From contig NC_014484.1 of NCBI RefSeq assembly GCF_000147075.1, positions 1,381,501 to 1,445,500 on the forward strand: DNA of 64,000 nucleotides. Direction: 5' to 3'. The position numbers were made by a program, and so were the translations under genes. The DNA is from Spirochaeta thermophila DSM 6192 (GTDB taxonomy: Bacteria > Spirochaetota > Spirochaetia > Winmispirales > Winmispiraceae). The notes beneath the pieces are model-generated. The model saw only the letters and a program-made list of their open reading frames with translations. It was not told the DNA's origin and searched no databases. Shown one piece after another: positions 1 to 64,000 of the stretch. How positions within the stretch are numbered: position 1 is the stretch's first letter; each line of letters opens with the position of its first letter.

Positions 1-262
1 GATCCCCTATGTCGTAGGAGGGGTTGAGGGCTCCCCCTATGCCGGTGAAGATCACCGCCTGCGGGGTATATACCTCGAGCAGGTGCTGGCACACCATGGC
101 GGCGAGGACCTTGCCGACCCCGCTCTTCGCCACCACGAGATCGAGGGACCGGTAACGCATCCGGTAGCTGGGGAACCCGTTCCAGTCCTCTTCGGAGATC
201 ACCTGAAAGACGTCCCGGTATGCGGCGATCTCCTCGTTCATCGCGCCGAGCACAAGATACAT
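1..262 (-). CDS. mtnN: 5'-methylthioadenosine/S-adenosylhomocysteine nucleosidase, N-terminal part (cut by window edge)
   Basis: The family hydrolyses MTA and SAH to adenine plus the thioribose in methionine salvage. Only the first 87 residues are inside the window. They open with the family signature VLGAMNEEI (residues 4-12), carry a GVGKVLAAM segment like the GIGKVNAA motif, and then FTGIGGALNPSYDIGD, matching the conserved glycine-rich purine-site strand. The ATG at 262 follows a GGGAGAG ribosome binding site. The gene is divergent from epmA. The catalytic C-terminal half lies outside, so activity cannot be judged. Confidence 0.9.
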   Translation of the reverse strand, partial: MYLVLGAMNEEIAAYRDVFQVISEEDWNGFPSYRMRYRSLDLVVAKSGVGKVLAAMVCQHLLEVYTPQAVIFTGIGGALNPSYDIGD

Positions 263-286
263 ACTCACTCTCCCGCCGATACCATT

Positions 287-314
287 CCTATACGATCACC
301 TTCCGACCTGTCAA
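287..314 (-). promoter_or_regulatory. Candidate sigma-70 promoter for mtnN
   Basis: On the minus strand a perfect -35 TTGACA (309-314) is followed after 16 bp by TATAGG (287-292), about 25 bases before the mtnN start codon. Confidence 0.55.
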
Positions 315-366
315 CACAGTATACATGCCTCACCCCACCGGAACGAGACCTCCGCACCCTCACCCC

Positions 367-396
367 TTCACCTCCCCCACTCCCCTGTGCTACAAC
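367..396 (+). promoter_or_regulatory. Extended -10 promoter of epmA, predicted leaderless
   Basis: An extended -10 element TGcTACAAC (hexamer 391-396) has a partial -35 TTCACC 18 bp upstream (367-372). Only six bases separate the hexamer from the epmA ATG at 403, so the expected transcription start falls on the start codon. The stretch before the ATG is C-rich and has no Shine-Dalgarno sequence. Confidence 0.55.
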
Positions 397-402
397 ACCC
401 CC

Positions 403-1377
403 ATGCGCTCTCTCCACATCGCCCGTATCCGCGCCCGCCTCCTCTCCGAGCTGCGCGCCTTCTTCCGCGCACACGACCACCTCGAAGTGGACACCCCTCA
501 CCTCGCCCCTTACCTCATCCCCGAGGCCCACATCCGCCCCTTCACCACCACCCACCACCCTCTCCACGGCACTCCCCGTACCCTCTCCCTCCTCCCCTCC
601 CCCGAACTCTGGATGAAGCACCTCCTCGCCCAGGGATACGGCGACATCTTCCAGATCTCCCACGTCTTCCGGGACGCCGAACCCCCCTCCCCCCGGCACA
701 GCCCCGAGTTCACCATGCTTGAGTGGTACACCACCGACTCAACCGCTGACGACCAGATCTCCCTCACCGAGGAGCTCTTCGCCACACTCGCCCACTCCCT
801 CGACGCCCCCCACCTCTCCCCCCCCTTCCACCGCCTCACCATGGAGGAAGCCTTCACCCGCTACGCAGGCTTCTCCCTCGAGGCGCACCACACCCTCGAG
901 GCCCTCGCCTCCCACGCCACGCGGCTCGGCCTGGATGTCTCCCCCCACGAGAGCGCCGAGGACCTCTTCCACCGCATCTTCCTCACCTTCGTGGAACCCC
1001 ACCTCCCCGTCGACCGCCCCCTCGTCCTCACCCACTACCCCACCCTCGTCCCCACCCTCGCGCGCCCCATCCCCGACACACCCTGGCGCGAACGCTGGGA
1101 ACTCTACGCAGGAGGGATGGAGCTCGCCAACTGCTATACCGAGGAGACCGACCCCGACCGGGTGGAACACTTCATGGAAGGCGAACTCACGAGGCGAGGC
1201 ACCCCCACGCCGCCCCCTCCCCCCGACTTCCCCGCCACGTGTACACGGATCCCCCACCCCACGAGCGGCGTGGCCCTCGGCGTGGACAGACTCCTCATGT
1301 ACATCACCGGCGAGAAGGACATAAGGGGGGTGATCTTTTTTCCATTGTCTGATAATATAGAAGCAATAGTGGACTAA
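403..1377 (+). CDS. epmA: EF-P lysine lysyltransferase, lysyl-tRNA synthetase paralog (EpmA/GenX/PoxA)
   Basis: 324 residues, close to the roughly 325 of E. coli EpmA. It is a class II aminoacyl-tRNA synthetase catalytic core without the tRNA anticodon-binding domain. Motif 2 is seen as HVFRDAEPPSPRHSPEFTML and motif 3 as GVALGVDRLLMYI near the C-terminus. EpmA attaches (R)-beta-lysine to a conserved lysine of elongation factor P, and efp follows 36 bases downstream, which supports this over a true LysS. The ATG at 403 was chosen because it matches the family N-terminus (RIRARLLSELRAFFRAHDHLEVDTP). An open frame runs further upstream, but it has no conservation-like sequence. Confidence 0.93.
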   Translation: MRSLHIARIRARLLSELRAFFRAHDHLEVDTPHLAPYLIPEAHIRPFTTTHHPLHGTPRTLSLLPSPELWMKHLLAQGYGDIFQISHVFRDAEPPSPRHSPEFTMLEWYTTDSTADDQISLTEELFATLAHSLDAPHLSPPFHRLTMEEAFTRYAGFSLEAHHTLEALASHATRLGLDVSPHESAEDLFHRIFLTFVEPHLPVDRPLVLTHYPTLVPTLARPIPDTPWRERWELYAGGMELANCYTEETDPDRVEHFMEGELTRRGTPTPPPPPDFPATCTRIPHPTSGVALGVDRLLMYITGEKDIRGVIFFPLSDNIEAIVD

Positions 1378-1413
1378 AAACTTAATGATTATCGAACGGA
1401 GAAGCTGAAGGAT

Positions 1414-1977
1414 ATGATCAAGGCAGGAAGCATCGACAAAGGCATGTATCTCCTGTACAAAGGAGAGCCCTACTTCGTGGCCGAGCGGGAGTTCGTCAAT
1501 CCCGGCAAAGGATCCGCATTCGTGCGGCTCAAACTCAAGCACGTGAAGTCCGGACTCGTGCTCAGAGAGACCATCAAGACGAATGACTCGGTGGAAGAGG
1601 CCAACATCGAGGAACGACGCGCCCAGTACCTCTACAGCGACGGCACATCCTTCCACTTCATGGACAACGAGACCTACGAGCAGTTCGAGATCCCCATGGA
1701 AGGACACGAAGAGAAGGGACACTACCTCAAGGAGGGCGAGGTGTACGACCTCGTCTTCTGGAACGGCGCCCCCCTCGACGTGAAGCTCCCTCCGAAGATG
1801 GTCCTGGTGGTCACCGAGGCCCCCGAGGCCCTGCGGGGAGACACGGTGAGCAACGTCACCAAGACCGTCACCTGTGAGACCGGACTCCAGGTGAAGGTGC
1901 CCATCTTCATCAAAGAAGGTGAGAAGATCCTCGTCAACACGGAGACCGGCGAGTACGTGGAGCGCGTGAACACCTGA
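1414..1977 (+). CDS. efp: Elongation factor P
   Basis: 187 residues, full length for bacterial EF-P, with three beta-barrel domains. EF-P relieves ribosome stalling at polyproline stretches. The loop that carries the modified lysine reads FVNPGKGSAFVR, with K32 in the position lysylated in E. coli, so it is the likely substrate of the adjacent EpmA. The C-terminal signature VKVPIFIKEGEKILVNTETGEY is intact. AAGGAT just upstream of the ATG can serve as ribosome binding site. Confidence 0.97.
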   Translation: MIKAGSIDKGMYLLYKGEPYFVAEREFVNPGKGSAFVRLKLKHVKSGLVLRETIKTNDSVEEANIEERRAQYLYSDGTSFHFMDNETYEQFEIPMEGHEEKGHYLKEGEVYDLVFWNGAPLDVKLPPKMVLVVTEAPEALRGDTVSNVTKTVTCETGLQVKVPIFIKEGEKILVNTETGEYVERVNT

Positions 1978-1994
1978 CCCAGGAAGGAGCGGCG

Positions 1995-2951
1995 GTGCCT
2001 GCAGGCAGCACTCGGAGAAGAAGAGCACGACGGAACCTCATCGAGGACATCACGGCCCTCACCGGCAACACCCCCCTCTATCGGCTCAGCCGGATCTCCG
2101 AAGAAGAAGGCAACACCCTCCTTGCGAAGCTCGAGTGGTACAACCCCACCGGTTCGGTGAAGGACCGGATGGTGGCCCATATCCTCGGCCAGGCCGCCTC
2201 CTCGGGCAGGATCAAACCGGGCGACACCATCATCGAACCCACGAGCGGAAACACCGGGGTGAGCCTCGCAGCCTTCGGAGCGGCCCGAGGCTACCGGGTC
2301 ATACTCGTGATGCCCGACACCGCCCCGGTGGAACGGCGCCACATGCTCGCAGCCCTCGGCGCCCATCTCGAACTCACCCCCGCCGAGCAAGGGATGCGGG
2401 GGGCCATCGAGCGGGCCGAGGAGCTCGTACAGGAGATCCCCGACAGCTACATGCTCAGCCAGTTCATCAACCCCGGCAATCCGGAAGCCCACTACCAGAC
2501 CACCGGTCCCGAGATCTGGTACGACACCGAAGGGCAGGTGGACATCCTGGTGGCCGGCATCGGTACAGGCGGCACCATCACCGGAGCGGGGCGCTTCCTC
2601 AAGAAAAAGAAACCCGAGTGCCGTGTGATCGGAGTGGAACCCGCCGAGTCCGCCGTGATACACGGCGGAGAACCGGGAAGACACGGCATCTCCGGAATCG
2701 GAGCGGGCTTCGTCCCCAAGACCCTTGATCTCAAGGTGGTGGACCAGGTGGTCACCGTGTCGAGCGAGGAGGCGAAGGAAGGGGCGAAACGCATCGCCCG
2801 CGTGGAAGGCCTCCTGGTGGGCATCTCCTCCGGGGCCGCGCTCATGGGCGCACTCGCATATCTCTCATCTGCGGACATCAAAGGCGCGCAGGTGGTCATC
2901 ATATTCCCGGACAGCGGGATACCATACCTGAGCACGGGGTTGTACCGATGA
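1995..2951 (+). CDS. cysK: Cysteine synthase (O-acetylserine sulfhydrylase), first copy
   Basis: 318 residues, fold-type II PLP enzyme making cysteine from O-acetylserine and sulfide. The PLP lysine lies in YNPTGSVKDRM, the substrate loop is EPTSGNTGVSLA and the phosphate-binding glycine loop is [14 protein letters not shown]. The start is GTG at 1995, five bases after AGGAAGGAG; this gives a basic N-terminal tail (TRRRRARRN) before the usual ...EDITALTGNTPL. It begins 17 bases after efp and overlaps the following Rrf2 gene by four bases. A second, separate cysK lies near 22.3 kb. Confidence 0.94.
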   Translation: MPAGSTRRRRARRNLIEDITALTGNTPLYRLSRISEEEGNTLLAKLEWYNPTGSVKDRMVAHILGQAASSGRIKPGDTIIEPTSGNTGVSLAAFGAARGYRVILVMPDTAPVERRHMLAALGAHLELTPAEQGMRGAIERAEELVQEIPDSYMLSQFINPGNPEAHYQTTGPEIWYDTEGQVDILVAGIGTGGTITGAGRFLKKKKPECRVIGVEPAESAVIHGGEPGRHGISGIGAGFVPKTLDLKVVDQVVTVSSEEAKEGAKRIARVEGLLVGISSGAALMGALAYLSSADIKGAQVVIIFPDSGIPYLSTGLYR

Positions 2952-3415
2952 GAATCACCACAAAAGGTCGATACGCCATCAGGGCGATGGTGAACCTCGC
3001 CCTGAGCACGGAATCCAAGCCCATACCCATCAAGAAGATCGCGGAAGAGGAGAGCATCTCTCCGGAGTTCCTCGAACAGATCTTCTTCAAACTGCGCAAG
3101 GCGGGCATCATCGATTCGGTGAGGGGACCGGGAGGAGGATTCTTGATCTCGCGACCTCTCGAGAGCATCACCATCAAGGACATCTTCGATGCAGTGGACG
3201 AAGGCCTCGGCATCACCCCCTGCACCGAGGAAGAAGGCAAGTCCGGGACCGAGCTCTGTGAGAAAGCCGAACGCTGCCTGCTCTACGAAGTCTGGAAAGA
3301 GACCGCCTCCCACCTCCGGCAGTACTTCGCCTCCATCACCCTCAAGGACCTCATCGACAAGGCCAAGAAGGGGATGTACGAGGCCATCGTCGAGGGCCAG
3401 GATTTTTCGATCTGA
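2948..3415 (+). CDS. Rrf2-family transcriptional regulator with cysteine triad (IscR-like)
   Basis: 155 residues. The N-terminal winged helix is typical of Rrf2 (MRITTKGRYAIRAMVNLAL, then FLEQIFFKLRKAGIIDSVRGPGGGF). Three cysteines at C92, C104 and C110 sit where IscR/NsrR proteins bind a [2Fe-2S] or [4Fe-4S] cluster, although the first spacing (11 residues) is wider than in E. coli IscR (5). The ATGA overlap with cysK suggests translational coupling and control of sulfur or Fe-S metabolism. The cluster itself is inferred. Confidence 0.9.
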   Translation: MRITTKGRYAIRAMVNLALSTESKPIPIKKIAEEESISPEFLEQIFFKLRKAGIIDSVRGPGGGFLISRPLESITIKDIFDAVDEGLGITPCTEEEGKSGTELCEKAERCLLYEVWKETASHLRQYFASITLKDLIDKAKKGMYEAIVEGQDFSI

Positions 3416-3424
3416 AAATAAAAA

Positions 3425-3461
3425 GAAGCGCACCCTCTAAGGCGCGCTTCTCCCTCTTTAT
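3425..3461 (+). terminator. Intrinsic terminator after the efp-cysK-rrf2 operon
   Basis: A hairpin with arms GAAGCGC (3425-3431) and GCGCTTC (3444-3450) is followed by a pyrimidine-rich, T-containing tail, just after the Rrf2 stop codon. Confidence 0.7.
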
Positions 3462-3477
3462 CACCAGGAGATACTTT

Positions 3478-4608
3478 TTACATTATCACAATGGTGTCTG
3501 TCATGAGATTTCCATGTCGATTATCCACTCCTTCCTTAGTATACATACATCCTTCCTCCCCAAAGGTAGCAGCCCCTATGAAAGGTACTCCCTCCCCGAT
3601 GCTCTCTCGATATTTCTGATTGATCTCCTGCACACTATCCAACACAGCCCCCACACAGCCACCACAGTAGATAAGAATTCCTCCCCGAGGAGTGCCCTTC
3701 CTTCGATGAAAGGAGACAGCTCGCTCATACACGTGTGAGGTCCTGTCTATCAGAGCTGTTTTAAATCCCTCCATAAGGACCACCTCATCCCCTTCTTGAA
3801 ATTCAGTGAAACAGGAGAGAGCCCGGGACCCTTCAAATACCATGTGGGGATGGGAGAGGAGGTACTGAGGAATTCCTTTAAAATCCCCAATCACCCTTCC
3901 TAACGGCCGGAGCGTGGTAGCGCCCAACACGACACCCCCCTTCTCCAGGTACTCGCCAATGGCCCCCCCTGTCCACTCATTATAGACCTCGGCAGCAGGC
4001 CTTCCATCGATCTCATAGATCACCCGACCTTCACATCTTGTAACCCTTCCCCTCTTGTCTGAAGGGAAGTACCCCCCAAGAAAGCCACCGTAGATTTCAC
4101 CCTTCTCATGCTTCATCGCCACAAGAAGGGCCCCGCTCTGGGTTGAGACGTCATTCAAGAACACTCTCCACTTTCCTGACACATCATCATCAGCAGCACT
4201 CCCCCCATAGATCGGGACGCCAGTCCCCAGTACATCCTCGACCCCTTCTATCACCCTCTCCTCAAATCCTGGAGTAGCGTGCATAAGGATGAGATCAGGC
4301 TTACTCACTTCACTCAACATCCGCTCTACCCCTTCCCGCACCTTCATTCTCGCATCATCTGGTCCGCACTCTACCAAGTATGGCACCACCTTCACCTCAT
4401 CTCCCTTCTCCCAGAGAAGGGAATGTGCTCCCCGGAGAAAGCCTTCAGGCGTAAAGACCCCCTGAAAAGAGGTACACCCGAAGAGAGGAATACCATACTT
4501 CTTGGAGACTTGTGTGAGCTCATCCTGAGACACCTCTACTGTGGTGTAACAGAGTGCTGCCTTCCCCCCTTCCAATGCCTCGGAGGAAGTGAGTGGTACA
4601 TACTTCAT
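3478..4608 (-). CDS. FIST domain signal-transduction protein (FIST_N plus FIST_C)
   Basis: 376 residues. FIST modules are described as small-ligand sensory domains, often standing alone or beside histidine kinases. Seen here: an N-terminal FIST region (IPLFGCTSFQGVF, then DLILMHATPGFEE and VPIYGGSAADDD) and a C-terminal region ending GILIYCGGCVGAVLD and VPFIGAATFGEEG. Several cysteines are present (GC, YCGGC), of unknown role. The ATG at 4608 was chosen because GGGGGGTT precedes it; an upstream in-frame ATG would overlap the promoter. The gene is visibly less GC-rich than its neighbours and stands alone, so acquisition by transfer is possible. The ligand and output partner are unknown. Confidence 0.85.
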   Translation of the reverse strand: MKYVPLTSSEALEGGKAALCYTTVEVSQDELTQVSKKYGIPLFGCTSFQGVFTPEGFLRGAHSLLWEKGDEVKVVPYLVECGPDDARMKVREGVERMLSEVSKPDLILMHATPGFEERVIEGVEDVLGTGVPIYGGSAADDDVSGKWRVFLNDVSTQSGALLVAMKHEKGEIYGGFLGGYFPSDKRGRVTRCEGRVIYEIDGRPAAEVYNEWTGGAIGEYLEKGGVVLGATTLRPLGRVIGDFKGIPQYLLSHPHMVFEGSRALSCFTEFQEGDEVVLMEGFKTALIDRTSHVYERAVSFHRRKGTPRGGILIYCGGCVGAVLDSVQEINQKYRESIGEGVPFIGAATFGEEGCMYTKEGVDNRHGNLMTDTIVIM

Positions 4609-4642
4609 AGAACCCCCCAAAACAGTAATGTTTCTATGACAC

Positions 4643-4671
4643 AGTATAGAACACAGGAGGAAGGAAGTCAA
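4643..4671 (-). promoter_or_regulatory. Sigma-70 promoter of the FIST gene
   Basis: On the minus strand TTGACT (4666-4671), 17 bp, TATACT (4643-4648). The predicted start gives a leader of about 28 bases containing the G-rich ribosome binding site. Confidence 0.75.
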
Positions 4672-4699
4672 AAAAACTCACATCTTCTCTTTCTTCTCT

Positions 4700-5857
4700 C
4701 TATTCTTTGAGACTGGAAGACGCAATGTATCTGATGTAGACATCCCTCTGCGGATAGGGGATCTCGATCCCATGGGCCTTGAAGGCCTCCCAGATCGCGA
4801 AGTTGATCCAGCTTCTGGCAGGGTACTTTTCGTCGACGTTCGAGATCCAGGTGTAGAGAGTGAAGGTAATGCCGGAATCGTCGAACGAGTTGAGATAGAC
4901 CACCGGCGGCCTGGACTTCACCCTGTAGGGACAGCGTTCCCCCACCTCGATGAGCACCTTCTCCACCAACCGCACGTCGCTCTTGTACGAGACCTGCACA
5001 GGGTTCCGCAGGACCACCCTTCGATCGTAGTGCGAGAAGTTGTAGACCGCCTCCTGGACGATCTTGGAGTTGGGGAGGATGATGCTCTCGTTGAAGAGGG
5101 TGTTCACCACCGTGGTGAGCATGCGTATCTCGTGTACAGTGCCCTCTATGTCACCCACCAGGATCCGATCCCCCTCTTTGATGGGCCGGGTGGAGATGAT
5201 GATGAGCCCTGCGAAGAAGTTGGCCACCACCGACTGGAGCCCGAATCCGATTCCAAGGCCGAGCACCCCGAGAAGTACCATCAGCGAGGAAAGGTTGATC
5301 CCTATGAACGAGAGCCCTATGAGAGAAGTGAGCACGATCGTGAGGTAACGGGCCAGGTTCACCAGCGTGAATCGCCGCGAGGGGTCCATCCCCTTCACGC
5401 GTTGAAGGATGGAGTGCTCGAGCAACCGGCGCACCAGGTTGCCGCTCACCGAAGCTGCATAGAACACGGGGATGAGGAGGATCAGGGTGATGAGCGAAAT
5501 GCGGGTGTCCCCCGTACTGTAGAGGGGCTCATTGAGTACCTCGTAGATCTTCCCCAAGTACTCACCGAGCCTCGTACCGAAGAGACCGAAGAGGAGGAAG
5601 AAGGCGAGCAGTCCGAAGACCACCCGGAGCGACCGCCGAGTCCAGCGGAGGATACGCGTCTTCGTCTCCTCCTTGAAGCTGCTCCTCTGGAGAAGCCCGG
5701 CAAAGACGAGGGTGAGTACCCTGTAGAGGAGCACCGCACCAACCAAAGGGAGGAGGAAGGAAAGGACCACGTCTCCTACAGTGAAGGGGAAGTCGAGTCC
5801 CCCGATGCTCAGCGGCTTCGAAAGGAACGTGATCAAGGCCTTCCACATCTCGTCCAT
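4700..5857 (-). CDS. Small-conductance mechanosensitive channel, MscS family
   Basis: 385 residues. Four to five hydrophobic segments precede the pore-lining TM3 equivalent (VLLGVLGLGIGFGLQSVVANFFAGLII, read in overlapping parts), rich in the Gly/Ala packing typical of MscS, followed by the beta domain (GDRILVGDIEGTVHEI and ILPNSKIV). It releases solutes on osmotic downshock. The chosen ATG at 5857 shares one base with the pyrFE stop codon, so the two genes are probably co-transcribed and translationally coupled. It is larger than E. coli MscS (286) because of extra N-terminal membrane segments. Confidence 0.9.
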   Translation of the reverse strand: MDEMWKALITFLSKPLSIGGLDFPFTVGDVVLSFLLPLVGAVLLYRVLTLVFAGLLQRSSFKEETKTRILRWTRRSLRVVFGLLAFFLLFGLFGTRLGEYLGKIYEVLNEPLYSTGDTRISLITLILLIPVFYAASVSGNLVRRLLEHSILQRVKGMDPSRRFTLVNLARYLTIVLTSLIGLSFIGINLSSLMVLLGVLGLGIGFGLQSVVANFFAGLIIISTRPIKEGDRILVGDIEGTVHEIRMLTTVVNTLFNESIILPNSKIVQEAVYNFSHYDRRVVLRNPVQVSYKSDVRLVEKVLIEVGERCPYRVKSRPPVVYLNSFDDSGITFTLYTWISNVDEKYPARSWINFAIWEAFKAHGIEIPYPQRDVYIRYIASSSLKE

Positions 5858-7251
5858 CAGGTCTCCTCTACGAAGGCGCGCATCCTCTCCTCTTCCCCTT
5901 CGGTGATGAGCCCCATGGCCCTGCACACCGGGAGAAACTCGCGGATGTGGGCATAGGCGTGGAGGCGGATGCCGGCCTCTTCCATCTCCTTGTGTCCCCG
6001 CGCCCCGCGTTCCAGGAGCACCACGAGGTCTTCAACCACAAGGCCCGCATCCCGGAGTACCGTGGCCGCCTCGATCTTCGATCCTCCCGTGGTGATGAGA
6101 TCGTCCACCAGAAGGACACGCTCACCGGGACGCCACTCTCCTTCCACCCTGTTGCCCGTTCCGTAGCCTTTGGCGTCGAGCCTCGGATAGATGAGTGGCT
6201 TCCCCAGATGGAGCGCGAGCCCCGCGGCGATGGGAAGCCCGGCCGTGGGGATCCCTGCGATACGCTCGAATTCGAGCCTTCGTGCGAGCGAGGCGTAGGC
6301 GCTGATCACCTTGGGGAAGAGCTCGGGGAACGAGGGGACACGGCGGAGATCCACATAGAACGGAGACCGCTTCCCCGACTTGAGGACGAAGTCGCCCACC
6401 TTGAAGCACCCGGCCTCAACCAGCCCCTTCAGCACCCGCTCCTTCAGCCCCTCACCCATCCGCCCACGACCCGCCGCCTGCGCACCCCGTATCTCCTCCA
6501 CCACCCCCTTCGCCGCTTCTCCCGGATCCTCGGCCCGGGCGATCCCCCGCGCCACCACCACCAGCACCCCCAACCCCTCCGCATCCATCCCCGCCCGCAC
6601 CGCATCCCCCGCACTCCCCCCCTGCGCCCCCACCCCCGGGGCGAGGAACCAGACATCCGGGTGCCGTTCACGCAGGAGGGAAAGGGCCTCCGGGTTGTTC
6701 CCCGCCACCACGAGCCCCACCTCCCCATCCCACCGCACCGCCTCCTCGGCCACCCTGAGGAAGAGCGGCTCTCCCGTCACCTCCAGTTCCTGGAACCGCC
6801 CGGCGGAAGGGTTGCTCGTCCGGCAGAGCACGAACACCCCCTTCCCCTCATAGGCGAGGAACGGACGTGCCGCATCCTCACCCATGTAGGGCGCGAGGGT
6901 CACCGCATCCACCCCCAGCCACTCGAAGGCCGCACGCGCGTACGCCTCGGCCGTGGCACCGATGTCGCCACGCTTCACATCCAGCACCACCAGGGCACTG
7001 GTCCGCTCGTGGATGAGTTCCACCGTATCCTTGAGCGCCCGCATCCCCTCAGTCCCCCACGCCTCGTAGAAGGCACTGTTCGGCTTGTAGGCCACTGCAT
7101 AGGGGGCAGTCGCCTCCACGATGCGGCGATTCTCCCTCATGATGGCCTCGTAGGGGTCCTGCGTTCCCTCCGGAAGACGAGGATCGAGCCCCACACAGAG
7201 GAGGGATCGTTTTTGCCTTGCCCGCTCGGAAAGTGCCTCGAAAAATCCCAC
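5857..7251 (-). CDS. Bifunctional orotidine-5'-phosphate decarboxylase / orotate phosphoribosyltransferase (PyrF-PyrE fusion)
   Basis: 464 residues joining the last two steps of UMP synthesis in one chain. Residues about 1-260 are a type 2 OMP decarboxylase (LCVGLDPRLPEG near residue 18; catalytic VLDVKRGDIGATAEAYA near residues 89-105; NPSAGRFQ). Residues about 267-464 are an orotate phosphoribosyltransferase (KSGKRSPFYVDLRR; PRPP loop VLLVDDLITTGGSK near 379-392). The order is decarboxylase first, opposite to animal UMP synthase. The GTG at 7251 was chosen because AAAAGGAG lies just upstream and the decarboxylase homology begins directly after it. No stop or frameshift separates the halves. 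Confidence 0.93.
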   Translation of the reverse strand: MGFFEALSERARQKRSLLCVGLDPRLPEGTQDPYEAIMRENRRIVEATAPYAVAYKPNSAFYEAWGTEGMRALKDTVELIHERTSALVVLDVKRGDIGATAEAYARAAFEWLGVDAVTLAPYMGEDAARPFLAYEGKGVFVLCRTSNPSAGRFQELEVTGEPLFLRVAEEAVRWDGEVGLVVAGNNPEALSLLRERHPDVWFLAPGVGAQGGSAGDAVRAGMDAEGLGVLVVVARGIARAEDPGEAAKGVVEEIRGAQAAGRGRMGEGLKERVLKGLVEAGCFKVGDFVLKSGKRSPFYVDLRRVPSFPELFPKVISAYASLARRLEFERIAGIPTAGLPIAAGLALHLGKPLIYPRLDAKGYGTGNRVEGEWRPGERVLLVDDLITTGGSKIEAATVLRDAGLVVEDLVVLLERGARGHKEMEEAGIRLHAYAHIREFLPVCRAMGLITEGEEERMRAFVEET

Positions 7252-7316
7252 GGACGCGCTCCTTTTCAGTATACTCACAGTGTAATGCTTATAACACGGA
7301 GAGCATACCTGGTGCA

Positions 7317-8300
7317 ATGAGGAATCGTTGCAACCCCGCGTTCCGCCTCGTTCCGGCGATGCTTGTGCTCATCGCCCTACTCTCCTGCAGAGGAGGTCCT
7401 GCCGTGTCCACACATCCCACACCAGTACACCCGGATCAACACTTCATACAGGTGGGGGAGTTGACCATCTCCTACTTCGACCTCAACCCCACCGCGAAAG
7501 GACTCCCCCTCCTCTTCATCCACGGGTACAACGGGAGCGGGTACGAAGCCATCCCCCTTGCCGCCGAGCTCCGTGAACACCGGATCATCGCCCCCGACTG
7601 GCCGGGCTCCGGCTACTCCTCCAAACCCACCGACCCCTCGTTCTACCGGGTCTCTTCCTACACCCCACTCTTCATCGAACTCATGGAACGCCTCGACATC
7701 CCCCGCTACCTCGTGATAGGCCACTCCCTGGGAGGGAGGCTCGCCTCACATCTGGCCGCCTCGGCACCCGATCGCATCCCCGCCCTCGTGCTCATAGGGC
7801 CCTACGGCTTCGCGGTCCAGGACGACAACTTCCTCTTCCTCCTCACGAGACTCGGCCCCCTCGTGGACCTGGGCTTTTCCTTCAACAGCCCTGCGATCGC
7901 CCGCACGAGCATCAAGCAGAACGCCTTCACCTCTCCCGAGGCGGTCCCCGAGGACTACCTCGAGTACGTCCTCTCCTCGCTCTTCGAGCAGGGGGGAAAC
8001 GAAGCCCTCAAACTGGTCACCAAACACCTCATCCACGACGGATACCTCGAGGACGTCCTCCCCAGGATCACGCAGCCGGTGCTCCTCCTGTGGGGACGGG
8101 ACGATAGGGTGATGCGGATCCACCATGCCCCGGAGTTTACGAGACGCCTCGGCCTCTGCTATTTTTATTCCATACCACATATGGGACACATGCCGCACAT
8201 GGAAGCGCCCCATACCGTAGCCCGCCATATCGAGGACTTCCTCGAGCGGGTGGTGATCCCTTCCCGGGAAGAGGTGAGCCATGGATCGGGACATGACTGA
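7317..8300 (+). CDS. Alpha/beta-hydrolase lipoprotein
   Basis: 327 residues. A basic, hydrophobic N-terminus ends in the lipobox LLSC with the lipidated cysteine at position 24, so the enzyme should be membrane-anchored outside the cytoplasm. The hydrolase core follows: oxyanion strand LLFIHGYNGSG, nucleophile elbow GHSLGG, catalytic Asp in WGRDDRV and catalytic His in HMGHMPH. This is a complete Ser-Asp-His triad. The substrate cannot be told from sequence; the esterase/lipase or epoxide-hydrolase-like group is possible. It is divergent from pyrFE and overlaps the following sirtuin gene by 20 bases. Confidence 0.88.
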   Translation: MRNRCNPAFRLVPAMLVLIALLSCRGGPAVSTHPTPVHPDQHFIQVGELTISYFDLNPTAKGLPLLFIHGYNGSGYEAIPLAAELREHRIIAPDWPGSGYSSKPTDPSFYRVSSYTPLFIELMERLDIPRYLVIGHSLGGRLASHLAASAPDRIPALVLIGPYGFAVQDDNFLFLLTRLGPLVDLGFSFNSPAIARTSIKQNAFTSPEAVPEDYLEYVLSSLFEQGGNEALKLVTKHLIHDGYLEDVLPRITQPVLLLWGRDDRVMRIHHAPEFTRRLGLCYFYSIPHMGHMPHMEAPHTVARHIEDFLERVVIPSREEVSHGSGHD

Positions 8301-9045
8301 GACCCTCCTCGAACGAGCGGTAGCCTTGATCAAGGCATCCTCCTACACCGTGGCCTTCACCGGTGCCGGCATCTCACACGAGAGCGGCGTGCCTACGTTC
8401 AGAGGCCCCGACGGACTCTGGTCACGTTACGACCCGAGGGTACTGGAGATAGACTTCTTCTTCCGCCATCCGAAGGAGAGCTGGGCGGCCATACGGGAGA
8501 TGTTCTTCTCGGCGGACCATCCACCGGAGCCCAATCCGGCCCACCTCCTCCTCGCCCGCATGGAGGCACAAGGACTGCTCCATGCGGTGATCACCATGAA
8601 CATCGACAACCTCCACCACCGGGCCGGATCCCGCAATGTGATAGAATACCACGGCAACACCCGGGAGGCGGTCTGCACCCTCTGCAGGAGGCGGTACACA
8701 GCCCGGGAAGTACTCGGGATGGAGGCACCCCCCACCTGTTCGTGCGGCGGTCTCATCAAACCGGACTTCGTCTTCTTCGGCGAGGCGATCCCTGCCGAGG
8801 CCTACACCAGAAGCGTGGATGAAGCCCGCAGGGCCCAGTGCCTCCTCGTCGTGGGGACCGCCGGAGTGGTGTATCCCGCTGCATCCATTCCCCACATTGC
8901 CGAGCGGGCCGGCGCCCACATCATAGAGATCAACCCGGAACCTTCGTCCTACACCGAGAGCATCACCGAGGTGTACCTCCCCTTGAAGGCGGCCGAGGCT
9001 GCCATCCTTCTCGCCCGCCATCTGGAGATCGATCTGGACCTCTAG
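8281..9045 (+). CDS. NAD-dependent protein deacylase, Sir2 family
   Basis: 254 residues, normal for bacterial CobB-type sirtuins. NAD-binding GAGISHESGVPTFRG (residues 28-42), ITMNIDNLHHRAGS, catalytic His in EYHGN, and a zinc ribbon of two cysteine pairs (CTLC and CSC) are all present. It removes acyl groups from lysines using NAD. The ATG at 8281 follows GAGGTG; a second in-frame ATG is four codons on. The reading frame starts inside the end of the hydrolase gene, implying coupled expression. The deacylase class (acetyl versus succinyl) is not assigned. Confidence 0.93.
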   Translation: MDRDMTETLLERAVALIKASSYTVAFTGAGISHESGVPTFRGPDGLWSRYDPRVLEIDFFFRHPKESWAAIREMFFSADHPPEPNPAHLLLARMEAQGLLHAVITMNIDNLHHRAGSRNVIEYHGNTREAVCTLCRRRYTAREVLGMEAPPTCSCGGLIKPDFVFFGEAIPAEAYTRSVDEARRAQCLLVVGTAGVVYPAASIPHIAERAGAHIIEINPEPSSYTESITEVYLPLKAAEAAILLARHLEIDLDL

Positions 9046-9067
9046 CGGAGAAGCCGAAGCCCCGCGA

Positions 9068-9085
9068 GATCGTGAGCGCACGATC
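9068..9085. terminator. Perfect hairpin between convergent genes
   Basis: GATCGTG-agcg-CACGATC forms a 7-bp stem with a 4-base loop in the 62-base gap between the convergent sirtuin and CPBP genes. It lacks a T run, so a terminator role is only suggested. Confidence 0.3.
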
Positions 9086-9107
9086 CCCAGCGGAGCGCAG
9101 GATCGAT

Positions 9108-10103
9108 TCAGTCCGCTCCCACGGAGGAGCGTCCCTCTTCCCCTGTCGTAACACCTCCTTCGGGGGGCTCCGGGTCCTTCGCCGCGGACCGCCTCCGGGT
9201 CCTCCTCCACAACCAGGCCCCCATCCCCACCGAACACACCCCCGAGAGGAGGGCCGCCGGGAACCCGAACGACGGATCTCTACCGGACATCGGCCCCCCC
9301 AAGGGCAGGAGGCCGTTTTCAAGGAGGACGATGGTCATGTTGTAGGAGAAGTGAAGCACCCCCGAGGAGAGGATGGAGCCGGTGGCCGCATAGACGAGCC
9401 CGAGGGCAAGCCCCACCGCGAAGAGGGAGACCACCCCGAGGAAACTCCGGTGGAACAGGGAGAACACACCCGCCGAGATGAGCACCGACGCCCACAGAGG
9501 CATCCTTCGCTGGAGGGTGTGCTGGAAGAACCCTCGGAAGAGGAACTCCTCGCAAAAGGCGGGAGTGAGCCCCACGCTCACCGTGACGAGCACCCATTCG
9601 AGGGGACTCCCGGCCCGGTAGAGTTCCCTCGAGGCCTCGAACAATTCCTCGAGCCCGGGAAAGAGCAAGAGATTCCACGAGCTCAGGACCGAGGAGAGAG
9701 GGACCAGGAGAGGCCCCCAGAGAAAGGCGCCCACGGTCACTCCGAGATCGGCCTTTCCGTTCAGGACGTACTCCCACACATGAGGGGTGTACCATCGACG
9801 CACGAGGAGGGAGGCGAGCCCAACGAAGACTCCCCACTCCACTACGAGGGTGAGGACGAGGGAGGGGACCTTCACGGCTCTGTAGAACTCCCTGAGGAGA
9901 GAGAGAAAGTCCTCGTCCAGGAGGGAAGGACTCTCCACCCTCTTCCCCACGAGGAAGAGGAAGAGTCCCACCACCTCGCCCACGAGCCCGCCTATCGCCA
10001 GGTACAGCCCCCCTGTGAGGAAGACGAGGATGAAGGCCCCCAACACCGGACTCTGCCCGGGACGTTCGAAGGTGCCGATAGGGGGTGCCCCTCTCTCGCT
10101 CAC
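9108..10103 (-). CDS. CPBP-family intramembrane metalloprotease
   Basis: 331 residues with about eight hydrophobic segments. The CPBP (ABI/CAAX-protease-like) core is visible: motif 1 PAFCEEFLFRGFFQ with the paired glutamates and arginine, motif 2 FSLFH and motif 3 HFSYN. These residues form the glutamyl/metal active site in the family. Roles elsewhere include prenyl-protein processing and bacteriocin self-immunity; none can be assigned here. It starts in a 4-base ATGA overlap with the upstream membrane protein, so both probably act together. Confidence 0.85.
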   Translation of the reverse strand: MSERGAPPIGTFERPGQSPVLGAFILVFLTGGLYLAIGGLVGEVVGLFLFLVGKRVESPSLLDEDFLSLLREFYRAVKVPSLVLTLVVEWGVFVGLASLLVRRWYTPHVWEYVLNGKADLGVTVGAFLWGPLLVPLSSVLSSWNLLLFPGLEELFEASRELYRAGSPLEWVLVTVSVGLTPAFCEEFLFRGFFQHTLQRRMPLWASVLISAGVFSLFHRSFLGVVSLFAVGLALGLVYAATGSILSSGVLHFSYNMTIVLLENGLLPLGGPMSGRDPSFGFPAALLSGVCSVGMGAWLWRRTRRRSAAKDPEPPEGGVTTGEEGRSSVGAD

Positions 10104-11125
10104 ACGTCGCCCCCCTCGGGCGGCACGCCTGCCTCAGGTTCTACGACATCGGATGACGGGGCGTTCTTCCGCACCGAGAGATCCACGAAGAGGAGGGCGG
10201 TGAAGACAGGAGCGAGGATGTGGGAGCCGATGAGCTGGATCCCTTCCACCACCCAGACGCCCACCCACACCCAGGGGCTGCTGTAGAAGGAGAGCATCCT
10301 GGAGACGAGGTCCTCCAGGTTCGTCGGATCAGGTGAGAGGAGGATCCGAGAGAAGAGACTCAGGCTCAAGGGAGACTGTACGAGGAAACTCAGGAGAAGC
10401 CCCATGAAGCCCACGAGCAACCAGAAGAGGAGGAGATACCCGAAGACCCTCCACCACGACCCTGAGACGAGCTCGAGACTCCGACGTATACCGGCCCACG
10501 CGCCCCTGTCTTCGAAGATCACGGCATACGCCGCGAAGCTCACCGCCACCAAAAACCAGACGAGGAATACGTACCACGCCACCACGAGGAGGACGATGAG
10601 CACGGTGATGAGCACACTCCCCACCCTCCCATCGAGCAGAGAGGCGAGGAAACCACCCACGGCCCCCACGACGCCGAGACCGATGAGCGAGAGCAGTACC
10701 AACCCGGCCACGACGAGCCACTGGAGGAGGAGGCGTCCCAAGGCTCTGACCACCCCCTCGAGCGCACCCGGGAGGTTTCCCTCACCACGGTGGACGTGAT
10801 CCCATGCGAGGAATCCCACCACGAGTGTACCCACCCACTGAACGAGCATCAACACCAGCTCCCAGACCCAGAGCCTCCCGAACCGGGCGAGGACCGCCTG
10901 CATGAGGTCGAGTCCCCGATTATAGTGTTGGGAGAGCTCCTCGCCCATGAAGACGAGAGTCCTCATGATCCCGGGAAGGACGCTCGCCGTACCCGCCAGG
11001 AACACCCCGGTGAAGCCCCAGAGGCATACCCATACCACCAGGAAGGGTCGCCACAACTCGCCTGTCACCCGGAACGTCGTACCGAGCATCTCGCCGAGAC
11101 CGTACGTACGGACACGTTCTTCCAT
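10100..11125 (-). CDS. Multi-pass membrane protein of unknown function
   Basis: 341 residues, almost entirely six or more long hydrophobic helices separated by short loops. The layout (short cytoplasmic N-terminus, paired helices, GIRRSLELVSGSWWRVFGYLLL in the middle) resembles the membrane domain of glycerophosphodiester phosphodiesterase-type proteins, but no catalytic domain is attached. The ATG at 11125 is preceded by AAGGAGGT. Translationally coupled to the CPBP protease downstream. Function unknown; it could be a partner or substrate of that protease. Confidence 0.75.
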   Translation of the reverse strand: MEERVRTYGLGEMLGTTFRVTGELWRPFLVVWVCLWGFTGVFLAGTASVLPGIMRTLVFMGEELSQHYNRGLDLMQAVLARFGRLWVWELVLMLVQWVGTLVVGFLAWDHVHRGEGNLPGALEGVVRALGRLLLQWLVVAGLVLLSLIGLGVVGAVGGFLASLLDGRVGSVLITVLIVLLVVAWYVFLVWFLVAVSFAAYAVIFEDRGAWAGIRRSLELVSGSWWRVFGYLLLFWLLVGFMGLLLSFLVQSPLSLSLFSRILLSPDPTNLEDLVSRMLSFYSSPWVWVGVWVVEGIQLIGSHILAPVFTALLFVDLSVRKNAPSSDVVEPEAGVPPEGGDV

Positions 11126-11154
11126 GGGTCACCTCCTTAAGCCCGTATACAAAG

Positions 11155-11183
11155 AGCGTAGGGAATCGAAGCGCTACTGTCAA
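11155..11183 (-). promoter_or_regulatory. Candidate promoter for the membrane protein/CPBP operon
   Basis: A perfect -35 TTGACA on the minus strand (11178-11183) has a weak -10 TACGCT after 17 bp (11155-11160). It lies back to back with the plus-strand promoter of the glycosyltransferase. Confidence 0.4.
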
Positions 11184-11199
11184 GAAAAAGGGATACCGT

Positions 11200-11228
11200 T
11201 TGACTTTACCCCCCCGGTATCCAATACT
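11200..11228 (+). promoter_or_regulatory. Sigma-70 promoter of the glycosyltransferase gene
   Basis: TTGACT (11200-11205), 17 bp, AATACT (11223-11228). A short leader follows with an AAGGAGGA ribosome binding site before the ATG at 11246. Confidence 0.7.
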
Positions 11229-11245
11229 GAATAGAAGGAGGAACC

Positions 11246-12529
11246 ATGTCGCTGAGGATCGGATTCATCTCGTTCAGGATCTCAGGCACCGACGGGGTCT
11301 CACTCGAGACGAAAAAGTGGGCCGACGTGCTCACCCGCATGGGATTCGAGTGCTTCTTCATGGCGGGTCAGCTCGACACCCCCCCCGACCGCTCGTACGA
11401 AGTCCCCGAGGCACACTTCCAGACCCCCGATGCGAAGATGCTCTACTACCGGTGTTTCTACCAGCCGGTGAGAGATCCGGAGACCAGCCGGATAATCCAC
11501 GAGAGGAGGGAAAGGCTCAAGGATCACCTCTACGAGTTCGTACGGAGGTTCTCCCTCGACCTCCTCATCCCCGAGAACGTGCTCGCCATACCCCTCAACA
11601 TCCCCCTCGCCCTCGCCCTCACGGAGTTCATCGCCGAGACGGGGTTCAAGGTGCTCGCCCACCACCACGACTTCTACTGGGAACGCAAGCGGTTCCTCAC
11701 CAACTGCGTGTGGGACTACATCAACTGGGCCTATCCCCCCCACCTCCCGAGCGTCCACCACGTGGTCATCAACAGCTCGGCCCAAAACCAGCTCGCCCTC
11801 CGCACCGGCATCTCCTCCACCCTCATCCCCAACGTGATGGAGTTCGAAGCCCCTCCCCCGCCTCTCGATGAGTGGGCGCAGGACGTGCGGGAGGCCCTTG
11901 GCATACGCGAGGACGAGCTCTTCATCCTCCAGCCCACGCGGGTGGTGCAGCGCAAGGGGATCGAGCACGCGATAGAGTTCACCGCCCGGCTCGGCCTGCC
12001 TGCAAAACTTGTGATCTCCCACGCCTCAGGGGACGAAGGCCACGAGTACGAACAGCGGGTGAGGGAATATGCCCAGCTCCTGGGCGTGAACGCGCTCTTC
12101 GTGAGCGACATCATAGGGGAGGAGCGCGGCTACACCCCCGACGGCAGGAAGATCTACTCACTCTACGACGTCTATCCCCACGCGGATCTGGTCACCTATC
12201 CTTCCATCTACGAGGGTTTCGGCAACGCCTTCCTCGAGGCCATCTACTTTAAAAAACCCATCCTCGTAAATAACTACTCAGTCTACAGTCACGACATACG
12301 GCCCAAGGGGTTCAAGTGCCTCGAGATGGACGAGTTCATCACCACCGACCTCATCGACACCGCTCGGGCACTGCTCAAGAGGCCCGACGTGATACAGGAA
12401 TGGGTGGAGCACAACTACGAACTCGCGCGTCAGTACTACTCCTACAGCGTGCTCAAGACTAAGCTCATCTCGATCCTGGTGAGCCACTTCGGGTACAGCA
12501 ACATCAGTCCCTGTCCCGATAGGGTGTGA
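11246..12529 (+). CDS. Family 4 (GT-B) glycosyltransferase
   Basis: 427 residues. The N-terminal half starts with a Rossmann strand and glycine loop (IGFISFRISGTDGVSLETKKW). The C-terminal nucleotide-sugar domain has LQPTRVVQRKGIEHAI and the retaining E-x7-E motif in YPSIYEGFGNAFLEAIYFKKP. It transfers a sugar from a nucleotide donor with retention. It faces a GH13_18 phosphorylase-type gene, and the two overlap by 26 bases at their 3' ends. Pairing of a GT4 enzyme with such a phosphorylase is suggestive of glucosylglycerate-like solute turnover, but donor and acceptor are not readable from sequence. Confidence 0.85.
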   Translation: MSLRIGFISFRISGTDGVSLETKKWADVLTRMGFECFFMAGQLDTPPDRSYEVPEAHFQTPDAKMLYYRCFYQPVRDPETSRIIHERRERLKDHLYEFVRRFSLDLLIPENVLAIPLNIPLALALTEFIAETGFKVLAHHHDFYWERKRFLTNCVWDYINWAYPPHLPSVHHVVINSSAQNQLALRTGISSTLIPNVMEFEAPPPPLDEWAQDVREALGIREDELFILQPTRVVQRKGIEHAIEFTARLGLPAKLVISHASGDEGHEYEQRVREYAQLLGVNALFVSDIIGEERGYTPDGRKIYSLYDVYPHADLVTYPSIYEGFGNAFLEAIYFKKPILVNNYSVYSHDIRPKGFKCLEMDEFITTDLIDTARALLKRPDVIQEWVEHNYELARQYYSYSVLKTKLISILVSHFGYSNISPCPDRV

Positions 12530-14267
12530 GCCAGAGGACCTCGTAGCCGCCGAGCGAGATGGAGAAGCGGTCCTCGTCCTCTCGGTAGGGGACGAGGGTA
12601 TCCCCGCTTGTGAGCTCGGTGAACAGGTGCACCTCCGGTGAGCTCGCAAATATCGACGAAGGGAAGACGCACTCCTGCTCGACGTGGCTCACATTGATGA
12701 GGCAAAGCACCTCCTCTGTTGCGTCATGGCTCCTCCTCATGAGGGCAAGCACGGTTTCGGGGGCATCCAGCACCTCCTGCGTCCCCCTGGGATCAAAGGC
12801 GCGACTCTTCCGTCGGGCGGCGAGCATATCGAGGTAGCCTTTGAAGACCATGCTCCTGAGGCTCTCGGGATCCTCGAGCTCGCGGAGTATCTCATCGTAG
12901 GAACACTTCTGTCGGTTGATGGTGCGGTTCATCCCGGTCTTCTCCACACCCTCACGCCAATTCTCCGACCCCAGGAGGCTGTGGACATAGATACCGGGCA
13001 TCCCCACCAGGGAGAGCATCACGGCCTGACTCGCGAGGAACTTCCGGGCCCTGGTGGGGCGGTCGAGATGTGCCTCGCTTATGGCGCTCAGGTAGTTGAT
13101 GTTGAGCTCGTAGGGCACCTCGCCCTCGGGTGTGCTCTTGTAGGAGATGAGGCCGCCTCTATCCTTCACCGCCTCGATCATCGAGTCGATGTGCTCGTCA
13201 GGGAGTATCCCCCGGGCGGGGAGCACCCCTATGCCGTCGTGCGAGGCGAGGAAGTTGAAGTAGCTCACCTTTCCGCCGTAGGTGTCGATGGTGCGGGCCC
13301 ACTCCCTGAGGTAGGAGACATCCTTCCTGAGAAAGGCATCCAGGACGAGGGGAGGGAGGGCGAACTGATACACGAGATGGGCCTCGTCCATGTCCCCGAA
13401 GTAGGAGATGTTCTCCTCGTGGGGGACATTGGTCTCGGTGATGATGAGGACCCAGGGGCACACCTCCTCACAGATCGCCCTGAAGAGCTTCACCACGGCG
13501 TGGGTCTTGGGGTGGTGGATACAGGGGGTGCCGAGCTCCTTCCAGAGATAGGCGATAGCATCCAGGCGGATGATCTGGGCACCCTGAGAGACATAGAAGA
13601 GGAAGATGTCGATCATCTCGAGGAGGACCCGCGGGTTCGCATAGTTGAGGTCGACCTGATCCCGGCTGAAGGTGGTCCACACCAGTACCGGCCCCTTCGG
13701 ACTCTCGAACTCGTGAACAAGGGGAAGGGCACGGGGTCTGAAGACCCCTGAGAGATCGGTGCCGGGCTCCACGGTGATGAAGAAGTCCTCGTACGCAGGA
13801 TCGCCCTGGAGGAAGCGCCTGAACCACTCGCTCTTGGCAGAACAGTGGTTGAGTACGAGGTCCACCATGAGCCGGAACTCTCCGCTTATGCGGCGAACCT
13901 CCTCCCAGGTACCCCACTCGGGGTTCACCGTGCGGTAGTCGATCACCGAAAATCCGTCGTCCGAGGAATAGTGGAAGAAGGGGAGGATGTGGACTCCCTT
14001 CATCGTGCCGGAGAGGTACTCTCGAAGGAACTCTCCGAGGGTAGCGAGGGGGGCTTCCCCTTCTCTTCTGAACTGATCGCCATACGTGATGAGGACTGCA
14101 TCGGTGTGATCGAGCGGAAGGCGGCCGGAGACATACTCCTCGTCAGGAGCGGGAAGACGGCTCCTCCACCTCTCGAGAAGGGCGCGAAGGTGCTCATAGG
14201 TGTCACGTCCCGTGTCAGGTCCATAGATGAACGAGAGGAGCTCTCTCATGCGATCGACAGGTTCCAT
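12504..14267 (-). CDS. GH13 subfamily 18 glycoside phosphorylase (sucrose / glucosylglycerate phosphorylase type)
   Basis: 587 residues. A TIM-barrel GH13 core is seen: DLVLNHCSAKSEWF (region II like), nucleophile IIRLDAIAYLWKELGT, acid/base ITETN, and the third acidic residue in FLASHDGIG. The early segment LITYGDQF...PLATLGEFL and the phrase GVHILPFFHYSSDDGFSV are characteristic of subfamily 18, whose members split sucrose, sucrose 6'-phosphate or glucosylglycerate with phosphate to give glucose 1-phosphate. It is somewhat longer than classic sucrose phosphorylases (about 490), which leans towards the glucosylglycerate or sucrose-phosphate branch. Expression is probably controlled by the operator repeat just upstream. 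Confidence 0.88.
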   Translation of the reverse strand: MEPVDRMRELLSFIYGPDTGRDTYEHLRALLERWRSRLPAPDEEYVSGRLPLDHTDAVLITYGDQFRREGEAPLATLGEFLREYLSGTMKGVHILPFFHYSSDDGFSVIDYRTVNPEWGTWEEVRRISGEFRLMVDLVLNHCSAKSEWFRRFLQGDPAYEDFFITVEPGTDLSGVFRPRALPLVHEFESPKGPVLVWTTFSRDQVDLNYANPRVLLEMIDIFLFYVSQGAQIIRLDAIAYLWKELGTPCIHHPKTHAVVKLFRAICEEVCPWVLIITETNVPHEENISYFGDMDEAHLVYQFALPPLVLDAFLRKDVSYLREWARTIDTYGGKVSYFNFLASHDGIGVLPARGILPDEHIDSMIEAVKDRGGLISYKSTPEGEVPYELNINYLSAISEAHLDRPTRARKFLASQAVMLSLVGMPGIYVHSLLGSENWREGVEKTGMNRTINRQKCSYDEILRELEDPESLRSMVFKGYLDMLAARRKSRAFDPRGTQEVLDAPETVLALMRRSHDATEEVLCLINVSHVEQECVFPSSIFASSPEVHLFTELTSGDTLVPYREDEDRFSISLGGYEVLWLTPYRDRD

Positions 14268-14284
14268 AGATCCTCCTCATGCGC

Positions 14285-14316
14285 TTCTCTAATAAGAGAC
14301 TTCTCTAATAAGAGAC
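14285..14316. repeat. Tandem palindromic operator upstream of the GH13_18 gene
   Basis: Two exact adjacent copies of the 16-bp unit TTCTCTAATAAGAGAC (14285-14300 and 14301-14316). Each contains the palindrome TCTCT-aata-AGAGA. They lie between the -10 element and the ribosome binding site of the GH13_18 gene, covering the expected transcription start, the classic position for a repressor. Confidence 0.7.
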
Positions 14317-14343
14317 TATAGTAGGGTGAAACAGGTATCGCAA
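14315..14343 (-). promoter_or_regulatory. Sigma-70 promoter of the GH13_18 gene
   Basis: TTGCGA (14338-14343), exactly 17 bp, TATAGT (14315-14320), on the minus strand. The -10 hexamer overlaps the outer edge of the tandem palindrome by two bases. Confidence 0.75.
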
Positions 14344-14491
14344 GTCGAACGGAATATGAAAATCTTCAATCTTTATAGATAAATGATTATTCATATACCC
14401 CTTTCTGCACTCTCACCTTCGTGATACAGGTTCGGGAGAGCCCTTCACGAGTGTCGATCTGGGAATAACGATGGCTTCTTGGATGTCTTTC

Positions 14492-14524
14492 TTGACAGAC
14501 GCGGCCCAAAAAGGAGAGTATAGA
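14492..14524 (+). promoter_or_regulatory. Possible promoter of the rnf operon
   Basis: A consensus -35 TTGACA (14492-14497) precedes TATAGA (14519-14524), but the spacing is 21 bp, longer than optimal. The AT-rich stretch 14341-14490 holds no gene and no clear further motif. Confidence 0.35.
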
Positions 14525-14554
14525 GTATAAGAGTATACGAGAAAAGGAGCCGCT

Positions 14555-14986
14555 ATGGCCACTGTGCAGAACATTTCACACGACGGTGTGGTGGTCGCTC
14601 GCGAAGAGAACCGCGTCCGCATCGTCATGCAACGCTCCACCCTCTGTTCCCACTGTGCGGCACGAGGCGCCTGCACCCTGGGAGATTCGCAGGAGCAGGA
14701 ACTCCTCGTCACGACGGAGGAGCCGGTGGAGCCCGGCGAGCGGGTCCGCCTGGTCATAGAGGAGCGTCTGGGCTGGAAGGCCGTCCTTCTGGGCCTCGCC
14801 CTCCCTGCCCTCCTCCTTTTGGGAGGGATCTTCGTGTCCTTGGCTCTGGGGGCAACCGAGGTGGTCTCCGCGCTTGTGGGACTGGGGACCGTGGCTCTCT
14901 ACTACGGGAGCCTCGCCCTCTTCCGCAGGAACCTCGAGCGAAGTTTCAGCGTGAGGGTGGAACGCATCTCTCATACCACACGATGA
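14555..14986 (+). CDS. rseC: RseC/MucC-like (SoxR-reducing system) protein
   Basis: 143 residues. The N-terminal soluble part has the RseC cysteine signature STLCSHCAARGACTLGD, followed by two transmembrane helices (about residues 68-112). RseC proteins accompany Rnf-type electron-transport complexes. AAAAGGAG lies upstream of the ATG. It is the first gene of the rnf operon, ending ten bases before rnfB. Confidence 0.88.
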   Translation: MATVQNISHDGVVVAREENRVRIVMQRSTLCSHCAARGACTLGDSQEQELLVTTEEPVEPGERVRLVIEERLGWKAVLLGLALPALLLLGGIFVSLALGATEVVSALVGLGTVALYYGSLALFRRNLERSFSVRVERISHTTR

Positions 14987-14996
14987 GGAGCATGCC

Positions 14997-15866
14997 GTGA
15001 GTATCATCGTCGCTTCTGTCGCCACGCTCGTGGTGATGGCCGCTGTGTTCGCACTGATCCTCTACTGGGCCTCACGGAGGTTCGCCGTGGAGGAGGACCC
15101 GCGCGTGGCTGCGGTGACCGAGCTGCTTCCGGGCATCAACTGCGGGGCCTGCGGTTTCCCCGGGTGTGCAGGCCTTGCCCAGGCCCTCGTGGAAGGCGCC
15201 GACCGGGGAGACACCTCGGGGCTCTTCTGCCCCCCCGGTGGAGAGGAGACCATGACGCGCATCGGCGCCTTCCTGGGCGTGGAGCTCGGAGGAAAGGATA
15301 TCCCGGTGGCGGTGTTGCGCTGTGGGGGCTCATGCGAGGCGGCCCCTCCCAAGTTCATCTACGAGGGGACACGTACCTGCAGGATCGCCCACATGGCGTC
15401 CATGGGCGAAGGAGGCTGTCCGTACGGCTGCCTCCACTACGGGGACTGTGCAGAGGCGTGTCCCTTCGATGCCATCAGCATGGATCCCGTCACCGGCCTT
15501 CCGGTGGTGGACGAGGAGAAGTGTACGGCCTGCGGCGTGTGTGTGGAGGTGTGCCCCCGAAACCTCTTCGAGCTCACGCCGAGAGGCAAGCGTGGAAGAC
15601 GGGTCTGGATCAACTGCCGGAACACGGAGAAGGGAGCCCTCGCACGGAAGAACTGTGCGGTCGCCTGCATCGGGTGCGGGAAGTGTGTGAAGGTGTGCGA
15701 GACGGTGACCCAGGCGATCACGCTCGAGCACAACCTCGCCTACATCGACCCCGTGAAGTGCATCGCCTGCGGAAAGTGTGTGGCCGAATGTCCTACAGGG
15801 GCCATCGCCGCCACCTTCACCCCGCCGGCGCTCAAGAAGAAACAGGAGGCCCTCCAGGACTCCTAG
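14997..15866 (+). CDS. rnfB: Rnf complex subunit B, polyferredoxin
   Basis: 289 residues. One N-terminal membrane helix is followed by the RnfB Fe-S domain (GINCGACGFPGCAGLAQAL ... LFC) and then several 4Fe-4S sites: CPYGC...CAEACPFDAI, CTACGVCVEVCP, CIGCGKCVKVC and CIACGKCVAECPTGAI. RnfB is the entry point for ferredoxin electrons in the ion-pumping ferredoxin:NAD oxidoreductase. The start is GTG at 14997 after GAGGAG. It is placed at the front of the operon, unlike the CDGEAB order of clostridia. Confidence 0.95.
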   Translation: MSIIVASVATLVVMAAVFALILYWASRRFAVEEDPRVAAVTELLPGINCGACGFPGCAGLAQALVEGADRGDTSGLFCPPGGEETMTRIGAFLGVELGGKDIPVAVLRCGGSCEAAPPKFIYEGTRTCRIAHMASMGEGGCPYGCLHYGDCAEACPFDAISMDPVTGLPVVDEEKCTACGVCVEVCPRNLFELTPRGKRGRRVWINCRNTEKGALARKNCAVACIGCGKCVKVCETVTQAITLEHNLAYIDPVKCIACGKCVAECPTGAIAATFTPPALKKKQEALQDS

Positions 15867-15929
15867 CACAATGCGCGGAAAGCGGGTGCACAGGGGTGCA
15901 CCCACAACCTCTGGTCAAAGGGAGCTGCC

Positions 15930-17264
15930 GTGAAGTACGCAACGTTTCCGAAAGGGGGGATCCACCCCCATGAACACAAACAGACGGCCCACCTTCCCAT
16001 CGAACACCTCCCCTTGCCCGAGCAGGTGGTGATCCCCCTGGGGCAGCACCTGGGCGCCCCGGCCCATCCTCTGGTGAAACGGGGTGACCGGGTAAAGGTC
16101 GGCACCCGCATCGGGGAGGCACAGGGCTTCATCTCGGCGCACGTACACTCGAGCGTCTCCGGGAAGGTGCTGAAGGTGGACGAGATCACCGACCTGAGCG
16201 GTTATCGGAGGCCTGCGGTCTTCATCCAGGTGGAAGGCGACGAGTGGGAAGAAGGGATCGACAGGTCGCCCGAGCTCGTGACCACCTGTGACCTCTCCCC
16301 GCAGGAGATCATCGAGCGTATCAAGGACGCCGGCATCGTGGGGATGGGAGGTGCGGGCTTCCCCACCCACGTGAAGCTCTCGATCCCCCCGGGGAAGGCG
16401 ATCGATACCCTCATCATCAACGGGGTGGAGTGCGAACCCTACCTCACCGCCGACCACAGGCTCATGCTCGAGAAGACCGACGAGATCCTCGTGGGCATCG
16501 CGATCATCCGAAGAGCCCTGGGAGAACCGAGGGTCTTCATCGGGATAGAGGCCAACAAGCCGGATGCCATCAGGGTGATGAAGGAACGTGTAAAGGAGTG
16601 GGAGGGCCTGGAGGTCCGGCCCCTCAAGGTGAAGTATCCGCAGGGCGCCGAAAAGCAGCTGATCAAGGCACTCACCGGGAGGGAGGTGCCCTCCGGGAAG
16701 CTTCCCCTGGATGTGGGGTGCGTGGTGAGCAACGTAGGAACGGCCCACGCCGTATACCGGGCTGTCCAGAAGCAGATGCCGCTCGTGGAACGTGTGGTCA
16801 CGGTGACCGGGAACGACATTTCCCGGCCGGGCAACTTCCTCGTACGGGTGGGGACCCAGGTGGAGTGGGTGCTCGACCAGGCAGGCGGCCTCCCCGAGGA
16901 TGCGGGAAAGGTCGTGGCAGGCGGCCCCATGATGGGGAAGGCGCTCCCCAACCTCGAGGTGCCGGTGACCAAGACCACCTCCGGGATCCTCGTACTCCCG
17001 AGGAAGGATGTCGGGCCGCGCTCCGTGGAGCCGTGCATCCGGTGCGCGAAGTGCGTACAGGCCTGTCCCATGGGTCTCGAGCCCTACCTGCTCGAGCGCC
17101 TCTCGGCACGGGAACGCTGGGAAGAGGCCGAGGCACGGGGGATCGTCGACTGCGTGGAGTGCGGATCCTGCGCCTACATCTGTCCGGCATCGAGGCCGTT
17201 GCTCGACTACATCCGCTACGGCAAGACCACGGTGATGATGCTCAGAAAGAAGAGGAGTGCATGA
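15930..17264 (+). CDS. rnfC: Rnf complex subunit C, NADH- and FMN-binding
   Basis: 444 residues. The N-terminal barrel and the NADH/FMN region (DAGIVGMGGAGFPTHVKL, then LIINGVECEPYLTADHRLM) are conserved. Two C-terminal 4Fe-4S motifs follow: CIRCAKCVQACP and CVECGSCAYICP. It is the peripheral subunit that reduces NAD. The start is GTG at 15930. The 63-base gap after rnfB is the largest in the operon. Confidence 0.95.
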   Translation: MKYATFPKGGIHPHEHKQTAHLPIEHLPLPEQVVIPLGQHLGAPAHPLVKRGDRVKVGTRIGEAQGFISAHVHSSVSGKVLKVDEITDLSGYRRPAVFIQVEGDEWEEGIDRSPELVTTCDLSPQEIIERIKDAGIVGMGGAGFPTHVKLSIPPGKAIDTLIINGVECEPYLTADHRLMLEKTDEILVGIAIIRRALGEPRVFIGIEANKPDAIRVMKERVKEWEGLEVRPLKVKYPQGAEKQLIKALTGREVPSGKLPLDVGCVVSNVGTAHAVYRAVQKQMPLVERVVTVTGNDISRPGNFLVRVGTQVEWVLDQAGGLPEDAGKVVAGGPMMGKALPNLEVPVTKTTSGILVLPRKDVGPRSVEPCIRCAKCVQACPMGLEPYLLERLSARERWEEAEARGIVDCVECGSCAYICPASRPLLDYIRYGKTTVMMLRKKRSA

Positions 17265-18295
17265 TGATGGAACAGAAACTCGTGGTTTCCCTCTCGCCAC
17301 ACGCGAAGGCGCCTTTTCGGATCCAGACGGTGATGCTCATCGTCATTCTCGCCCTCTTTCCCGCCCTCATCGCGAGTATCTACTTCTTCGGGATCAGGGC
17401 CCTCCTCGTGGAGCTCGTAGCCGTGGGCACGGCGGTGTTCACCGAGTGGTTCATTCAGAGAATCCTGCTCAAACGACCTTCACGCATACACGACCTCTCC
17501 GCGGTGGTGGCAGGACTCCTGCTCGCCTTCAACCTCCCCTCCAGCATCCCGCTCTGGCAGGTGGCTGCAGGGGCGATCTTCGCCGTGGGGATCGCCAAGA
17601 TGGCCTTCGGTGGTCTCGGCACCAACCCCTTCAACCCTGCCCTCGCGGGAAGGGCCTTCATGCTCGTGAGCTTCCCCGTGGAGATGACCACCTGGCCCCA
17701 GCCCGTGGTCACGCGCACGCTCATGAGGCCCGATGCCCTCACCACCGCCACCCCCCTGGGTGTCATCAAGGAGGGGCTCAAGTCGGGCATCCCACTCGAC
17801 CAGCTCGCGGACAAGCTCCCCACGTGGTGGGACCTCTTCCTGGGGAACGTGGGCGGATCCCTGGGGGAGACGAGCGCCCTCGCCCTCCTGGTGGGCGGGC
17901 TCTTCCTCATCCTCACCAGGGTGATCTCCTGGCGGATCCCCGTCTTCTACCTGGGCACCCTCGCCGCCTTCACCGGCGTCTTCCATCTCATCGACCCCTC
18001 GAGGTACGCCGATCCGCTCTTCCACATCCTCTCCGGTGGGGTGATGCTTGGCGCCTTCTTCATGGCCACCGATCTCGTGACCAGTCCCATGACCGCGCCG
18101 GGGCAGATCCTCTACGCCATCGGTGGAGGCCTGCTCGCAGGGCTTATACGACTGTTCGGGAGCTACCCGGAGGGGTGTTCCTACTCCATCCTCATCATGA
18201 ACGCCTTTGTCCCGCTCATCGACCGGGCCTTCCCGCCCGTACGCTTCGGCGCCCGGCCGGTTCAGACCCAGGTGAAGGAGGCGCGCCATGGCTAA
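17264..18295 (+). CDS. rnfD: Rnf complex subunit D, membrane flavoprotein
   Basis: 343 residues with about nine to ten membrane helices. The segment DALTTATPLG holds the threonine expected to bind FMN covalently through a phosphoester, as in NqrB/RnfD. The glycine/asparagine loop FGGLGTNPFNPALAGRAF is conserved. Three consecutive ATG codons start the frame (17261, 17264, 17267); 17264 gives the best spacing from AGAGGAG. Overlaps the end of rnfC. Confidence 0.94.
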   Translation: MMEQKLVVSLSPHAKAPFRIQTVMLIVILALFPALIASIYFFGIRALLVELVAVGTAVFTEWFIQRILLKRPSRIHDLSAVVAGLLLAFNLPSSIPLWQVAAGAIFAVGIAKMAFGGLGTNPFNPALAGRAFMLVSFPVEMTTWPQPVVTRTLMRPDALTTATPLGVIKEGLKSGIPLDQLADKLPTWWDLFLGNVGGSLGETSALALLVGGLFLILTRVISWRIPVFYLGTLAAFTGVFHLIDPSRYADPLFHILSGGVMLGAFFMATDLVTSPMTAPGQILYAIGGGLLAGLIRLFGSYPEGCSYSILIMNAFVPLIDRAFPPVRFGARPVQTQVKEARHG

Positions 18296-18893
18296 GACCG
18301 CCTCGACCCTCAAGAACATGGTACTCGTCCTCGGGGTCATCTCCCTGCTCTCTTCCCTCCTGCTCGCCCTCGTCTACCGCGGTACGGCTCCTCTGATAGC
18401 GCAAGTGCAGAAGGAAAAACAGGCCGCGGCCATCAGGGAGGTCCTCCCTCCTTTCGACAACGACCCGGTACAGGATGCCCTTAGCTTCGAGGATACACCC
18501 GAGCTCGTCTTCTTCCCCGCCGTGAAGGAAGGAGAGCTGGTGGGAGTCGCGGTCCGTACCTACACCGACAAGGGGTTCTCCGGACGGTTCTGGCTCATAG
18601 TGGGATTCCTCCCCGACGGCACCATCCACAACGTGGTGGTCCTCGACCACAAGGAGACCCCCGGCCTGGGGGCCAACATGACCACCGAGAAGTTCAGGGC
18701 CCAGTTCAGGGGAAAGAACCCCGCAGACTTCCCCCTGGCGGTCAAGAAGGACGGCGGTCCGGTGGACGCCCTCACCGCAGCCACCATAAGCTCGCGGGCC
18801 TTCTGCGACGCCCTGCAGCGGGCCTACGAGGCCCTCACGGCTCACCTTCCAGAGGTAGAGGCCGCAGTGACATCCAAGGAGGCGACTCGATGA
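18288..18893 (+). CDS. rnfG: Rnf complex subunit G, membrane-anchored flavoprotein
   Basis: 201 residues. One N-terminal membrane helix, then an FMN-binding domain with [10 protein letters not shown] and [12 protein letters not shown], the latter carrying the threonine that bonds FMN. It overlaps rnfD by eight bases and rnfE by four. Confidence 0.94.
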
Positions 18894-19495
18894 ACATGAA
18901 GCAGAACCTCCTCAAAGGTTTTTTCAAGGAAAACCCTGTCTTCGTCCTCCTGTTGGGGATGTGTCCCACCCTGGGGGTCACCAATTCGGCGATAAACGGC
19001 CTGGGGATGGGGCTCGCCACTGCCGCGGTGCTCATCGGGTCGAACACGGTGGTGAGCCTCATCCGCGACTTCATCCCGGACAAGGTACGTATTCCCTCCT
19101 TCATCGTGGTGATCGCCACCTTCGTGACCATCATCGACCTGGTGATGGCGGCCTTCGTGCCCGAGCTTCACGAGAGCCTGGGACTCTTCATCCCCCTCAT
19201 CGTGGTCAACTGCATCATCCTGGGGCGAGCCGAGGCCTTCGCCTCCAAGCACGGGGTGGGCGCATCCTTCATCGACGGGCTGAGCATGGGACTCGGTTTC
19301 ACCTTTGCGCTCACCATCCTTGGTTCGGTGAGGGAGATCCTCGGTTCCGGCTCGATCTTCGGCCTTTCCTTCGTGCCCGAGGGGGCGAGCACGGTGCTCC
19401 TCTTCGTGATGCCGCCGGGAGCCTTCATCGCGCTGGGACTCCTCATCCCCTCCATGAACGCCCTGCGGGACAAGCTCTCAAGGAAGGAGGCCTGA
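18890..19495 (+). CDS. rnfE: Rnf complex subunit E, integral membrane protein
   Basis: 201 residues with six predicted helices. Conserved family segments include [20 protein letters not shown] and [17 protein letters not shown], each with the cysteine thought to hold the membrane-embedded iron-sulfur centre together with RnfA. It starts in a 4-base overlap with rnfG. Confidence 0.95.
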
Positions 19496-19498
19496 GGT

Positions 19499-20071
19499 AT
19501 GGAATACATCGCCATCATCTTCGGCGCCATATTCGTGAACAACATCATCTTCGCCCAGTTTCTGGGGATCTGTCCGTTCCTCGGCGTGAGCTCCCGGCTC
19601 TCCACGGCAACCGGGATGGGGGCCGCAGTCCTCTTCGTGATGACCCTCTCGACACTCGTGACCTACCTCATCCACGATCTGGTCCTCATGCCCCTCGGAC
19701 TCCACTTTCTCGTGACGGTGGCCTTCATCCTCGTCATCGCATCCCTCGTCCAGTTCGTGGAGATCGTGCTCAAGAAGATCGCCCCCCCACTCTATCAGGC
19801 CCTCGGGATATTCCTCCCTCTCATCACCACCAACTGCGCCATCCTTGGGGTGGCGCTCCTCGTACTCCAGAAGGGATTCTCGTTCACCGAGAGTGTGGTC
19901 TTCGCGGCCGCCACGGCCCTTGGGTTTACCCTGGCCCTCGTGCTCATGGCCGGCATCAGAGAGCGGCTCGAGCTGGCCGACGTGCCCAAGCGTATGCAGG
20001 GAGGTCCCATCACCCTCATCACCGCCGGGCTTCTCTCCCTCGCCTTCATGGGCTTCAGCGGGATGATGTGA
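19499..20071 (+). CDS. rnfA: Rnf complex subunit A, integral membrane protein
   Basis: 190 residues, homologous to RnfE in inverted topology. [20 protein letters not shown] and [16 protein letters not shown] carry the paired cysteines. It is the last gene of the operon and is followed by a strong terminator. All six rnf subunits are complete, so the energy-converting complex is probably functional. Confidence 0.95.
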
Positions 20072-20110
20072 GCCTCCCGCGGAGCCCTGCTCCGCTTCCC
20101 CATATACCCT

Positions 20111-20135
20111 GGAGGGCGCACCGCCCTCCTTTTTT
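20111..20135 (+). terminator. Intrinsic terminator of the rnf operon
   Basis: Perfect 8-bp stem GGAGGGCG (20111-20118) / CGCCCTCC (20122-20129) with a 3-base loop and a run of six T. Confidence 0.92.
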
Positions 20136-20213
20136 GTGCACCACTTTCCTCCTCACGTGAAGCAGGAAGACACTACGCGCCGTCAGCATGTATGAGTCCA
20201 TCTGGAGGCGCGT

Positions 20214-20870
20214 ATGGAGGTACGGGAACTTCCCCCTCACGACAGACCGAGGGAGCGGCTCGTGGAACGGGGGCCGGGAGCCCTCTCGAGCGAGGAACTC
20301 ATGAGCGTGATCCTGGGAAGCGGCATCAAAGGCAAGGGCGTCCGGAAACTCGCACGGGAGGTGCTCTCCTTCCTGGAGGCGCGGAACTTCTCCTGTTCGG
20401 TGAAGGAGCTCACCACCATCGAGGGGCTGGGGCAGGCAAAGGCCACGCTCATCCTCGCTGCCTTCGAGCTCGCGCGAAGGTATCTTGCACCCCCTTCCAC
20501 CCCCATCACCACGCCGGAGATCGCCTACCAGTTCCTGAGGCCGTATGCCGACAAGAAGCAGGAGCACTTCCTCTGCCTCTCGCTCAACGGCGCCCAGGAG
20601 CTCATCGCCCTCAGGGTGGTGAGCGTGGGCCTGGTGAACCGGGCCCTCACCCACCCCCGCGAGGTCTTCGCCGATCCCATCGCCGACCGGGCCGCGAGCA
20701 TCATCGTGGCCCACAACCACCCGAGCGGTTCCCTCACCCCGAGCGTGGAGGACCAAGAGGTCACCCGCAGACTCAAAGAGGCGGGCGAGATACTGGGCAT
20801 CCCCCTCCTCGACCATATCGTCTTCTCACAGAAGGGATACCTCTCCCTCAAACAGGCAGGCTACCTGTAG
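20214..20870 (+). CDS. radC: RadC family JAB1/MPN metalloprotein
   Basis: 218 residues. An N-terminal helix-hairpin-helix part (PRERLVERGPGALSSEELM, TIEGLGQAKA) precedes the RadC domain with the zinc motif HNHPSGSLTPSVED, which keeps the two histidines, serine and aspartate of JAMM proteins. Historically linked to DNA repair; the true role is unsettled. The ATG at 20214 follows TGGAGG. A single-gene unit between two terminators. Confidence 0.93.
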   Translation: MEVRELPPHDRPRERLVERGPGALSSEELMSVILGSGIKGKGVRKLAREVLSFLEARNFSCSVKELTTIEGLGQAKATLILAAFELARRYLAPPSTPITTPEIAYQFLRPYADKKQEHFLCLSLNGAQELIALRVVSVGLVNRALTHPREVFADPIADRAASIIVAHNHPSGSLTPSVEDQEVTRRLKEAGEILGIPLLDHIVFSQKGYLSLKQAGYL

Positions 20871-20894
20871 ACCGCATGCCTCCTCTTCGATATG

Positions 20895-20932
20895 CGGGGC
20901 CTCCGCCCGTCGGGTGAGAGGCCCCGTTTTTT
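20895..20932 (+). terminator. Intrinsic terminator after radC
   Basis: CGGGGCCTC (20895-20903) pairs with GAGGCCCCG (20918-20926), followed directly by six T. The plus-strand T run matches radC. Confidence 0.9.
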
Positions 20933-20989
20933 CTCAGACAAGGCCACGCAGAGGGGACCGGGGGCTCCCCTGCGTGCAGGAGCCGTTGC

Positions 20990-22270
20990 TCACCCCTTAG
21001 AGGCCTCCAATGCCTGGTCGAGATCCTCCAGGATATCGTCGATGTGCTCGATACCGATGGAGAGTCGTACGAGCGAGGGGTCTATCCCGGCCGCCCGTTG
21101 CTGCTCCTCGGAAAGCTGGGAATGGGTGGTGCTCCCGGGGTGGATGGCGAGTGACTTCGCATCCCCCACGTTCGCCACATGGGAGAAGAGCTTGAGACTG
21201 TCGATGAACCGCTTGCCGGCCTCCTTCCCACCTTTGATCCCGAAGACCACCATGCCGCCGAACCCCTGCTTCAGATACTTGCGCGCATTGGGATACGAAG
21301 GATCTTCCGGAAGCCCTGGATACCTCACCCATTCCACCTGGGGATGGGCTTTCAGGTAGTCGGCCACCTTCGCCGCGTTCTCGCAATGCCGCTCCATGCG
21401 CAGATGGAGGGTCTCGAGTCCCTGGAGGAAGATCCAGGCGTTGTCCGGGGAGATGGCCCCACCGAGGTTTCTCAGGGGCACGACCCTCATGCGAATGATG
21501 TAGGCAATAGGATTGAGCTCTCCGAGATCATACGCAAACCTGAGCCCGTGGTAGCTCTCGTCGGGCTGGGTGAGCGTGGTGAAGCGCGGGTTGTCCCAGT
21601 TGAACCTCCCTGAATCCACCACGATCCCGCCTATGGCCGTACCGTGCCCCCCTATCCACTTGGTGAGGGAGTGCACCACGATATCCACCCCGTGCTCGAT
21701 GGGTCGCAGGAGGTACGGCGTGGTGAAGGTGGAATCGGCGATGAGAGGGAGACCGTGGCGGTGCGCGATCTCAGCGATGGCCTCGAAGTCGGGGACATCG
21801 AGGGTGGGGTTGCCGATGGTCTCCACGAAGACCGCCCGGGTCTTCTCGTTGATGGCGGCCTCTACCTCTTCCAGATCATAGGGATCCACGAAGCGAACCT
21901 TGATACCGTAGTCGGGGAGGATGTTGTTGAACATGGTGAAGGTGCCGCCGTAGAGATACTTGCTGGAGACGATCTCCGTCCCTGCGGTGGCGAGATTGAT
22001 GATCGAATAGAAGATCGCAGTAGTCCCCGAGGCCACCGCGAGAGCGGCCGCTCCGCCTTCGAGGGCCGCGACCCGCTGCTCGAGCACATCCTGCGTGGGG
22101 TTGTGGAGCCGGGTGTATATATAGCCGAGCTCTTTGAGGGCGAAGAGGTTGGCAGCATGATCTGCATCCCTGAACAGATAGGACGTCGTCCTGTGCACCG
22201 GATACGCCCTGCTCGGCGGATCAATGTCACGGGGCAGTCCTCCATGAATCGCCAATGTTTCCAATCTCAT
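20990..22270 (-). CDS. metY: O-acetylhomoserine (or O-acetylserine) sulfhydrylase
   Basis: 426 residues, Cys/Met-metabolism PLP family, MetY type (longer than MetB/MetC at about 390). The N-terminus ETLAIHGG, the SGTTAIFYSI and YGGT PLP-phosphate segments, and the PLP lysine in HSLTKWIGGHGTAIGG are clear. It makes homocysteine directly from acetylated homoserine and sulfide. It is the third gene of the rrf2-cysK-metY unit, so the three enzymes of sulfide assimilation are likely regulated together. Confidence 0.93.
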   Translation of the reverse strand: MRLETLAIHGGLPRDIDPPSRAYPVHRTTSYLFRDADHAANLFALKELGYIYTRLHNPTQDVLEQRVAALEGGAAALAVASGTTAIFYSIINLATAGTEIVSSKYLYGGTFTMFNNILPDYGIKVRFVDPYDLEEVEAAINEKTRAVFVETIGNPTLDVPDFEAIAEIAHRHGLPLIADSTFTTPYLLRPIEHGVDIVVHSLTKWIGGHGTAIGGIVVDSGRFNWDNPRFTTLTQPDESYHGLRFAYDLGELNPIAYIIRMRVVPLRNLGGAISPDNAWIFLQGLETLHLRMERHCENAAKVADYLKAHPQVEWVRYPGLPEDPSYPNARKYLKQGFGGMVVFGIKGGKEAGKRFIDSLKLFSHVANVGDAKSLAIHPGSTTHSQLSEEQQRAAGIDPSLVRLSIGIEHIDDILEDLDQALEASKG

Positions 22271-22321
22271 GGCTTCCTCCTGTCGCGTTCAAGTATATGC
22301 GAGGCACGGGGATTCCGTGCA

Positions 22322-23251
22322 TCACGCCTCTTCTTCGAAGAGCCAGGTGCTCAGATACCGCTCCCCGGTATCAGGCACGATCACCACCACGCGCTTTCCG
22401 CGGTACTCCTCCCGCGAGGCCACCTGGAGGGCGGCCCACACGTTCGCACCGGCCGAAATCCCTGCGAAGATCCCCTCCTCCTTCGCGAGTCTCCGGGCGA
22501 CGCCCCCCGCATCCTCGGCCTTCACGGTGATGATCTCGTCGATGAGGGAGCGATCGAGCACCTTCGGGATGAACCCCGCCCCTATCCCCTGGATGAGGTG
22601 CGGTCCGGGCTCCCCGCCCGACAGTACCGGCGAGTCGGAAGGCTCCACGGCCACGAGCTTCACCTCGGGGTTCCGCTCCTTGAGGTAGCGACCGGCTCCG
22701 GTGATGGTCCCTCCTGTCCCGACCCCGGCGACCAGCACGTCCACCTTCCCCTCGGTATCCCTCCAGATCTCAGGCCCCGTGGTCTCATAGTGGATCTTCG
22801 GGTTGGCGAGATTCTCGAACTGCCGTGCGAGGAAGGCGTTCGGGATGGTCCGGACCAGCTCCTCGGCCTTCTCCACCGCCCCCTTCATCCCTTTCTCCGC
22901 AGGGGTGAGGACAAGCTCGGCCCCGAGGGCCGCAAGGAGCCGTCTCCGTTCGATGCTCATGCTCTCCGGCATGGTGAGGATGACCCTGTACCCTTTCACC
23001 GCCCCCACATACGCGAGGGCAATCCCGGTGTTTCCACTCGTGGCCTCCACGATGACCGCCCCCGGGGTGAGAATGCCTTCTTTCTCGGCCTCCACTACCA
23101 TGGAAAGACCTATCCTGTCCTTCACGCTCGAGAGAGGGTTGAAGAACTCGAGCTTCGCCACCACCTCGGCGGGAAGGCCATCGGCCACCTTGTTGAGTCG
23201 AACCAACGGGGTGTTACCCACCAGCTCGAGGATGTGCTTTGCAATAGCCAT
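22322..23251 (-). CDS. cysK: Cysteine synthase, second copy
   Basis: 309 residues. PLP lysine in [13 protein letters not shown], substrate loop [13 protein letters not shown], glycine loop [14 protein letters not shown]. It has the usual bacterial N-terminus ([19 protein letters not shown]), unlike the basic-tailed copy at 2 kb. The ATG at 23251 follows GGAGG by five bases; an in-frame GTG four codons earlier overlaps that ribosome binding site and was rejected. It lies 11 bases after the Rrf2 gene. Confidence 0.95.
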
Positions 23252-23262
23252 ACATACCTCCA

Positions 23263-23679
23263 CTATATCGTATAATCGAGGATTCCACGTCTCCGCTTGA
23301 CGAGTCCTACGAGCTCCTCAAGGGAACGTTCCTCCATCCATACCTGGATGTGCTTCTCGAGATCGGCCCAGATGGGGGCGTCGGGGCCCTCGTCCGCCTC
23401 GTGTGAAAGGGGAAAGATCACATACGGCTCGAAGGCCGTCACGATCTCGCGCAAGGTGATCCTGTGGGGAGGCCTGCGAAGCGTGTAGCCCCCACCCTTC
23501 CCCTTGGTGCTGAGGACCAGGCCAGCCGCACGAAGGTGGGAGAAGACCCCCTCGAGGAACTTCTCGGAGATGCCGTACTGCTCGGCGATCTCCTTCACCG
23601 AGACCGGACCTGCGCCGTGGGAGAGGGCCAGGTGTACGAGCGCCTGTAGGCCATATCTCACTTTCGCCGGAACCTTCAT
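23263..23679 (-). CDS. Rrf2-family regulator without cysteines (CymR-like)
   Basis: 138 residues with the Rrf2 winged helix ([43 protein letters not shown]). It contains no cysteine at all, so it cannot be an Fe-S sensor like the Rrf2 protein at 2.9 kb. In Firmicutes the cysteine-free member CymR represses sulfur genes in complex with cysteine synthase. The position directly before cysK and metY makes a CymR-like role likely; this is inference from context. Confidence 0.9.
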
Positions 23680-23692
23680 ACAATCTCCTACA

Positions 23693-23709
23693 GGTTTAAT
23701 ATGGTTTAA
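23693..23709. promoter_or_regulatory. Candidate operator of the rrf2-cysK-metY operon
   Basis: The direct repeat GGTTTAA occurs at 23693-23699 and 23703-23709, ten bases apart (one helical turn), between the -10 element and the ribosome binding site. This is a typical position for autoregulation by the Rrf2 protein. Confidence 0.5.
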
Positions 23710-23737
23710 GTATAATAAAACTCGTCTTGAATGTAAA
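23709..23737 (-). promoter_or_regulatory. Sigma-70 promoter of the rrf2-cysK-metY operon
   Basis: TTTACA (23732-23737), 17 bp, TATACT (23709-23714) on the minus strand, in an AT-rich stretch unlike the surrounding DNA. Confidence 0.8.
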
Positions 23738-23833
23738 GTATTTTTGTCATAAAAAGGCGAACATTCCTCCCTTCCCTTTCCCCGAATCAGGGCCTATACT
23801 ATACCAGCGAACCATACTCCAGGAGGTCGCACC

Positions 23834-24148
23834 ATGATCGTTCGTATCATCACCATCCAGGTGGCCCCCGGCAAAGAGAAGGAATTCGAGGAGGTCACGA
23901 GACGGAACCACCGAGGCTCTGTCCAGGAACCGGGAGTACTCCGGTTCGACGTGCTCAGGAGCCTCGACACTCCGGGGAAGTACGTGCTCTACGAGGTCTA
24001 CACGGACGAGGAGGCCACGAAGGCCCACAAGGAGACGGAGCACTACAAGGAATGGAAGGAGGCGGCGGAGACCCTCACCGCAGGACCCCGATCGGGAGAG
24101 GCCTTCGCGGTGATCGCACCGGAGGATCCGGAAAAGTGGCGGTCATGA
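23834..24148 (+). CDS. Antibiotic biosynthesis monooxygenase-like (ABM) dimeric alpha-beta barrel protein
   Basis: 104 residues, the full size of an ABM/YgiN/LsrG-type domain. Recognisable features: the opening strand MIVRIITIQVAPGKEKEFEE, a conserved Asn-His pair (RRNHRGSVQEPGVLRFDVL) and the family segment YEVYTDEEATKAHKETEHY. Members include quinol monooxygenases and AI-2 phosphate isomerase; which one is not decidable. GGAGGT lies eight bases before the ATG. A TATACT element at 23795 may be its -10. Convergent with the OmpA-type gene, six bases apart. Confidence 0.85.
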   Translation: MIVRIITIQVAPGKEKEFEEVTRRNHRGSVQEPGVLRFDVLRSLDTPGKYVLYEVYTDEEATKAHKETEHYKEWKEAAETLTAGPRSGEAFAVIAPEDPEKWRS

Positions 24149-24154
24149 CGGGGC

Positions 24155-25342
24155 TCAATTCTCGAGGATCGTGATCTCCACCCGCCTGTTGCGGCTGCGT
24201 CCCTCTTCGGTGGTGTTGTCCGCGATGGGGCGGGTGGCACCGTATCCTCGTATGACGATCTGCTCAGGACGCCTCACCCCCAGCTTCATGAGGAAGTCGG
24301 CCACCGCCTTCGCCCGCTCGATGGAAAGAGCGAGACGGCCTTCGGGAGTCCCGGCGAGGGCGGTATGCCCCTCCACGAGGAGGTCCCTCTCCGGATAGCG
24401 GGAGAGGATCTGTGCGATCTTTCGGAGCTTCTCCTGTTCCTCGGGGAGCAGCAGCGCCGAATCGGGAGGAAACTGGATGTTCTCGAGGCGGATCGTCACC
24501 CCCTCCTCCGATGTCTCGACCTCCGCATCGGGGATCTGGAGGTCCTCTATCGCGGCTTCCACCTCTTCCCTCACCTTCTCCCTGTCGAGAGGCGAGGCCC
24601 ACACCACCTCGGCGTCCGCGGTGCCGGTGAACTCGTAGACATCCCCCGTCTTGAGGGTGAGCACGAAGGCGAACTCCTCTTCGTAGTACACGAGCATCCC
24701 GCGCTCCGCATCCCAGTAGTGCCTCTGCCTCGAATAGCCATGGATACGGACGGGGGCCATCGGCGAGGGATCGGGTACGGAAGGCTCATGGAAGACCGGG
24801 TACTCCACTTTGAGGAGATGGAGGCGCCGCCCTTTCCAGTCCACTTCCCCCTCATAGGTGTACCGGACCAGTATGGGAAATCGGAACGGCCGGGTGAGGC
24901 CCAGTTCCTCGAAATCGTGCACCTCCTCGCCCTGCGCCACCCAGGAGTCACCCGGCTGTACGTCCTCCTCCGGAAAGAGGGGGACATCGCGCACCACGGG
25001 CATCACGTACTCGGGAGCGATCTCCACCTTCCCCGAAGGCGAGAGCCAGTACCGGCTTTCGTACTCGCGTTCCATGGAGTACACGTCCCAGCCGATACCC
25101 ACCTGAGCCGCGGTGACGAAGCGGGCCTCACAGAAGACGCGTTCCCCTTCCCTCTTCGTCACCTCTATCGCGATCCTGTTGAGGAAGGTGTTGGCGTACT
25201 CGATCTGTCCGTAACGGACCTTCTCGGAAACCCGGGAGATCACCCGGTACGCTTCACCGGGTTCGAGTTTGTAACGGAACTCGAGACCCAGCAGGCTGCC
25301 TGCGATGATGCCGAGATACAGTGCCACCGTGAGACGTTGCAC
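24155..25342 (-). CDS. Secreted protein with C-terminal OmpA peptidoglycan-binding domain
   Basis: 395 residues. A short signal peptide (LTVALYLGIIAGSLLG) is followed by about 240 residues rich in aromatic beta strands with no recognised domain. The OmpA-like domain covers about residues 290-395: IQFPPDSALLLPEEQEKL, LLVEGHTALAGTPEGRLALS, and the terminal RSRNRRVEI signature for diaminopimelate contact. It probably tethers the envelope to the cell wall in the periplasm. The N-terminal domain looks like a spirochaete-type lineage-specific module. Confidence 0.85.
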   Translation of the reverse strand: MQRLTVALYLGIIAGSLLGLEFRYKLEPGEAYRVISRVSEKVRYGQIEYANTFLNRIAIEVTKREGERVFCEARFVTAAQVGIGWDVYSMEREYESRYWLSPSGKVEIAPEYVMPVVRDVPLFPEEDVQPGDSWVAQGEEVHDFEELGLTRPFRFPILVRYTYEGEVDWKGRRLHLLKVEYPVFHEPSVPDPSPMAPVRIHGYSRQRHYWDAERGMLVYYEEEFAFVLTLKTGDVYEFTGTADAEVVWASPLDREKVREEVEAAIEDLQIPDAEVETSEEGVTIRLENIQFPPDSALLLPEEQEKLRKIAQILSRYPERDLLVEGHTALAGTPEGRLALSIERAKAVADFLMKLGVRRPEQIVIRGYGATRPIADNTTEEGRSRNRRVEITILEN

Positions 25343-25396
25343 GCTCCCTCCCCTCCCTACTATCGGCAGGAAGGCCTTTCCCCCACACCCTCGAGA

Positions 25397-25891
25397 TCAC
25401 ACCTCCTCGATGTCGAGCCTCGAGGGATCCTTCACGAATTCGGGGAAGACGTAGACGATCACCCCCGTCTTCTTCACCCTGAGTTCCGCGAACCCCTTCT
25501 CCACCAATGCATCGAGCGCGGCCCGAGCCTTCTCTATGGGGATGTCTGCCTCGAGGGCCACCTCCGCAGGGGAGGTGACCCCGTTCCCCGCCCGAGCGAG
25601 TCGCAGGATGGTCCGCTCGAGTCGCTCTCTCTTCCTGTCCGCAGGACGAGGGCCTCCAGTGGAGCCCATGGAATGCGAGAGTATGTCCTCGATCTGCCTC
25701 CGCCTGTTGGCTTCCTCGACCTGGTAGGGAAGAGTGAAGAAATCGTACACAGCCCCGATCGCGCCGAGACCGAAGGTACACATGTAGAGGATCCCCGTGC
25801 CGATCTTCCCGAGATAGATACGATGGAGTCCGAGAATCCCGAAACCGGATACGAACCAGAGCAGGTAAGCAATCGGCAAGGAATAGTACAT
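25397..25891 (-). CDS. TM2 domain protein with C-terminal winged-helix-like region
   Basis: 164 residues. Residues 1-55 form a TM2 domain: two membrane helices around GFGILGLHRIYLGKIGTGIL and YDFFTLP, with the conserved Gly-x-His-x-x-Tyr element. After a charged linker, residues about 85-160 resemble a helix-turn-helix with wing (VTSPAEVALEADIPIEKARAALDAL, then ELRVKKTGVIVYVFPEF). A membrane-bound DNA-binding-like protein is possible. It sits just downstream of the FliG paralog. Function unknown. Confidence 0.75.
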   Translation of the reverse strand: MYYSLPIAYLLWFVSGFGILGLHRIYLGKIGTGILYMCTFGLGAIGAVYDFFTLPYQVEEANRRRQIEDILSHSMGSTGGPRPADRKRERLERTILRLARAGNGVTSPAEVALEADIPIEKARAALDALVEKGFAELRVKKTGVIVYVFPEFVKDPSRLDIEEV

Positions 25892-25901
25892 ATACTCACT
25901 C

Positions 25902-27041
25902 CTACATGAGGTATTCTTTCTGATCCCTCGAGAGGATCACTCGACCTTCTCTCACCAGTTGCCGCAACTCGCCCAGGAAGTCCTTGGTGACCTGTTCCAC
26001 GTCCCGCCTCTTCACCGATCCGAGCCGGAGGTACTCGTCGGTCACCATCTGCCTGCGGCGCTCGGAGATGTTCCTCATGATCCTCGCCTTCACCTCCTCG
26101 GGTTTTCCCTTGAGGAGGAGAGCGATCTCCGTGTCGTCGAACTTCCTGAGGATCCCGGCGAGTTCCCTGTCAGGGATCTGCTCCAGGATATCGAGCGTGA
26201 GGAGCCGCTCTTCGAGTTTTCCCACCAGCTCCGGGGATCGGTCCTTGAGGGCCTTGAGGATCTTCTCTTCTTCCTCCAGAGGTGTATGCTTGAGGATCTC
26301 GGCAAGGACCTCCACCCCGTCCACCTCCGGGACCTCGGTATCCCCCAATTCGTGGAGACGCTTCCTGAGCGCCTCCTCCACCCGAAGGAGGATCTCCTTG
26401 TCGAGCTTCCTCGGCCGAGCCATGTACTTCACGACGGACACCCTCACCTCCGGGGGGAGGAGGGTGATCACCGCGGAGGCCTTCGCGGGCTCGAGATAGG
26501 AAAGGATGGCGCTGACGATCGCAGGGCCCTCCTTCTGGAGGAGGTACTTTATCTGCCTCGGAGTGAGGTCCTGCAGAAAGGAAAACGGGCGCCGCTCCGC
26601 CTCCTCGATGCGGGAGAGGATCCGCCCCGCCCGCTCCTCTCCGAAGGCGGCCTCGAGAATGGTCTTCGCCACGTCCTTCCCGCCCCGGGGAGACTTCACG
26701 ACCTCCCTCACGCTTCTGAACTCTTCCAGGATGTCGTGCGCCTCTCTGGGAGAGATGGCGGGGATGTTCGCGATCCGGGCGGCAACGGCCTCCACGAGGG
26801 GGGGATCGAGGTGTTTCACCACCTCGGCCGCCTGTTCCTTGCCCACGAGGATGAGGAAACGCGCGATCTTGTCGAGTTTCTCCTGCGAGAGCTTCCCCGG
26901 CGCCTCCCTCCCCTCCGGCCTCCGCCCCCTGCGGGGAAAACCCGTCCCGGAGGAATCGGCCTCTCCGGGGTCGACGCCGGGCCGGGGTTCGACCTTCTGG
27001 ATCCGTCTGTAGGCCTCTATCCCCCGTTTCCGTATCTCCAT
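25902..27041 (-). CDS. fliG1: FliG paralog (spirochaete FliG1 type), flagellar switch protein
   Basis: 379 residues. Middle and C-terminal FliG modules are present: LTPRQIKYLLQKEGPAIVSA and AILSYLEPAKASAVITLLPP for the middle domain, and LLKGKPEEVKARIMRNISER with VTDEYLRLGSVKRRDVEQ for the torque helix region. The canonical EHPQ motif is EGPA here, and the N-terminal 50 residues are a charged low-complexity extension. Spirochaetes carry two FliG proteins; FliG2 is the canonical motor part and FliG1 the divergent one, so this fits FliG1. Start uncertain: ATG 27041 or TTG 27050. Confidence 0.82.
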   Translation of the reverse strand: MEIRKRGIEAYRRIQKVEPRPGVDPGEADSSGTGFPRRGRRPEGREAPGKLSQEKLDKIARFLILVGKEQAAEVVKHLDPPLVEAVAARIANIPAISPREAHDILEEFRSVREVVKSPRGGKDVAKTILEAAFGEERAGRILSRIEEAERRPFSFLQDLTPRQIKYLLQKEGPAIVSAILSYLEPAKASAVITLLPPEVRVSVVKYMARPRKLDKEILLRVEEALRKRLHELGDTEVPEVDGVEVLAEILKHTPLEEEEKILKALKDRSPELVGKLEERLLTLDILEQIPDRELAGILRKFDDTEIALLLKGKPEEVKARIMRNISERRRQMVTDEYLRLGSVKRRDVEQVTKDFLGELRQLVREGRVILSRDQKEYLM

Positions 27042-27074
27042 ACCCTCCAATCCTACCCATACCGGGCGAAAGGG

Positions 27075-28373
27075 TCAACGTTCGAGGGAAGAGGGGATGT
27101 AGGGCGAGAAGCGCGCTGGAACAGGCACCCGCACCAGATGCACGTGCTGGCTCTCATAGTAGCGTACAAAAGAGGCGAACGGCGTCTCCCTTCCGCGCTC
27201 CATCACCACGATGTGGAACCTCCCCCCCTCGTCGAAAAAAGGAAAGAAGACCGCCACATGGTAGTGTTGCCAGAGCGTGGGATCCTCCCCCCACTCCCCG
27301 TTGACGGAACCGAAGTAGAAATACCCCGGCCTTCGCACCGCCTCCAGATAGAGCACGGCGGCAAGATCCTTCACCCGGAACCCCACGTCCTCCACATACC
27401 GGAAGCCGGGGACCTCCCGCACATCATGCGCCTCCGGATCAGCCGAACCGGAGCCGGTGAGGAGCGAGTGGAGCACCTCCGCGAGAGACCTGGTCCAATC
27501 CAGACCGAAATAGGGATCCCTCACCTCCTCGTAGATACGCCCCCAGCGGCTCCCCCGTAGGGATTCGTAGCGCCTTTTGAGCGTCTCGATGTCCAGGAGA
27601 CGGCCGGTTTGGACGAAGGCGATGCTGTCTCCTATCCACTTCGCGAATCCGGAACAGTTGAAACCGGCCTCATCCACCGCTTCCCCGGTGGCGATCCGCA
27701 CGAATACACCTGCGGCGTCGAGGGCGCCATCGTCCGCATCGGGGAGGAGGGGGAGTACAGTCCTGACGGCATCGACCATCCCCTCCACACGACGGTCATA
27801 CTCGTCCGGGACATGGGAAAACACCTCCCACGGCACGCCCGCCGAAGGGAGCCACCGATCCTCCGGCATGACGAGGAGATCCTCGAAACGATAGGGGAGG
27901 CGGAGCCCCTGCACCCATGGGATGTCCATGACCGAGACATCCATCCTGGTCCATGTCTCCTCGGGGTAGAGCCGTATCGCGTTGCCGGGATCGCCGCCGA
28001 GGAAAATCTTGGCCTGGAGGAAGGAACCATCTCTCAGACTCCGCTTCACCACCCAGGTCCCCGGCCCCTCGAGGACGAAACGATCGTCCCGGGAGGGAAT
28101 GAACACGAGGTACCCCGCTCCCTCCTTCCGCGCGGGAAGCACCTTCACACGGTACGGGGTGCCCCGCTGCGGGAGTATCCGCTCCTCCGCAGCGAGGAAT
28201 TCGTAGAGTCCTCCGAGGAGGATGTCGCTGCAGGCTGCGCGGGCTTCCCAGGATGAGGGGAACGCCTCTCCCGGATCACTCCCCGTATCCAGGCTCACCA
28301 CCTGCCCTGGAAGGAGTGACGGGATGAGGAACGCGACGAGACGAAGGACGAAGCGGAACCTGTATCCCCCCAT
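27075..28373 (-). CDS. Secreted protein with a possible NlpC/P60-like cysteine site, function unknown
   Basis: 432 residues. A signal peptide (FVLRLVAFLIPSLLPGQVVS) indicates export. A segment EAGFNCSGFAKWIGD recalls the NlpC/P60 nucleophile motif (Asp-Cys-Ser-Gly), and a downstream His-rich strand (WQHYHVAVFFPFF) could supply the histidine; this is a weak resemblance. No other domain was recognised. The ATG at 28373 was chosen because GAGGTAGC precedes it and it lies two bases past the MerR stop codon. Confidence 0.6.
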   Translation of the reverse strand: MGGYRFRFVLRLVAFLIPSLLPGQVVSLDTGSDPGEAFPSSWEARAACSDILLGGLYEFLAAEERILPQRGTPYRVKVLPARKEGAGYLVFIPSRDDRFVLEGPGTWVVKRSLRDGSFLQAKIFLGGDPGNAIRLYPEETWTRMDVSVMDIPWVQGLRLPYRFEDLLVMPEDRWLPSAGVPWEVFSHVPDEYDRRVEGMVDAVRTVLPLLPDADDGALDAAGVFVRIATGEAVDEAGFNCSGFAKWIGDSIAFVQTGRLLDIETLKRRYESLRGSRWGRIYEEVRDPYFGLDWTRSLAEVLHSLLTGSGSADPEAHDVREVPGFRYVEDVGFRVKDLAAVLYLEAVRRPGYFYFGSVNGEWGEDPTLWQHYHVAVFFPFFDEGGRFHIVVMERGRETPFASFVRYYESQHVHLVRVPVPARFSPYIPSSLER

Positions 28374-28374
28374 G

Positions 28375-28752
28375 CTACCTCGATTCCCCCCTCTTCTCTC
28401 CATCGGCACCTCTCCCATCTTCCATGACATCCTCGAGCGTTTCCCGGATCCGCTGCACCTCCGAGAGACAATGGAGGAGGATGCTCCTCACGAGGGCGAG
28501 CTGGAGGTGGATCTCCTCGTGCGAGGCGATCTCCTCCTCGAGGGCCTTCCTGACTCCTTCGATGGTATAGCGTTTCTCGTGGGCGAGATAGCGGATCCTC
28601 GAGATCACCTGGAGATCCGCCGTGGTGTAGATCCTCCTCCCATAGGCATCCTTCTTGGGGGAGAGGAGGGGTATCTCCGACTCCCAATACCGGAGGACAT
28701 GAGGCTTGATGTTGAAGAGCCTGCACACCTCTCCTATGGTGTACACCGGCAT
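28375..28752 (-). CDS. MerR-family transcriptional regulator
   Basis: 125 residues. The winged helix is clear: YTIGEVCRLFNIKPHVLRYWE, then PKKDAYGRRIYTTADLQVI. A long helix follows for dimerisation, and the C-terminus is charged and short, with no obvious ligand pocket. This size and lack of sensor domain match the MerR-like proteins often found beside translation or housekeeping genes. Two bases separate it from der. Target unknown. Confidence 0.88.
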   Translation of the reverse strand: MPVYTIGEVCRLFNIKPHVLRYWESEIPLLSPKKDAYGRRIYTTADLQVISRIRYLAHEKRYTIEGVRKALEEEIASHEEIHLQLALVRSILLHCLSEVQRIRETLEDVMEDGRGADGEKRGESR

Positions 28753-28753
28753 C

Positions 28754-30106
28754 CTATTCCCTCAGATCGATGAAGATGGGGATGTGAGAGAATCCGAACT
28801 CCTTCCTCACCCGGTTTTCCAGATACGAGAGATACGAGGACGGGAACCCTTCTCTCCGGTTGACGAACAGGAGGAAGCGTACCGGCATGGAACTCACCTG
28901 GGTCATGTAGCGGACCTTGTACCGGCGCCCCTTCCGGGAAGGTGGGGGCACTTCCTCCTTCCACCGGTTGAGGGCGCGGTTGAGGGGCCCTGTCTCCACC
29001 CGCTTCCCGAGTTCATCGCGGAGCATGAGGGCTGTATCCAGGAGCTTGTCTATTCCCTCACCCCGCCGCGCGGAGATCTTCACGATGGGCGCATAGTCCA
29101 TGTGGGGGAAGAAGAAACGGATCCTCGCTTTCATGGCCTGAAACTGGTTGGGAACCGGGGTGAGGGCGTCCCACTTGTTGAGCACCAGGATCACCCCCCG
29201 TCCCCTCCTCTGGGCCACCGCCGCTATCTTCTTGTCCTGCTCGGTGAGCCCCTCCTGTGCATCGATGAGCAGGAAGACCACGTGGGCCTCTTCTATCACC
29301 TTGAGAGAGCGCCGCACGGAATAGAACTCCAGATCATCCTCTATCCTCGACCGGCGCCTGATCCCCGCGGTATCCACTATCCGGAACCACCTCCCTCTGT
29401 ACTGAAAGCGCCCTTCGAGGAGGTCCCTCGTCGTACCGGGGGCATCGGACACCAGGGCCCGCTCCTCGCCCAGCAGCGTGTTCAGGAGAGTGGACTTGCC
29501 GGTGTTCGGTTTCCCCAGGATTGCCACGTCGATCTCAGGGGCGGAAGGTGCGTCTCCTCCCTCCTCGGGGAGGACGAGCCGCCGTTCGATCTCCTGCTCG
29601 AGCTCATCGATACCGCGTCCATGTTCCGCAGACGTGAAGCATACGGTATCGAACCCGAGAGAGAAGAAGTTCCACGCCATCTCTTCCCTCGCCTCATTGT
29701 CCACCTTGTTCACCACCAGGATGAGTCGCTCCTTGTAAGGCCGCAGGAGCTCGAGCAGTTCCTCATCCTCGGGAACCAGTTCCGTGACGTCCAGCACGAG
29801 AAGGAGCACATCCGCCCGATCCACCTCACGGAGCGCCCGTTCCCGGACGAGGGGTTCGAAGATCCCTCCCCGTTCGGAGGTGATCCCTCCTGTGTCCACG
29901 AGGAGGACCCGCCCCCCTCCCAGCTCCCAGGTTTCCTCCACCGCATCCCGCGTGACCCCGGGACGCGGGTGGGTGATCGCCTTGCGCCGTCCTATGAGAC
30001 GGTTGAACAGGGTGGACTTGCCCACATTGGGACGTCCCACGATCACCACCCGGGGGAGACGGAACTCCACTCCCACGGTCCTCCGGCCTTCAGTTCGCTC
30101 CGACAT
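28754..30106 (-). CDS. der: Ribosome assembly GTPase Der (EngA)
   Basis: 450 residues with two tandem G domains and a C-terminal KH-like domain. G1 motifs are GRPNVGKSTLFN (near residue 24) and GKPNTGKSTLLN (near residue 205), with DTGG and DTAG switch II motifs and NKVD / NKWD. It is required for 50S subunit maturation. The frame overlaps the end of ptsI by 17 bases. An in-frame GTG ten codons downstream is an alternative start. Confidence 0.96.
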   Translation of the reverse strand: MSERTEGRRTVGVEFRLPRVVIVGRPNVGKSTLFNRLIGRRKAITHPRPGVTRDAVEETWELGGGRVLLVDTGGITSERGGIFEPLVRERALREVDRADVLLLVLDVTELVPEDEELLELLRPYKERLILVVNKVDNEAREEMAWNFFSLGFDTVCFTSAEHGRGIDELEQEIERRLVLPEEGGDAPSAPEIDVAILGKPNTGKSTLLNTLLGEERALVSDAPGTTRDLLEGRFQYRGRWFRIVDTAGIRRRSRIEDDLEFYSVRRSLKVIEEAHVVFLLIDAQEGLTEQDKKIAAVAQRRGRGVILVLNKWDALTPVPNQFQAMKARIRFFFPHMDYAPIVKISARRGEGIDKLLDTALMLRDELGKRVETGPLNRALNRWKEEVPPPSRKGRRYKVRYMTQVSSMPVRFLLFVNRREGFPSSYLSYLENRVRKEFGFSHIPIFIDLRE

Positions 30107-31823
30107 GACCCAGCTCCTCCATTTTCTCCCTCACCACGCGTTCCACCTCCCGATGCGACTTGAGTTGCAGGATCGCGCCTACGAATTCCTCGCACTCCGC
30201 CACGGAGGTGGAACGGACCAACCGCTTCACCTCGGGGATGCTCGCCGGACTCATGCTCAACTCGTCCAGCCCGAGTCCGATGAGCACGAAGGTGGCGAGC
30301 GGATCACCCGCCATCTCTCCGCACATACCCACCGGGATACCCGCCTGGTGGGCGTGGTCCACCGTCATCTGGATGAGCCTGAGGACCGCCGGATGAAACG
30401 GCTGATACAGGTAGGCCACCCGCTCATTCCCCCGGTCGGTGGCGAGCGTGTATTGAATGAGATCGTTCGTCCCTATGGAGAAAAAATCCACCTTCTGGGC
30501 CAGGATATCGGCCGTGAGGGCCGCAGCAGGGACCTCTATCATGGCCCCCACCGGGATGTCCCGTTCAAAGGGGATACCTTCCCGCTCCAGCTCCTCTTTC
30601 ACCTGATCGAGGATCTCGAGGCCCATCACCACCTCCTCCTGGGAGGAGATGAGGGGGAACATGATGCTCACCTTGCCGTAGATGGAAGCCCGTAGGATGG
30701 CGCGAAGCTGGATCTTGAAGATGTGGGGATTGGCGAGGCAGAAGCGGATCGCCCGCCATCCGAGGATGGGGTTGTGCTCGTCGTGGGCATCGTAGAGCCG
30801 GGGGATCACCTTCTCTCCACCCAGGTCGAGCGTACGGATGATCACCTCCCGGTCGCCCATCTGTTCGATCACCTCACGGTAGGCCGCATACTGTTCCTCT
30901 TCGGTGGGAAGGTGGCGGGAATGCATGAAGAGGAACTCGGTCCGGAAGAGGCCGATGCCATCCGCACCATGGGCGAGGACCGACTCCACCTCCTCCGGGA
31001 CCTCTATATTGGCCCTGAGGAAGATCCTCTTCCCGTCCCTCGTCTCTCCGGGGACTTCGTTGAGACTGAGGAGCTGAATCGCCTGCTCCTCCACCTCCCT
31101 CATACGCTGCTGGTACTGCTCCATGACTTCCGGCGTGGGGTCCACGATGACCACGCCATCCCTGCCGTCCACGATGAGGGTCTGACCGGACTTCACCTGT
31201 CTGCTTATCTCGGAGAGCCCCAGGACCGAGGGTATCTCGAACGCGCGCGCGAGGATCGCCGTATGGGACGTACGCCCACCCGCATCCATGGCGATACCCT
31301 TCACCATCCGCTTGTTCATCTGGATGGCTTCGGAGGGCAGCAGGTCGTGACACACCAGTATCACTTCCTCCTGGAGATCCGAGAGGAGTATCCGTTCCCT
31401 GTAGAGGAGGTGGTTGAGGATCCTGTTGGCGATGTCGCGTATATCGTAGATACGCTCCCTGAGATAGTCGTCGTCCGCATCCTTGAGTCTCTCCACGTAG
31501 GACTCGGTGGTCTCGAGGAGTATCCACTCGACGTTCCGCTTGCTCTCGGCGACGTCCCGTTCCACGCTCCCGGTGAACTCCGGATCCCTGAGCATGAGGA
31601 GATGGGAATCGAGGATCTTCACGGTCTCGCCCTGTTGACCTTCCTTTATCCGTTCGATCTCCTCGACGGCCCGTTCCACCGCACCCCTGAACCGCTGGAG
31701 CTCCTCCTCGACATGGTGATCCTGCAGATAATAGCGAGGGATCGGAGGGAGTTCGGTGCTGTAGACGAACGCCGGGCCTATCGCGATGCCAGGGAAGACG
31801 GAAATCCCCTTAAATTTTTTCAT
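30090..31823 (-). CDS. ptsI: Phosphoenolpyruvate-protein phosphotransferase (PTS enzyme I)
   Basis: 577 residues, full length. The phospho-histidine lies in GGRTSHTAILARAFEIPSVLG; the PEP-binding C-terminal domain carries GIGLFRTEFLFM, LDLGGEKVIP and the SIGTNDLIQYTLATDR loop. It starts the sugar phosphotransfer relay using PEP; no HPr or sugar EII gene is in the window. The ATG at 31823 begins the family-standard MKKFKGI and has no Shine-Dalgarno sequence; an in-frame ATG two codons earlier touches the -10 element. This suggests a leaderless mRNA. Confidence 0.95.
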   Translation of the reverse strand: MKKFKGISVFPGIAIGPAFVYSTELPPIPRYYLQDHHVEEELQRFRGAVERAVEEIERIKEGQQGETVKILDSHLLMLRDPEFTGSVERDVAESKRNVEWILLETTESYVERLKDADDDYLRERIYDIRDIANRILNHLLYRERILLSDLQEEVILVCHDLLPSEAIQMNKRMVKGIAMDAGGRTSHTAILARAFEIPSVLGLSEISRQVKSGQTLIVDGRDGVVIVDPTPEVMEQYQQRMREVEEQAIQLLSLNEVPGETRDGKRIFLRANIEVPEEVESVLAHGADGIGLFRTEFLFMHSRHLPTEEEQYAAYREVIEQMGDREVIIRTLDLGGEKVIPRLYDAHDEHNPILGWRAIRFCLANPHIFKIQLRAILRASIYGKVSIMFPLISSQEEVVMGLEILDQVKEELEREGIPFERDIPVGAMIEVPAAALTADILAQKVDFFSIGTNDLIQYTLATDRGNERVAYLYQPFHPAVLRLIQMTVDHAHQAGIPVGMCGEMAGDPLATFVLIGLGLDELSMSPASIPEVKRLVRSTSVAECEEFVGAILQLKSHREVERVVREKMEELGHVGAN

Positions 31824-31829
31824 GTGCAT

Positions 31830-31858
31830 ACTATAAGGAGTTTTCTCTCCGGTGTCAA
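31830..31858 (-). promoter_or_regulatory. Near-consensus promoter of ptsI, predicted leaderless
   Basis: TTGACA (31853-31858), 17 bp, TATAGT (31830-31835) on the minus strand. The start codon at 31823 begins seven bases after the -10 hexamer, exactly where transcription should begin. Confidence 0.85.
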
Positions 31859-31946
31859 ATGCGGAGTCCCCCGGAAAGGAGAGAGGACAGGAGCCCCTCA
31901 AAGGAGCCCCTCATCTCTCCCCGGGATCCTGCCGATACACTCGGTG

Positions 31947-32669
31947 ATGGCTCGGAAGAAGAAACAGCAGGGTTTCGGCGTGCTCTTCTGGATCGCCTCG
32001 ATCCTCGTGGTGATCATCGTCTACCTCTGGAACCGGCCCACCATACTGAAGGTCATGGAGAATACCGGCTTCATAGAGGTCGTAAAGGAAAAGATCGCAA
32101 GTCCCACCCCCCCCACGTCCTCCCCCACCCCCACCCCCCCCGTGGCCGCCGGCCCCACCCACACGAGCCCGCCGACCCCGTCCCCTCCGCCCACACCATC
32201 CCCCACCCCTCACACGTCCCCGCCTCCCTCCCCCTCAGCCACCACGCGCAGCCGCACCTCGCTCCTCTATTTCGTGCAGGTCTTCGACGACGGTCGGGTG
32301 GAGCTCGTACCCGTGAAACGTCGGGTGACCTACACCGACGCGCCCCTCACCGCCACGCTCGACGCCCTCCTCCACGGCCCCACCGCGGGGGAACTCTCCG
32401 CCGGGGTCCGGAGCCTCATCCCACCCGAGACCAGGCTCCTGGGCGTCCGGGTGGAGAACGGAACTGCGTATATCAACATCAGCGAATCCTTCCGGTTCAA
32501 CCCGCTCGGCCAGGAGGGACTCGTCCTCCAACTCAAGCAGATCATCTACACCGCCACCGAGTTCCCCACCGTGGAACAGGTGCAACTACTCATCGAAGGC
32601 AAGACCGTGCGCTACCTCGGTCCCGAGGGCATCCCCATAGATCACCCCCTCTCCCGATCGTCGCTGTAG
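31947..32669 (+). CDS. Membrane-anchored GerMN-domain protein
   Basis: 240 residues. A basic start (MARKKKQQ) and one membrane helix are followed by a Pro/Thr/Ser-rich linker of about 55 residues. A GerMN (sporulation/germination) domain then covers about residues 105-235: YFVQVFDDGRVELVPVKRRV, TLDALLHGPT and the strand VRVENGTAYINISESF. In spore formers GerM binds cell-wall complexes; in a non-sporulating spirochaete the domain probably acts at the envelope. No good ribosome binding site is seen. The 3' end overlaps convergent tlyA by 28 bases. Confidence 0.82.
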   Translation: MARKKKQQGFGVLFWIASILVVIIVYLWNRPTILKVMENTGFIEVVKEKIASPTPPTSSPTPTPPVAAGPTHTSPPTPSPPPTPSPTPHTSPPPSPSATTRSRTSLLYFVQVFDDGRVELVPVKRRVTYTDAPLTATLDALLHGPTAGELSAGVRSLIPPETRLLGVRVENGTAYINISESFRFNPLGQEGLVLQLKQIIYTATEFPTVEQVQLLIEGKTVRYLGPEGIPIDHPLSRSSL

Positions 32670-33433
32670 AACCACGCCTCGAGGTCCCGGAACCCCGTCG
32701 CTTCCCCCTCTCCTGTGAGCAGCACGAGGAACTCCTGGTTCCCCTTCTTTCCCTTCACCGGCGAGGGGAAACACCTTCGCGGGACGAACCCTTGTCCTGC
32801 GCACGCCTCGAGGGTCTCCCTCACCACCCGATGGATCGCCTCCCGGTCCTTGAGCACGCCCCGGAAGCCCTCAGGAGTCCCCCCCCCTCTCACCACCTCG
32901 AACTGGGGCTTCACGAGAAATATCCCCCACCCCTCACGAGTCAGGGAGAGCACATGTCCCACAACCGGGACCAACGAACGAAAGGAGAGATCCACCACTG
33001 CCGCATCGGGCACCGGATCGAGCGAACGCACCTCCCGGATGTTGGTGCGCTCGTGCACGAACACCCGCTCGTCCACCCGGAGCTTGTAGGCGAGCTGGTT
33101 GTAGCCCACGTCCACCGTGTGGACGAAGGCCGCTCCATGGAGGAGCAGGCACTCGGTGAACCCCCCGGTGGAGGCCCCCACGTCCAAGAACCCCTTGCCT
33201 GCGATATCCAGGTTCCATGCATGGAGCGCAGCCTCGAGTTTATAGCCGCCTCGTGAGACATATCTCGGTATCCGCCGCTCTATGCGGACATCTTCCCGGA
33301 CTTTCAGGTAGGGATCCTTCACACACACCCCGTCCACGAAGACCTCCCCACAGAGCACGTAGGCATAGAGCATGTCCCTGCGGGTGTCGGGGAAACGTGA
33401 GGCGAGCAAATCGAGGAGCACTACGCGGCGCAT
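32642..33433 (-). CDS. tlyA: TlyA-family RNA methyltransferase
   Basis: 263 residues. An N-terminal S4 RNA-binding domain (LDLLASRFPDTRRDMLYAYV, EVFVDGV) precedes an FtsJ-type SAM methyltransferase (YVSRGGYKLEAAL, FLDVGASTGGFTECLL, VDLSFRSLVPV, FLVKPQFE). TlyA methylates 2'-OH groups of 16S/23S rRNA in other bacteria and was earlier called hemolysin. Five bases separate it from ymdB. Confidence 0.93.
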   Translation of the reverse strand: MRRVVLLDLLASRFPDTRRDMLYAYVLCGEVFVDGVCVKDPYLKVREDVRIERRIPRYVSRGGYKLEAALHAWNLDIAGKGFLDVGASTGGFTECLLLHGAAFVHTVDVGYNQLAYKLRVDERVFVHERTNIREVRSLDPVPDAAVVDLSFRSLVPVVGHVLSLTREGWGIFLVKPQFEVVRGGGTPEGFRGVLKDREAIHRVVRETLEACAGQGFVPRRCFPSPVKGKKGNQEFLVLLTGEGEATGFRDLEAWFYSDDRERG

Positions 33434-33438
33434 CGCAT

Positions 33439-34236
33439 CTAGACCCCCAGGTAGTGCCGTATCCTCTCGATGGAACGTGCCTTCCCGGACCGCACATCCA
33501 CCACGATCGCCACCCCGCAGATCGTGGCGGGACTGTCGACCACTTTGAGCTGGTGGGGCACCTGCGTGGTCACCCGCTCGCTCGCAAGGGAGGGATCGAA
33601 ACCGATCACCGAGTCCACAGGCCCCGTGGAGCCAAGATCCGTGATATAGGCGGTGCCCCCCGGCAGGATCTTTTCGTCGGCGGTCTGGATGTGGGTATGC
33701 GTCCCCACCACGGCCGAGACCTTGCCGTCGAGGAAGAAGCCCATGGCCTCCTTCTCGGCCGGGGACTCGGCATGGAAATCCACCAGAATCACCGAGGCCT
33801 CTCTCCTCAACCGGCGGATCTCTTCCTGGGCCTTGCGGAAAGGACAGTCGGCCATCACGAGACGTTGCCGGCCGATGAGATTGAGGACCCCGACCGCGAC
33901 GTCACCCTTCTCGAAGACAGTCGACCCCTTGCCCGGTGCGCCCGGCGGATAGTTCGCCGGCCGGATCACCCTCGCGGGATCCTGCTCCATGAGGGGGAAG
34001 ACCGACTCGTCGTGCCAGATATGGTTTCCGGTGGTGATCACATCCACCCCCATGGCGAAGAGGCGTTCCGCGAGCTCACGGGAGAGGCCGAAACCATCGG
34101 CCGCATTCTCACCGTTGATCACCACCACATCCGCCCCCGTGGATCGAACCAGGGAGGTGAGTCCCGAAAAAAGGGTGCGCATCCCCGGGTGTCCGATGAT
34201 ATCTCCGAGCATCAATATCGTCATGTCCTGAGCCAT
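33439..34236 (-). CDS. ymdB: YmdB-family metallophosphoesterase (2',3'-cyclic nucleotide phosphodiesterase type)
   Basis: 265 residues. Metal-binding segments are complete: MLGDIIGHPG, VINGENAADGFG, TTGNHIWHD, VDFHAE and GTHTHIQTADE. In Bacillus YmdB hydrolyses cyclic phosphates of RNA and is encoded directly after rny, the same order as here, supporting a joint role in RNA turnover or signalling. Start ATG 34236 or 34224. Confidence 0.92.
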   Translation of the reverse strand: MAQDMTILMLGDIIGHPGMRTLFSGLTSLVRSTGADVVVINGENAADGFGLSRELAERLFAMGVDVITTGNHIWHDESVFPLMEQDPARVIRPANYPPGAPGKGSTVFEKGDVAVGVLNLIGRQRLVMADCPFRKAQEEIRRLRREASVILVDFHAESPAEKEAMGFFLDGKVSAVVGTHTHIQTADEKILPGGTAYITDLGSTGPVDSVIGFDPSLASERVTTQVPHQLKVVDSPATICGVAIVVDVRSGKARSIERIRHYLGV

Positions 34237-34329
34237 CCTCTCTCTTCCATCATGTACTATGCATCACTCAAAAACGCAAGGCTGCCCATGTCGGGGGACA
34301 CAGGCAGCCTCGGTATGAAACCCCATCCG

Positions 34330-35859
34330 CTAGCGGGCGTACTCGACCACCCGGGTCTCCCGGATGATGGTCACTTTGATCCGCCCGGGATACCGGAGAT
34401 CCTCCTCGATCTTCCGGGCTATCTCCCGGGCGAGCTCCCGCGCCCCGGCGTCGTCGACCAGGTCGTTGTTGACCATGATCCTGATCTCCCTGCCCGCCTG
34501 GATCGCGAAGGCCTTGTCCACTCCGGAGAACCCTTCCGCGATCTTCTCGAGCTGCTCGAGGCGCTTGATGTAGTTCTCGAGCGACTCCCTTCTCGCCCCC
34601 GGTCTCGAGGCGGAGATGGCGTCGGCGATCTGGACGATCACTGACTCGGGACACGTGTGCGGCACATCACCGTGATGCGCGGCGATGCAGTTGATCACCC
34701 TGCTGTCCTCACCCATGCGCTTGGCGAGCTCTATCCCGAGCTCGATGTGCGTGCTGTCGTCATCGGACTCGATCGCCTTGCCGATGTCGTGGAGGAGCGC
34801 CCCCCGTTTGGCGATCATGGGGTCACCTCCCACCTCGGCGGCGATCATGCCGGCGAGTACGGCCACCTCTTTGGTATGGGCGAGGACGTTCTGGCCGTAG
34901 CTCGTACGATACTTGAGGCGTCCCAGGGCCTGGACCGCCTCAGGGGGAAAATCGTGTATCCCCAGCTCGAACAGCACCTTCTCTCCTTCCTCGTAGATGG
35001 TTTGGCTCAGCTCTTTGGTCACTTTGTGGACAACTTCCTCGATACGGGCGGGATGGATCCGTCCGTCCGCGATGAGGCGCTCCAGAGAGATGCGGGCGAT
35101 CTCCTTTCTCACCGGGTCGAAGCACGAGAGCACCACCGCCTCGGGCGTATCGTCGATGATGATATCCACGCCCGTGAGGGTCTCGAGGGTCCGGATGTTC
35201 CGTCCCTCCCGGCCGATGATCCTCCCCTTCATCTCATCGTTGGGAAGGCTCACCGTGGTCACGGTGACCTCGGCCGTCACATCGGTGGCGATGCGTTGCA
35301 TGGTGCTCACCAACACGTCACGCGCCTTGCGCTCCGCCGTGGCCCTGGCCTCCTCCTCGATCTTGTTCACGAGGATCTGGGCATCCCGCTTCGCCTCTTC
35401 CTCGAGCCGCGAGATGATGAGTGACCGGGCCTCTTCCCTGGTCAGTCCAGAAATCCGTTCCAGTTCGCTCTCGATCTCTTGTTCCCGTCGTCCAAGTTCC
35501 GTCTCTTTTTCCGCCAGCAACCTCTCTCGGTCCGCAAGGGCTTCGTTTCTCCGCTCCACCGCTGCCAGTTTTCGCTCGAGCGTCTCCTCCTTCTGCAGGA
35601 GACGCCGCTCAGTCCGCTGAAGCTCGGCCCGTCGTTCACGGAGTTCTTTCTCGAGCTGGAGCCGCTCCTTGTGGATCTGCTCCTGTGCCTCGAAAAGGAT
35701 CTCTTTCTTCCGTGCCTCAGCCTCTTTTACCGCCTCATCTTTTATTCTCTCAGCCCTCTGCTCCGCAGAGGTAAGCTGAAATCTGGCATACAGCCATCGA
35801 GCTGTCCACCCCAACGCCAAACCAAGAAGAGGAAGGGCAACTGAAAGAAGAACATTCAT
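34330..35859 (-). CDS. rny: Ribonuclease Y
   Basis: 509 residues. N-terminal membrane anchor ([20 protein letters not shown]), a long coiled coil (about residues 35-170), a KH domain ([15 protein letters not shown]) and an HD domain ([10 protein letters not shown], with TKEVAVLAG and AHHGDVPH). It starts mRNA decay at the membrane. GGAGGGAG precedes the ATG at 35859. The first 35 codons, promoter and leader belong to the duplicated block and occur again at 38461-38565, where they head a chimeric frame. This copy is intact. Confidence 0.97.
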
Positions 35860-35890
35860 CAGCTCCCTCCACTTTCTTGTCTAGACCCCT

Positions 35891-35919
35891 AGACTATGAA
35901 TATATTACAGAAAAGTCAA
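35891..35919 (-). promoter_or_regulatory. Candidate promoter of rny with overlapping palindromes
   Basis: TTGACT (35914-35919), 17 bp, TAGTCT (35891-35896) on the minus strand. A palindrome GTCTAG-accc-CTAGAC (35879-35894) overlaps the -10 and the expected start point, and GTGTCA-tcg-TGACAC (35927-35941) lies just upstream of the -35. Both look like regulator sites. The same arrangement recurs 2706 bases to the right. Confidence 0.5.
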
Positions 35920-36002
35920 TTATTCCGTGTCATCGTGACACAGAACCGCTTTTCCGTCGCACCTTCTAAACCAGACGGCATCCCCGCCGGTTACACCACC
36001 AC

Positions 36003-36031
36003 TTGCAGGATCCCCCGGGCGGACCTATACT
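36003..36031 (+). promoter_or_regulatory. Promoter of maf (left copy), predicted leaderless
   Basis: TTGCAG (36003-36008), 17 bp, TATACT (36026-36031). The ATG starts seven bases after the -10 hexamer and has no Shine-Dalgarno sequence. Confidence 0.7.
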
Positions 36032-36038
36032 CGCACAC

Positions 36039-36644
36039 ATGGCACCCCCACCTCCCATCCTCCTCGCCTCCCGATCCCCGCGCAGGGCCTCGCTCCTCAG
36101 CTCCGCGGGCATCCCCTTCGTCCAGTGGGCGCCGGAGTATCGCGAAACCCTCCCGCCGCAGGGAACACCCGAGGAACGCATCGCGGCCCTCGCCCGCGAC
36201 AAACTCCGGCAGGCACTCCAGGCCGATCCCCCCACCCCCAGCGAGTGGGTCCTCACCGCCGACACCGCCGTGGTAGTCGACGAACGCATCCTGGGGAAAC
36301 CCCGAAACGAGGCGGAAGCCCGCGCCATGCTCACCCTCCTCTCCGGCCGATCCCACACCATCCTCACAGCCCTCTCCCTCCACCACCGGGGCGGCCCCAC
36401 GCTCACGCGTACCGCCCTCACCACGGTGTGGTGGGCGCCGCTCACCGAGGAGGAGATCGACCTTTATCTCGCCTCCCGCGAGTGGCAGGACGCCGCCGGC
36501 GCCTACCGCATACAGGAACGCGGCGGCCTCTTCATCACCCGCATCGAGGGCTCCTACTCCAACGTGGTGGGCTTGCCAATCCATCTCCTTTATGGCATGC
36601 TCAAGGAAAGCGGGTACCCCTACCCGCGCATCTTCCGCCCGTAG
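36039..36644 (+). CDS. maf: Maf-like nucleoside triphosphate pyrophosphatase, left copy
   Basis: 201 residues. The family opening ILLASRSPRRASLLSSAGIPF, the catalytic ADTAVVVDERILGKP and the ending GLPIHLLYGML are intact. Maf/YhdE enzymes hydrolyse dTTP, UTP or modified nucleotides and are tied to division arrest. The ATG at 36039 fits the family start. The sequence is complete and differs from the right copy by one codon (Arg for His near the C-terminus). It is followed 48 bases later by a truncated rpsB start. Confidence 0.92.
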   Translation: MAPPPPILLASRSPRRASLLSSAGIPFVQWAPEYRETLPPQGTPEERIAALARDKLRQALQADPPTPSEWVLTADTAVVVDERILGKPRNEAEARAMLTLLSGRSHTILTALSLHHRGGPTLTRTALTTVWWAPLTEEEIDLYLASREWQDAAGAYRIQERGGLFITRIEGSYSNVVGLPIHLLYGMLKESGYPYPRIFRP

Positions 36645-36692
36645 GGCGAGAAACAGAGAAGGAGACCCCACGGGGTCATCGAGGAGGTTCCC

Positions 36693-36767
36693 TTGGCAGT
36701 TGTGACCATGAAGAACCTGCTGGAATCCGGTGTGCACTTCGGGCACCAGAAACGCAGAATGAGATGA
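36693..36767 (+). pseudogene. rpsB: Truncated 5' end of rpsB
   Basis: The ribosome binding site, TTG start and first 21-22 codons of rpsB are identical to 39399-39463, then the frame leaves into insert DNA and meets TGA after two more codons. The product would be a 24-residue peptide. It marks the left junction of the inserted segment. Confidence 0.9.
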
Positions 36768-36778
36768 CCGGCATTCTG
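36755..36778. repeat. Inverted repeat spanning the left insert junction
   Basis: CAGAATG (36755-36761) and CATTCTG (36772-36778) form a 7-bp perfect inverted repeat. Its first three bases belong to the duplicated block and the rest to the insert. Confidence 0.7.
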
Positions 36779-36874
36779 AAAGGATTGGGCTTTATTTATA
36801 AAAGATATCTATGGCAGAGAGAGCCAGAAAAAAGAGGTGATACCATCAAAGTGAGGATAAGGAGGATGGAATGA
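36764..36874 (+). CDS. Possible small frame upstream of the insert cargo gene
   Basis: A 36-residue frame rich in Arg and Lys ends in an overlap with the start of the next gene (ATGATGA). It has no ribosome binding site and begins six bases inside the insert, so it may be the tail of a longer truncated gene or not coding at all. Confidence 0.25.
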   Translation: MTGILKGLGFIYKRYLWQREPEKRGDTIKVRIRRME

Positions 36875-37656
36875 TGAAACTTACTATTATGGGTATTATG
36901 ATAATAACAGTGGCGGGTTTACCACTATATTCACAAAGCATAACACTGGGTACCAGATATATACAAGGGATGGCTACAGACGTGGAGTTTAGAGATAATA
37001 ATAAAGTGGCTTTTATTGATGTAGAAGGGAAAGAAGAAGTATACAGGTATGAAATTGAATATGTGCATAAGATTCCATTTATGCGAATATATAAAGGTAA
37101 AAAGGTAGAAGAATACCTTGTTTTGTATAATGAAGATATGATGATTTTGTACACAAAAGAAGAAAATTCTCCCTATGATATATGGATAAAAAGCTTTAAA
37201 ACATGGAATCAGATGGGCTTTTTTCCACCATCAGACATTATTTTTGCAAGTAGTGAATTAAAAGAAGGGGATATTACCTATACAGTTAAGAATCTTAGAA
37301 GCATAGACCTTGAGACTCCTTGGGTAGAAGGTGCTAAGGGGAATGGAATAGGAGAGTCAATTACAATAAAAAATACAGTTTTAGATAGTCTTATACTATT
37401 TTCTGGCTATCTTTCGTATAAGAAGCCCTATTTATATACCCAGAATGCAAGACCCAAGAAGATACGAGTTGCTTGCAAGGAAATCGGATTTGAGAAGGTG
37501 TTTGATGTAGCAGATACGCCAAATCCCCAGGTGTTAGAATTTGGTAGACTGATTGATATGAAGGATATTACAATTACCATTATAGACGTATACCCAGGAA
37601 CAAAATATGAGGACATGTGTATACATGCGATATGGGGAAGAATGGTAACAAAGTAA
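36871..37656 (+). CDS. Secreted protein resembling spirochaete discoidin/NADase-type glycan-binding proteins
   Basis: 261 residues, strongly AT-rich codons (ATA, AAA, GAA, TTT) unlike every neighbour. A signal peptide (LTIMGIMIITVAGLPLYSQS) directs export. The C-terminal third has YTQNARPKKIRVACKEIGFE followed by DTPNPQVLEFGRLIDMKDITIT, a pattern known from secreted spirochaete proteins with a galactose-binding-like beta sandwich. The N-terminal part (WIKSFKTWNQMGFFPPSDIIF) was not recognised. AAGGAGG is five bases before the ATG. It is the only full gene of the insert; function unknown. Confidence 0.7.
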   Translation: MMKLTIMGIMIITVAGLPLYSQSITLGTRYIQGMATDVEFRDNNKVAFIDVEGKEEVYRYEIEYVHKIPFMRIYKGKKVEEYLVLYNEDMMILYTKEENSPYDIWIKSFKTWNQMGFFPPSDIIFASSELKEGDITYTVKNLRSIDLETPWVEGAKGNGIGESITIKNTVLDSLILFSGYLSYKKPYLYTQNARPKKIRVACKEIGFEKVFDVADTPNPQVLEFGRLIDMKDITITIIDVYPGTKYEDMCIHAIWGRMVTK

Positions 37657-38199
37657 CGAATGCACCTTAGAACAAGCAAAGTAGGCTGCCCCCCCTCCCG
37701 CCTGTTTGCCCTGTGGCCACTGCTGGTGCGTGGGGGTGCGCTGGCTTCCCTTTCTGGCTCTAGCCTTTTAACATGACTTAAAAGAGGTAGTGCAGGTAGG
37801 GAACAGAAAAACTTTTTCTGTTTCCCCCAAACCCGGGAAAGAAGAAAAAGGAGGCCAGCAAGTACAGGGATGTACTGCTGGAAAGCCTGTACAGGGAAGT
37901 ACAGGCTTAGTGGTTAAGGGGGCTTTTAAAAGCTAAGTTAGAGGCAAAAAGCCCTGTTTAAAGTGGCCAGGGTTTGGGGCGAGGCAAATTGGTTAAAGTA
38001 GGGGCACTTCGTAATAATGAGCGAATTATAGGAAGTGCCCCGATTGGTTTATAGAGGCAGAAAATAAGCTTTTTAAGCTGTAAGCCTGCAGCTGGTGGCT
38101 TTTATGGAAAATAGAGGCTTTAACCAATTTGCCCGCTACCTGCACAGGTTAAGGAGAAGGCCTTGGCTGGGTTAGCGGCGGTGCTGGTGGCCAGCAGGG
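37657..38199. other. Hairpin-dense non-coding stretch of the insert
   Basis: No convincing gene in about 540 bases. Clear inverted repeats in order: CTTTTAA/TTAAAAG (37765-37784); GGGAACAGAAAAA facing TTTTTCTGTTTCCC with one bulge (37798-37825, terminator-like); AGTACA/TGTACT (37862-37877); GCCTGTAC/GTACAGGC (37886-37907); palindrome GCTTTTAAAAGC (37922-37933); and the large nested structure at 37983-38133. Such density suggests a structured RNA or a folded DNA recombination or replication site. The 3' ends of both flanking insert genes point into it. Confidence 0.6.
37983..38133. repeat. 151-base nested inverted-repeat structure
   Basis: GGCAAATTGGTTAAAG (37983-37998) is perfectly complementary to 38118-38133. 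Inside are GGGGCACTTC (38001-38010) / GAAGTGCCCC (38032-38041) with an inner ATAAT/ATTAT pairing, AGCTT/AAGCT, and AAGCC/GGCTT. One long closing helix around three hairpins is the layout of a multi-branch structured RNA or a cruciform-type DNA site. No known family was recognised. Confidence 0.6.
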
Positions 38200-38565
38200 T
38201 TATTTTTGGGGGGATTTTTTGTTAGTGCTTTTTTCAAGTTCTAATTGGTTTTTTCTAAGCATTTTATTTAACATACGATATAAATCTGCTCTATCATTTG
38301 CTGGTAGGGATAAAATATCTTTTAGTTTCTTTAAGCTTCTAGTATCAAATTTATAAATATCAATATCAGAGTTGGATTGGTTATTATTATCTTCTAATAA
38401 ATCAGAGACTTTTACATTTAAAGCTTTGGCAATAATTTTTATTTTGTTTAATGGTGGTAGCCTCTGCTCCGCAGAGGTAAGCTGAAATCTGGCATACAGC
38501 CATCGAGCTGTCCACCCCAACGCCAAACCAAGAAGAGGAAGGGCAACTGAAAGAAGAACATTCAT
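38200..38565 (-). CDS. Chimeric frame: RNase Y membrane anchor fused to the C-terminal part of an XRE-type regulator
   Basis: 121 residues. Residues 1-35 are identical to the RNase Y N-terminus including its membrane helix, because this is the duplicated block. At residue 36 the frame passes uninterrupted into insert DNA: LPPLNKIKIIAKALNVKVSDLL is typical of the last helices of a lambda-repressor-like HTH, followed by DTRSLKKLKDILSLPANDRA and a Lys-rich tail. The recognition part of the HTH is missing. The duplicated rny promoter and ribosome binding site are in place, so expression as a membrane-anchored fragment is plausible. Alternatively it is a dead by-product of the insertion. Confidence 0.7.
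   Translation of the reverse strand: MNVLLSVALPLLGLALGWTARWLYARFQLTSAEQRLPPLNKIKIIAKALNVKVSDLLEDNNNQSNSDIDIYKFDTRSLKKLKDILSLPANDRADLYRMLNKMLRKNQLELEKSTNKKSPQK
38461..38477. repeat. Perfect inverted repeat at the right insert junction
   Basis: CCTCTGC-tcc-GCAGAGG is a 7-bp stem with a 3-base loop that starts on the first base of the duplicated block. The same sequence lies inside intact rny at 35755-35771. Confidence 0.8.
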
Positions 38566-38708
38566 CAGCTCCCTCCACTTTCTTGTCTAGACCCCTAGAC
38601 TATGAATATATTACAGAAAAGTCAATTATTCCGTGTCATCGTGACACAGAACCGCTTTTCCGTCGCACCTTCTAAACCAGACGGCATCCCCGCCGGTTAC
38701 ACCACCAC

Positions 38709-38737
38709 TTGCAGGATCCCCCGGGCGGACCTATACT
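38709..38737 (+). promoter_or_regulatory. Promoter of maf (right copy), predicted leaderless
   Basis: Duplicate of the left-copy element: TTGCAG (38709-38714), 17 bp, TATACT (38732-38737), seven bases before the ATG. It may now drive maf, rpsB and tsf on this side of the insert. Confidence 0.7.
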
Positions 38738-38744
38738 CGCACAC

Positions 38745-39350
38745 ATGGCACCCCCACCTCCCATCCTCCTCGCCTCCCGATCCCCGCGCAGGGCCTCGCT
38801 CCTCAGCTCCGCGGGCATCCCCTTCGTCCAGTGGGCGCCGGAGTATCGCGAAACCCTCCCGCCGCAGGGAACACCCGAGGAACGCATCGCGGCCCTCGCC
38901 CGCGACAAACTCCGGCAGGCACTCCAGGCCGATCCCCCCACCCCCAGCGAGTGGGTCCTCACCGCCGACACCGCCGTGGTAGTCGACGAACGCATCCTGG
39001 GGAAACCCCGAAACGAGGCGGAAGCCCGCGCCATGCTCACCCTCCTCTCCGGCCGATCCCACACCATCCTCACAGCCCTCTCCCTCCACCACCGGGGCGG
39101 CCCCACGCTCACGCGTACCGCCCTCACCACGGTGTGGTGGGCGCCGCTCACCGAGGAGGAGATCGACCTTTATCTCGCCTCCCGCGAGTGGCAGGACGCC
39201 GCCGGCGCCTACCGCATACAGGAACGCGGCGGCCTCTTCATCACCCGCATCGAGGGCTCCTACTCCAACGTGGTGGGCTTGCCAATCCATCTCCTTTATG
39301 GCATGCTCAAGGAAAGCGGGTACCCCTACCCGCACATCTTCCGCCCGTAG
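38745..39350 (+). CDS. maf: Maf-like nucleoside triphosphate pyrophosphatase, right copy
   Basis: 201 residues, identical to the left copy except His instead of Arg four residues from the C-terminus (YPYPHIFRP versus YPYPRIFRP). Catalytic motifs SRSPRR and ADTAVVVDE are unchanged. It lies 48 bases before rpsB, the native arrangement. Two functional maf genes may raise gene dosage. Confidence 0.92.
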   Translation: MAPPPPILLASRSPRRASLLSSAGIPFVQWAPEYRETLPPQGTPEERIAALARDKLRQALQADPPTPSEWVLTADTAVVVDERILGKPRNEAEARAMLTLLSGRSHTILTALSLHHRGGPTLTRTALTTVWWAPLTEEEIDLYLASREWQDAAGAYRIQERGGLFITRIEGSYSNVVGLPIHLLYGMLKESGYPYPHIFRP

Positions 39351-39398
39351 GGCGAGAAACAGAGAAGGAGACCCCACGGGGTCATCGAGGAGGTTCCC

Positions 39399-40349
39399 TT
39401 GGCAGTTGTGACCATGAAGAACCTGCTGGAATCCGGTGTGCACTTCGGGCACCAGAAACGCAGGTGGGATCCCCGTATGAAGAAGTACATCTTCGCCGAA
39501 CGGAACGGGATCCACATCATTGACCTTCAGAAGACCATCCAGGCCATCAAAGAGGCCTACGAGGTGGTGCGGAAGACCGTACTGTCCGGCAAGAGCGTGC
39601 TCTTCGTGGGCACCAAACGCCAGGCGCAGGCGGCCATCCAACGCGAAGCCGAACGGTGCGGCATGTTCTACGTGAACCACCGGTGGCTCGGCGGCACCCT
39701 CACCAACTTCGAGACCATCAAGAAGTCCATCCTCAGGCTCAAGAAACTGGAGAAGATGGAGGTGGACGGCACCTTCGCCACCATGTCCAAGAAAGAGGTC
39801 TCCCGTCTCATGAAAGAGAAGGCCCGGCTTCAGCGGAATCTGGGCGGTATCAAGGAGATGAAGGAGCTCCCCGGCGTGGTCTTCATCATCGACACCAAGC
39901 ACGAGGCCATCGCCGTGGCCGAGGCCAAGAAGCTCGGGATCCCCATCATCGGCGTGGTGGACACCAATTGTAACCCCGAGATCATCGATCATCCCATCCC
40001 CGGCAACGACGATGCCATTCGAGCCATCAACCTCTTCAGCAAGATCATCGCGGATGCGGTCATCGAGGCGGACAACGAGATGGGCCTCGAGGTCGTGGAA
40101 TCCCTCCAGGAGGAAGAGCCCATCGACGAGAGCCAGATAGAGACCGGCAAGGAAGAAGAAATCGCCGAGCTCAAGGTCTCGGTGGGTGCCCGTCTCGGCA
40201 AGGAAGACGAGGAGGAGGAAGAGGGGGTTCTCGCAGGCGATTACTCCGAGTACTCCCCGGAAGAGGAAGAAGAGAAAGCCACCGAACAGATCACCGAACT
40301 CGAATCGGACAAGTTCATAGGCGACGAAGACAAATATTACGAGGAGTGA
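39399..40349 (+). CDS. rpsB: 30S ribosomal protein S2
   Basis: 316 residues, longer than the usual 230-260 because of a Glu-rich C-terminal tail of about 70 residues (stretches such as EEEEEG and [11 protein letters not shown]). Core signatures: [34 protein letters not shown], and [13 protein letters not shown]. The start is TTG at 39399, five bases after GAGGAGG; the next ATG would drop only five residues. Followed by tsf after three bases. Confidence 0.96.
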
Positions 40350-40352
40350 CCC

Positions 40353-41195
40353 ATGGCTATAAGTGCTGCTGACGTAAAGAAACTCAGAGACCGCACAGGC
40401 GCGGGCATCATGGACTGCAAACGCGCACTCCAGGAGGCGGGCGGCGATTTCGAGAAGGCGGAGCGCATCCTCAAGGAGATGGGCCTCGCCGCCGCAGCCA
40501 AGCGGAGCGACAGGGCCACGGAGGAAGGCCGCGTCTTCGTCCGTGTCACCGACACCAAGGCGGGCTTGCTCGAGATCCTCTGCGAGACCGACTTCGTGGC
40601 GCGCAACCAGGACTTCGTGACCACCGGAGAGGAGATCCTCGCCCTCATCATGGACAAGGGCCTCTCCATCGAGAGCCCCGAAGTCAAGGAGAAGGTGACC
40701 GAACTCGGCATGAAGGTGAAGGAGAACCTCAAGCTGAGGAGGGCGGACGTCCTCACCATAGGGCCCCAGGAGTACGTGAGCTCCTACGTGCACGGAGAGG
40801 GACGGATCGGCGTGCTCGTGAAGTTCTCGCTCGAGAAACCCGAGCTGAAGGAGGATCCGGCCTTCAAGGAGTTCTCCTTCGATTGCGCCCTCCACGCAGC
40901 GGCCTTCGCCCCGCTCTACCTCTCCCCGGAGACCGTACCGGCCGACTATCTCGAGGAACAGAAGGAGATCTTCACCAAGCAGGCCCAGAACCTCGGGAAG
41001 CCCGAGAAGGTCATACAGGGCATCGTCCAGGGCAAGATCAAGAAACACTTCGCCGAGATCTGTTTCACCGAGCAGGCCTTCGTAAAGGACGACAAGAAGA
41101 GCGTGAGACAGAAGATGGAAGAGCTCTCGAAACAACTCGGCGCGGGCATCTCCCTGGTGGATTACCGGTACTACAAAGTCGGTGAAGAGCTCTGA
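40353..41195 (+). CDS. tsf: Elongation factor Ts
   Basis: 280 residues. The N-terminal UBA-like domain has VKKLRDRTGAGIMDCKRALQEAGGD, and the core contains ILCETDFVARNQDF, the Thr-Asp-Phe-Val motif that expels nucleotide from EF-Tu. Complete, and coupled to rpsB as in most bacteria. Confidence 0.97.
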   Translation: MAISAADVKKLRDRTGAGIMDCKRALQEAGGDFEKAERILKEMGLAAAAKRSDRATEEGRVFVRVTDTKAGLLEILCETDFVARNQDFVTTGEEILALIMDKGLSIESPEVKEKVTELGMKVKENLKLRRADVLTIGPQEYVSSYVHGEGRIGVLVKFSLEKPELKEDPAFKEFSFDCALHAAAFAPLYLSPETVPADYLEEQKEIFTKQAQNLGKPEKVIQGIVQGKIKKHFAEICFTEQAFVKDDKKSVRQKMEELSKQLGAGISLVDYRYYKVGEEL

Positions 41196-41214
41196 GCCCT
41201 TGCCATGATCCCTT

Positions 41215-41254
41215 GCGCACTGCTACTCTTGGAAGCAGTGCGCTTTCTTTTTTT
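41215..41254 (+). terminator. Intrinsic terminator or attenuator between tsf and frr
   Basis: GCGCACTGC (41215-41223) pairs with GCAGTGCGC (41235-41243), followed by TTTCTTTTTTT. The frr ribosome binding site begins right after the T run, so the site may lower rather than end transcription into frr. Confidence 0.88.
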
Positions 41255-41265
41255 AGGAGGAGAAC

Positions 41266-41820
41266 ATGGAACAGATCAAGATCGACGCAGAGACCAGGAT
41301 GAAGAAATCGGTGCACGCGCTCAAGGATCAACTCGCCACGATACGCACGGGAAGGGCCACACCCGCCCTCTTCGAAAAGATCACGGTGAACTACTACGGC
41401 CAGCAGACACCCCTCAACCAGGTGGCCTCCATATCCGCGCCTGAACCCCGACTCGTGGTCATCCAACCATGGGACAAGAGCGTGCTCCAGGAGATCGAGA
41501 AGGCCATCCAGTCCTCAGACCTCTCCCTCAATCCCGTGAACGACGGCAAAGTCCTCCGCATCAACATCCCCCCCCTCACCGAGGAGAGGCGAAAGGAGTA
41601 CATCAAGCTGGCGAAGAACGTCGCGGAACAGAGCAGGGTGGCCATCCGGAACATCCGGAGGGATGCGAACGAGGCTCTCAAGAAGGCGGAAAAAGAGGGC
41701 CAGCTGAGCGAGGACGAACGGAAACGAGGTGAGGAGGAGATCCAGAAGCTGACCCAGAAGTACATAGACGAGATCAACAATCTCCTCGAGGCCAAGGAAA
41801 AGGAGATCATGGAAGACTGA
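41266..41820 (+). CDS. frr: Ribosome recycling factor
   Basis: 184 residues, standard length. [19 protein letters not shown] and the C-terminal helix region [20 protein letters not shown] with [10 protein letters not shown] are diagnostic. It splits ribosomes after termination together with EF-G. AGGAGG is five bases before the ATG. The stop codon overlaps the uppS ATG by one base. Confidence 0.97.
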
Positions 41821-42518
41821 TGGACACCGGTACCTCCCTCCCCCGACACATCGGCATCATCATGGACGGCAACGGCCGCTGGGCCACCAGGAGGGGACTT
41901 CCTCGCTACAAGGGTCACGAAGAGGGCCTCAAGGCCACCAAGAGGGTGGTGAAGGCCGCCGCCGAGCGAGGTATCCCCTATCTCTCTCTCTACACCTTCT
42001 CCACCGAAAACTGGAAACGGGCACAAGAAGAGGTCTCCTTCCTCATGGGCCTGGTGAGACGCTACCTCAAGAAGGAATTCGACTTCTACAGGGAGTATGG
42101 GATCAGGATCGTCCACAGCGGCAATCTCGAAGGGCTTCCACGCGAAATCCGCCGGGATCTCCTCGACGTGATGCGGGACACCGCATCCTTCACCGGACTC
42201 ACCCTCAACATAGCCCTCAACTACGGGGGGAGGGATGAAATCCTGCGGGCGATGAAACGCTGGCTCGAAGAAGGAGGAGCCCCGGAGCTCACCGAGGAGT
42301 CCTTCCGTCGCTACCTGGACGTCCCCGAGCTCCCTGATCCCGATCTCGTCATACGGACGGCCGGAGAGCAGCGCCTGAGCAACTTCCTCATCTGGCAGGC
42401 TGCCTATGCGGAGTACTATTTCACCCCGGTCCTCTGGCCGGACTTCTCGGAACGCGATTTCGACGAGGCGCTCCAGGACTACGCGAGCCGCACTCGAAAG
42501 TTCGGAGGTACCGCGTGA
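41820..42518 (+). CDS. uppS: Undecaprenyl diphosphate synthase (cis-prenyltransferase)
   Basis: 232 residues. IGIIMDGNGRWATRRGLPRYKGH holds the catalytic Asp and the first substrate loop; LSLYTFSTENWKR and DLVIRTAGEQRLSNFLIWQ complete the active site. It makes the lipid carrier for cell-wall units. Overlaps frr by one base and cdsA by four. Confidence 0.96.
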   Translation: MDTGTSLPRHIGIIMDGNGRWATRRGLPRYKGHEEGLKATKRVVKAAAERGIPYLSLYTFSTENWKRAQEEVSFLMGLVRRYLKKEFDFYREYGIRIVHSGNLEGLPREIRRDLLDVMRDTASFTGLTLNIALNYGGRDEILRAMKRWLEEGGAPELTEESFRRYLDVPELPDPDLVIRTAGEQRLSNFLIWQAAYAEYYFTPVLWPDFSERDFDEALQDYASRTRKFGGTA

Positions 42519-43351
42519 GCAATCTTCTTCAACGAATCCTGCTCTTCTCCATAGGGCTCCCCGCCCTCCTCGCACTCGTGATCTTCCTCCCCTACTACAA
42601 CGACATAGGGATAAACCTGGTGGCGATCATGGTGGGGGGAATGAGCGGCCTCGAGATGAGGCGGATGCTGAAGGAGGAAGGACCTCGATCCGCAACCTGG
42701 GCCTTCCTCTTGGGCGCGGGACTCCCTCTCGCAGCCTATCTGGGGCTCCTCTTCTCATTGGGATGGGCCCCCGTGATCCTCGTGATCACCCTCGTGCTCC
42801 TTGCCACCCTCTCCCGGGAGACATTCGTCTCCCGGGAGAGCGACGTCCCCCACATCACTCACAGAATGAGCGCCGCGGCCTTCATACTCCTCTATCCCGG
42901 GGCCTTCCTCATGTTCGTCCCCCACATCACGGCCTTTCCACGGGGGGCACTCCTCATGGCCGTCTTCATACTCGCGGTCTATCTCAACGACTCAATGGCC
43001 TACCTGACCGGCAAGCTCTGGGGCAGAGGCGGGGTACTCTTCATAAGTCCCAACAAGAGCATCGCAGGATTCATAGGCGGATTTTTCACCTCCCCACTCG
43101 TCCTCCTCGTCTCCCGCGCGCTCGTTCCCGACGTATTCCCCGGACCAGCGTGGAAGGCCCTCCTCTTCGGAAGCCTCGTCGGCATCGCTGCCATCCTGGG
43201 GGATCTCGCCGAGTCGGCCATCAAACGGGCGTGTAGGACCAAAGACTCCGGCGCCATCATCCCCGGACGGGGGGGCATCCTGGACTCGGTGGACTCCCCC
43301 GTGTTCGCAGCACCGGTCTTCTATTACCTCTACCTCATCCTCTTCACCTAG
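42515..43351 (+). CDS. cdsA: Phosphatidate cytidylyltransferase
   Basis: 278 residues with about seven membrane helices. The C-terminal family signature is complete: KSIAGFIGGF, GDLAESAIKRACRTKDSGAI and PGRGGILDSVDS. It forms CDP-diacylglycerol for phospholipid synthesis in the inner membrane. The start is GTG at 42515 in a 4-base overlap with uppS. Confidence 0.95.
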   Translation: MSNLLQRILLFSIGLPALLALVIFLPYYNDIGINLVAIMVGGMSGLEMRRMLKEEGPRSATWAFLLGAGLPLAAYLGLLFSLGWAPVILVITLVLLATLSRETFVSRESDVPHITHRMSAAAFILLYPGAFLMFVPHITAFPRGALLMAVFILAVYLNDSMAYLTGKLWGRGGVLFISPNKSIAGFIGGFFTSPLVLLVSRALVPDVFPGPAWKALLFGSLVGIAAILGDLAESAIKRACRTKDSGAIIPGRGGILDSVDSPVFAAPVFYYLYLILFT

Positions 43352-43368
43352 GTCGAGGGACGCTGCCT

Positions 43369-44505
43369 ATGAAGAAACGGATCATCGTCCTCGGATGCAC
43401 GGGAAGCATCGGAAGGAACGCCCTGGAAGTGGTGCGGGCCTATCCCGAGCGCCTCGAGGTGGTGGGTCTCTCGGCGCATACCAGGGATCGGGAGCTCCTC
43501 GCGGCCGCCCGGGAGTTCGGCGTGGAACGCCTGGCGCTCACAGGAAAACGAGGCGGAGGGGTCCCTTACGAGGGCGAGGAAGGTCTCCTCCACCTCATAG
43601 AGGAGACCGAAGCCGACATCGTGGTGAACGGTATCGCGGGGACGAGAGGCTTGATCCCCTCCCTCAAGGCCCTCGAGACCGGGAAGGACCTCGCCCTCGC
43701 CAACAAAGAGAGCCTCGTGGTGGCGGGAGAACTCCTCCTCGAGACGGCCACCAGGAACGGGCGGCACATCCTTCCCGTGGATTCCGAACACGCAGCCATC
43801 TTCTCTCTGCTCCGGAATGTTCCTCCGGATGCAGTGAAGGCCCTCTATCTCACCGCCTCCGGGGGAGCACTGCGGGATATCCCCCTCTCACGACTCGAGG
43901 AGATCACCCCCGAAGAGGCGCTCAGACATCCCACCTGGGAGATGGGCCCCAAGATCACCATCGACTCGGCCACCCTCGCGAACAAAGGACTCGAGGTGAT
44001 CGAGGCCGCGGTCCTCTTCGGGGTGCCCCCCGAATCCGTACGGGTGGTCATCCACCCCCAGAGCGTGGTACACGGTCTCATCCTGCTCCGTGACGGGTCG
44101 TGGCACGCTCAGATGAGCACCCCGGACATGCGACTTCCCATCCAACAGGCCCTGTTCCATCCCGAGGTCCCACCCCAGGCCCCCGCTCCGCTTCTCCTGG
44201 AGGAGGGACTCGACCTCAGCTTCAGACCGGTGGACGGGCGGCGGTACCCCATGCTCGAGCTCGCCTACCAGGCTCTCGCTTCACAGGGGAAGCGCATCGC
44301 CTTCAATGCAGCAAACGAAGAGGCCGTCCGGGCCTTCCTCGAGGGCAGGATCTCCTTCCCCCGGATCGCCCAGGTGGTGGAATCCGTACTCGCCAGGGAA
44401 TGGCCTTCCCCTCAGGGAGGGATCTCCCCTATACTGGCACTGGATGCCGAAGTGCGCAGGGTGACGGAAGGTATCCTGAAAGAGAGGAGTGGTCATGCTT
44501 CTTAA
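43369..44505 (+). CDS. dxr: 1-deoxy-D-xylulose 5-phosphate reductoisomerase
   Basis: 378 residues. NADPH-binding GCTGSIGRNALEVV, LANKESLVVAGELLL, VDSEHAAIF and the MGPKITIDSATLANKGLEVIEA region (metal and substrate residues) are all present. It is the committed enzyme of the MEP isoprenoid route, in logical company with uppS. No strong ribosome binding site is seen, but the gene is embedded in the operon. Confidence 0.96.
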   Translation: MKKRIIVLGCTGSIGRNALEVVRAYPERLEVVGLSAHTRDRELLAAAREFGVERLALTGKRGGGVPYEGEEGLLHLIEETEADIVVNGIAGTRGLIPSLKALETGKDLALANKESLVVAGELLLETATRNGRHILPVDSEHAAIFSLLRNVPPDAVKALYLTASGGALRDIPLSRLEEITPEEALRHPTWEMGPKITIDSATLANKGLEVIEAAVLFGVPPESVRVVIHPQSVVHGLILLRDGSWHAQMSTPDMRLPIQQALFHPEVPPQAPAPLLLEEGLDLSFRPVDGRRYPMLELAYQALASQGKRIAFNAANEEAVRAFLEGRISFPRIAQVVESVLAREWPSPQGGISPILALDAEVRRVTEGILKERSGHAS

Positions 44506-45859
44506 GATAGCCCTGGGACTCGTGGGACTCGGCGTCGTGGTCTTCTTCCACGAACTGGGACACTACCTCGCGGCCAGGATCGTGGGGATACACGTCGAGG
44601 CCTTTTCCATAGGATTCGGCCGCCCCCTGCTCCGATTCAACAGGAAAGACACCGTCTATCAACTGGGATGGATCCCCTTCGGAGGCTTCTGTCGTCTCAA
44701 GGGCGAACACGCCCTCCAGGAAGCCCTCGCCAAGGGACTCCCCGAGATCCCCAAGGAACCTCATTCATTCTTCGCGGCCCCGCCTCTCGCACGCATCTTC
44801 GTGAGCCTGGCAGGTCCCCTCGGAAACCTGGTCTTCGCCATCCTGGTGGTGGGGATGCTCTGGACCGTGGGCTTCCCGGTCCGCTCTCCAGGCACCACCA
44901 TCGTCCTGGAATCCGACTATCCCCTCGTCACCGCAGAGGGCTACGCCTATCCCGCCACCGAAGCCGGCCTCAGGACAGGGGACACGATCCTCGCCGTCAA
45001 CGGCTCCCGGATCCGCACCTTCAGCGAGCTCTCCGAGCTCATCCTCCTGGAGGGGAACGAACCCCTCGTCGTGGAAGTGGACCGGAACGGGACGAGACTC
45101 ACCTTTACCGTCACTCCCGCGATCAACCCCGAGACGGGACTTCCCCGCATCGGAGTGTACGCATGGATCGACCCGGTGGTGGAACGCGTACAGGAGGGGA
45201 GCAGCGCCGCGATCGCCGGCATCAGGCCTGGAGACAGGATACTCGCCGTCGACGGCGTCCCCGTTCCCCACACCATCGCCCTCCACTCTTATCTCTCCAC
45301 CCGGAATCCCCGGAAGGTCTCCCTCTCGGTGGCGAGGGGAGGCGCTCCCATCTCCGTGGACCTCATCCCCCACTACGAGAACGGGGCACCGGTCCTCGGG
45401 ATACAGTTCGCGGTCCCGATGGTCACCCTCAAGGCCCCCCCTCTCGAGGCCCTCGTCCGCTCGTGGAACCAGATCACCCTGGTGGTGAGGGAGACTCTCC
45501 GGGGGCTCGTCGACATGGTGAGAGGGAGACCCGCAGGAGAGGTGATGGGGCCCTTGCGGATCAGCTACGCTGTAGGTGACGTGATCACCCAGGGCGTCTC
45601 CTCGGGAGGTGCGGCAGGCATCGTCCCGGCCGTCCAGTTCCTCGCCTTCATCAGCATCGCGCTCGCGGTCTTCAACCTCCTCCCCCTTCCCGTATTCGAC
45701 GGAGGACACATCCTCATCTACTCGATAGAGTTCCTGAGCAGGAGGGCTCTCCCACCTCGAGTCCTCTACCGCTACCAGATGATAGGAGGGATGATCATCA
45801 TGGCCCTCGCCGTGGTGATCCTCTTCATGGACATATTCTCGCTCGCCGGCTGGCACTAG
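44495..45859 (+). CDS. rseP: Site-2 intramembrane protease RseP
   Basis: 454 residues. Zinc motif VVFFHELGHYLAAR at the N-terminus; two PDZ domains (around ATEAGLRTGDTILAVNG and AAIAGIRPGDRILAVDG); C-terminal LNLLPLPVFDGGHIL with the third zinc ligand. It cleaves anti-sigma factors and signal-peptide remnants in the membrane. The ATG at 44495 follows AGAGGAG and overlaps the end of dxr by 11 bases; a GTG two codons earlier is less likely. Confidence 0.95.
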   Translation: MLLKIALGLVGLGVVVFFHELGHYLAARIVGIHVEAFSIGFGRPLLRFNRKDTVYQLGWIPFGGFCRLKGEHALQEALAKGLPEIPKEPHSFFAAPPLARIFVSLAGPLGNLVFAILVVGMLWTVGFPVRSPGTTIVLESDYPLVTAEGYAYPATEAGLRTGDTILAVNGSRIRTFSELSELILLEGNEPLVVEVDRNGTRLTFTVTPAINPETGLPRIGVYAWIDPVVERVQEGSSAAIAGIRPGDRILAVDGVPVPHTIALHSYLSTRNPRKVSLSVARGGAPISVDLIPHYENGAPVLGIQFAVPMVTLKAPPLEALVRSWNQITLVVRETLRGLVDMVRGRPAGEVMGPLRISYAVGDVITQGVSSGGAAGIVPAVQFLAFISIALAVFNLLPLPVFDGGHILIYSIEFLSRRALPPRVLYRYQMIGGMIIMALAVVILFMDIFSLAGWH

Positions 45860-45883
45860 AGACACGCTTCGAGGAGTACGGAT

Positions 45884-47854
45884 ATGAAACGCATCATGTA
45901 CATCTTCTTCATCCTCGGATTCTGTGCACTCGCACTCCCCGGTTTCCAGTCCTCGGTGGTGGTCCAGACACCCCACAGTGATACCATCCTCGACATCGAC
46001 GTCCATCCTTCGATGCCCCTCCTCTTTTCCGCCGGTGCAGACGGCTGCGTCCTGGTCTACGACACCGAGCGGAATCTCGTCATCCGCCGGCTCCAGGTCT
46101 CACCCTACTCGCTGGAAAGGATCGCCGTCCATCCCGACGGGGAGGAAATCGCGGTGCTCGTCCACACCGGAGACGACGCCTACCTGCTCGAGGGGTACGA
46201 GTGGCGTTCCGGCAAGCGATTGTTCTCCCGACGCCTCCAGGAGAGACCCCTCTCCCTCTCGTACTCCCCGAAGGGGACCTACATAGGACTCACCTTCCCG
46301 ACCTGGCGGAGCTTCTCCCCCTACTCCTCGAAAGGCACCCCCATCTCCTTCTTCAGCCAGGGATTCGGTATCGTCTCGTTCTTCTTTTTCTCATCCACCG
46401 AGTCCACCCTGGTCACCTACACCCCCGCATCCTCCCTCCTCATCTACTGGGACACGAAGACGAGAAGGGAAAAAGCCCGCGTGAGCCTCCAGGAGAAGAT
46501 CGAAGATCCTGTGCTCTACAGTCCCCGTCTCCTCGTGGGGAAGACGCAGGAGGGGCTCGTGGTGCTCGATATGGTGACCGGGAAGGTGTTCGCGGACGTC
46601 CCCCTCAGGGAGATCAGGCACATCCTGGTCGACCCGGGGAAAGAGATCGTGGTGGTACAGGGCTCCTCGTTCCCCTCCCTCATCCGGTACAGGTTCCAGG
46701 GACAGAGCCTCGTGGAGGAGGAGAGGATACCCCTCGCAGGAATCCTCTCCTCGGCGGTCTCCCTCGCACTGAAGGACGGTAGGCTCTACGCTGGCATGAA
46801 CGACGGAAGCGTACGAAGCTTCTCGATGGCGACGAAGTCCGAGACCGCGATCACCACCCACCTCGAGACATCGATCACCGATCTGGCGGTTCATGCGGAT
46901 CGGATCTTCTGCAGCACCAGGGATTTCGTGGTCGAGTGGGACACCGCTTCCATAGGGGGCCGTACCGAACAGCTCGTGACCTCCCGACGGCTGGCCCTCC
47001 CCTTCCAGAGGAACACCGCCCTCTCCATAGCGGGAGACACCCTCGCCGTGTGGACCACCGCCCCCCCCGATCCGCCCGTGGTCATGTTCTACGACCTCTC
47101 CTCCCGGTCGCTCAAGGGGCAGTACCGCGCCCTCTCCACCTACCCCTCCGGTGTGCTCCTCGACGAGGAACGCATCATCATACTCGAACGCAACACCTCC
47201 ATCCGCGTCCTCGACCCTGTCACCCTCGGCGAGACCCTCCGGATACCCGGCAACGGCATACTCGACATGGCCCTCTCGGACGAACTCCTCTTCGCAGGGA
47301 GGACCCAGACGTCCCTTACCCCCTACTCCCTCCTCAAGATCGACCTGCTCTTCGGGGAGACCCTCCCGCTCGAGAACCGGATGTCGGTGATCTACCGGCT
47401 CGTACTGGATCCTTCCCGGAACGTGCTCTACGGGCTCGGCCTCACCCAGGATCACGTGACGGCCATCGAGCTCTTCCGCATCTCGGGGGAACGGATCTCC
47501 TCGTCCCGTGTGTACACGAGCACGATCTTCGATCCGGAAGGGGACATCACCTTCGATCCCGACACAGGCTCCCTCTACACCACCGCAGGATACACCACCC
47601 CCCTCCTCCTGTCGGGATCGAGGCGGCTCCTGTTCGAAGCCACCAGTCACCTTCCCCGAAGGCTCTTCCTCTCGAGGGGAATCCTCTACGCCATCAACAG
47701 GGACGGGAGCGTCTCCATCTGGGACGCGAACACCCGGGCGCACCTCTACGACGTGCTGCTCTTCACCGACGGGGAGTGGCTCATCGAGGGAAGAGACGGC
47801 CTGCTCCTCTCCTCTTCGGAGCGGGTGAAGGAGAGGTTCCTTCCCCTCAAGTGA
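45884..47854 (+). CDS. Secreted beta-propeller (WD40-like) repeat protein
   Basis: 656 residues. A signal peptide (IMYIFFILGFCALALPGFQS) is followed by repeated four-stranded blade patterns ending in DxxxG or W-D pairs, for example SAGADGCVLVYDTERN, LLIYWDTKTRR, AVHADRIFCSTRDFVVEWDT and AINRDGSVSIWDANTR. It is probably a periplasmic scaffold. It follows rseP after 24 bases with GAGGAG before the ATG, and is convergent with dnaB with a one-base gap. Partner unknown. Confidence 0.8.
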   Translation: MKRIMYIFFILGFCALALPGFQSSVVVQTPHSDTILDIDVHPSMPLLFSAGADGCVLVYDTERNLVIRRLQVSPYSLERIAVHPDGEEIAVLVHTGDDAYLLEGYEWRSGKRLFSRRLQERPLSLSYSPKGTYIGLTFPTWRSFSPYSSKGTPISFFSQGFGIVSFFFFSSTESTLVTYTPASSLLIYWDTKTRREKARVSLQEKIEDPVLYSPRLLVGKTQEGLVVLDMVTGKVFADVPLREIRHILVDPGKEIVVVQGSSFPSLIRYRFQGQSLVEEERIPLAGILSSAVSLALKDGRLYAGMNDGSVRSFSMATKSETAITTHLETSITDLAVHADRIFCSTRDFVVEWDTASIGGRTEQLVTSRRLALPFQRNTALSIAGDTLAVWTTAPPDPPVVMFYDLSSRSLKGQYRALSTYPSGVLLDEERIIILERNTSIRVLDPVTLGETLRIPGNGILDMALSDELLFAGRTQTSLTPYSLLKIDLLFGETLPLENRMSVIYRLVLDPSRNVLYGLGLTQDHVTAIELFRISGERISSSRVYTSTIFDPEGDITFDPDTGSLYTTAGYTTPLLLSGSRRLLFEATSHLPRRLFLSRGILYAINRDGSVSIWDANTRAHLYDVLLFTDGEWLIEGRDGLLLSSSERVKERFLPLK

Positions 47855-47855
47855 C

Positions 47856-49223
47856 TCACGAGTGACGCGTGAGGGATTCGAAACGGGTGTATTGAGGAAG
47901 GAAGGCCAGCTTCACCGTGCCGATCGGACCGTTACGCTGCTTCGCCACGATGAGCTCGGTCTCTATCTCGTGCGGATGCTCCTCGTCCGCACTCCTGTCC
48001 GTGGGTCGCTCCCTGTGGATGAAGATCACCACGTCGGCGTCCTGCTCGATGGAACCCGACTCTCGGATGTCCGCGAGCGTCGGACGCTTCCCCTCGGTCT
48101 CCCGCCTGAGCTGGGAGAGGGCCACCACCGGGATGTCGAGCTCGCGGGCCAGTGCCTTGAGCGAGCGGCTGATCTCGGCGATCTGTTCGTGCCGTGCGAG
48201 GGCCTGGTTCTCGGCCGTGATGAGGGTGAGGTAGTCGATGAAGATGATCTCCACCCCGAACTGAAGCCTCATCCGTCTGGCCTGCGCCCGGAGATCGAGG
48301 AGCCGCAGGTTGGGCACGTCCACGATGTAGAGGGGGGCCTCGTAGATCTCGCCCGCAGCCTCCATGATCTTCTGGAAATCCGCGGGCTTGAGGAGCCCGG
48401 TCCGGATATGATGGAAATTGATCCTCGCCTCGCTCGCCACGAGCCTGAGCATGAGGGCCATGTCCGCCATCTCCAGGGTGAAGAAGCCGACCGGCACCTT
48501 CTTGCGGATGGCGATGTTGGCGGCCATGGAGAGGGCCAGGGCGGTCTTTCCGACCGAGGGCCGTGCGCCGATCACGATGAACTCAGAACGCTGGAATCCG
48601 GTGAGGAGGTTGTCGAGATCGGAGAATCCAGTGGGAATGCCGGTGTAGGTGTCCTTCGTCTTGTACCAGCGCTCGATGATATTGATGGTCTCGGTGAGGA
48701 GCTCCCTCGTGTGCTTCACCGTGGAGGTGGTACCGAGCTCGGTGAGCTCGAATATCTGGCGCTCCGCCTCCTCTATGGTGAGCCGGATCTCCTTCCCCTC
48801 GTCGTAGGCGTCTGCCACCGCCTGCTGAGCCACCGTGATGAGCCGCCTGCGGATGCTCCTGTCCTGGACGATCCGGGCGTAGTACTCCACGTTTGCAGTG
48901 GTGGGCACCTCCGAGGTGAGAGAGGCGATGTACGCAGCCCCGCCGCTCTCCTTGAGGAGGTCCCTCGCCTTGAGTTCCTCGGTCACGGTGAGGATGTCGA
49001 TGGCCTCACCTCGATCGAAGAGGTCCAGCACAGCCTGATAGATGTTTCTATGAGCCCGCCGGTAGAAGTCCTCCGGCCGGAGATAAGGGAGCACCACCGG
49101 GAGCGTCTCGGGATTGAGGAGGAGCGCCCCCAGCGTGGCCTTTTCCGCTGCTTCGTCGTGAGGAGGTACGAAACCCTTCCCTGTGGAGGGAAGGGCGCGA
49201 TCTATGACAGGGTCACTGCTCAT
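47856..49223 (-). CDS. dnaB: Replicative DNA helicase
   Basis: 455 residues. N-terminal DnaB domain (HDEAAEKATLGALLLNPET) and RecA-like domain with Walker A GARPSVGKTALAL, Walker B IIFIDYLTLI and the VALSQLRRETE arginine-finger region. It unwinds DNA at the fork as a hexamer. It starts in a 4-base overlap with rplI, the arrangement known from many bacteria. Confidence 0.97.
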   Translation of the reverse strand: MSSDPVIDRALPSTGKGFVPPHDEAAEKATLGALLLNPETLPVVLPYLRPEDFYRRAHRNIYQAVLDLFDRGEAIDILTVTEELKARDLLKESGGAAYIASLTSEVPTTANVEYYARIVQDRSIRRRLITVAQQAVADAYDEGKEIRLTIEEAERQIFELTELGTTSTVKHTRELLTETINIIERWYKTKDTYTGIPTGFSDLDNLLTGFQRSEFIVIGARPSVGKTALALSMAANIAIRKKVPVGFFTLEMADMALMLRLVASEARINFHHIRTGLLKPADFQKIMEAAGEIYEAPLYIVDVPNLRLLDLRAQARRMRLQFGVEIIFIDYLTLITAENQALARHEQIAEISRSLKALARELDIPVVALSQLRRETEGKRPTLADIRESGSIEQDADVVIFIHRERPTDRSADEEHPHEIETELIVAKQRNGPIGTVKLAFLPQYTRFESLTRHS

Positions 49224-49750
49224 TCTGCCTGTGTGGAGACGGCTTCGTCCGAAGCCTCTGACGTCTCCTCTCCAGCAGTTTTCCCGTTCCCGCTTCCCTG
49301 CGCCTTCACCAGCACAGTGAGTGTGGCGCGCTGGTCCTCGTAGATGTGCACCGGGACCTTGTAGGTACCCACCATCTTGATCCCGTGACCGGGGACCTCG
49401 ACCCTCTTCCGCTCGATCTGTATACCCTTCTTCTGGAGGGCCTCCACGATCACCGCAGCCGTCACCGAACCGAAGAGCTTGCCCTTCTCACCGGCGGGCA
49501 TCACGAGTTCGAGGGGCTCGCTCTCGAGGCGCGCCTTCAGATCCATGGCCTTCTTCCGTTTCTCTTCCTTCCGCTTCTGGATCTGGTGTCGTCGGCTCTC
49601 GATGAGGGCGACGTTCGCCCTGTTCCAGAGAAGGGCGAGGCCCCGAGGAATGAGATAGTTCCGTGCATATCCAGGAGCGACGAGTTTCACGTCTCCTTCT
49701 TCTCCGAGGTTAGGCACGTCCTGAACGAGGATCACCTTCGTTGCTTTCAT
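49220..49750 (-). CDS. rplI: 50S ribosomal protein L9
   Basis: 176 residues. KVILVQDVPNLGEEGDVKLVA and PGYARNYLIPRGLA are diagnostic for L9, with the long connecting helix and a C-terminal domain (GEKGKLFGSVTAAVI). The last 25 residues are an acidic tail rich in Glu, Ser and Thr. The ATG at 49750 was chosen by homology; open frame upstream is unrelated. Confidence 0.97.
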   Translation of the reverse strand: MKATKVILVQDVPNLGEEGDVKLVAPGYARNYLIPRGLALLWNRANVALIESRRHQIQKRKEEKRKKAMDLKARLESEPLELVMPAGEKGKLFGSVTAAVIVEALQKKGIQIERKRVEVPGHGIKMVGTYKVPVHIYEDQRATLTVLVKAQGSGNGKTAGEETSEASDEAVSTQAE

Positions 49751-49752
49751 AC

Positions 49753-50706
49753 TCACGACTCCTTCCGAGGTCTTAAGACTAACCAGTATTCGGCAATTCC
49801 GAGCCCGGGGAGCAGAACGCCCACCAGAAGGTTCATCCCGGGGATGAGCAATGATACCACACAGAGGCCTATGAGGGCAACACTCCCCCCACGGGGGAAG
49901 AGACGGCGCAGGTGGAAGGAGAGCACCCCCACACCTTGCACCCCGTAGATCACGAGCCCCATGGCGAACGCGTTCCGCACCGCGAAGGCGAGACCCAACG
50001 GGAGATCGACGAACCGCTCGAGGAGGAACCCTGCGAAGGACAGGAGGAACCACCAGAGGAACCATGCGGGCGCCCTGAAACCTGCGAGGAGCGACCTGCC
50101 CGGATGCGAGAGGAGCCAGCCGAAGTACCAGTTGCCGGCCAGGATCACCATGTACCACACGACGAGGGAAGACCCAAGCGCCTGGACGAGAAAGCTGAAC
50201 GTCTCCATCCTCTCCTTCGAGGAGAGATCCTCCACGAAGACATCCCCTCCCAGGAGGGCGAGCACCCTGTCCCACATCGCATAGGCGAGCTCGGCGAGGT
50301 TCCCCCACGCGAGCCCCACGGCCACCACGAGACCCGTGACGACCGCGGCCGCAACGGTGATCACGATGAGCCGGGTGAACCGGGGGAACGGGAGCACATC
50401 CTCCACCAGGAACACGAGACCTCCCATCCAGAGGAACAGGAGCAGGAGGTTCATCCCGACCAGGACCCCCCACGCCGGGTCCCACCCTTCAAGGCCCCAG
50501 AGCAAGAGGTGAAGGGCGAGCAGACCTCCCCCCGCCGTCCCCAAGGCCGCATACCAGGAGACCCGCCTCTCCCGGTAGAAGAGGTAGACGAAGGGGACGA
50601 GGAAAAAGGGGAGGAGGAGTCCCGAAAGGTACGACACCATCGCGAGGACTCCTCCTCCCACGCCCATGAGCCAAAGACGCGATCTATTCTCCAGAGACTC
50701 CATCAT
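49753..50706 (-). CDS. DUF2232 (YybS-like) integral membrane protein
   Basis: 317 residues with about eight membrane helices. Its place between rpsR and rplI/dnaB and its topology match the YybS/DUF2232 proteins encoded in the same spot in Bacillus. Function is not established. The ATG at 50706 shares one base with the rpsR stop; two neighbouring ATG/TTG codons are alternatives. It ends two bases before rplI. Confidence 0.75.
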   Translation of the reverse strand: MMESLENRSRLWLMGVGGGVLAMVSYLSGLLLPFFLVPFVYLFYRERRVSWYAALGTAGGGLLALHLLLWGLEGWDPAWGVLVGMNLLLLFLWMGGLVFLVEDVLPFPRFTRLIVITVAAAVVTGLVVAVGLAWGNLAELAYAMWDRVLALLGGDVFVEDLSSKERMETFSFLVQALGSSLVVWYMVILAGNWYFGWLLSHPGRSLLAGFRAPAWFLWWFLLSFAGFLLERFVDLPLGLAFAVRNAFAMGLVIYGVQGVGVLSFHLRRLFPRGGSVALIGLCVVSLLIPGMNLLVGVLLPGLGIAEYWLVLRPRKES

Positions 50707-51014
50707 CAACCCATAGGAAGGAGCGCCAGGATCCTGGCCTTCTTGATCTCCCGTACCAGCCTCCTCTGGTTCTTTGCCGAGGTCCCGGTGATCCTCCTCG
50801 GGAGGATCTTGCCGTTCTCCGTGAGGAACTGACGGAGCACCTCCGGCTTCTTGTAGTCGATCTCGAGCTTGTAGAGGGCTATCTTGTCGACCTTTTTCCG
50901 GAAATAGGGGCGCCGCGGCTGGTCCTGGGGCCCCCTCTGCGGCCGCTGTTCCCTTTGCTCCTCCCTGGAGCCATTCTCGTTCCTCTCTTCGGTTCTCACA
51001 TCGTCGGACATCAT
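50706..51014 (-). CDS. rpsR: 30S ribosomal protein S18
   Basis: 102 residues. The core ([41 protein letters not shown]) is standard; an N-terminal extension of about 30 charged, Gln- and Arg-rich residues is not. The ATG at 51014 follows GAGGAG. Confidence 0.95.
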
Positions 51015-51029
51015 TCCACTCCTCACTCT

Positions 51030-51455
51030 TTAGAAGGGTATATCGTCTTCGAAATCGGGCTCACCCGCAGCCGGTGGGGTGGACGCCCCACCGCCGGACG
51101 GAGCAGGTCTGTCCTGTCCACCGCCCGTCCCCCCGCCTCCCAGGAGACGGAGATTGTTGGCCACGATCTCCACCCTGCTCACCGTCTGGCCTTCGCGCTC
51201 CCATCGATCCTGTCTGAGCTCCCCCTGCACGGCGACCTGCTTTCCCTTCACCAGATACCGCGCCACCGCCTCACCGAGGCGTCCGAAAAGCACGATATCG
51301 AAGAAGTTGACCTCTTCCGACCAGGAATCGCCTTCACGCTTGTCACGATTGACAGCGAGGGAGAACTTGCACACAGGGGTCCCCGAGGGAGAGTATCTGA
51401 GCTCCGCATCTCTCACGACCCTTCCCACCAGGACCACACTGTTTATGTCTGCCAT
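51030..51455 (-). CDS. ssb: Single-stranded DNA-binding protein
   Basis: 141 residues. OB fold with NSVVLVGRVVRDAELRYSPSG and NFFDIVLFGRLGEAVARYL; Gly-rich linker; the acidic tip PDFEDDIPF that recruits partner proteins. Lies between rpsF and rpsR as usual. Confidence 0.97.
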   Translation of the reverse strand: MADINSVVLVGRVVRDAELRYSPSGTPVCKFSLAVNRDKREGDSWSEEVNFFDIVLFGRLGEAVARYLVKGKQVAVQGELRQDRWEREGQTVSRVEIVANNLRLLGGGGTGGGQDRPAPSGGGASTPPAAGEPDFEDDIPF

Positions 51456-51464
51456 GGGAACACC

Positions 51465-51749
51465 TCACTTGGTGTCGACCCTGGTCACCAGGAAGCGCAA
51501 CACCTCAGGGATGTACTTGAGATCGTGTTCGAGTTTCGAGATGATCTCCGGCTTTGCATTGAACACCCACACATAGTAGTGACCGCGCGTCTGTTTTTTG
51601 ATTTGATAGGCGAGCTGTCGCTCACCCATGTCCTCTTCTTTTTGAATCTGCGCCTCGTGCTTGCTCAGGACCTCTACCGTCTTCTGTTTCCCTTGCGCAT
51701 AGAGCTCCTGCTCGCTACGAAACACACACACGAGTTCATACGTCCGCAC
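51465..51749 (-). CDS. rpsF: 30S ribosomal protein S6
   Basis: 94 residues. RTYELVCVFRSEQE, GERQLAYQIKKQTRGHYYVWVF and the final VLRFLVTRVD are S6 features. The GTG at 51749 is six bases after GAGGAGG and fits the family start; an upstream in-frame ATG (51809) would add 20 unusual residues. Confidence 0.95.
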   Translation of the reverse strand: MRTYELVCVFRSEQELYAQGKQKTVEVLSKHEAQIQKEEDMGERQLAYQIKKQTRGHYYVWVFNAKPEIISKLEHDLKYIPEVLRFLVTRVDTK

Positions 51750-51814
51750 CGTCTTCCTCCTCTTCTCGGCCTGGCGAACCATCTTCAACGAGATGGCTAA
51801 AGAGGTCATGAGAA

Positions 51815-51842
51815 TCTATCACAGGGGAAAGGGAATGGTCAA
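51815..51842 (-). promoter_or_regulatory. Candidate promoter of the rpsF-dnaB operon
   Basis: TTGACC (51837-51842), 16 bp, extended -10 TGtGATAGA (hexamer 51815-51820) on the minus strand, about 65 bases before the rpsF start. Confidence 0.45.
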
Positions 51843-51873
51843 GAGGAACCCTGACGATTCCGATAGGTAAGTG

Positions 51874-52317
51874 ATGGCCCGTATCACCACCTATGCCGAA
51901 CACCTCTTCGCTCTCGAGACGCTCATGCAGGCACTGAGGGACATCCTCCGCCTCCCCCTCGAACCCGAAGTCTTCCTGGACCACCTCATCGAAGAAGTCT
52001 TTTTCTTCGACAGGAGCCTCAACCTCCTCCAGCGCCAGATCGAACGTCATGCCGAGCTCGCCGACTACAAGTCCCTTCTCCACAGCGCAGGAAGGGCGCG
52101 CATCCACTTCTCTCGTCTCATAGAAGACATCCTCAGGAAGGGATCCGCCCTCAATCTGACGGGCACCTCGGCGGAGAAGCGTCTCCGCGTGCTCCAGGAA
52201 GCCCAGGAGCGCGAGGTGGAACGGCTGAAGGGTCTCATCTCCTCCCAGGAAGGAGAGCGGGATGTGGTCTCACCCGAGGAGATAAGCAAACTCCTCTCCC
52301 CAGGGGAAGAGGATTGA
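51874..52317 (+). CDS. Helical protein of unknown function
   Basis: 147 residues, almost wholly alpha-helical by composition, with many charged heptads (FFFDRSLNLLQRQIERHAEL, LRVLQEAQEREVERLKGLI) and an acidic C-terminus (SPEEISKLLSPGEED). No family recognised. It precedes the NifA-like regulator by 45 bases and is divergent from rpsF. A GTG directly before the ATG is an alternative start. A -10-like GATAGG ends six bases before the ATG, without a good -35. Confidence 0.7.
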   Translation: MARITTYAEHLFALETLMQALRDILRLPLEPEVFLDHLIEEVFFFDRSLNLLQRQIERHAELADYKSLLHSAGRARIHFSRLIEDILRKGSALNLTGTSAEKRLRVLQEAQEREVERLKGLISSQEGERDVVSPEEISKLLSPGEED

Positions 52318-52324
52318 CCCCCCC

Positions 52325-52353
52325 TTGGACTTCGCCCTCCACATAGATACAAT
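52325..52353 (+). promoter_or_regulatory. Candidate promoter of the NifA-like regulator, nearly leaderless
   Basis: TTGGAC (52325-52330), 17 bp, TACAAT (52348-52353). The ATG at 52363 starts ten bases after the hexamer, leaving a leader of about 0-3 bases, and no Shine-Dalgarno sequence is present. Confidence 0.5.
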
Positions 52354-52362
52354 AAGATCGAT

Positions 52363-53937
52363 ATGGAACGGCAACTCGCTCTCCTTGAGAAGAAGGTGGG
52401 TGAGCTCTCACTCCTCTTCGAGGTGAGCCAGCTCCTCGCCCAGACCATCGACGTACGGGAAGTCCTCCAGCCGGTACTCAGGCTCATCGCCGAACAGTTG
52501 GGCATGAACCGAGGGACCATCACCCTCCTCAACCGCAACACGGGGGAGATCGTCATCGAGGAGGCCTACGGGCTCTCCGAGTCCCAGAAGATGAGGGGGC
52601 GCTACCGGATAGGAGAGGGGGTGACGGGAAAGGTGGTACAGAGCGGCAGACCCATCGTGATACCACGGATCTCGGAGAGCAGGGAGTTCCTGAACCGGAC
52701 GGGGTCACGCCAGAAGCCGCAGAGCGGGGACCTTTCCTTCTTCTGCGTTCCCATAAAGGTGGGGAACGAAGTGGTGGGGACGTTGAGTGCGGACAGGGAT
52801 TACGATCCCGATCTCAACCTCGACGACGAGGTACGCCTCCTCACCATCCTCGCATCCCTCATCGCCCAGGCGGTGAAGCTCAAACAGGAACTCGTGGAGG
52901 AACGGGAACGACTCATGGAGGAGAACGCGCGACTCCACGAGGAACTCAAGGAACACTTCCGTCCTGCGAACATCATCGGCACATCGAAGGCCATGCAGGA
53001 CGTCTTCGACATGATCGCGCGGGTCTCGAGGAGTGAGGCGACCGTGCTCATCCGAGGGGAAAGCGGCACGGGCAAGGAACTCATCGCCCAGGCCATCCAC
53101 TACAACAGCCTGCGGGCGGACAAGCCATTCGTACGGGTCAACTGCGCGGCCCTGCCCGAGACCCTCATAGAGAGCGAGCTCTTCGGACACGAGAAAGGGG
53201 CCTTCACCGGGGCCCTCACGAGGAGGAAGGGACGGTTCGAACTCGCCCACGAAGGGACCATCTTCCTGGACGAGATAGGAGACCTCTCCCCCCAGGTACA
53301 GGTGAAGCTCCTCCGGGTGCTCCAGGAGAAGGAATTCGAGCGGGTGGGGGGAAGCGAGACAATCCGGGTGAACGTACGCGTGCTCGCCGCCACCAACAGG
53401 AACCTGGAAGAGCTCATGGCCCAGGGGAAGTTCAGGGAAGACCTCTACTACCGGCTCAACGTCTTCCCGATCCACGTCCCTCCGCTCAGGGAGAGGCGGA
53501 GCGACATCCTCCTCCTCGCCGATCATTTCATAGAGAAATACGCGAAGCAGAACAACAAGCACATACATCGCATCTCGACCCCGGCCATCAATCTGCTCAT
53601 GAGTTACCACTGGCCGGGGAACGTCAGGGAACTCGAGAACTGCATAGAGCGTGCCGTCCTTCTCAGCACCGACGGAGTGATCCACAGCTACCACCTCCCC
53701 CCCACCCTCCAGAGCGCCGAGTCCACGCAGACCGAGTTCAAGGGGACCCTCAAGGAGGCCCTGGAGAATCTGGAGCGAGAGCTCATCATCGACGCCCTCA
53801 AGACGTGCAGAGGGAACATGTCGAAGGCCGCCGAGATGCTGGGGATCACCGAGCGCATCATGGGACTCAGGGTGAGGAAGTACAGGATAAACCCCAAGGC
53901 CTTCAGGCCACGAACGAGAATTTCTACAAAAATGTAG
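52363..53937 (+). CDS. Sigma-54-dependent activator, NifA-like (GAF, AAA+, Fis HTH)
   Basis: 524 residues. GAF sensor about 25-175; AAA+ about 205-440 with Walker A GESGTGKE, the sigma-54 contact loop GAFTGA, Walker [11 protein letters not shown] and the [10 protein letters not shown] region; Fis-type HTH at the end ([26 protein letters not shown]). No receiver domain, so control is through the GAF domain. The architecture is that of NifA. The sigma-54 promoter with paired palindromes in front of amtB makes that operon its probable target. No nif genes are in the window. Confidence 0.93.
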
Positions 53938-53967
53938 GTTACAGCGATATTCTCTACAGAAATGTGA
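53924..53967. promoter_or_regulatory. Paired palindromes, candidate enhancer (UAS) for the amtB promoter
   Basis: CTACA-aaaa-TGTAG (53924-53937) and CTACA-gaaa-TGTGA (53954-53967) are centred exactly 30 bp apart, on the same helix face, about 115-150 bp upstream of the sigma-54 promoter. The first contains the stop codon of the regulator gene. Confidence 0.65.
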
Positions 53968-54077
53968 AAGATTCCGCCCCCTCGCAACGAGACCGTAAGA
54001 CATCCGGCCCGTTCACCGGTAGGCTCAACTCTTTGTCCTCAGTGAGTTAGCACCTGCACTCATGCGGTCGTCACTCC

Positions 54078-54094
54078 TTGGCATGTTATTTGCA
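54078..54094 (+). promoter_or_regulatory. Sigma-54 promoter of amtB-glnK
   Basis: TTGGCATG-ttat-TTGCA with the invariant GG (54080-54081) and GC (54092-54093) ten bases apart, matching the -24/-12 consensus. The start would be near 54105, 25 bases before the amtB ATG. Confidence 0.88.
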
Positions 54095-54129
54095 TTTTCT
54101 TCTGCAACATCGCTTCACAGGAGGAACGT

Positions 54130-55494
54130 ATGAGAAGAGCAGGCGTACTGATCCTGGTCCTCCTCCTCGCAGGAGGAACGATCTGGGCCCAGGAGGGGGT
54201 GGAAGAGACGCTCACCCTCCACGGGGCGGCCCTCGACATGATCTGGCTGGTGCTCACCGCAGCACTCGTCTTCCTCATGCAGGCCGGATTCGCCATGGTG
54301 GAGACGGGCCTCACCAGGGCGAAGAATGCGGCGAACATCCTCATGAAGAACCTCATGGACTTCTCGGTGGGAGCCCTCGCCTTCTGGGCCATAGGATGGG
54401 CCCTCATGTACGGCGCCCCTTCGCTGGGCGGTCTCATCGGGGGCAACGGGTTCTTCCTCTCCTATTCTCCCGAGGCGCTGGAGGCATACGGGGCCTCGTC
54501 CATGTACGACATCTTCCGTGACTGGATGTTCCAGGTAGTCTTCGCCGCCACCGCCGCCACCATTGTCTCAGGGGCCATGGCCGAACGTACCAAGTTCACC
54601 GCCTACCTTGCTTACTCAGTCTTCGTGAGCGCCCTCATCTATCCGATCTTCGGCCACTGGGTCTGGGGCGGCGGCTGGCTCTCGGAGCTCGGGTTCCACG
54701 ATTTCGCGGGGAGCACGGTGGTCCACTCCATAGGCGGTTGGCTCGGACTCGCAGGGGCGATCGTCCTCGGCGCGAGGAAGGGCAAGTACGTCCGTGTGGG
54801 CAACGAGGTCACGGTAAAGGCCATCCCCGGTCACAACCTCCCGCTCGCCGCCCTGGGGGTGTTCCTCCTCTGGTTCGGATGGTACGGCTTCAACCCCGGA
54901 TCGACGCTCTCGGGGAGCGATCTCTCCATAGGCCATGTGGCGGTCACCACCACCCTGGCTGCCGCCGCAGGAGCGGTCCTCTCCATGCTCACGTCCTGGG
55001 TACTGTACGGTAAGCCGGATCCCTCCATGTCGCTCAACGGAGCCCTCGCAGGACTCGTGGGCATCACCGCAGGCACCTGGGTCATCGGCCCTACAGGAGC
55101 GGTCATCGTGGGTGCGATCGCAGGGATCATCGTGGTCTTCAGCGTGGAGTTCCTCGACAAGGTGCTCCACATCGACGATCCCGTGGGTGCGGTATCGGTC
55201 CACGGCACCTGCGGCGCCTGGGGGACCCTCGCGGTGGGGCTCTTCGCCAACGGCGTGAACGATCCCAGTATCGTAGGGCTCTTCTATGGCGGGGGATGGC
55301 ACCAGCTCGGCGTACAGGCGGTGGGCGTGCTCGCAGGGTTCGCCTGGGCCTTTGTGACGGGACTCATCCTGTTCAACCTCATCAAGGCCACCATCGGTCT
55401 CAGGGTGAGCGAAGAGGACGAACTCAAGGGTCTCGACCTGAGCGAACACGCGGTGGAGTCCTACACCGGATTCCAGATCTTCAGCAACATGTGA
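54130..55494 (+). CDS. amtB: Ammonium transporter
   Basis: 454 residues. A cleavable signal peptide ([17 protein letters not shown]) is followed by eleven membrane helices. The twin pore histidines lie in [15 protein letters not shown] and VHGTCGAWG; the [19 protein letters not shown] signature is intact. It imports ammonium and is gated by the PII protein encoded ten bases downstream. AGGAGGAA precedes the ATG. Confidence 0.96.
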
Positions 55495-55504
55495 GGAGGA
55501 ACCG

Positions 55505-55846
55505 ATGAAACTCATCATCGCCTACATACAGCCACACAAGCTGAACGCAGTAAAAGAAGAACTCTACAAGAGGGAGATCTACAAGATGTCGGTCACCAAT
55601 GCCCTGGGAGCCGGTCAGCAGAAGGGCTTCACCGAGCAGTACCGGGGCGTGATCACCGAGGTGAACCTTCTCAAGAAGGTGCGGCTCGAGATCGCGGTGA
55701 ATGACGACTACGTGGAGCCCACCATAGAGGGGATCATCGCCGGCGCGCGGAGCGGGAAGATAGGGGACGGAAAGATCTTCGTCCTCCCCCTGGAAGAGTG
55801 CGTGAGGATACGCACAGGGGAACGGGGGAACGAGGCGATAGGTTAG
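55505..55846 (+). CDS. glnK: PII signal-transduction protein (GlnK/GlnB family)
   Basis: 113 residues. Typical PII sheet ([20 protein letters not shown]), T-loop [19 protein letters not shown], and the nucleotide-binding [23 protein letters not shown]. Tyr46 is present but position 51, the uridylylated tyrosine of enterobacterial PII, is Thr, so control by uridylylation is unlikely. It binds ATP/ADP and 2-oxoglutarate and blocks AmtB when nitrogen is ample. Confidence 0.94.
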
Positions 55847-55864
55847 ACCGGGAAGGGTATAAAA

Positions 55865-55898
55865 GAGAGAGGGAGGGGGGCACCCTCCCTCTCTCTTT
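55865..55898 (+). terminator. Terminator after glnK
   Basis: A 13-bp perfect stem GAGAGAGGGAGGG (55865-55877) / CCCTCCCTCTCTC (55883-55895) with a 5-base loop and TTT. An A run precedes it, so it may also serve the opposite strand. Confidence 0.85.
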
Positions 55899-55910
55899 GC
55901 CGGCCTCCTG

Positions 55911-56324
55911 TTACATGGAGCCAAGCGACCCGAGTACCGACATCCCAAAGATGAGAGAGAAGAGAACGGCGAGCACTCCTTCTACAATGAGCGTAAAGAA
56001 CCAGGCCACAAGCGTGGCACCCAGGGACTTGCCGTAGGTGGTCTTATACACCGCGCGCACCCCCAATGCCTGCAGCAAGACACCTATCACAAAGCCGATC
56101 GCCGATCCCACAAAGGGAAGGGAGAAGAAGATGAGGGAGAAGAAGATGAGGGAGAAGAAGATGAGGGAGAAGACGAACAACACCACCCATCCTACAAGGG
56201 TAGCGAGCACGGCCTTGCCGTAGCCCTGCTACTCGAGCTCACTTGCCTTTGCCCCTCATGAGAGGAACAACGCACCGAGAAGCACACCGATAATATCCAA
56301 TCACAGGATGCTCACTACTACCAT
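55911..56324 (-). pseudogene. Decayed gene for a small multi-pass membrane protein
   Basis: A good start (AGAGGAGG, ATG at 56324) opens a frame interrupted by TGA at codon 8, TGA at codon 23 and TAG at codon 32, then open for 100 codons to TAA/TGA near 55911. The rest encodes very hydrophobic sequence with the duplicated-looking elements YGKAVLATLVGW and YGKSLGATLVAW, so the intact protein was probably a repeat of a four-helix unit. An internal start GTG at 56210 could still yield a 99-residue membrane protein. Function unknown. The stretch 56325-56465 holds nothing further recognised. Confidence 0.55.
56122..56166. repeat. 15-bp tandem repeat, three copies
   Basis: Three exact copies of GAGAAGAAGATGAGG (56122-56136, 56137-56151, 56152-56166). 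On the minus strand they encode repeated Ser-Leu-Ile-Phe-Phe in a membrane helix of the decayed gene; slippage can change helix length by five residues. Confidence 0.85.
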
Positions 56325-56468
56325 GTGAGACCTCCTCTAGTTGAGAGCACGCCCGACGTCTGACAGGATTTCGAACATTACCATATCGTGTGCGAGAGTA
56401 TAAGCCACATGTTGACGTAGATGAGGAGTGCTTCCACTGGCCTCCCCCTTGCGTCCTCTTTTTTCTTG

Positions 56469-56497
56469 TGTTAACCTTGTTTGAAAATAAGTTAACA
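56469..56497. promoter_or_regulatory. BirA operator of the biotin operon
   Basis: TGTTAAC (56469-56475), 15 bp, GTTAACA (56491-56497): the arms and spacing match the BirA box described for many bacteria. It lies 18 bases before the bioA ATG, so it would cover the promoter or start point. Supports repression by biotinylated BirA, whose gene is not in the window. Confidence 0.88.
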
Positions 56498-56514
56498 ATA
56501 CACCGGAGACGTCC

Positions 56515-57912
56515 ATGAGGCATGAAGACCTCCTCGCAATCGATCGTGCGCATATCTGGCATCCCTACACCCAGATGAAAGACTACGAACAGGAGGATCA
56601 CCTCCTCATCACACACGCAGAGGGACCCTACCTTTTCGATCACCTCGGCAACCGCTACTACGACGCGATAGGCTCATGGTGGACCACAGTATGGGGGCAT
56701 CGATACCCGCCGCTCATCGAGGCCATCCGATCTCAGCTCGAGAGGCTTGACCACGTCCTCTTTGCAGGGTGTACGCATCCCCCTGCGATTCAGCTTGTGA
56801 ATACCCTCTCACACACTCTCCACCCTTCTCTCTCTCGATTCTTCTTCTCCGATGATGGCTCTACCGCAGTGGAAGTGGCGCTCAAGATGGCCTACCAGTA
56901 CTACAGAAATAGGGGAGAGAAAGGCAGGGAGCTCTTTATCCATCTTAAGGACTCCTACCATGGGGATACCAGCGGATGCATGAGTGTGGGAGGGATAGAG
57001 ATCTACTTCTCCCACTACCGTGGCCTCATGGTGCAGAGCGTGGAGGTACTCCCACCTCTTAGAAAGTATGCATCATCTCCTCCACCTTTTACTGAAGATG
57101 GAGGAGACGAGCGCGTCCTCGAGGAGGGGCTTACCCGAATGGAAGAGGTGCTCCACCGCTTCCGAGATAAGGTCGCAGGGGTCATCGTGGAACCTATCCT
57201 CATGGGCGCGGCAGGGATGCAGGTGTATTCTCCTCGTTACCTCCGCCGCCTGCGAGAACTCACGAGTGAGTATCAGATCCTCCTCATCTTCGATGAGGTA
57301 GTGACAGGGTGTGGGAGAACAGGAGCGATGTGGGCCTACGAACAGGCAGGGGTGGTACCCGATATCCTGGTGGCCGCAAAAGGCCTGACAGGGGGTATGC
57401 TGCCGTTGGCCCTCACTGTGACCACCGATGAGATCTATTACGCCTTTTACGATGACTACCTGAAAGGAAAGACCTTCTTCCATGGGCATAGCTACACCGC
57501 AAACCCCATCGCCTGTGCCCTCGCCCACGCCAACGCAACATTGCTCAGAGAGTCAGGTATCCTCGAGACGAATAAGGAGACCTGGGAGATCTTCCATCGA
57601 GAGCTCCTCGGCTGGAGGGGTACTCCCTGGGTGGGTGATATCCGATTTATAGGATGCGTCGGGGCGGTTGATGTGGTGCGGCACAAACAGGATGAGAGGG
57701 AGATTCCGTTCCCTGCTGGACTGAGGATAGGTCGCCGGATTGCACAAAAGGGACGACAGCACGGACTCCTTCTCCGGCCACTTGGAGATACCATCTATTG
57801 GATATTTAGGCTCAATGCCACCCCTGATGAGGTCCGTGGGGTCCTCCATACCACCTATCAGGTGATAGAAGAGACGATCTGGGAGGTGAAGAACTCAGAT
57901 GCTCTCTCATAA
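56515..57912 (+). CDS. bioA: Adenosylmethionine-8-amino-7-oxononanoate aminotransferase
   Basis: 465 residues, class III PLP aminotransferase. HIWHPYTQMKDYE near the start is typical of BioA; DGSTAVEVALKMAYQYY, LIFDEVVTGCGRTG and the PLP lysine in ILVAAKGLTGGMLPLAL follow. It converts KAPA to DAPA. GGAGA lies seven bases before the ATG. It overlaps bioF by 14 bases and is the first gene of bioAFGCD. The operon is somewhat less GC-rich than the surrounding genes. Confidence 0.95.
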   Translation: MRHEDLLAIDRAHIWHPYTQMKDYEQEDHLLITHAEGPYLFDHLGNRYYDAIGSWWTTVWGHRYPPLIEAIRSQLERLDHVLFAGCTHPPAIQLVNTLSHTLHPSLSRFFFSDDGSTAVEVALKMAYQYYRNRGEKGRELFIHLKDSYHGDTSGCMSVGGIEIYFSHYRGLMVQSVEVLPPLRKYASSPPPFTEDGGDERVLEEGLTRMEEVLHRFRDKVAGVIVEPILMGAAGMQVYSPRYLRRLRELTSEYQILLIFDEVVTGCGRTGAMWAYEQAGVVPDILVAAKGLTGGMLPLALTVTTDEIYYAFYDDYLKGKTFFHGHSYTANPIACALAHANATLLRESGILETNKETWEIFHRELLGWRGTPWVGDIRFIGCVGAVDVVRHKQDEREIPFPAGLRIGRRIAQKGRQHGLLLRPLGDTIYWIFRLNATPDEVRGVLHTTYQVIEETIWEVKNSDALS

Positions 57913-59095
57913 ATGGGAAGAGATACGCGGTCAGCTATGCACTTCTTCTCGACTCCGCATGTGTACATCCCTCCACCGGGAAGGGAAACTCATTCATTGG
58001 AACGACCGACAACTTCTCCACCTCTCCTCAAACGATTACCTGGGGATAGGGAGCAACCTCATACTCCAACGCGAATTTCTCCACGGCATACTCACTCCTA
58101 CCGACTCCTCAGGAGGATACCTCGGATCAGGGGGGAGCCGACTCCTCTGTGGGGATCTTCCTGCCATCCAGAAGGCCGAAGAGGCGTGGCGCAGGTGGGT
58201 GGAAAAGGAACAGGCACTCCTCTTTCCTACTGGCTACCAGGCCAACGTGGCCCTCTTCTCGATACTGGGAGAGCTAGGGGTTACGGTCTTCCTCGACGAG
58301 CAGTGCCATGCGAGCATGTGGGACGGGCTTAGAGTAGGAGGGACCCGGTTCTTCCGGTTCAGGCACAACGACATCGACCACCTTGCATCCATCCTCTCCC
58401 GCTATGGCAAGGGGTGCGCCCAGCCGGTGATCGCCACAGAGGGGGTGTTCTCCATGGAAGGGGACTCACCTCCACTCTCTGAGCTGTGTGCGCTTAAGGA
58501 AGACTACGATGCATTCCTGATTGTGGATGAGGCACATGCCCTTGGGGTTCTGGGATCAGAAGGGAAAGGTGCCTCCTATGAGGCAGGGATGCTCTCTCAC
58601 ATCGATGTGGTCATCGGTACAGGGGGAAAGGCCCTCGGCGCCTCTGGCGGGGTGATCGCAGGACCAAAGTGGTTGATCGAGGCCATAGTGAATCGAGGAC
58701 GCCCTTTTATCTTCACCACAGGAATCCCCCCTCTCCTTGCGGAGTGGCACGCATGGATTATTCCACGAATACAGAAGATGGAGCAGGAACGAGCACATGT
58801 GAGACATCTCACCTCCCTTCTCATGAGGGAGCTCCAGAGCCTTTGTCTTCCGGTGAGAGGAGGACGAGGGTGCATCGTGAGTGTGGTAGCAGGAGCCGAC
58901 AGAACGGCTGTGGAGTGGGCCTACGGTCTCCGTGAGGCGGGGTTCTTCGTGCACCCAATTCGTCCGCCTACGGTGCCCGAGGGAGATGCGAGGATCAGGA
59001 TCTCTGTGACTGCCGAGATGACGACAGAAGATGTGCGTGCTCTCGCAGAGACATGTGTACAGGTGATGGCCCGAGGGAAGAGGAGGTCTGTATGA
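57899..59095 (+). CDS. bioF: 8-amino-7-oxononanoate synthase
   Basis: 398 residues, alpha-oxoamine synthase family. SSNDYLGIGSN, FPTGYQANVALFSILG, VDEAHALGVLGSEGKG and the PLP lysine in GTGGKALGASGG are present. It condenses pimeloyl-ACP or -CoA with alanine. The family also includes glycine C-acetyltransferase, but the biotin context decides. Overlaps both neighbours. Confidence 0.94.
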   Translation: MLSHKWEEIRGQLCTSSRLRMCTSLHREGKLIHWNDRQLLHLSSNDYLGIGSNLILQREFLHGILTPTDSSGGYLGSGGSRLLCGDLPAIQKAEEAWRRWVEKEQALLFPTGYQANVALFSILGELGVTVFLDEQCHASMWDGLRVGGTRFFRFRHNDIDHLASILSRYGKGCAQPVIATEGVFSMEGDSPPLSELCALKEDYDAFLIVDEAHALGVLGSEGKGASYEAGMLSHIDVVIGTGGKALGASGGVIAGPKWLIEAIVNRGRPFIFTTGIPPLLAEWHAWIIPRIQKMEQERAHVRHLTSLLMRELQSLCLPVRGGRGCIVSVVAGADRTAVEWAYGLREAGFFVHPIRPPTVPEGDARIRISVTAEMTTEDVRALAETCVQVMARGKRRSV

Positions 59096-59745
59096 GAGTC
59101 CTCATAAGAGATCCGGAAAGGGAGGAGCTTATCGTATGCTTTCTCGGATGTGGGGTGAGTGAGGCATCCATAGCCCATCTTGAGGAGAGCACCTCAAAGG
59201 GAAGGGTTGTCCTCTACGACTATCGGGACCTCTCCCTTCCCTCAATTGTGCAAGAGGTCGTGCGTGGGAAGACGATATGGCTAGTAGCCTGGTCGATGGG
59301 GGTGTGGGTAGCTGCTCGGGTGTGGCCTCAGATAGGGATCAACCCTCAGAGGGCCATCGCCTTTATGGGTACTCCCTTCGGGATTCACGATGCCTACGGT
59401 ATCCCTCCTGGATGGTTCCTCGCCACCCATCGATCGTGTAGTCCCGCAGTCCAGAAGGAGTTTCTCAGGCGTTCAGGGATGAGGAACCCCGAGGGAATGC
59501 GACCTGTTCAGGAATGGCAGGAAGAGCTCGCGGTACTCTGGCGGGAGAGGAAGGCGCCAGCACCGGAGAGGCCGCTGTTCTCCCTTGCCGTTGTAGGAAA
59601 AGAGGACCGAATCTTCCCCCCTGAGGCCCAGGAACGAGGGTGGTCGCGCAGAGGGGTACCGTATCTCGTCCTCCCCCTCCCCCACTACCCCTTCCACCAT
59701 TTTGTCTCATGGGAGGAGGTGATACGTGTCGGCAGTCTCACATAG
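59092..59745 (+). CDS. bioG: Pimeloyl-ACP methyl ester carboxylesterase, BioG type
   Basis: 217 residues. The nucleophile elbow is VAWSMGVWVAARV with the BioG-like W-S-M-G-V-W pattern; YDYRDL precedes it, the acid is in VVGKEDRIF and the histidine in LPHYPFHHFVSW. BioG (DUF452) demethylates pimeloyl-ACP methyl ester, closing the BioC route, and replaces BioH in several bacteria. The ATG at 59092 overlaps bioF by four bases. Confidence 0.85.
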   Translation: MRVLIRDPEREELIVCFLGCGVSEASIAHLEESTSKGRVVLYDYRDLSLPSIVQEVVRGKTIWLVAWSMGVWVAARVWPQIGINPQRAIAFMGTPFGIHDAYGIPPGWFLATHRSCSPAVQKEFLRRSGMRNPEGMRPVQEWQEELAVLWRERKAPAPERPLFSLAVVGKEDRIFPPEAQERGWSRRGVPYLVLPLPHYPFHHFVSWEEVIRVGSLT

Positions 59746-60484
59746 CCTCCCTCCCGAGCAGGTGGTCCTCCAACGGTTTCGAAAGGCCCTCGCCTCATAC
59801 GACCACTACGCCCTAGTCCAGAGGGAATCGGCACGCTACCTCGCCCAGCTCATCCGCACCTATACTCCTCCCTCGCCTCACGTCCTGGAGATAGGGTGTG
59901 GCACAGGATACCTCACCCGACTCCTCCTCTCCTCCCTTCTCCCCACCCGCCTCATCGCCAACGATCTGATCCCTGAGGTACACAGCTATCTCCCGGATCA
60001 CCCCTCGCTCGAGTTTCTCCCCGGAAACGCAGAGGAGCTCGACTATCCATCCCATCTCGACGTAGTGACCGGAGGAGGGGTCCTTCAGTGGATTCATAAG
60101 GTAGCCCGCGTCTGCAAGAAGGCCTACCATGCCCTTCGCCCTGGGGGTCTCATCGCGTTCTCCATATTCGGCCCCCTCACCATGCTCGAAGTCTCCCTGC
60201 TCACTGGGGTGAGTCTTCCCTTCCGCTCACTCTCTTGGTATGTACACACGCTCCGAAGGACCGGCTTTCTCCCCCTGTGGGCTGAAGAGAAGGTCTACAG
60301 GCTCCAGTTCTCAAACGCCCGTGAGGCACTCTACCACATCAAACACACCGGCACCCATGGGCTTGGGCACACCTGGAAGGGGAGCATCAGAGACCTCCTC
60401 GCACGGTACGAAGACATGTGGCGATCAGGAACTCACGTTCCCCTTACCTACCAGGTCTTTTGGGTGATAGGGAGGAAGAGGTGA
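59726..60484 (+). CDS. bioC: Malonyl-ACP O-methyltransferase
   Basis: 252 residues. BioC features: VLQRFRKALASYDHYALVQRESA at the N-terminus, SAM motif VLEIGCGTGYLTRLLL, and ALRPGGLIAFSIFGP. It methylates malonyl-ACP so that fatty acid synthesis can build the pimeloyl chain. GTG start at 59726, 20 bases inside bioG. Confidence 0.93.
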   Translation: MSAVSHSLPPEQVVLQRFRKALASYDHYALVQRESARYLAQLIRTYTPPSPHVLEIGCGTGYLTRLLLSSLLPTRLIANDLIPEVHSYLPDHPSLEFLPGNAEELDYPSHLDVVTGGGVLQWIHKVARVCKKAYHALRPGGLIAFSIFGPLTMLEVSLLTGVSLPFRSLSWYVHTLRRTGFLPLWAEEKVYRLQFSNAREALYHIKHTGTHGLGHTWKGSIRDLLARYEDMWRSGTHVPLTYQVFWVIGRKR

Positions 60485-60489
60485 CCTAT

Positions 60490-61182
60490 ATGGAACGAGT
60501 GATTGCAATTACTGGCATCGATACCGGGATAGGGAAGACACTGGTAACAGGGTTGCTTGCTCGCTCACTCACCGAGGAGGGAAGGCGGGTCATCACGGCA
60601 AAAGCAGTACAGACAGGATGCGAGGCACCCATTGCCGAAGACATCGCCCTCCACAGACGGATCATGGGTATCCCCTTCCAGGAGGAGGACCTCACTGGGC
60701 TCACATGTCCCTACTGTTATAGACTTCCTGCCTCTCCCCACCTTGCTGCGCGAGAAGAAGGGGAGACGATCGATCCCCCTAAGATCGCCGCATCCCTCTC
60801 TACCCTTGCGGAACGGTGGGAGCTCGTCCTGGTCGAGGGTGCAGGAGGGGTGTGTGTCCCCCTCACCGATCGTTACACCTTTCTCTCGTTCTGCCAGGAG
60901 TACCGACTCTCTGTTATAGTGGTGACCTCCGCCCGGCTGGGGAGCATCAATCACACCTGCCTCACCATCGAGGCCCTTCAACGAGCCAACATAGAGATAC
61001 TCGGGATGGTATACAATCTTTATCCCCCCACCCATCCCCGGATCACAGAGGACTCCTACGCCCTCTTTGCCTCCCTCTGGCCGGAGATCCCTCTCGTCCG
61101 CCTCCCTCAGATAGAGGGGGACGGCCCCCTTAAGAGCATGTCTCTGGACCCTCTCGTCGCGTGCCTGGGTTCTCTGGTGTAG
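60490..61182 (+). CDS. bioD: Dethiobiotin synthetase
   Basis: 230 residues. P-loop ITGIDTGIGKTLVTGLLAR, KAVQTGCEAP with the catalytic lysine, and VEGAGGVCVPLTD. It closes the ureido ring of dethiobiotin using ATP and CO2. The ATG at 60490 follows GAGGTGA. It is the last gene of the operon; no bioB (biotin synthase) is in the window. Confidence 0.94.
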   Translation: MERVIAITGIDTGIGKTLVTGLLARSLTEEGRRVITAKAVQTGCEAPIAEDIALHRRIMGIPFQEEDLTGLTCPYCYRLPASPHLAAREEGETIDPPKIAASLSTLAERWELVLVEGAGGVCVPLTDRYTFLSFCQEYRLSVIVVTSARLGSINHTCLTIEALQRANIEILGMVYNLYPPTHPRITEDSYALFASLWPEIPLVRLPQIEGDGPLKSMSLDPLVACLGSLV

Positions 61183-61263
61183 CTACACCTCCCTCTGGAG
61201 TGAGATTCCCCTATTTACTATACTTTCTGTAAGCATCGAATGTGAGGAGCGTAGTGCACACCT

Positions 61264-64000
61264 ATGCCTGATGATACCGTTGCCCTTCTCGTAGACGAAC
61301 TCATGCCCTCCCACTATGCCGAGAGTTTCCCCCGCAAAGAACGGGAGGAACACGATCAGCTCATCCGCACCCTCTCCGAACAGCAGCCCTACGAGGTGAA
61401 GGTACATCCTGTCTCAGAGAAGATAGGCGAAGTCTGCATGATCAGTGTGGACGTTCCGGGTATCTTCTCTCTTTACTGCGGTCTCCTGGGCACCACTGGT
61501 TTCAACATCAGGGCGGGATCGGTCTTCACCGGGATACGGCCTCTCGAGCCTCCCGCAGCCTCACCCCGAAGACGATACTCGCTCTCTCGGCAGGATCGCA
61601 TCCGTACCCGACGACTCATCATCGATAGATTCACTGGAGTACTTGAGGAGGGAAAGGACTTCTCCTCTTGGAAACAGGAGCTTGAACACAAACTCGCACG
61701 GACCTACCGTACGCTCATAGAAGCCCCCTCACTCGAAGAGGGGATCGCTCGAGCACGCGAGGAACTCGCCCTGGAGGTCGCCCGCTACCTCCATACCCAT
61801 AGGGAGCTCCTTCCCCCCTACATGTATCCGGTGCTGGTGGTCCACGACGAGACGGTACAGGAGTACACACGGATCCGCGTCGCCTCCATCGATACCCCCT
61901 TCTTTCTCTACGCCCTTGGGACTGCCCTCCATCTCAACAATGTGTCGGTGGAGAACGTGCAGATCGCCACCGTGGGCACGCAGGTGGAGGACATCTTCGA
62001 CTTCGTGGATAGCACAAGACGCCCCATCACCGACCCTCACCTCCTCAGACGCCTCAAGCTCTCGCTCATGCTCACCAAGCACTTTACCTACTTCATCGCG
62101 CAGGCCCCCGATCCCTCGCGGGCCCTCATCCGCTTTGAACACCTCCTCCAGGAAGTCCTCTCACGCCAGGAGAGCGCCCCTGAGCTCCTCCTCTCCGACC
62201 CTCGCCTCCTCGACGAACTCGCCGTGCTACTGGGAACCAGCGACTTCCTCTGGGAGGAGTTTGTCCGACTCCACTACGATCAGCTCCTCCCCTTCCTCAA
62301 AAACAGACCGGAGAAGGGGTTTAGCACACCTCCGGAGGAGCTCGGCACCGCTCTTCGAACCCTCCTCTCACAGGGCACGACGCTTGAAGAGAAGAAACGT
62401 CTCCTCAACGAGTGGAAGAACCGGGAACTCTACCTCATCGACCTCGATCACCTCCTCATGTGGGAGCAGGACTTCCGCATGCTCAGCGAGCGGCTCACAC
62501 TCCTCGCCGAGGTGGTGGTACAGGCCGCCATGGAGCTCGCCTGGGAGGAGATGACGAATCGGTACGGGGTGCCCCGCACCGTGGCAGGCATGGAGGCCGA
62601 GTGGGCGGTCTTCGGACTGGGGAAACTGGGAGGGGCGGCCCTCGGCTATGCGTCGGATCTCGAACTCCTGTGTGTGTTCAGCGACCAGGGGCGGACGGAC
62701 GGGCCCGAAGCGATCGATAACGCTGAATTCTTCGAACGCCTCTTCAGACAAGGAACTTCGCTCATCGAGGCGAAGAAGGAGGGGATCTTCCAGGTGGATC
62801 TGCGGCTGAGACCTCACGGCGACGCCGGACCACTCGCATGCAGTCTGGAATCCTTCGTGCGTTACTACGGAAAGGGCGGTGGGGCACACAGCGCGGAACG
62901 CCTCGCCCTGGTGCGGATGAGACGGGTGGCGGGGAGCACTGTCCTGGGAGATCGGGTGGAGCGGCTCAGGGACGAGCTCGTCTACGAGGCCCGGAGCATC
63001 GACATGGAGGAGATCCGCTCCCTCCGGGCGAAGCAGATCGCACACAAGACCCGGCCGGGCACCTACAACGTGAAGTTCAGCCCCGGAGGGCTCGTGGACA
63101 TAGAGTATGCGGTCCAGATCCTCCAGATCCGGTACGGCGCCGAGATTCCGGAGGTACGGACACCGAGGATACACGTAGCTCTGGAGGTACTGCACAGGAG
63201 AGGGATACTGAAGGCAGAGGAAGCGGACCATATCGTCGAGGCTTACTACTTCCTCCGGAAAGTCATCAACGGCCTCAGGATGTTACGCGGCAACGCCCTC
63301 GATCTCGAACTCCCCGAGCGAGGCTCCCTGGAGTACGAACACCTCGCACGCAGGATCGGCTACCGGATGAAGGACCAGATATCCGCGGCCGACCAGCTCC
63401 GCTACGATATCGAAGCACACACCGCGTACGTGCGCACGTTCGTGGAACGCCATCTGGGGGACGAGGCCCTCCCTCCCACCCCTTCCGCGAGCATCGCAGA
63501 CCTGGTGCTGGGTGCGCACCTCGCCCCCCCGAGGGTCGAGGGCATCCTCTCCAGGGCACATCTTGCCGACTCCGGGCGGGCCCTTCGGAACATCCACACA
63601 CTCACCTCAGAGCACCCCACTCATGCGGCCTACGCCCTCCTCGTGGCATGGGACGTGCTCCGGGCACTCCCCGACCCCGACATGGCCCTCAACAACTGGG
63701 AACGATTCTACACGACCCTCCCTTCGGAGACATCCGAAGGCCTCTCCCGGAAGTCCCACTTCACCCAGATCCTCTCCCAGCCCGGACGCATCGACATCCT
63801 CCTCAAGACCTTCTCGGCGAGCCAATACCTCGCCGACACCCTCATAGGATCGCCGCACCTCTTCGAGTGGCTCACGGATCCCAAGACGATCCACACCACC
63901 CTCTCGGCGGACACCCTCCTCCCGGATCTCCAAGGGAGAGCCCCACTCTCCCTCGAAGAGGAGGACTTCTCCGAGGCCCTCAGACGTTTCAAACAACGGC
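61264..64000 (+). CDS. GlnE-like nucleotidyltransferase with ACT-like N-terminal extension (cut by window edge)
   Basis: The frame is open for 912 codons to the end of the window. An ACT-like segment (residues about 58-85, ISVDVPGIFSLYCGLLGTTG, then FNIRAGSVFTG) and a second similar segment (about 204-235) begin the protein. The first GlnE-type nucleotidyltransferase domain starts near residue 448: VFGLGKLGGAALGYASDLELL, then IFQVDLRLRPHG and FSPGGLVDIEYAVQILQ. In place of the usual Asp-x-Asp it reads Asp-x-Glu. The last residues (SEALRRFKQR) look like the approach to a second such domain. GlnE adenylylates glutamine synthetase; ACT domains are normal in GlnD, not GlnE. The ATG at 61264 has only a distant GAGGAG. 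Confidence 0.8.
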   Translation, partial: MPDDTVALLVDELMPSHYAESFPRKEREEHDQLIRTLSEQQPYEVKVHPVSEKIGEVCMISVDVPGIFSLYCGLLGTTGFNIRAGSVFTGIRPLEPPAASPRRRYSLSRQDRIRTRRLIIDRFTGVLEEGKDFSSWKQELEHKLARTYRTLIEAPSLEEGIARAREELALEVARYLHTHRELLPPYMYPVLVVHDETVQEYTRIRVASIDTPFFLYALGTALHLNNVSVENVQIATVGTQVEDIFDFVDSTRRPITDPHLLRRLKLSLMLTKHFTYFIAQAPDPSRALIRFEHLLQEVLSRQESAPELLLSDPRLLDELAVLLGTSDFLWEEFVRLHYDQLLPFLKNRPEKGFSTPPEELGTALRTLLSQGTTLEEKKRLLNEWKNRELYLIDLDHLLMWEQDFRMLSERLTLLAEVVVQAAMELAWEEMTNRYGVPRTVAGMEAEWAVFGLGKLGGAALGYASDLELLCVFSDQGRTDGPEAIDNAEFFERLFRQGTSLIEAKKEGIFQVDLRLRPHGDAGPLACSLESFVRYYGKGGGAHSAERLALVRMRRVAGSTVLGDRVERLRDELVYEARSIDMEEIRSLRAKQIAHKTRPGTYNVKFSPGGLVDIEYAVQILQIRYGAEIPEVRTPRIHVALEVLHRRGILKAEEADHIVEAYYFLRKVINGLRMLRGNALDLELPERGSLEYEHLARRIGYRMKDQISAADQLRYDIEAHTAYVRTFVERHLGDEALPPTPSASIADLVLGAHLAPPRVEGILSRAHLADSGRALRNIHTLTSEHPTHAAYALLVAWDVLRALPDPDMALNNWERFYTTLPSETSEGLSRKSHFTQILSQPGRIDILLKTFSASQYLADTLIGSPHLFEWLTDPKTIHTTLSADTLLPDLQGRAPLSLEEEDFSEALRRFKQR

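Follow-up and report, generated by a model that had tools for sequence, protein, structure and literature searches.

Two perfect tandem copies of a 16-bp unit where transcription of a GH13_18 phosphorylase gene of Spirochaeta thermophila is predicted to start

Short tandem duplications produced by replication slippage are a known kind of sequence change. The repeat described here resembles them in its exact adjacent copies, in its 2-nt AG bounds and in a copy number that varies between close relatives; it differs in that its unit is a short inverted repeat lying over a predicted transcription start. The second yardstick is given by LacI-family operators of the kind presumably present in this genome (TGTTTTCGAAAACA), which likewise place a dyad near the promoter of a carbohydrate gene, whereas theirs are CG-centred, recur around LacI-family genes and stand at matching places in the sister species.

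The gene behind the repeat has itself a described product, passages of two reviews (PMC7178133, PMC11009771) and likewise of a third paper (PMC6720575) naming the Spirochaeta thermophila enzyme a strict 2-O-glucosylglycerate phosphorylase. No paper title found in the open-licence literature dealt with how a spirochaete controls the breakdown of glucosylglycerate.

Architecture of the repeat and its surroundings

The window, that is, the whole stretch of DNA that was analysed, covers 64,000 nucleotides of S. thermophila DSM 6192 (contig NC_014484.1, positions 1,381,501 to 1,445,500). The features of interest, in window coordinates, are the following.

12504-14267, minus strand: GH13_18 glycoside phosphorylase gene, 587 aa (translation)
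14270-14278, minus strand: ribosome-binding-site-like GAGGAGGAT, the same in the sister species
14284-14317, minus strand: perfect tandem duplication of period 16, 2.1 copies, 34 bp (repeat finding)
14286-14299, minus strand: second copy of the dyad, within the predicted leader
14302-14315, minus strand: copy of the dyad nearest the -10, matching the position of the sister's sole copy relative to the -10
14315-14343, minus strand: promoter-like TTGCGA-17-TATAGT, by consensus match; hexamers and spacing the same in the sister
14522-14529, plus strand: extra 8-bp copy of AGAGTATA relative to the sister, directly upstream of the RseC/Rnf gene start (alignment)

The best solved relatives of the GH13_18 protein (PDB) are a sucrose phosphorylase, an Aamy domain protein and a glucosylglycerol phosphorylase, matches which make it by sequence a member of the sucrose phosphorylase-like family; against the NCBIfam sucrose phosphorylase model TIGR03852 it reaches 198.4 bits, under the cut-off of 334.4, and its product is most likely 2-O-glucosylglycerate phosphorylase. 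Convergent with its gene, here as well as in a genome of the same family (G002), lies a glycosyltransferase gene (11246-12529) whose product resembles mannosylglucosylglycerate synthase (250.4 bits, for a model cut-off of 640) and which may make the substrate of the phosphorylase. On the other side of the 287-bp intergenic region (14268-14554) begin the RseC and rnf genes; RseC, which Pfam lists as a sigma E regulator, is a membrane protein. No Pfam match to a DNA-binding domain was found in the GH13_18 protein and the seven proteins around it, one of these eight (8838-10286) having no match of any kind, which agrees with the statement of the first-pass annotation that no regulator gene is adjacent.

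That annotation had also described two exact adjacent palindromes overlapping the -10 of a well-formed promoter and set on different faces of the helix, and in these respects its description stands. CTTCTCTAATAAGAGA occurs twice, at 14284-14299 and 14300-14315, followed by two further bases of the unit, and Tandem Repeats Finder gives the array as 100% matching; read on the minus strand, it is AG-TCTCTTATTAGAGA-AG-TCTCTTATTAGAGA-AG. Each copy holds TCTCT-N4-AGAGA, with a 4-nt centre that lacks self-complementarity; dyad symmetry is present twice at the promoter-like stretch, adjoining the -10. The promoter-like stretch (minus strand, 14343-14315) matches 9 of the 12 consensus bases, and the array covers the final three bases of its -10 (14315-14317). 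As to the faces, this is a matter of arithmetic: 16 bp make about 1.5 helical turns, and neighbouring copies face opposite sides. Downstream of the array follow GAGGAGGAT and the ATG at 14267, with one base between the two differing in the sister. A repeat of GTGAWACAGGT at 14326 and 14421 was dropped as an element, since one of the two places has a degenerate form in the sister.

Copy number in the sister species and beyond

The sister species is represented by one genome of the same genus (G001), whose GH13_18 protein is 92% identical. Its promoter hexamers, ribosome site and ATG are all as in the window, and the flanks can be aligned, yet the copy number differs: two in the window, one in the sister. 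The sole copy, AGTCTTTATATAGAGAAG, has 4 of 18 bases changed and one of its five arm pairs broken, the other four being retained at an unchanged distance from the -10.

Exact tandem duplications with a period of 12-40 are found at two places in the window and at none in 10 dinucleotide shuffles, from which it follows that the 16-bp duplication is real. Taken alone, the inverted repeat is unremarkable, occurring at the frequency expected by chance for the region. The window has 105 perfect 5-4-5 dyads, where 10 shuffles average 86.3; in the intergenic region, dyads with an arm of 5 and a loop of 3-8 number three against a shuffle mean of 2.4, and 202 of 500 shuffles reach at least three. Two of these three are a single dyad copied, and the two palindromes are therefore not independent evidence.

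How often such changes occur nearby was assessed by aligning the window with 76 kb of the sister genome and taking the five alignments of at least 3 kb. They contain eight gaps of at least five bases, four of which are tandem copies and four not clearly tandem. The tandem ones are the 16-bp array (its gap was split by the aligner, hence a scripted tandem score of 0.25), AGAGTATA at 14522-14529, CCTCCC at 32119 and two 15-bp units at 56119; the three besides the array measure 6-30 bp, and one of them is in the same intergenic region, where the AGAGTATA tandem repeat spans 14515-14541. Short tandem changes are thus found at other places too, if infrequently, and this intergenic region has two of the four. 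The last of them belongs to a 15-bp tandem repeat of 3.7 perfect copies (56119-56173), of which the sister has two units fewer.

On balance, the array at the predicted transcription start of the GH13_18 gene is probably a near-neutral tandem duplication, a reading held with some reserve. The unit is flanked by AG on both sides, so that replication slippage from AG to AG would add exactly 16 bases, and the array ends in two more bases of the unit (AG), as slippage predicts. The twin palindromes are, on this reading, one short inverted repeat copied once. With a predicted start 6 nt past the -10, near 14309, the transcript would begin inside the first copy; the extra copy, placed between the -10 and the ribosome site, would leave both the -35/-10 spacing and the spacing from ribosome site to ATG unaffected, and would only add 16 nt to the predicted leader (about 42 nt in place of about 26), a change that was probably tolerated as near-neutral. 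The identity of the two copies suits a recent event, a weak indication given the divergence of about 7% between the two species, and the available comparison does not polarise the direction of change (gain or loss of a copy).

The divergence of the unit may be looked at from two sides. In the aligned stretch upstream of the array, which takes in most of the -10, window and sister differ at 16 of 241 bases, and in the unit at 4 of 18 (p 0.039 by Fisher's test, post hoc); the greater divergence of the unit counts in favour of the near-neutral reading. Three of the four changes in the unit, however, lie in its 4-nt centre (chance about 0.04 if they are independent substitutions, again post hoc), which counts in favour of a repressor site, although one substitution and two 1-nt indels account for the four changes as well. 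The two figures oppose each other in direction, and both are post hoc and small.

Beyond the sister, some match to the GH13_18 protein exists in 36 of the 41 genomes searched, own genome included. For 19 loci the 150 nt before the start of the match were scanned for the arms, with 60 shuffles each. The arm match was equalled by none of the 60 shuffles for the window and by one for the sister, whose full 14-mer match was equalled by 9 of 60. At the other 17 loci the best arm match had at least two mismatches and was equalled by 7 to 60 of the 60 shuffles, the best of them (L020) having TCTTTTTTTAAAGA, whose match to the arms 7 of 60 shuffles equalled and whose match to the full 14-mer 1 of 60; at L023 the match starts at query residue 52, and the scanned stretch is thus probably coding. 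The same-family genome G002, with a GH13_18 protein 68% identical, has by eye a similar promoter-like stretch, without the dyad.

Candidate operators and regulators

A different explanation is that a single dyad over the start point is a repressor site in both species which happens to be doubled here: an unlinked regulator, bound as a dimer, would block RNA polymerase, and the second copy would at most strengthen binding. This I regard as unlikely, though it is the main rival of the near-neutral duplication. In its favour are the position of the site, which abuts the -10, and the sister's copy, found in the same place with four of its five arm pairs; the rarity of exact 12-40 bp duplications, absent from 76 kb of the sister, is likewise counted against the near-neutral duplication.

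The genome-wide searches bear upon it in both directions. In the 2,472,645 bases of the own genome, exact TCTCT-N4-AGAGA occurs at six sites, two of them in the array, against two for the reversed control; the remaining four are all within long ORFs, and the genome has neither a second exact intergenic dyad nor another pair of exact dyads side by side. The lack of a second exact intergenic site counts against a repressor, whereas a regulator with one target would leave no regulon to find. Allowing up to three mismatches, TCTCTWATWAGAGA gave 116 forward matches, below the 148 of its control. The relaxed TCTYTWWWWAGAGA, with at most one mismatch, is mildly enriched in both species, with 17 strand-hits in the own genome, of which the array supplies 4, as compared with 4 for the control, and 19 against 9 in the sister; in G002 there are 169, and 209 for the control. 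To the disadvantage of the repressor reading, 8 of the 10 other distinct places of TCTYTWWWWAGAGA are in ORFs and one (L088) is at an ORF end; a single one (L056), preceding an anthranilate-synthase-like gene, is intergenic.

The first-pass annotation had named copies of the dyad near sugar genes as a check. For the exact dyad this was not borne out, the other four copies being those in ORFs, and of the two leads given by relaxed motifs one fell and one stays a lead. The former is the TCTYTWWWWAGAGA match before a GH10 xylanase gene (L037, one of the 8 in ORFs), set aside as an operator: in both species it reads as the final codons of the upstream ORF, and although it is conserved in the sister and the overlapping ORF has no Pfam match, coding may explain the conservation. 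A 2-mismatch place (L040), which shares a 15-bp identity with the window (CTAATAAGAGACTAT) and is conserved in the sister, lacks the left arm and was not counted. The remaining lead is an intergenic site, in both species, before a tagaturonate-epimerase-like gene (Pfam UxaE). Here TCTTTATRTAGAAA stands about 75 nt before the gene (L112:1501-1514 in the own genome, L111:1501-1514 in the sister) and shares 13 of 14 bases with the sister's copy at the phosphorylase gene.

A motif derived from the sister's copy, TCTTTWWATAGARA, which was chosen after the hits had been seen, has four exact places in the sister genome, all outside likely genes: at the phosphorylase gene, at the anthranilate-synthase-like gene, at the tagaturonate-epimerase-like gene and between malic-enzyme-like and NuoF-like genes (L113). 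With at most one mismatch it gives 8 strand-hits in the sister against 1 in the control, and 4 against 3 in the own genome. Near-matches stand at the corresponding own-genome places before the anthranilate-synthase-like (TCTTTAAATAGAAA) and tagaturonate-epimerase-like (TCTTTATGTAGAAA) genes, both sites being intergenic in both species, while the L113 site is changed in the own genome (L124). Such TCTTTWWATAGARA-like sites may represent a site type shared in the sister, with which its copy at the phosphorylase gene may group; as a post hoc lead this speaks for a repressor site, and the two shared sites accordingly lower the confidence placed in the neutral duplication and slightly raise that in a single dyad. 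On the other hand, both shared sites have AGAAA arms rather than AGAGA and the window copies fit the motif worse than the sister's copy does, and the lead does not displace the near-neutral duplication as the preferred reading. The genes with resembling sites are not known to share a pathway.

The site before the anthranilate-synthase-like gene also deserves a mention of its own. It reads GTTTCTAT-WW-AAAGAAAC (L056:1500-1517 in the own genome, L084:1553-1570 in the sister), an inverted repeat whose inner arms are kept and whose centre is changed, the sister's arms extending by eye over 10 bp (GTGCGTTTCT/AGAAACGCAC). Judged by its sequence, it is a more convincing candidate for an operator or leader element than the 16-bp array.

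As for the missing regulator, a LacI-type protein was considered and rejected. In G002 a LacI-family gene stands directly upstream of the GH13_18 gene (L076:6868-7959), and its best match in the own genome (62%, G000 1503260-1504273) is in a GH30 cluster. The dyad of that cluster, which LacI proteins presumably bind, is CG-centred and unrelated to the 16-mer; moreover, there is no LacI-type site (TGTTWTCGAWAACA, up to three mismatches) near 14300, the sole match in the window being at 38100-38113. With up to two mismatches, TGTTWTCGAWAACA has 14 sites in the own genome (control 2) and 15 in the sister (control 3), and in each genome four of them cluster around LacI-family genes, within about 13 kb (own) or 15 kb (sister); G002, which is richer in AT, shows no enrichment (89 sites, control 124). 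Pattern searches are thus able to reveal an operator-like set in this genome, and the contrast between the LacI dyad and the 16-mer is one of clustering and conservation more than of raw enrichment.

CG-centred LacI-type dyads were observed around the GH30 cluster (L109:13295-13310; G000:C1:1496809-1509396), with similar ones in the sister, and the matching cluster of G002 has a doubled LacI-type dyad (L076:12728-12755).

RNA element, paired dimers and significance

The repeat might alternatively act as RNA, a leader hairpin UCUCU-UAUU-AGAGA protecting the 5' end of the mRNA or affecting access to the ribosome site, which is improbable. Folding was run at 37-70 C. At 37 C the unit folds with -3.8 kcal/mol (z -3.09 against shuffles), and in the whole repeat, folded at 65 C, CUCUU and the ribosome-site AGGAG pair with each other; at the latter temperature, however, the unit alone reaches only -0.69 kcal/mol, and the sister's unit does not fold. 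Whole leaders do no better than shuffles, with z of -0.26 for the whole repeat, 0.78 for the sister and 0.80 from the predicted start; the sister's predicted transcript would start inside its sole dyad and so would hold no full hairpin, and no Rfam match was found in 14000-14700 up to an E of 1.

Two cooperating repressor dimers on opposite faces, one per copy, as the first-pass annotation had proposed from the exact copies and the 16-bp period, are very unlikely. The sister keeps the promoter with one imperfect copy, none of the other homologues that were scanned showed the arrangement, and elsewhere in the genome exact dyads are unpaired and in ORFs. Taken as a whole, the operator reading is weakly supported. 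Less probable still is a composite scheme in which copy-number changes of two slippage-prone repeats, one per divergent promoter (14284-14317 and 14515-14541), would set the balance between osmolyte breakdown and energy conservation from strain to strain, the 16-bp unit being the doubled site of an unlinked regulator that would also act at the tagaturonate-epimerase-like and anthranilate-synthase-like genes.

To sum up, where palindromes stand in exact tandem at a promoter, a single short dyad may have been duplicated, and the comparison with one close relative is informative in this respect. The repeat would matter little if the reading as a near-neutral duplication holds; if a regulator binds it, it would offer a way into the question of how a spirochaete controls the breakdown of glucosylglycerate.

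What the first reader, a model, noticed from the sequence alone, without database searches (positions are those of the whole stretch)
38200..38565. In-frame chimera of the RNase Y membrane anchor with an XRE regulator tail
The duplication places the rny promoter, ribosome binding site and first 35 codons exactly in frame with 86 codons resembling the C-terminal part of an XRE/lambda-type repressor. The result is a potentially expressed membrane-anchored regulator fragment. Its anchor could also pair with or interfere with genuine RNase Y.
Basis: partly seen in the sequence, partly recalled or inferred. Interest (0 to 1): 0.75.

Follow-up and report, generated by a model that had tools for sequence, protein, structure and literature searches.

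The report
Accidental gene fusion beside captured DNA
A 1.7-kb piece of foreign DNA was inserted next to two essential bacterial genes together with a 1-kb copy of the insertion site, and at one seam the start of a membrane RNA-cutting enzyme was joined by chance, in frame, to the tail of a broken foreign repressor; the fusion is real but probably has no function.

Summary
ORF 38200-38565(-) joins codons 1-35 of rny (RNase Y) in frame to 86 codons of an XRE/RstR-type repressor tail. NCBIfam finds both parts in the one protein: RNase Y at residues 1-41 and RstR at 33-108. Full-length relatives in other spirochaetes share 45-57% identity with the tail.

The ORF is the right-hand seam of an insertion-duplication. 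A 1703-bp low-GC insert (36758-38460) lies between two 1003-bp direct repeats (35755-36757 and 38461-39463; one mismatch). The repeat holds the rny start, maf and the rpsB start. The same-genus genome has one copy and no insert.

The insert is the 3' end of an Rhs-type effector gene, an intact secreted NADase_transloc-domain gene, about 540 bp of unplaced non-coding DNA, and the truncated repressor. This is the product expected from single-crossover integration of a circle carrying host plus foreign DNA. It keeps rny and maf-rpsB-tsf intact.

Residues 36-121 lack the first two thirds of the HTH, including the recognition helix. Only 35 RNase Y residues remain, almost none of the coiled coil. 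A DNA-binding regulator is effectively excluded, and interference with RNase Y is unlikely. The frame fit is a one-in-three accident. The more likely retained cargo is the secreted gene, perhaps an orphan Rhs immunity gene (inferred).

The parts
38200..38565 (-). Chimeric ORF, 121 aa: RNase Y residues 1-35 fused to an XRE/RstR-type repressor tail (86 aa)
38461..38565 (-). rny part of the chimera (35 codons, hydrophobic anchor at about residues 1-25)
38200..38460 (-). Truncated XRE/RstR-like repressor gene: 3' part only, HTH helices 1-4 missing; 26% GC
35755..36757 (+). Left copy of the 1003-bp direct repeat (rny 5' end, rny-maf intergenic region, maf, rpsB 5' end)
   Evidence: single copy in the same-genus genome
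38461..39463 (+). Right copy of the 1003-bp direct repeat; one mismatch to the left copy
36758..38460 (.). 1703-bp foreign insert between the repeats (35%, 50% and 26% GC in its three parts; window mean 61%)
34330..35859 (-). Intact rny (RNase Y, 509 aa)
36003..36644 (+). maf, copy 1 (complete)
36693..36767 (+). Truncated rpsB start (24 codons) ended by a stop just inside the insert
36758..36874 (+). Last 38 codons of an Rhs-type C-terminal effector domain; upstream part missing
   Evidence: 63% identity to the C-terminus of the Rhs-type ORF in L005
36871..37656 (+). Intact 261-aa secreted protein with NADase_transloc / NADase-type discoid domain; possible orphan immunity gene
37657..38199 (.). 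Non-coding part of the insert, 50% GC, with a 16-nt perfect inverted repeat at 37983/38118; origin not found
38709..39350 (+). maf, copy 2 (complete)
39399..40349 (+). Intact rpsB, followed by tsf

Best explanation
The chimera is an accidental seam product of an insertion-duplication. A host fragment of about 1 kb (rny 5' end, maf, rpsB 5' end) became joined end to end with about 1.7 kb of foreign DNA, most simply as a circle. It entered the chromosome by one homologous crossover, giving rny-maf-rpsB' | foreign | rny'-maf-rpsB. Both essential transcription units stayed intact. At the right seam the duplicated rny start runs by a one-in-three chance into the natural frame of a truncated XRE/RstR-type repressor. 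If translated, the product would be a short membrane-anchored peptide without a DNA-binding motif and probably without function. Shown here: the structure, the empty site in the sister genome, the identities of the foreign genes, and the loss of the HTH. Inferred: the circle and crossover route, the lack of function, and retention because of (or neutral to) the secreted NADase_transloc gene.
For: 1003-bp perfect-but-one repeat flanking a foreign low-GC segment. Same-genus genome with one copy and no insert. The copies differ at 1 of 1003 positions while the sister differs at 19-20, so the event is recent or the copies are kept alike. Both ends of the insert are truncated genes: an Rhs-type C-terminus and a repressor tail. 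The missing repressor 5' part is not at the other end of the insert, so the foreign DNA was a fragment and not an element that integrated at an att site inside this gene (sequence). No terminal repeats or recombinase gene in the insert. Experimental precedent: in E. coli, integrations of foreign DNA flanked by a 109-950-bp duplication of the homologous locus were traced to single crossover with a circular, partly deleted molecule (PMC3240628). HTH loss.
Against: A pre-joined circle is not observed. Joining two sister-chromosome ends with a foreign filler would leave the same structure. No expression data exist for the ORF. The donor was not identified, and the 37657-38199 segment matched nothing outside this genome, so the insert may itself be composite.
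Confidence: 0.8

Rival explanations
1. The insert was retained because it brought an orphan immunity gene: the intact 261-aa secreted NADase_transloc protein sits directly behind the end of an Rhs-type toxin gene and is now downstream of the duplicated maf-rpsB' start, so host transcription could drive it. The chimera is only a by-product.
For: Rhs immunity genes lie directly downstream of the toxin tip, and orphan ones protect against competitors (PMC10539506). The same gene order occurs in L005 (68% identity). The gene is intact with its own ribosome-binding site while both neighbours are truncated. This strain has further Rhs loci with orphan tips and its sister has none.
Against: NADase_transloc proteins elsewhere (Treponema MAGs and others) show no Rhs motif nearby, so the domain is not immunity-specific. 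No toxin test. Expression unknown.
Confidence: 0.3
2. The chimera is a functional membrane-anchored protein that titrates or modulates RNase Y or a repressor partner.
For: Same start codon, Shine-Dalgarno and upstream region as rny; one hydrophobic segment; the repressor C-terminal helices are well conserved among relatives and could self-associate.
Against: HTH destroyed. Only 35 RNase Y residues, almost none of the dimerising coiled coil (PMC9775385). Single occurrence, absent from the sister. No full-length partner repressor of this kind elsewhere in this genome. The model is low confidence (mean pLDDT 61, only the tail helices at 70-84; 4-sequence alignment).
Confidence: 0.06
3. Tandem duplication by end-joining of two broken sister chromosomes with a foreign filler fragment, without any homologous crossover.
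For: Gives the same final structure; no clear microhomology at the two host/insert seams.
Against: No Ku gene found in this genome, so classical bacterial NHEJ is unlikely; needs two independent breaks plus a filler.
Confidence: 0.2
4. Assembly artefact or contamination in the genome record.
For: Unique to this strain; long near-identical repeat.
Against: Single-contig genome, 99.99% complete with 0.09% contamination by the tool's estimate. Both seams are internal. The insert's best relative is from the same bacterial family. The two copies differ at one base.
Confidence: 0.05

Closest known systems
Single-crossover (Campbell-type) insertion-duplication of host-plus-foreign DNA
   Same: Foreign DNA bounded by two direct copies of the host segment; both flanking genes kept intact; no terminal repeats or integrase
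   Different: Natural rather than made in the laboratory; the circle and the crossover were not observed
Homology-facilitated illegitimate recombination (HFIR)
   Same: Capture of about 1 kb of foreign DNA anchored in homologous host DNA
   Different: HFIR typically deletes host DNA at the site and shows 3-10-bp microhomology (PMC3240628); here host DNA is duplicated, nothing is deleted, and no clear microhomology is seen
RstR/DicA-type XRE repressors (NCBIfam NF041951, Pfam HTH_3)
   Same: C-terminal 86 residues including the last HTH helix and the conserved helical tail
   Different: HTH helices 1-4 missing and replaced by the RNase Y membrane anchor
RNase Y
   Same: First 35 residues, start site and upstream region
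   Different: No coiled coil beyond the start, no KH or HD domain
Orphan Rhs immunity genes
   Same: Intact secreted gene behind a truncated Rhs-type tip
   Different: Inserted beside rny/rpsB, not in an Rhs locus; immunity function untested

Membership tests
XRE/RstR-type transcriptional repressor | Similarity of the C-terminal region to the family | tested here: met
XRE/RstR-type transcriptional repressor | Complete HTH with recognition helix | tested here: not met
   Tail starts at about HTH_3 position 35 of 55 and covers RstR profile 38-105 of 108; no Pfam HTH hit for the chimera
RNase Y | N-terminal anchor | tested here: met
   identical residues 1-35; NCBIfam hit 1-41
RNase Y | Coiled coil, KH and HD domains | tested here: not met
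Single-crossover insertion-duplication | Direct host repeats flanking foreign DNA, one copy completing each flanking gene | tested here: met
Single-crossover insertion-duplication | Empty site with one copy in a close relative | tested here: met
Single-crossover insertion-duplication | RecA-dependent crossover with a circular intermediate | not testable with these tools
HFIR | Deletion of host DNA coupled to the insertion | tested here: not met
   duplication instead of deletion
Transposon / integrative element | Terminal repeats, recombinase gene or short target duplication | tested here: not met
Orphan Rhs immunity gene | Intact gene directly downstream of Rhs-type tip sequence | tested here: met
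Orphan Rhs immunity gene | Neutralises the cognate toxin | not testable with these tools

The most novel reading that the evidence does not exclude
The fusion is translated and has become a membrane-tethered decoy that modulates RNase Y assembly or sequesters a related repressor: a new protein born from an insertion seam.
Probability: 0.04. Interest if true: 0.6.

Novelty: new member of a known kind. Interest (0 to 1): 0.25.

Why it matters
It is a natural, recent and well-preserved example of foreign DNA entering a crowded essential locus by insertion-duplication. Such events create chimeric ORFs driven by housekeeping signals and can place captured genes behind host promoters. It also shows that a striking in-frame fusion needs no functional explanation. 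If the secreted gene is an orphan immunity gene, it would be a case of defence capture in a thermophilic spirochaete.

Tried and rejected
Circular-element hypothesis: the reverse complement of the insert's left end does not supply the missing repressor N-terminus, so the repressor was not split by integration of a circle opened at that point (sequence). Transposon or integrase: no terminal repeats, recombinase gene or short target duplication. Structured RNA: no Rfam match at E<=1 in 36600-38700. Donor search: apart from this genome, no match for the non-coding part or the whole insert, except the 75% nucleotide match of the Rhs/NADase_transloc part in one genome of the same family and short or weak coding matches; phylum, class and order samples, plasmids and phages were tried. 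Viral contigs gave no relative of the repressor tail. Pfam alone does not recognise the tail; NCBIfam and relatives do. The AlphaFold model was too weak to use for a fold search.

Full report
Identity of the sequence. The window is bases 1381501-1445500 of a single-contig genome of 2,472,645 bp; the same-genus genome G041 has 2,560,222 bp. From memory these sizes fit Spirochaeta (Winmispira) thermophila DSM 6192 and DSM 6578, both listed in the taxonomy. The name is not proven here.

The observation. ORF 38200-38565(-) encodes [35 protein letters not shown] (identical to residues 1-35 of the intact 509-aa RNase Y at 34330-35859) followed by 86 residues of another origin. The shared DNA is much longer than the rny part: 35755-36757 and 38461-39463 are identical over 1003 bp except for one base, at a spacing of 2706 bp. 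The repeat contains the rny start, the whole rny-maf intergenic region, maf and the first codons of rpsB. The start codon, the GGAGG upstream of it and any rny promoter in that region are therefore duplicated unchanged. The consensus scan does not show a sigma-70-like site on the minus strand there.

What the tail is. Residues 36-121 match three full-length spirochaete HTH_3 proteins at 45-57% identity. In a direct scan the chimera gives RNase Y at residues 1-41 and the RstR-family repressor at residues 33-108 against profile positions 38-105 of 108. PHROGs also names a transcriptional regulator. The part that is missing is the decisive one: by alignment the tail begins near HTH_3 position 35 of 55, so helices 1-4 and the recognition helix are absent. 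The AlphaFold model has low confidence (mean pLDDT 61). It shows a helix over residues 9-32, which includes part of the hydrophobic segment, and helices in the tail, with only the tail helices at 70-84.

What surrounds it. Between the repeats lie 1703 bp (36758-38460) of low-GC DNA in a 61%-GC window. From left to right they are as follows. First come the last 38 codons of an Rhs-type C-terminal effector domain, 63% identical to the end of an ORF in L005 that starts with the end of the Rhs core. Next is an intact 261-aa protein with a hydrophobic signal-like N-terminus and an NADase_transloc/NADase-type discoid domain, 68% identical to the gene in the same position in L005. Then come about 540 non-coding bp of 50% GC with a 16-nt perfect inverted repeat, for which no relative was found. 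Last is the truncated repressor gene. L005 belongs to a genome of the same family with about 37% GC in the stretches read.

How it arose. The same-genus genome has rny-maf-rpsB once, without the insert. The two copies differ at 1 of 1003 positions. The sister differs from copy 1 at 20 positions; at the one site where the copies differ, the sister agrees with copy 2. The event is thus recent relative to the strain split, or the copies have been kept alike by gene conversion. Each essential gene is completed by one copy: rny by the left, rpsB-tsf by the right. This is the signature of an insertion-duplication. A circle of host plus foreign DNA entering by one crossover explains it most simply. 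In E. coli, duplications of 109-950 bp flanking foreign DNA were traced to single crossover with a circular, partly deleted molecule (PMC3240628). Ordinary HFIR predicts a deletion, which is absent. End-joining of sister chromosomes with a filler would look the same, but no Ku gene was found. A ComEC-type competence domain is present, which is compatible with DNA uptake but very common.

Is the fusion meaningful? At this seam only three frames are possible, and the repressor's own frame is the one that stays open (86 codons against 3 and 18). The in-frame fusion therefore has a chance of about one in three, and its length is inherited from the repressor gene. The product could be made, but it has no DNA-binding motif. 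It shares only 35 residues with RNase Y, whereas the B. subtilis enzyme is thought to dimerise through the coiled coil of roughly residues 30-150 and the C-terminal region (PMC9775385). No related full-length repressor was found elsewhere in this genome. I consider the chimera a by-product (about 0.8).

What may matter more. The only intact gene wholly inside the insert is the secreted NADase_transloc protein. It lies where an Rhs immunity gene would lie and now follows the duplicated maf-rpsB' start. Orphan Rhs immunity genes can protect against competitors (PMC10539506). The strain carries other Rhs loci with orphan tips at 71-77 kb and 771-775 kb, and the sister genome carries none. An orphan-immunity role is plausible but untested (about 0.3), and the domain also occurs in contexts without detectable Rhs motifs.

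Verdict.

Noticed in passing
window 38461-38477 and 35755-35771: The host side of the right seam starts exactly at a perfect 7-bp-arm, 3-nt-loop hairpin (CCTCTGC TCC GCAGAGG). Only 14 such hairpins occur in the 64-kb window, so the breakpoint may reflect breakage at a hairpin. This was noticed after the fact.
   Followed up: partly
window 37657-38199: Non-coding, 50%-GC stretch with a 16-nt perfect inverted repeat (37983-37998 / 38118-38133), unrelated to anything searched; possibly a repeat element of the unknown donor.
   Followed up: partly
L073/L074 (G000 C1:71.1-76.7 kb) and L075 (C1:771.2-775.4 kb): Strain-specific Rhs loci: a 1701-aa and a 452-aa Rhs-type ORF plus orphan tip cassettes each preceded by repeated core DNA (about 89-98% identical). 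The same-genus genome has no Rhs core match.
   Followed up: partly
window 36628 / 39334: The only difference between the repeat copies changes R to H near the end of Maf. The sister agrees with copy 2, so copy 1 carries the derived base.
   Followed up: yes
L005 (G138 C11), L077, L078: Small contigs of a same-family genome that consist largely of Rhs-type tip cassettes; an L005 ORF has a tip that looks (by eye) like a peptidoglycan-acting domain.
   Followed up: no
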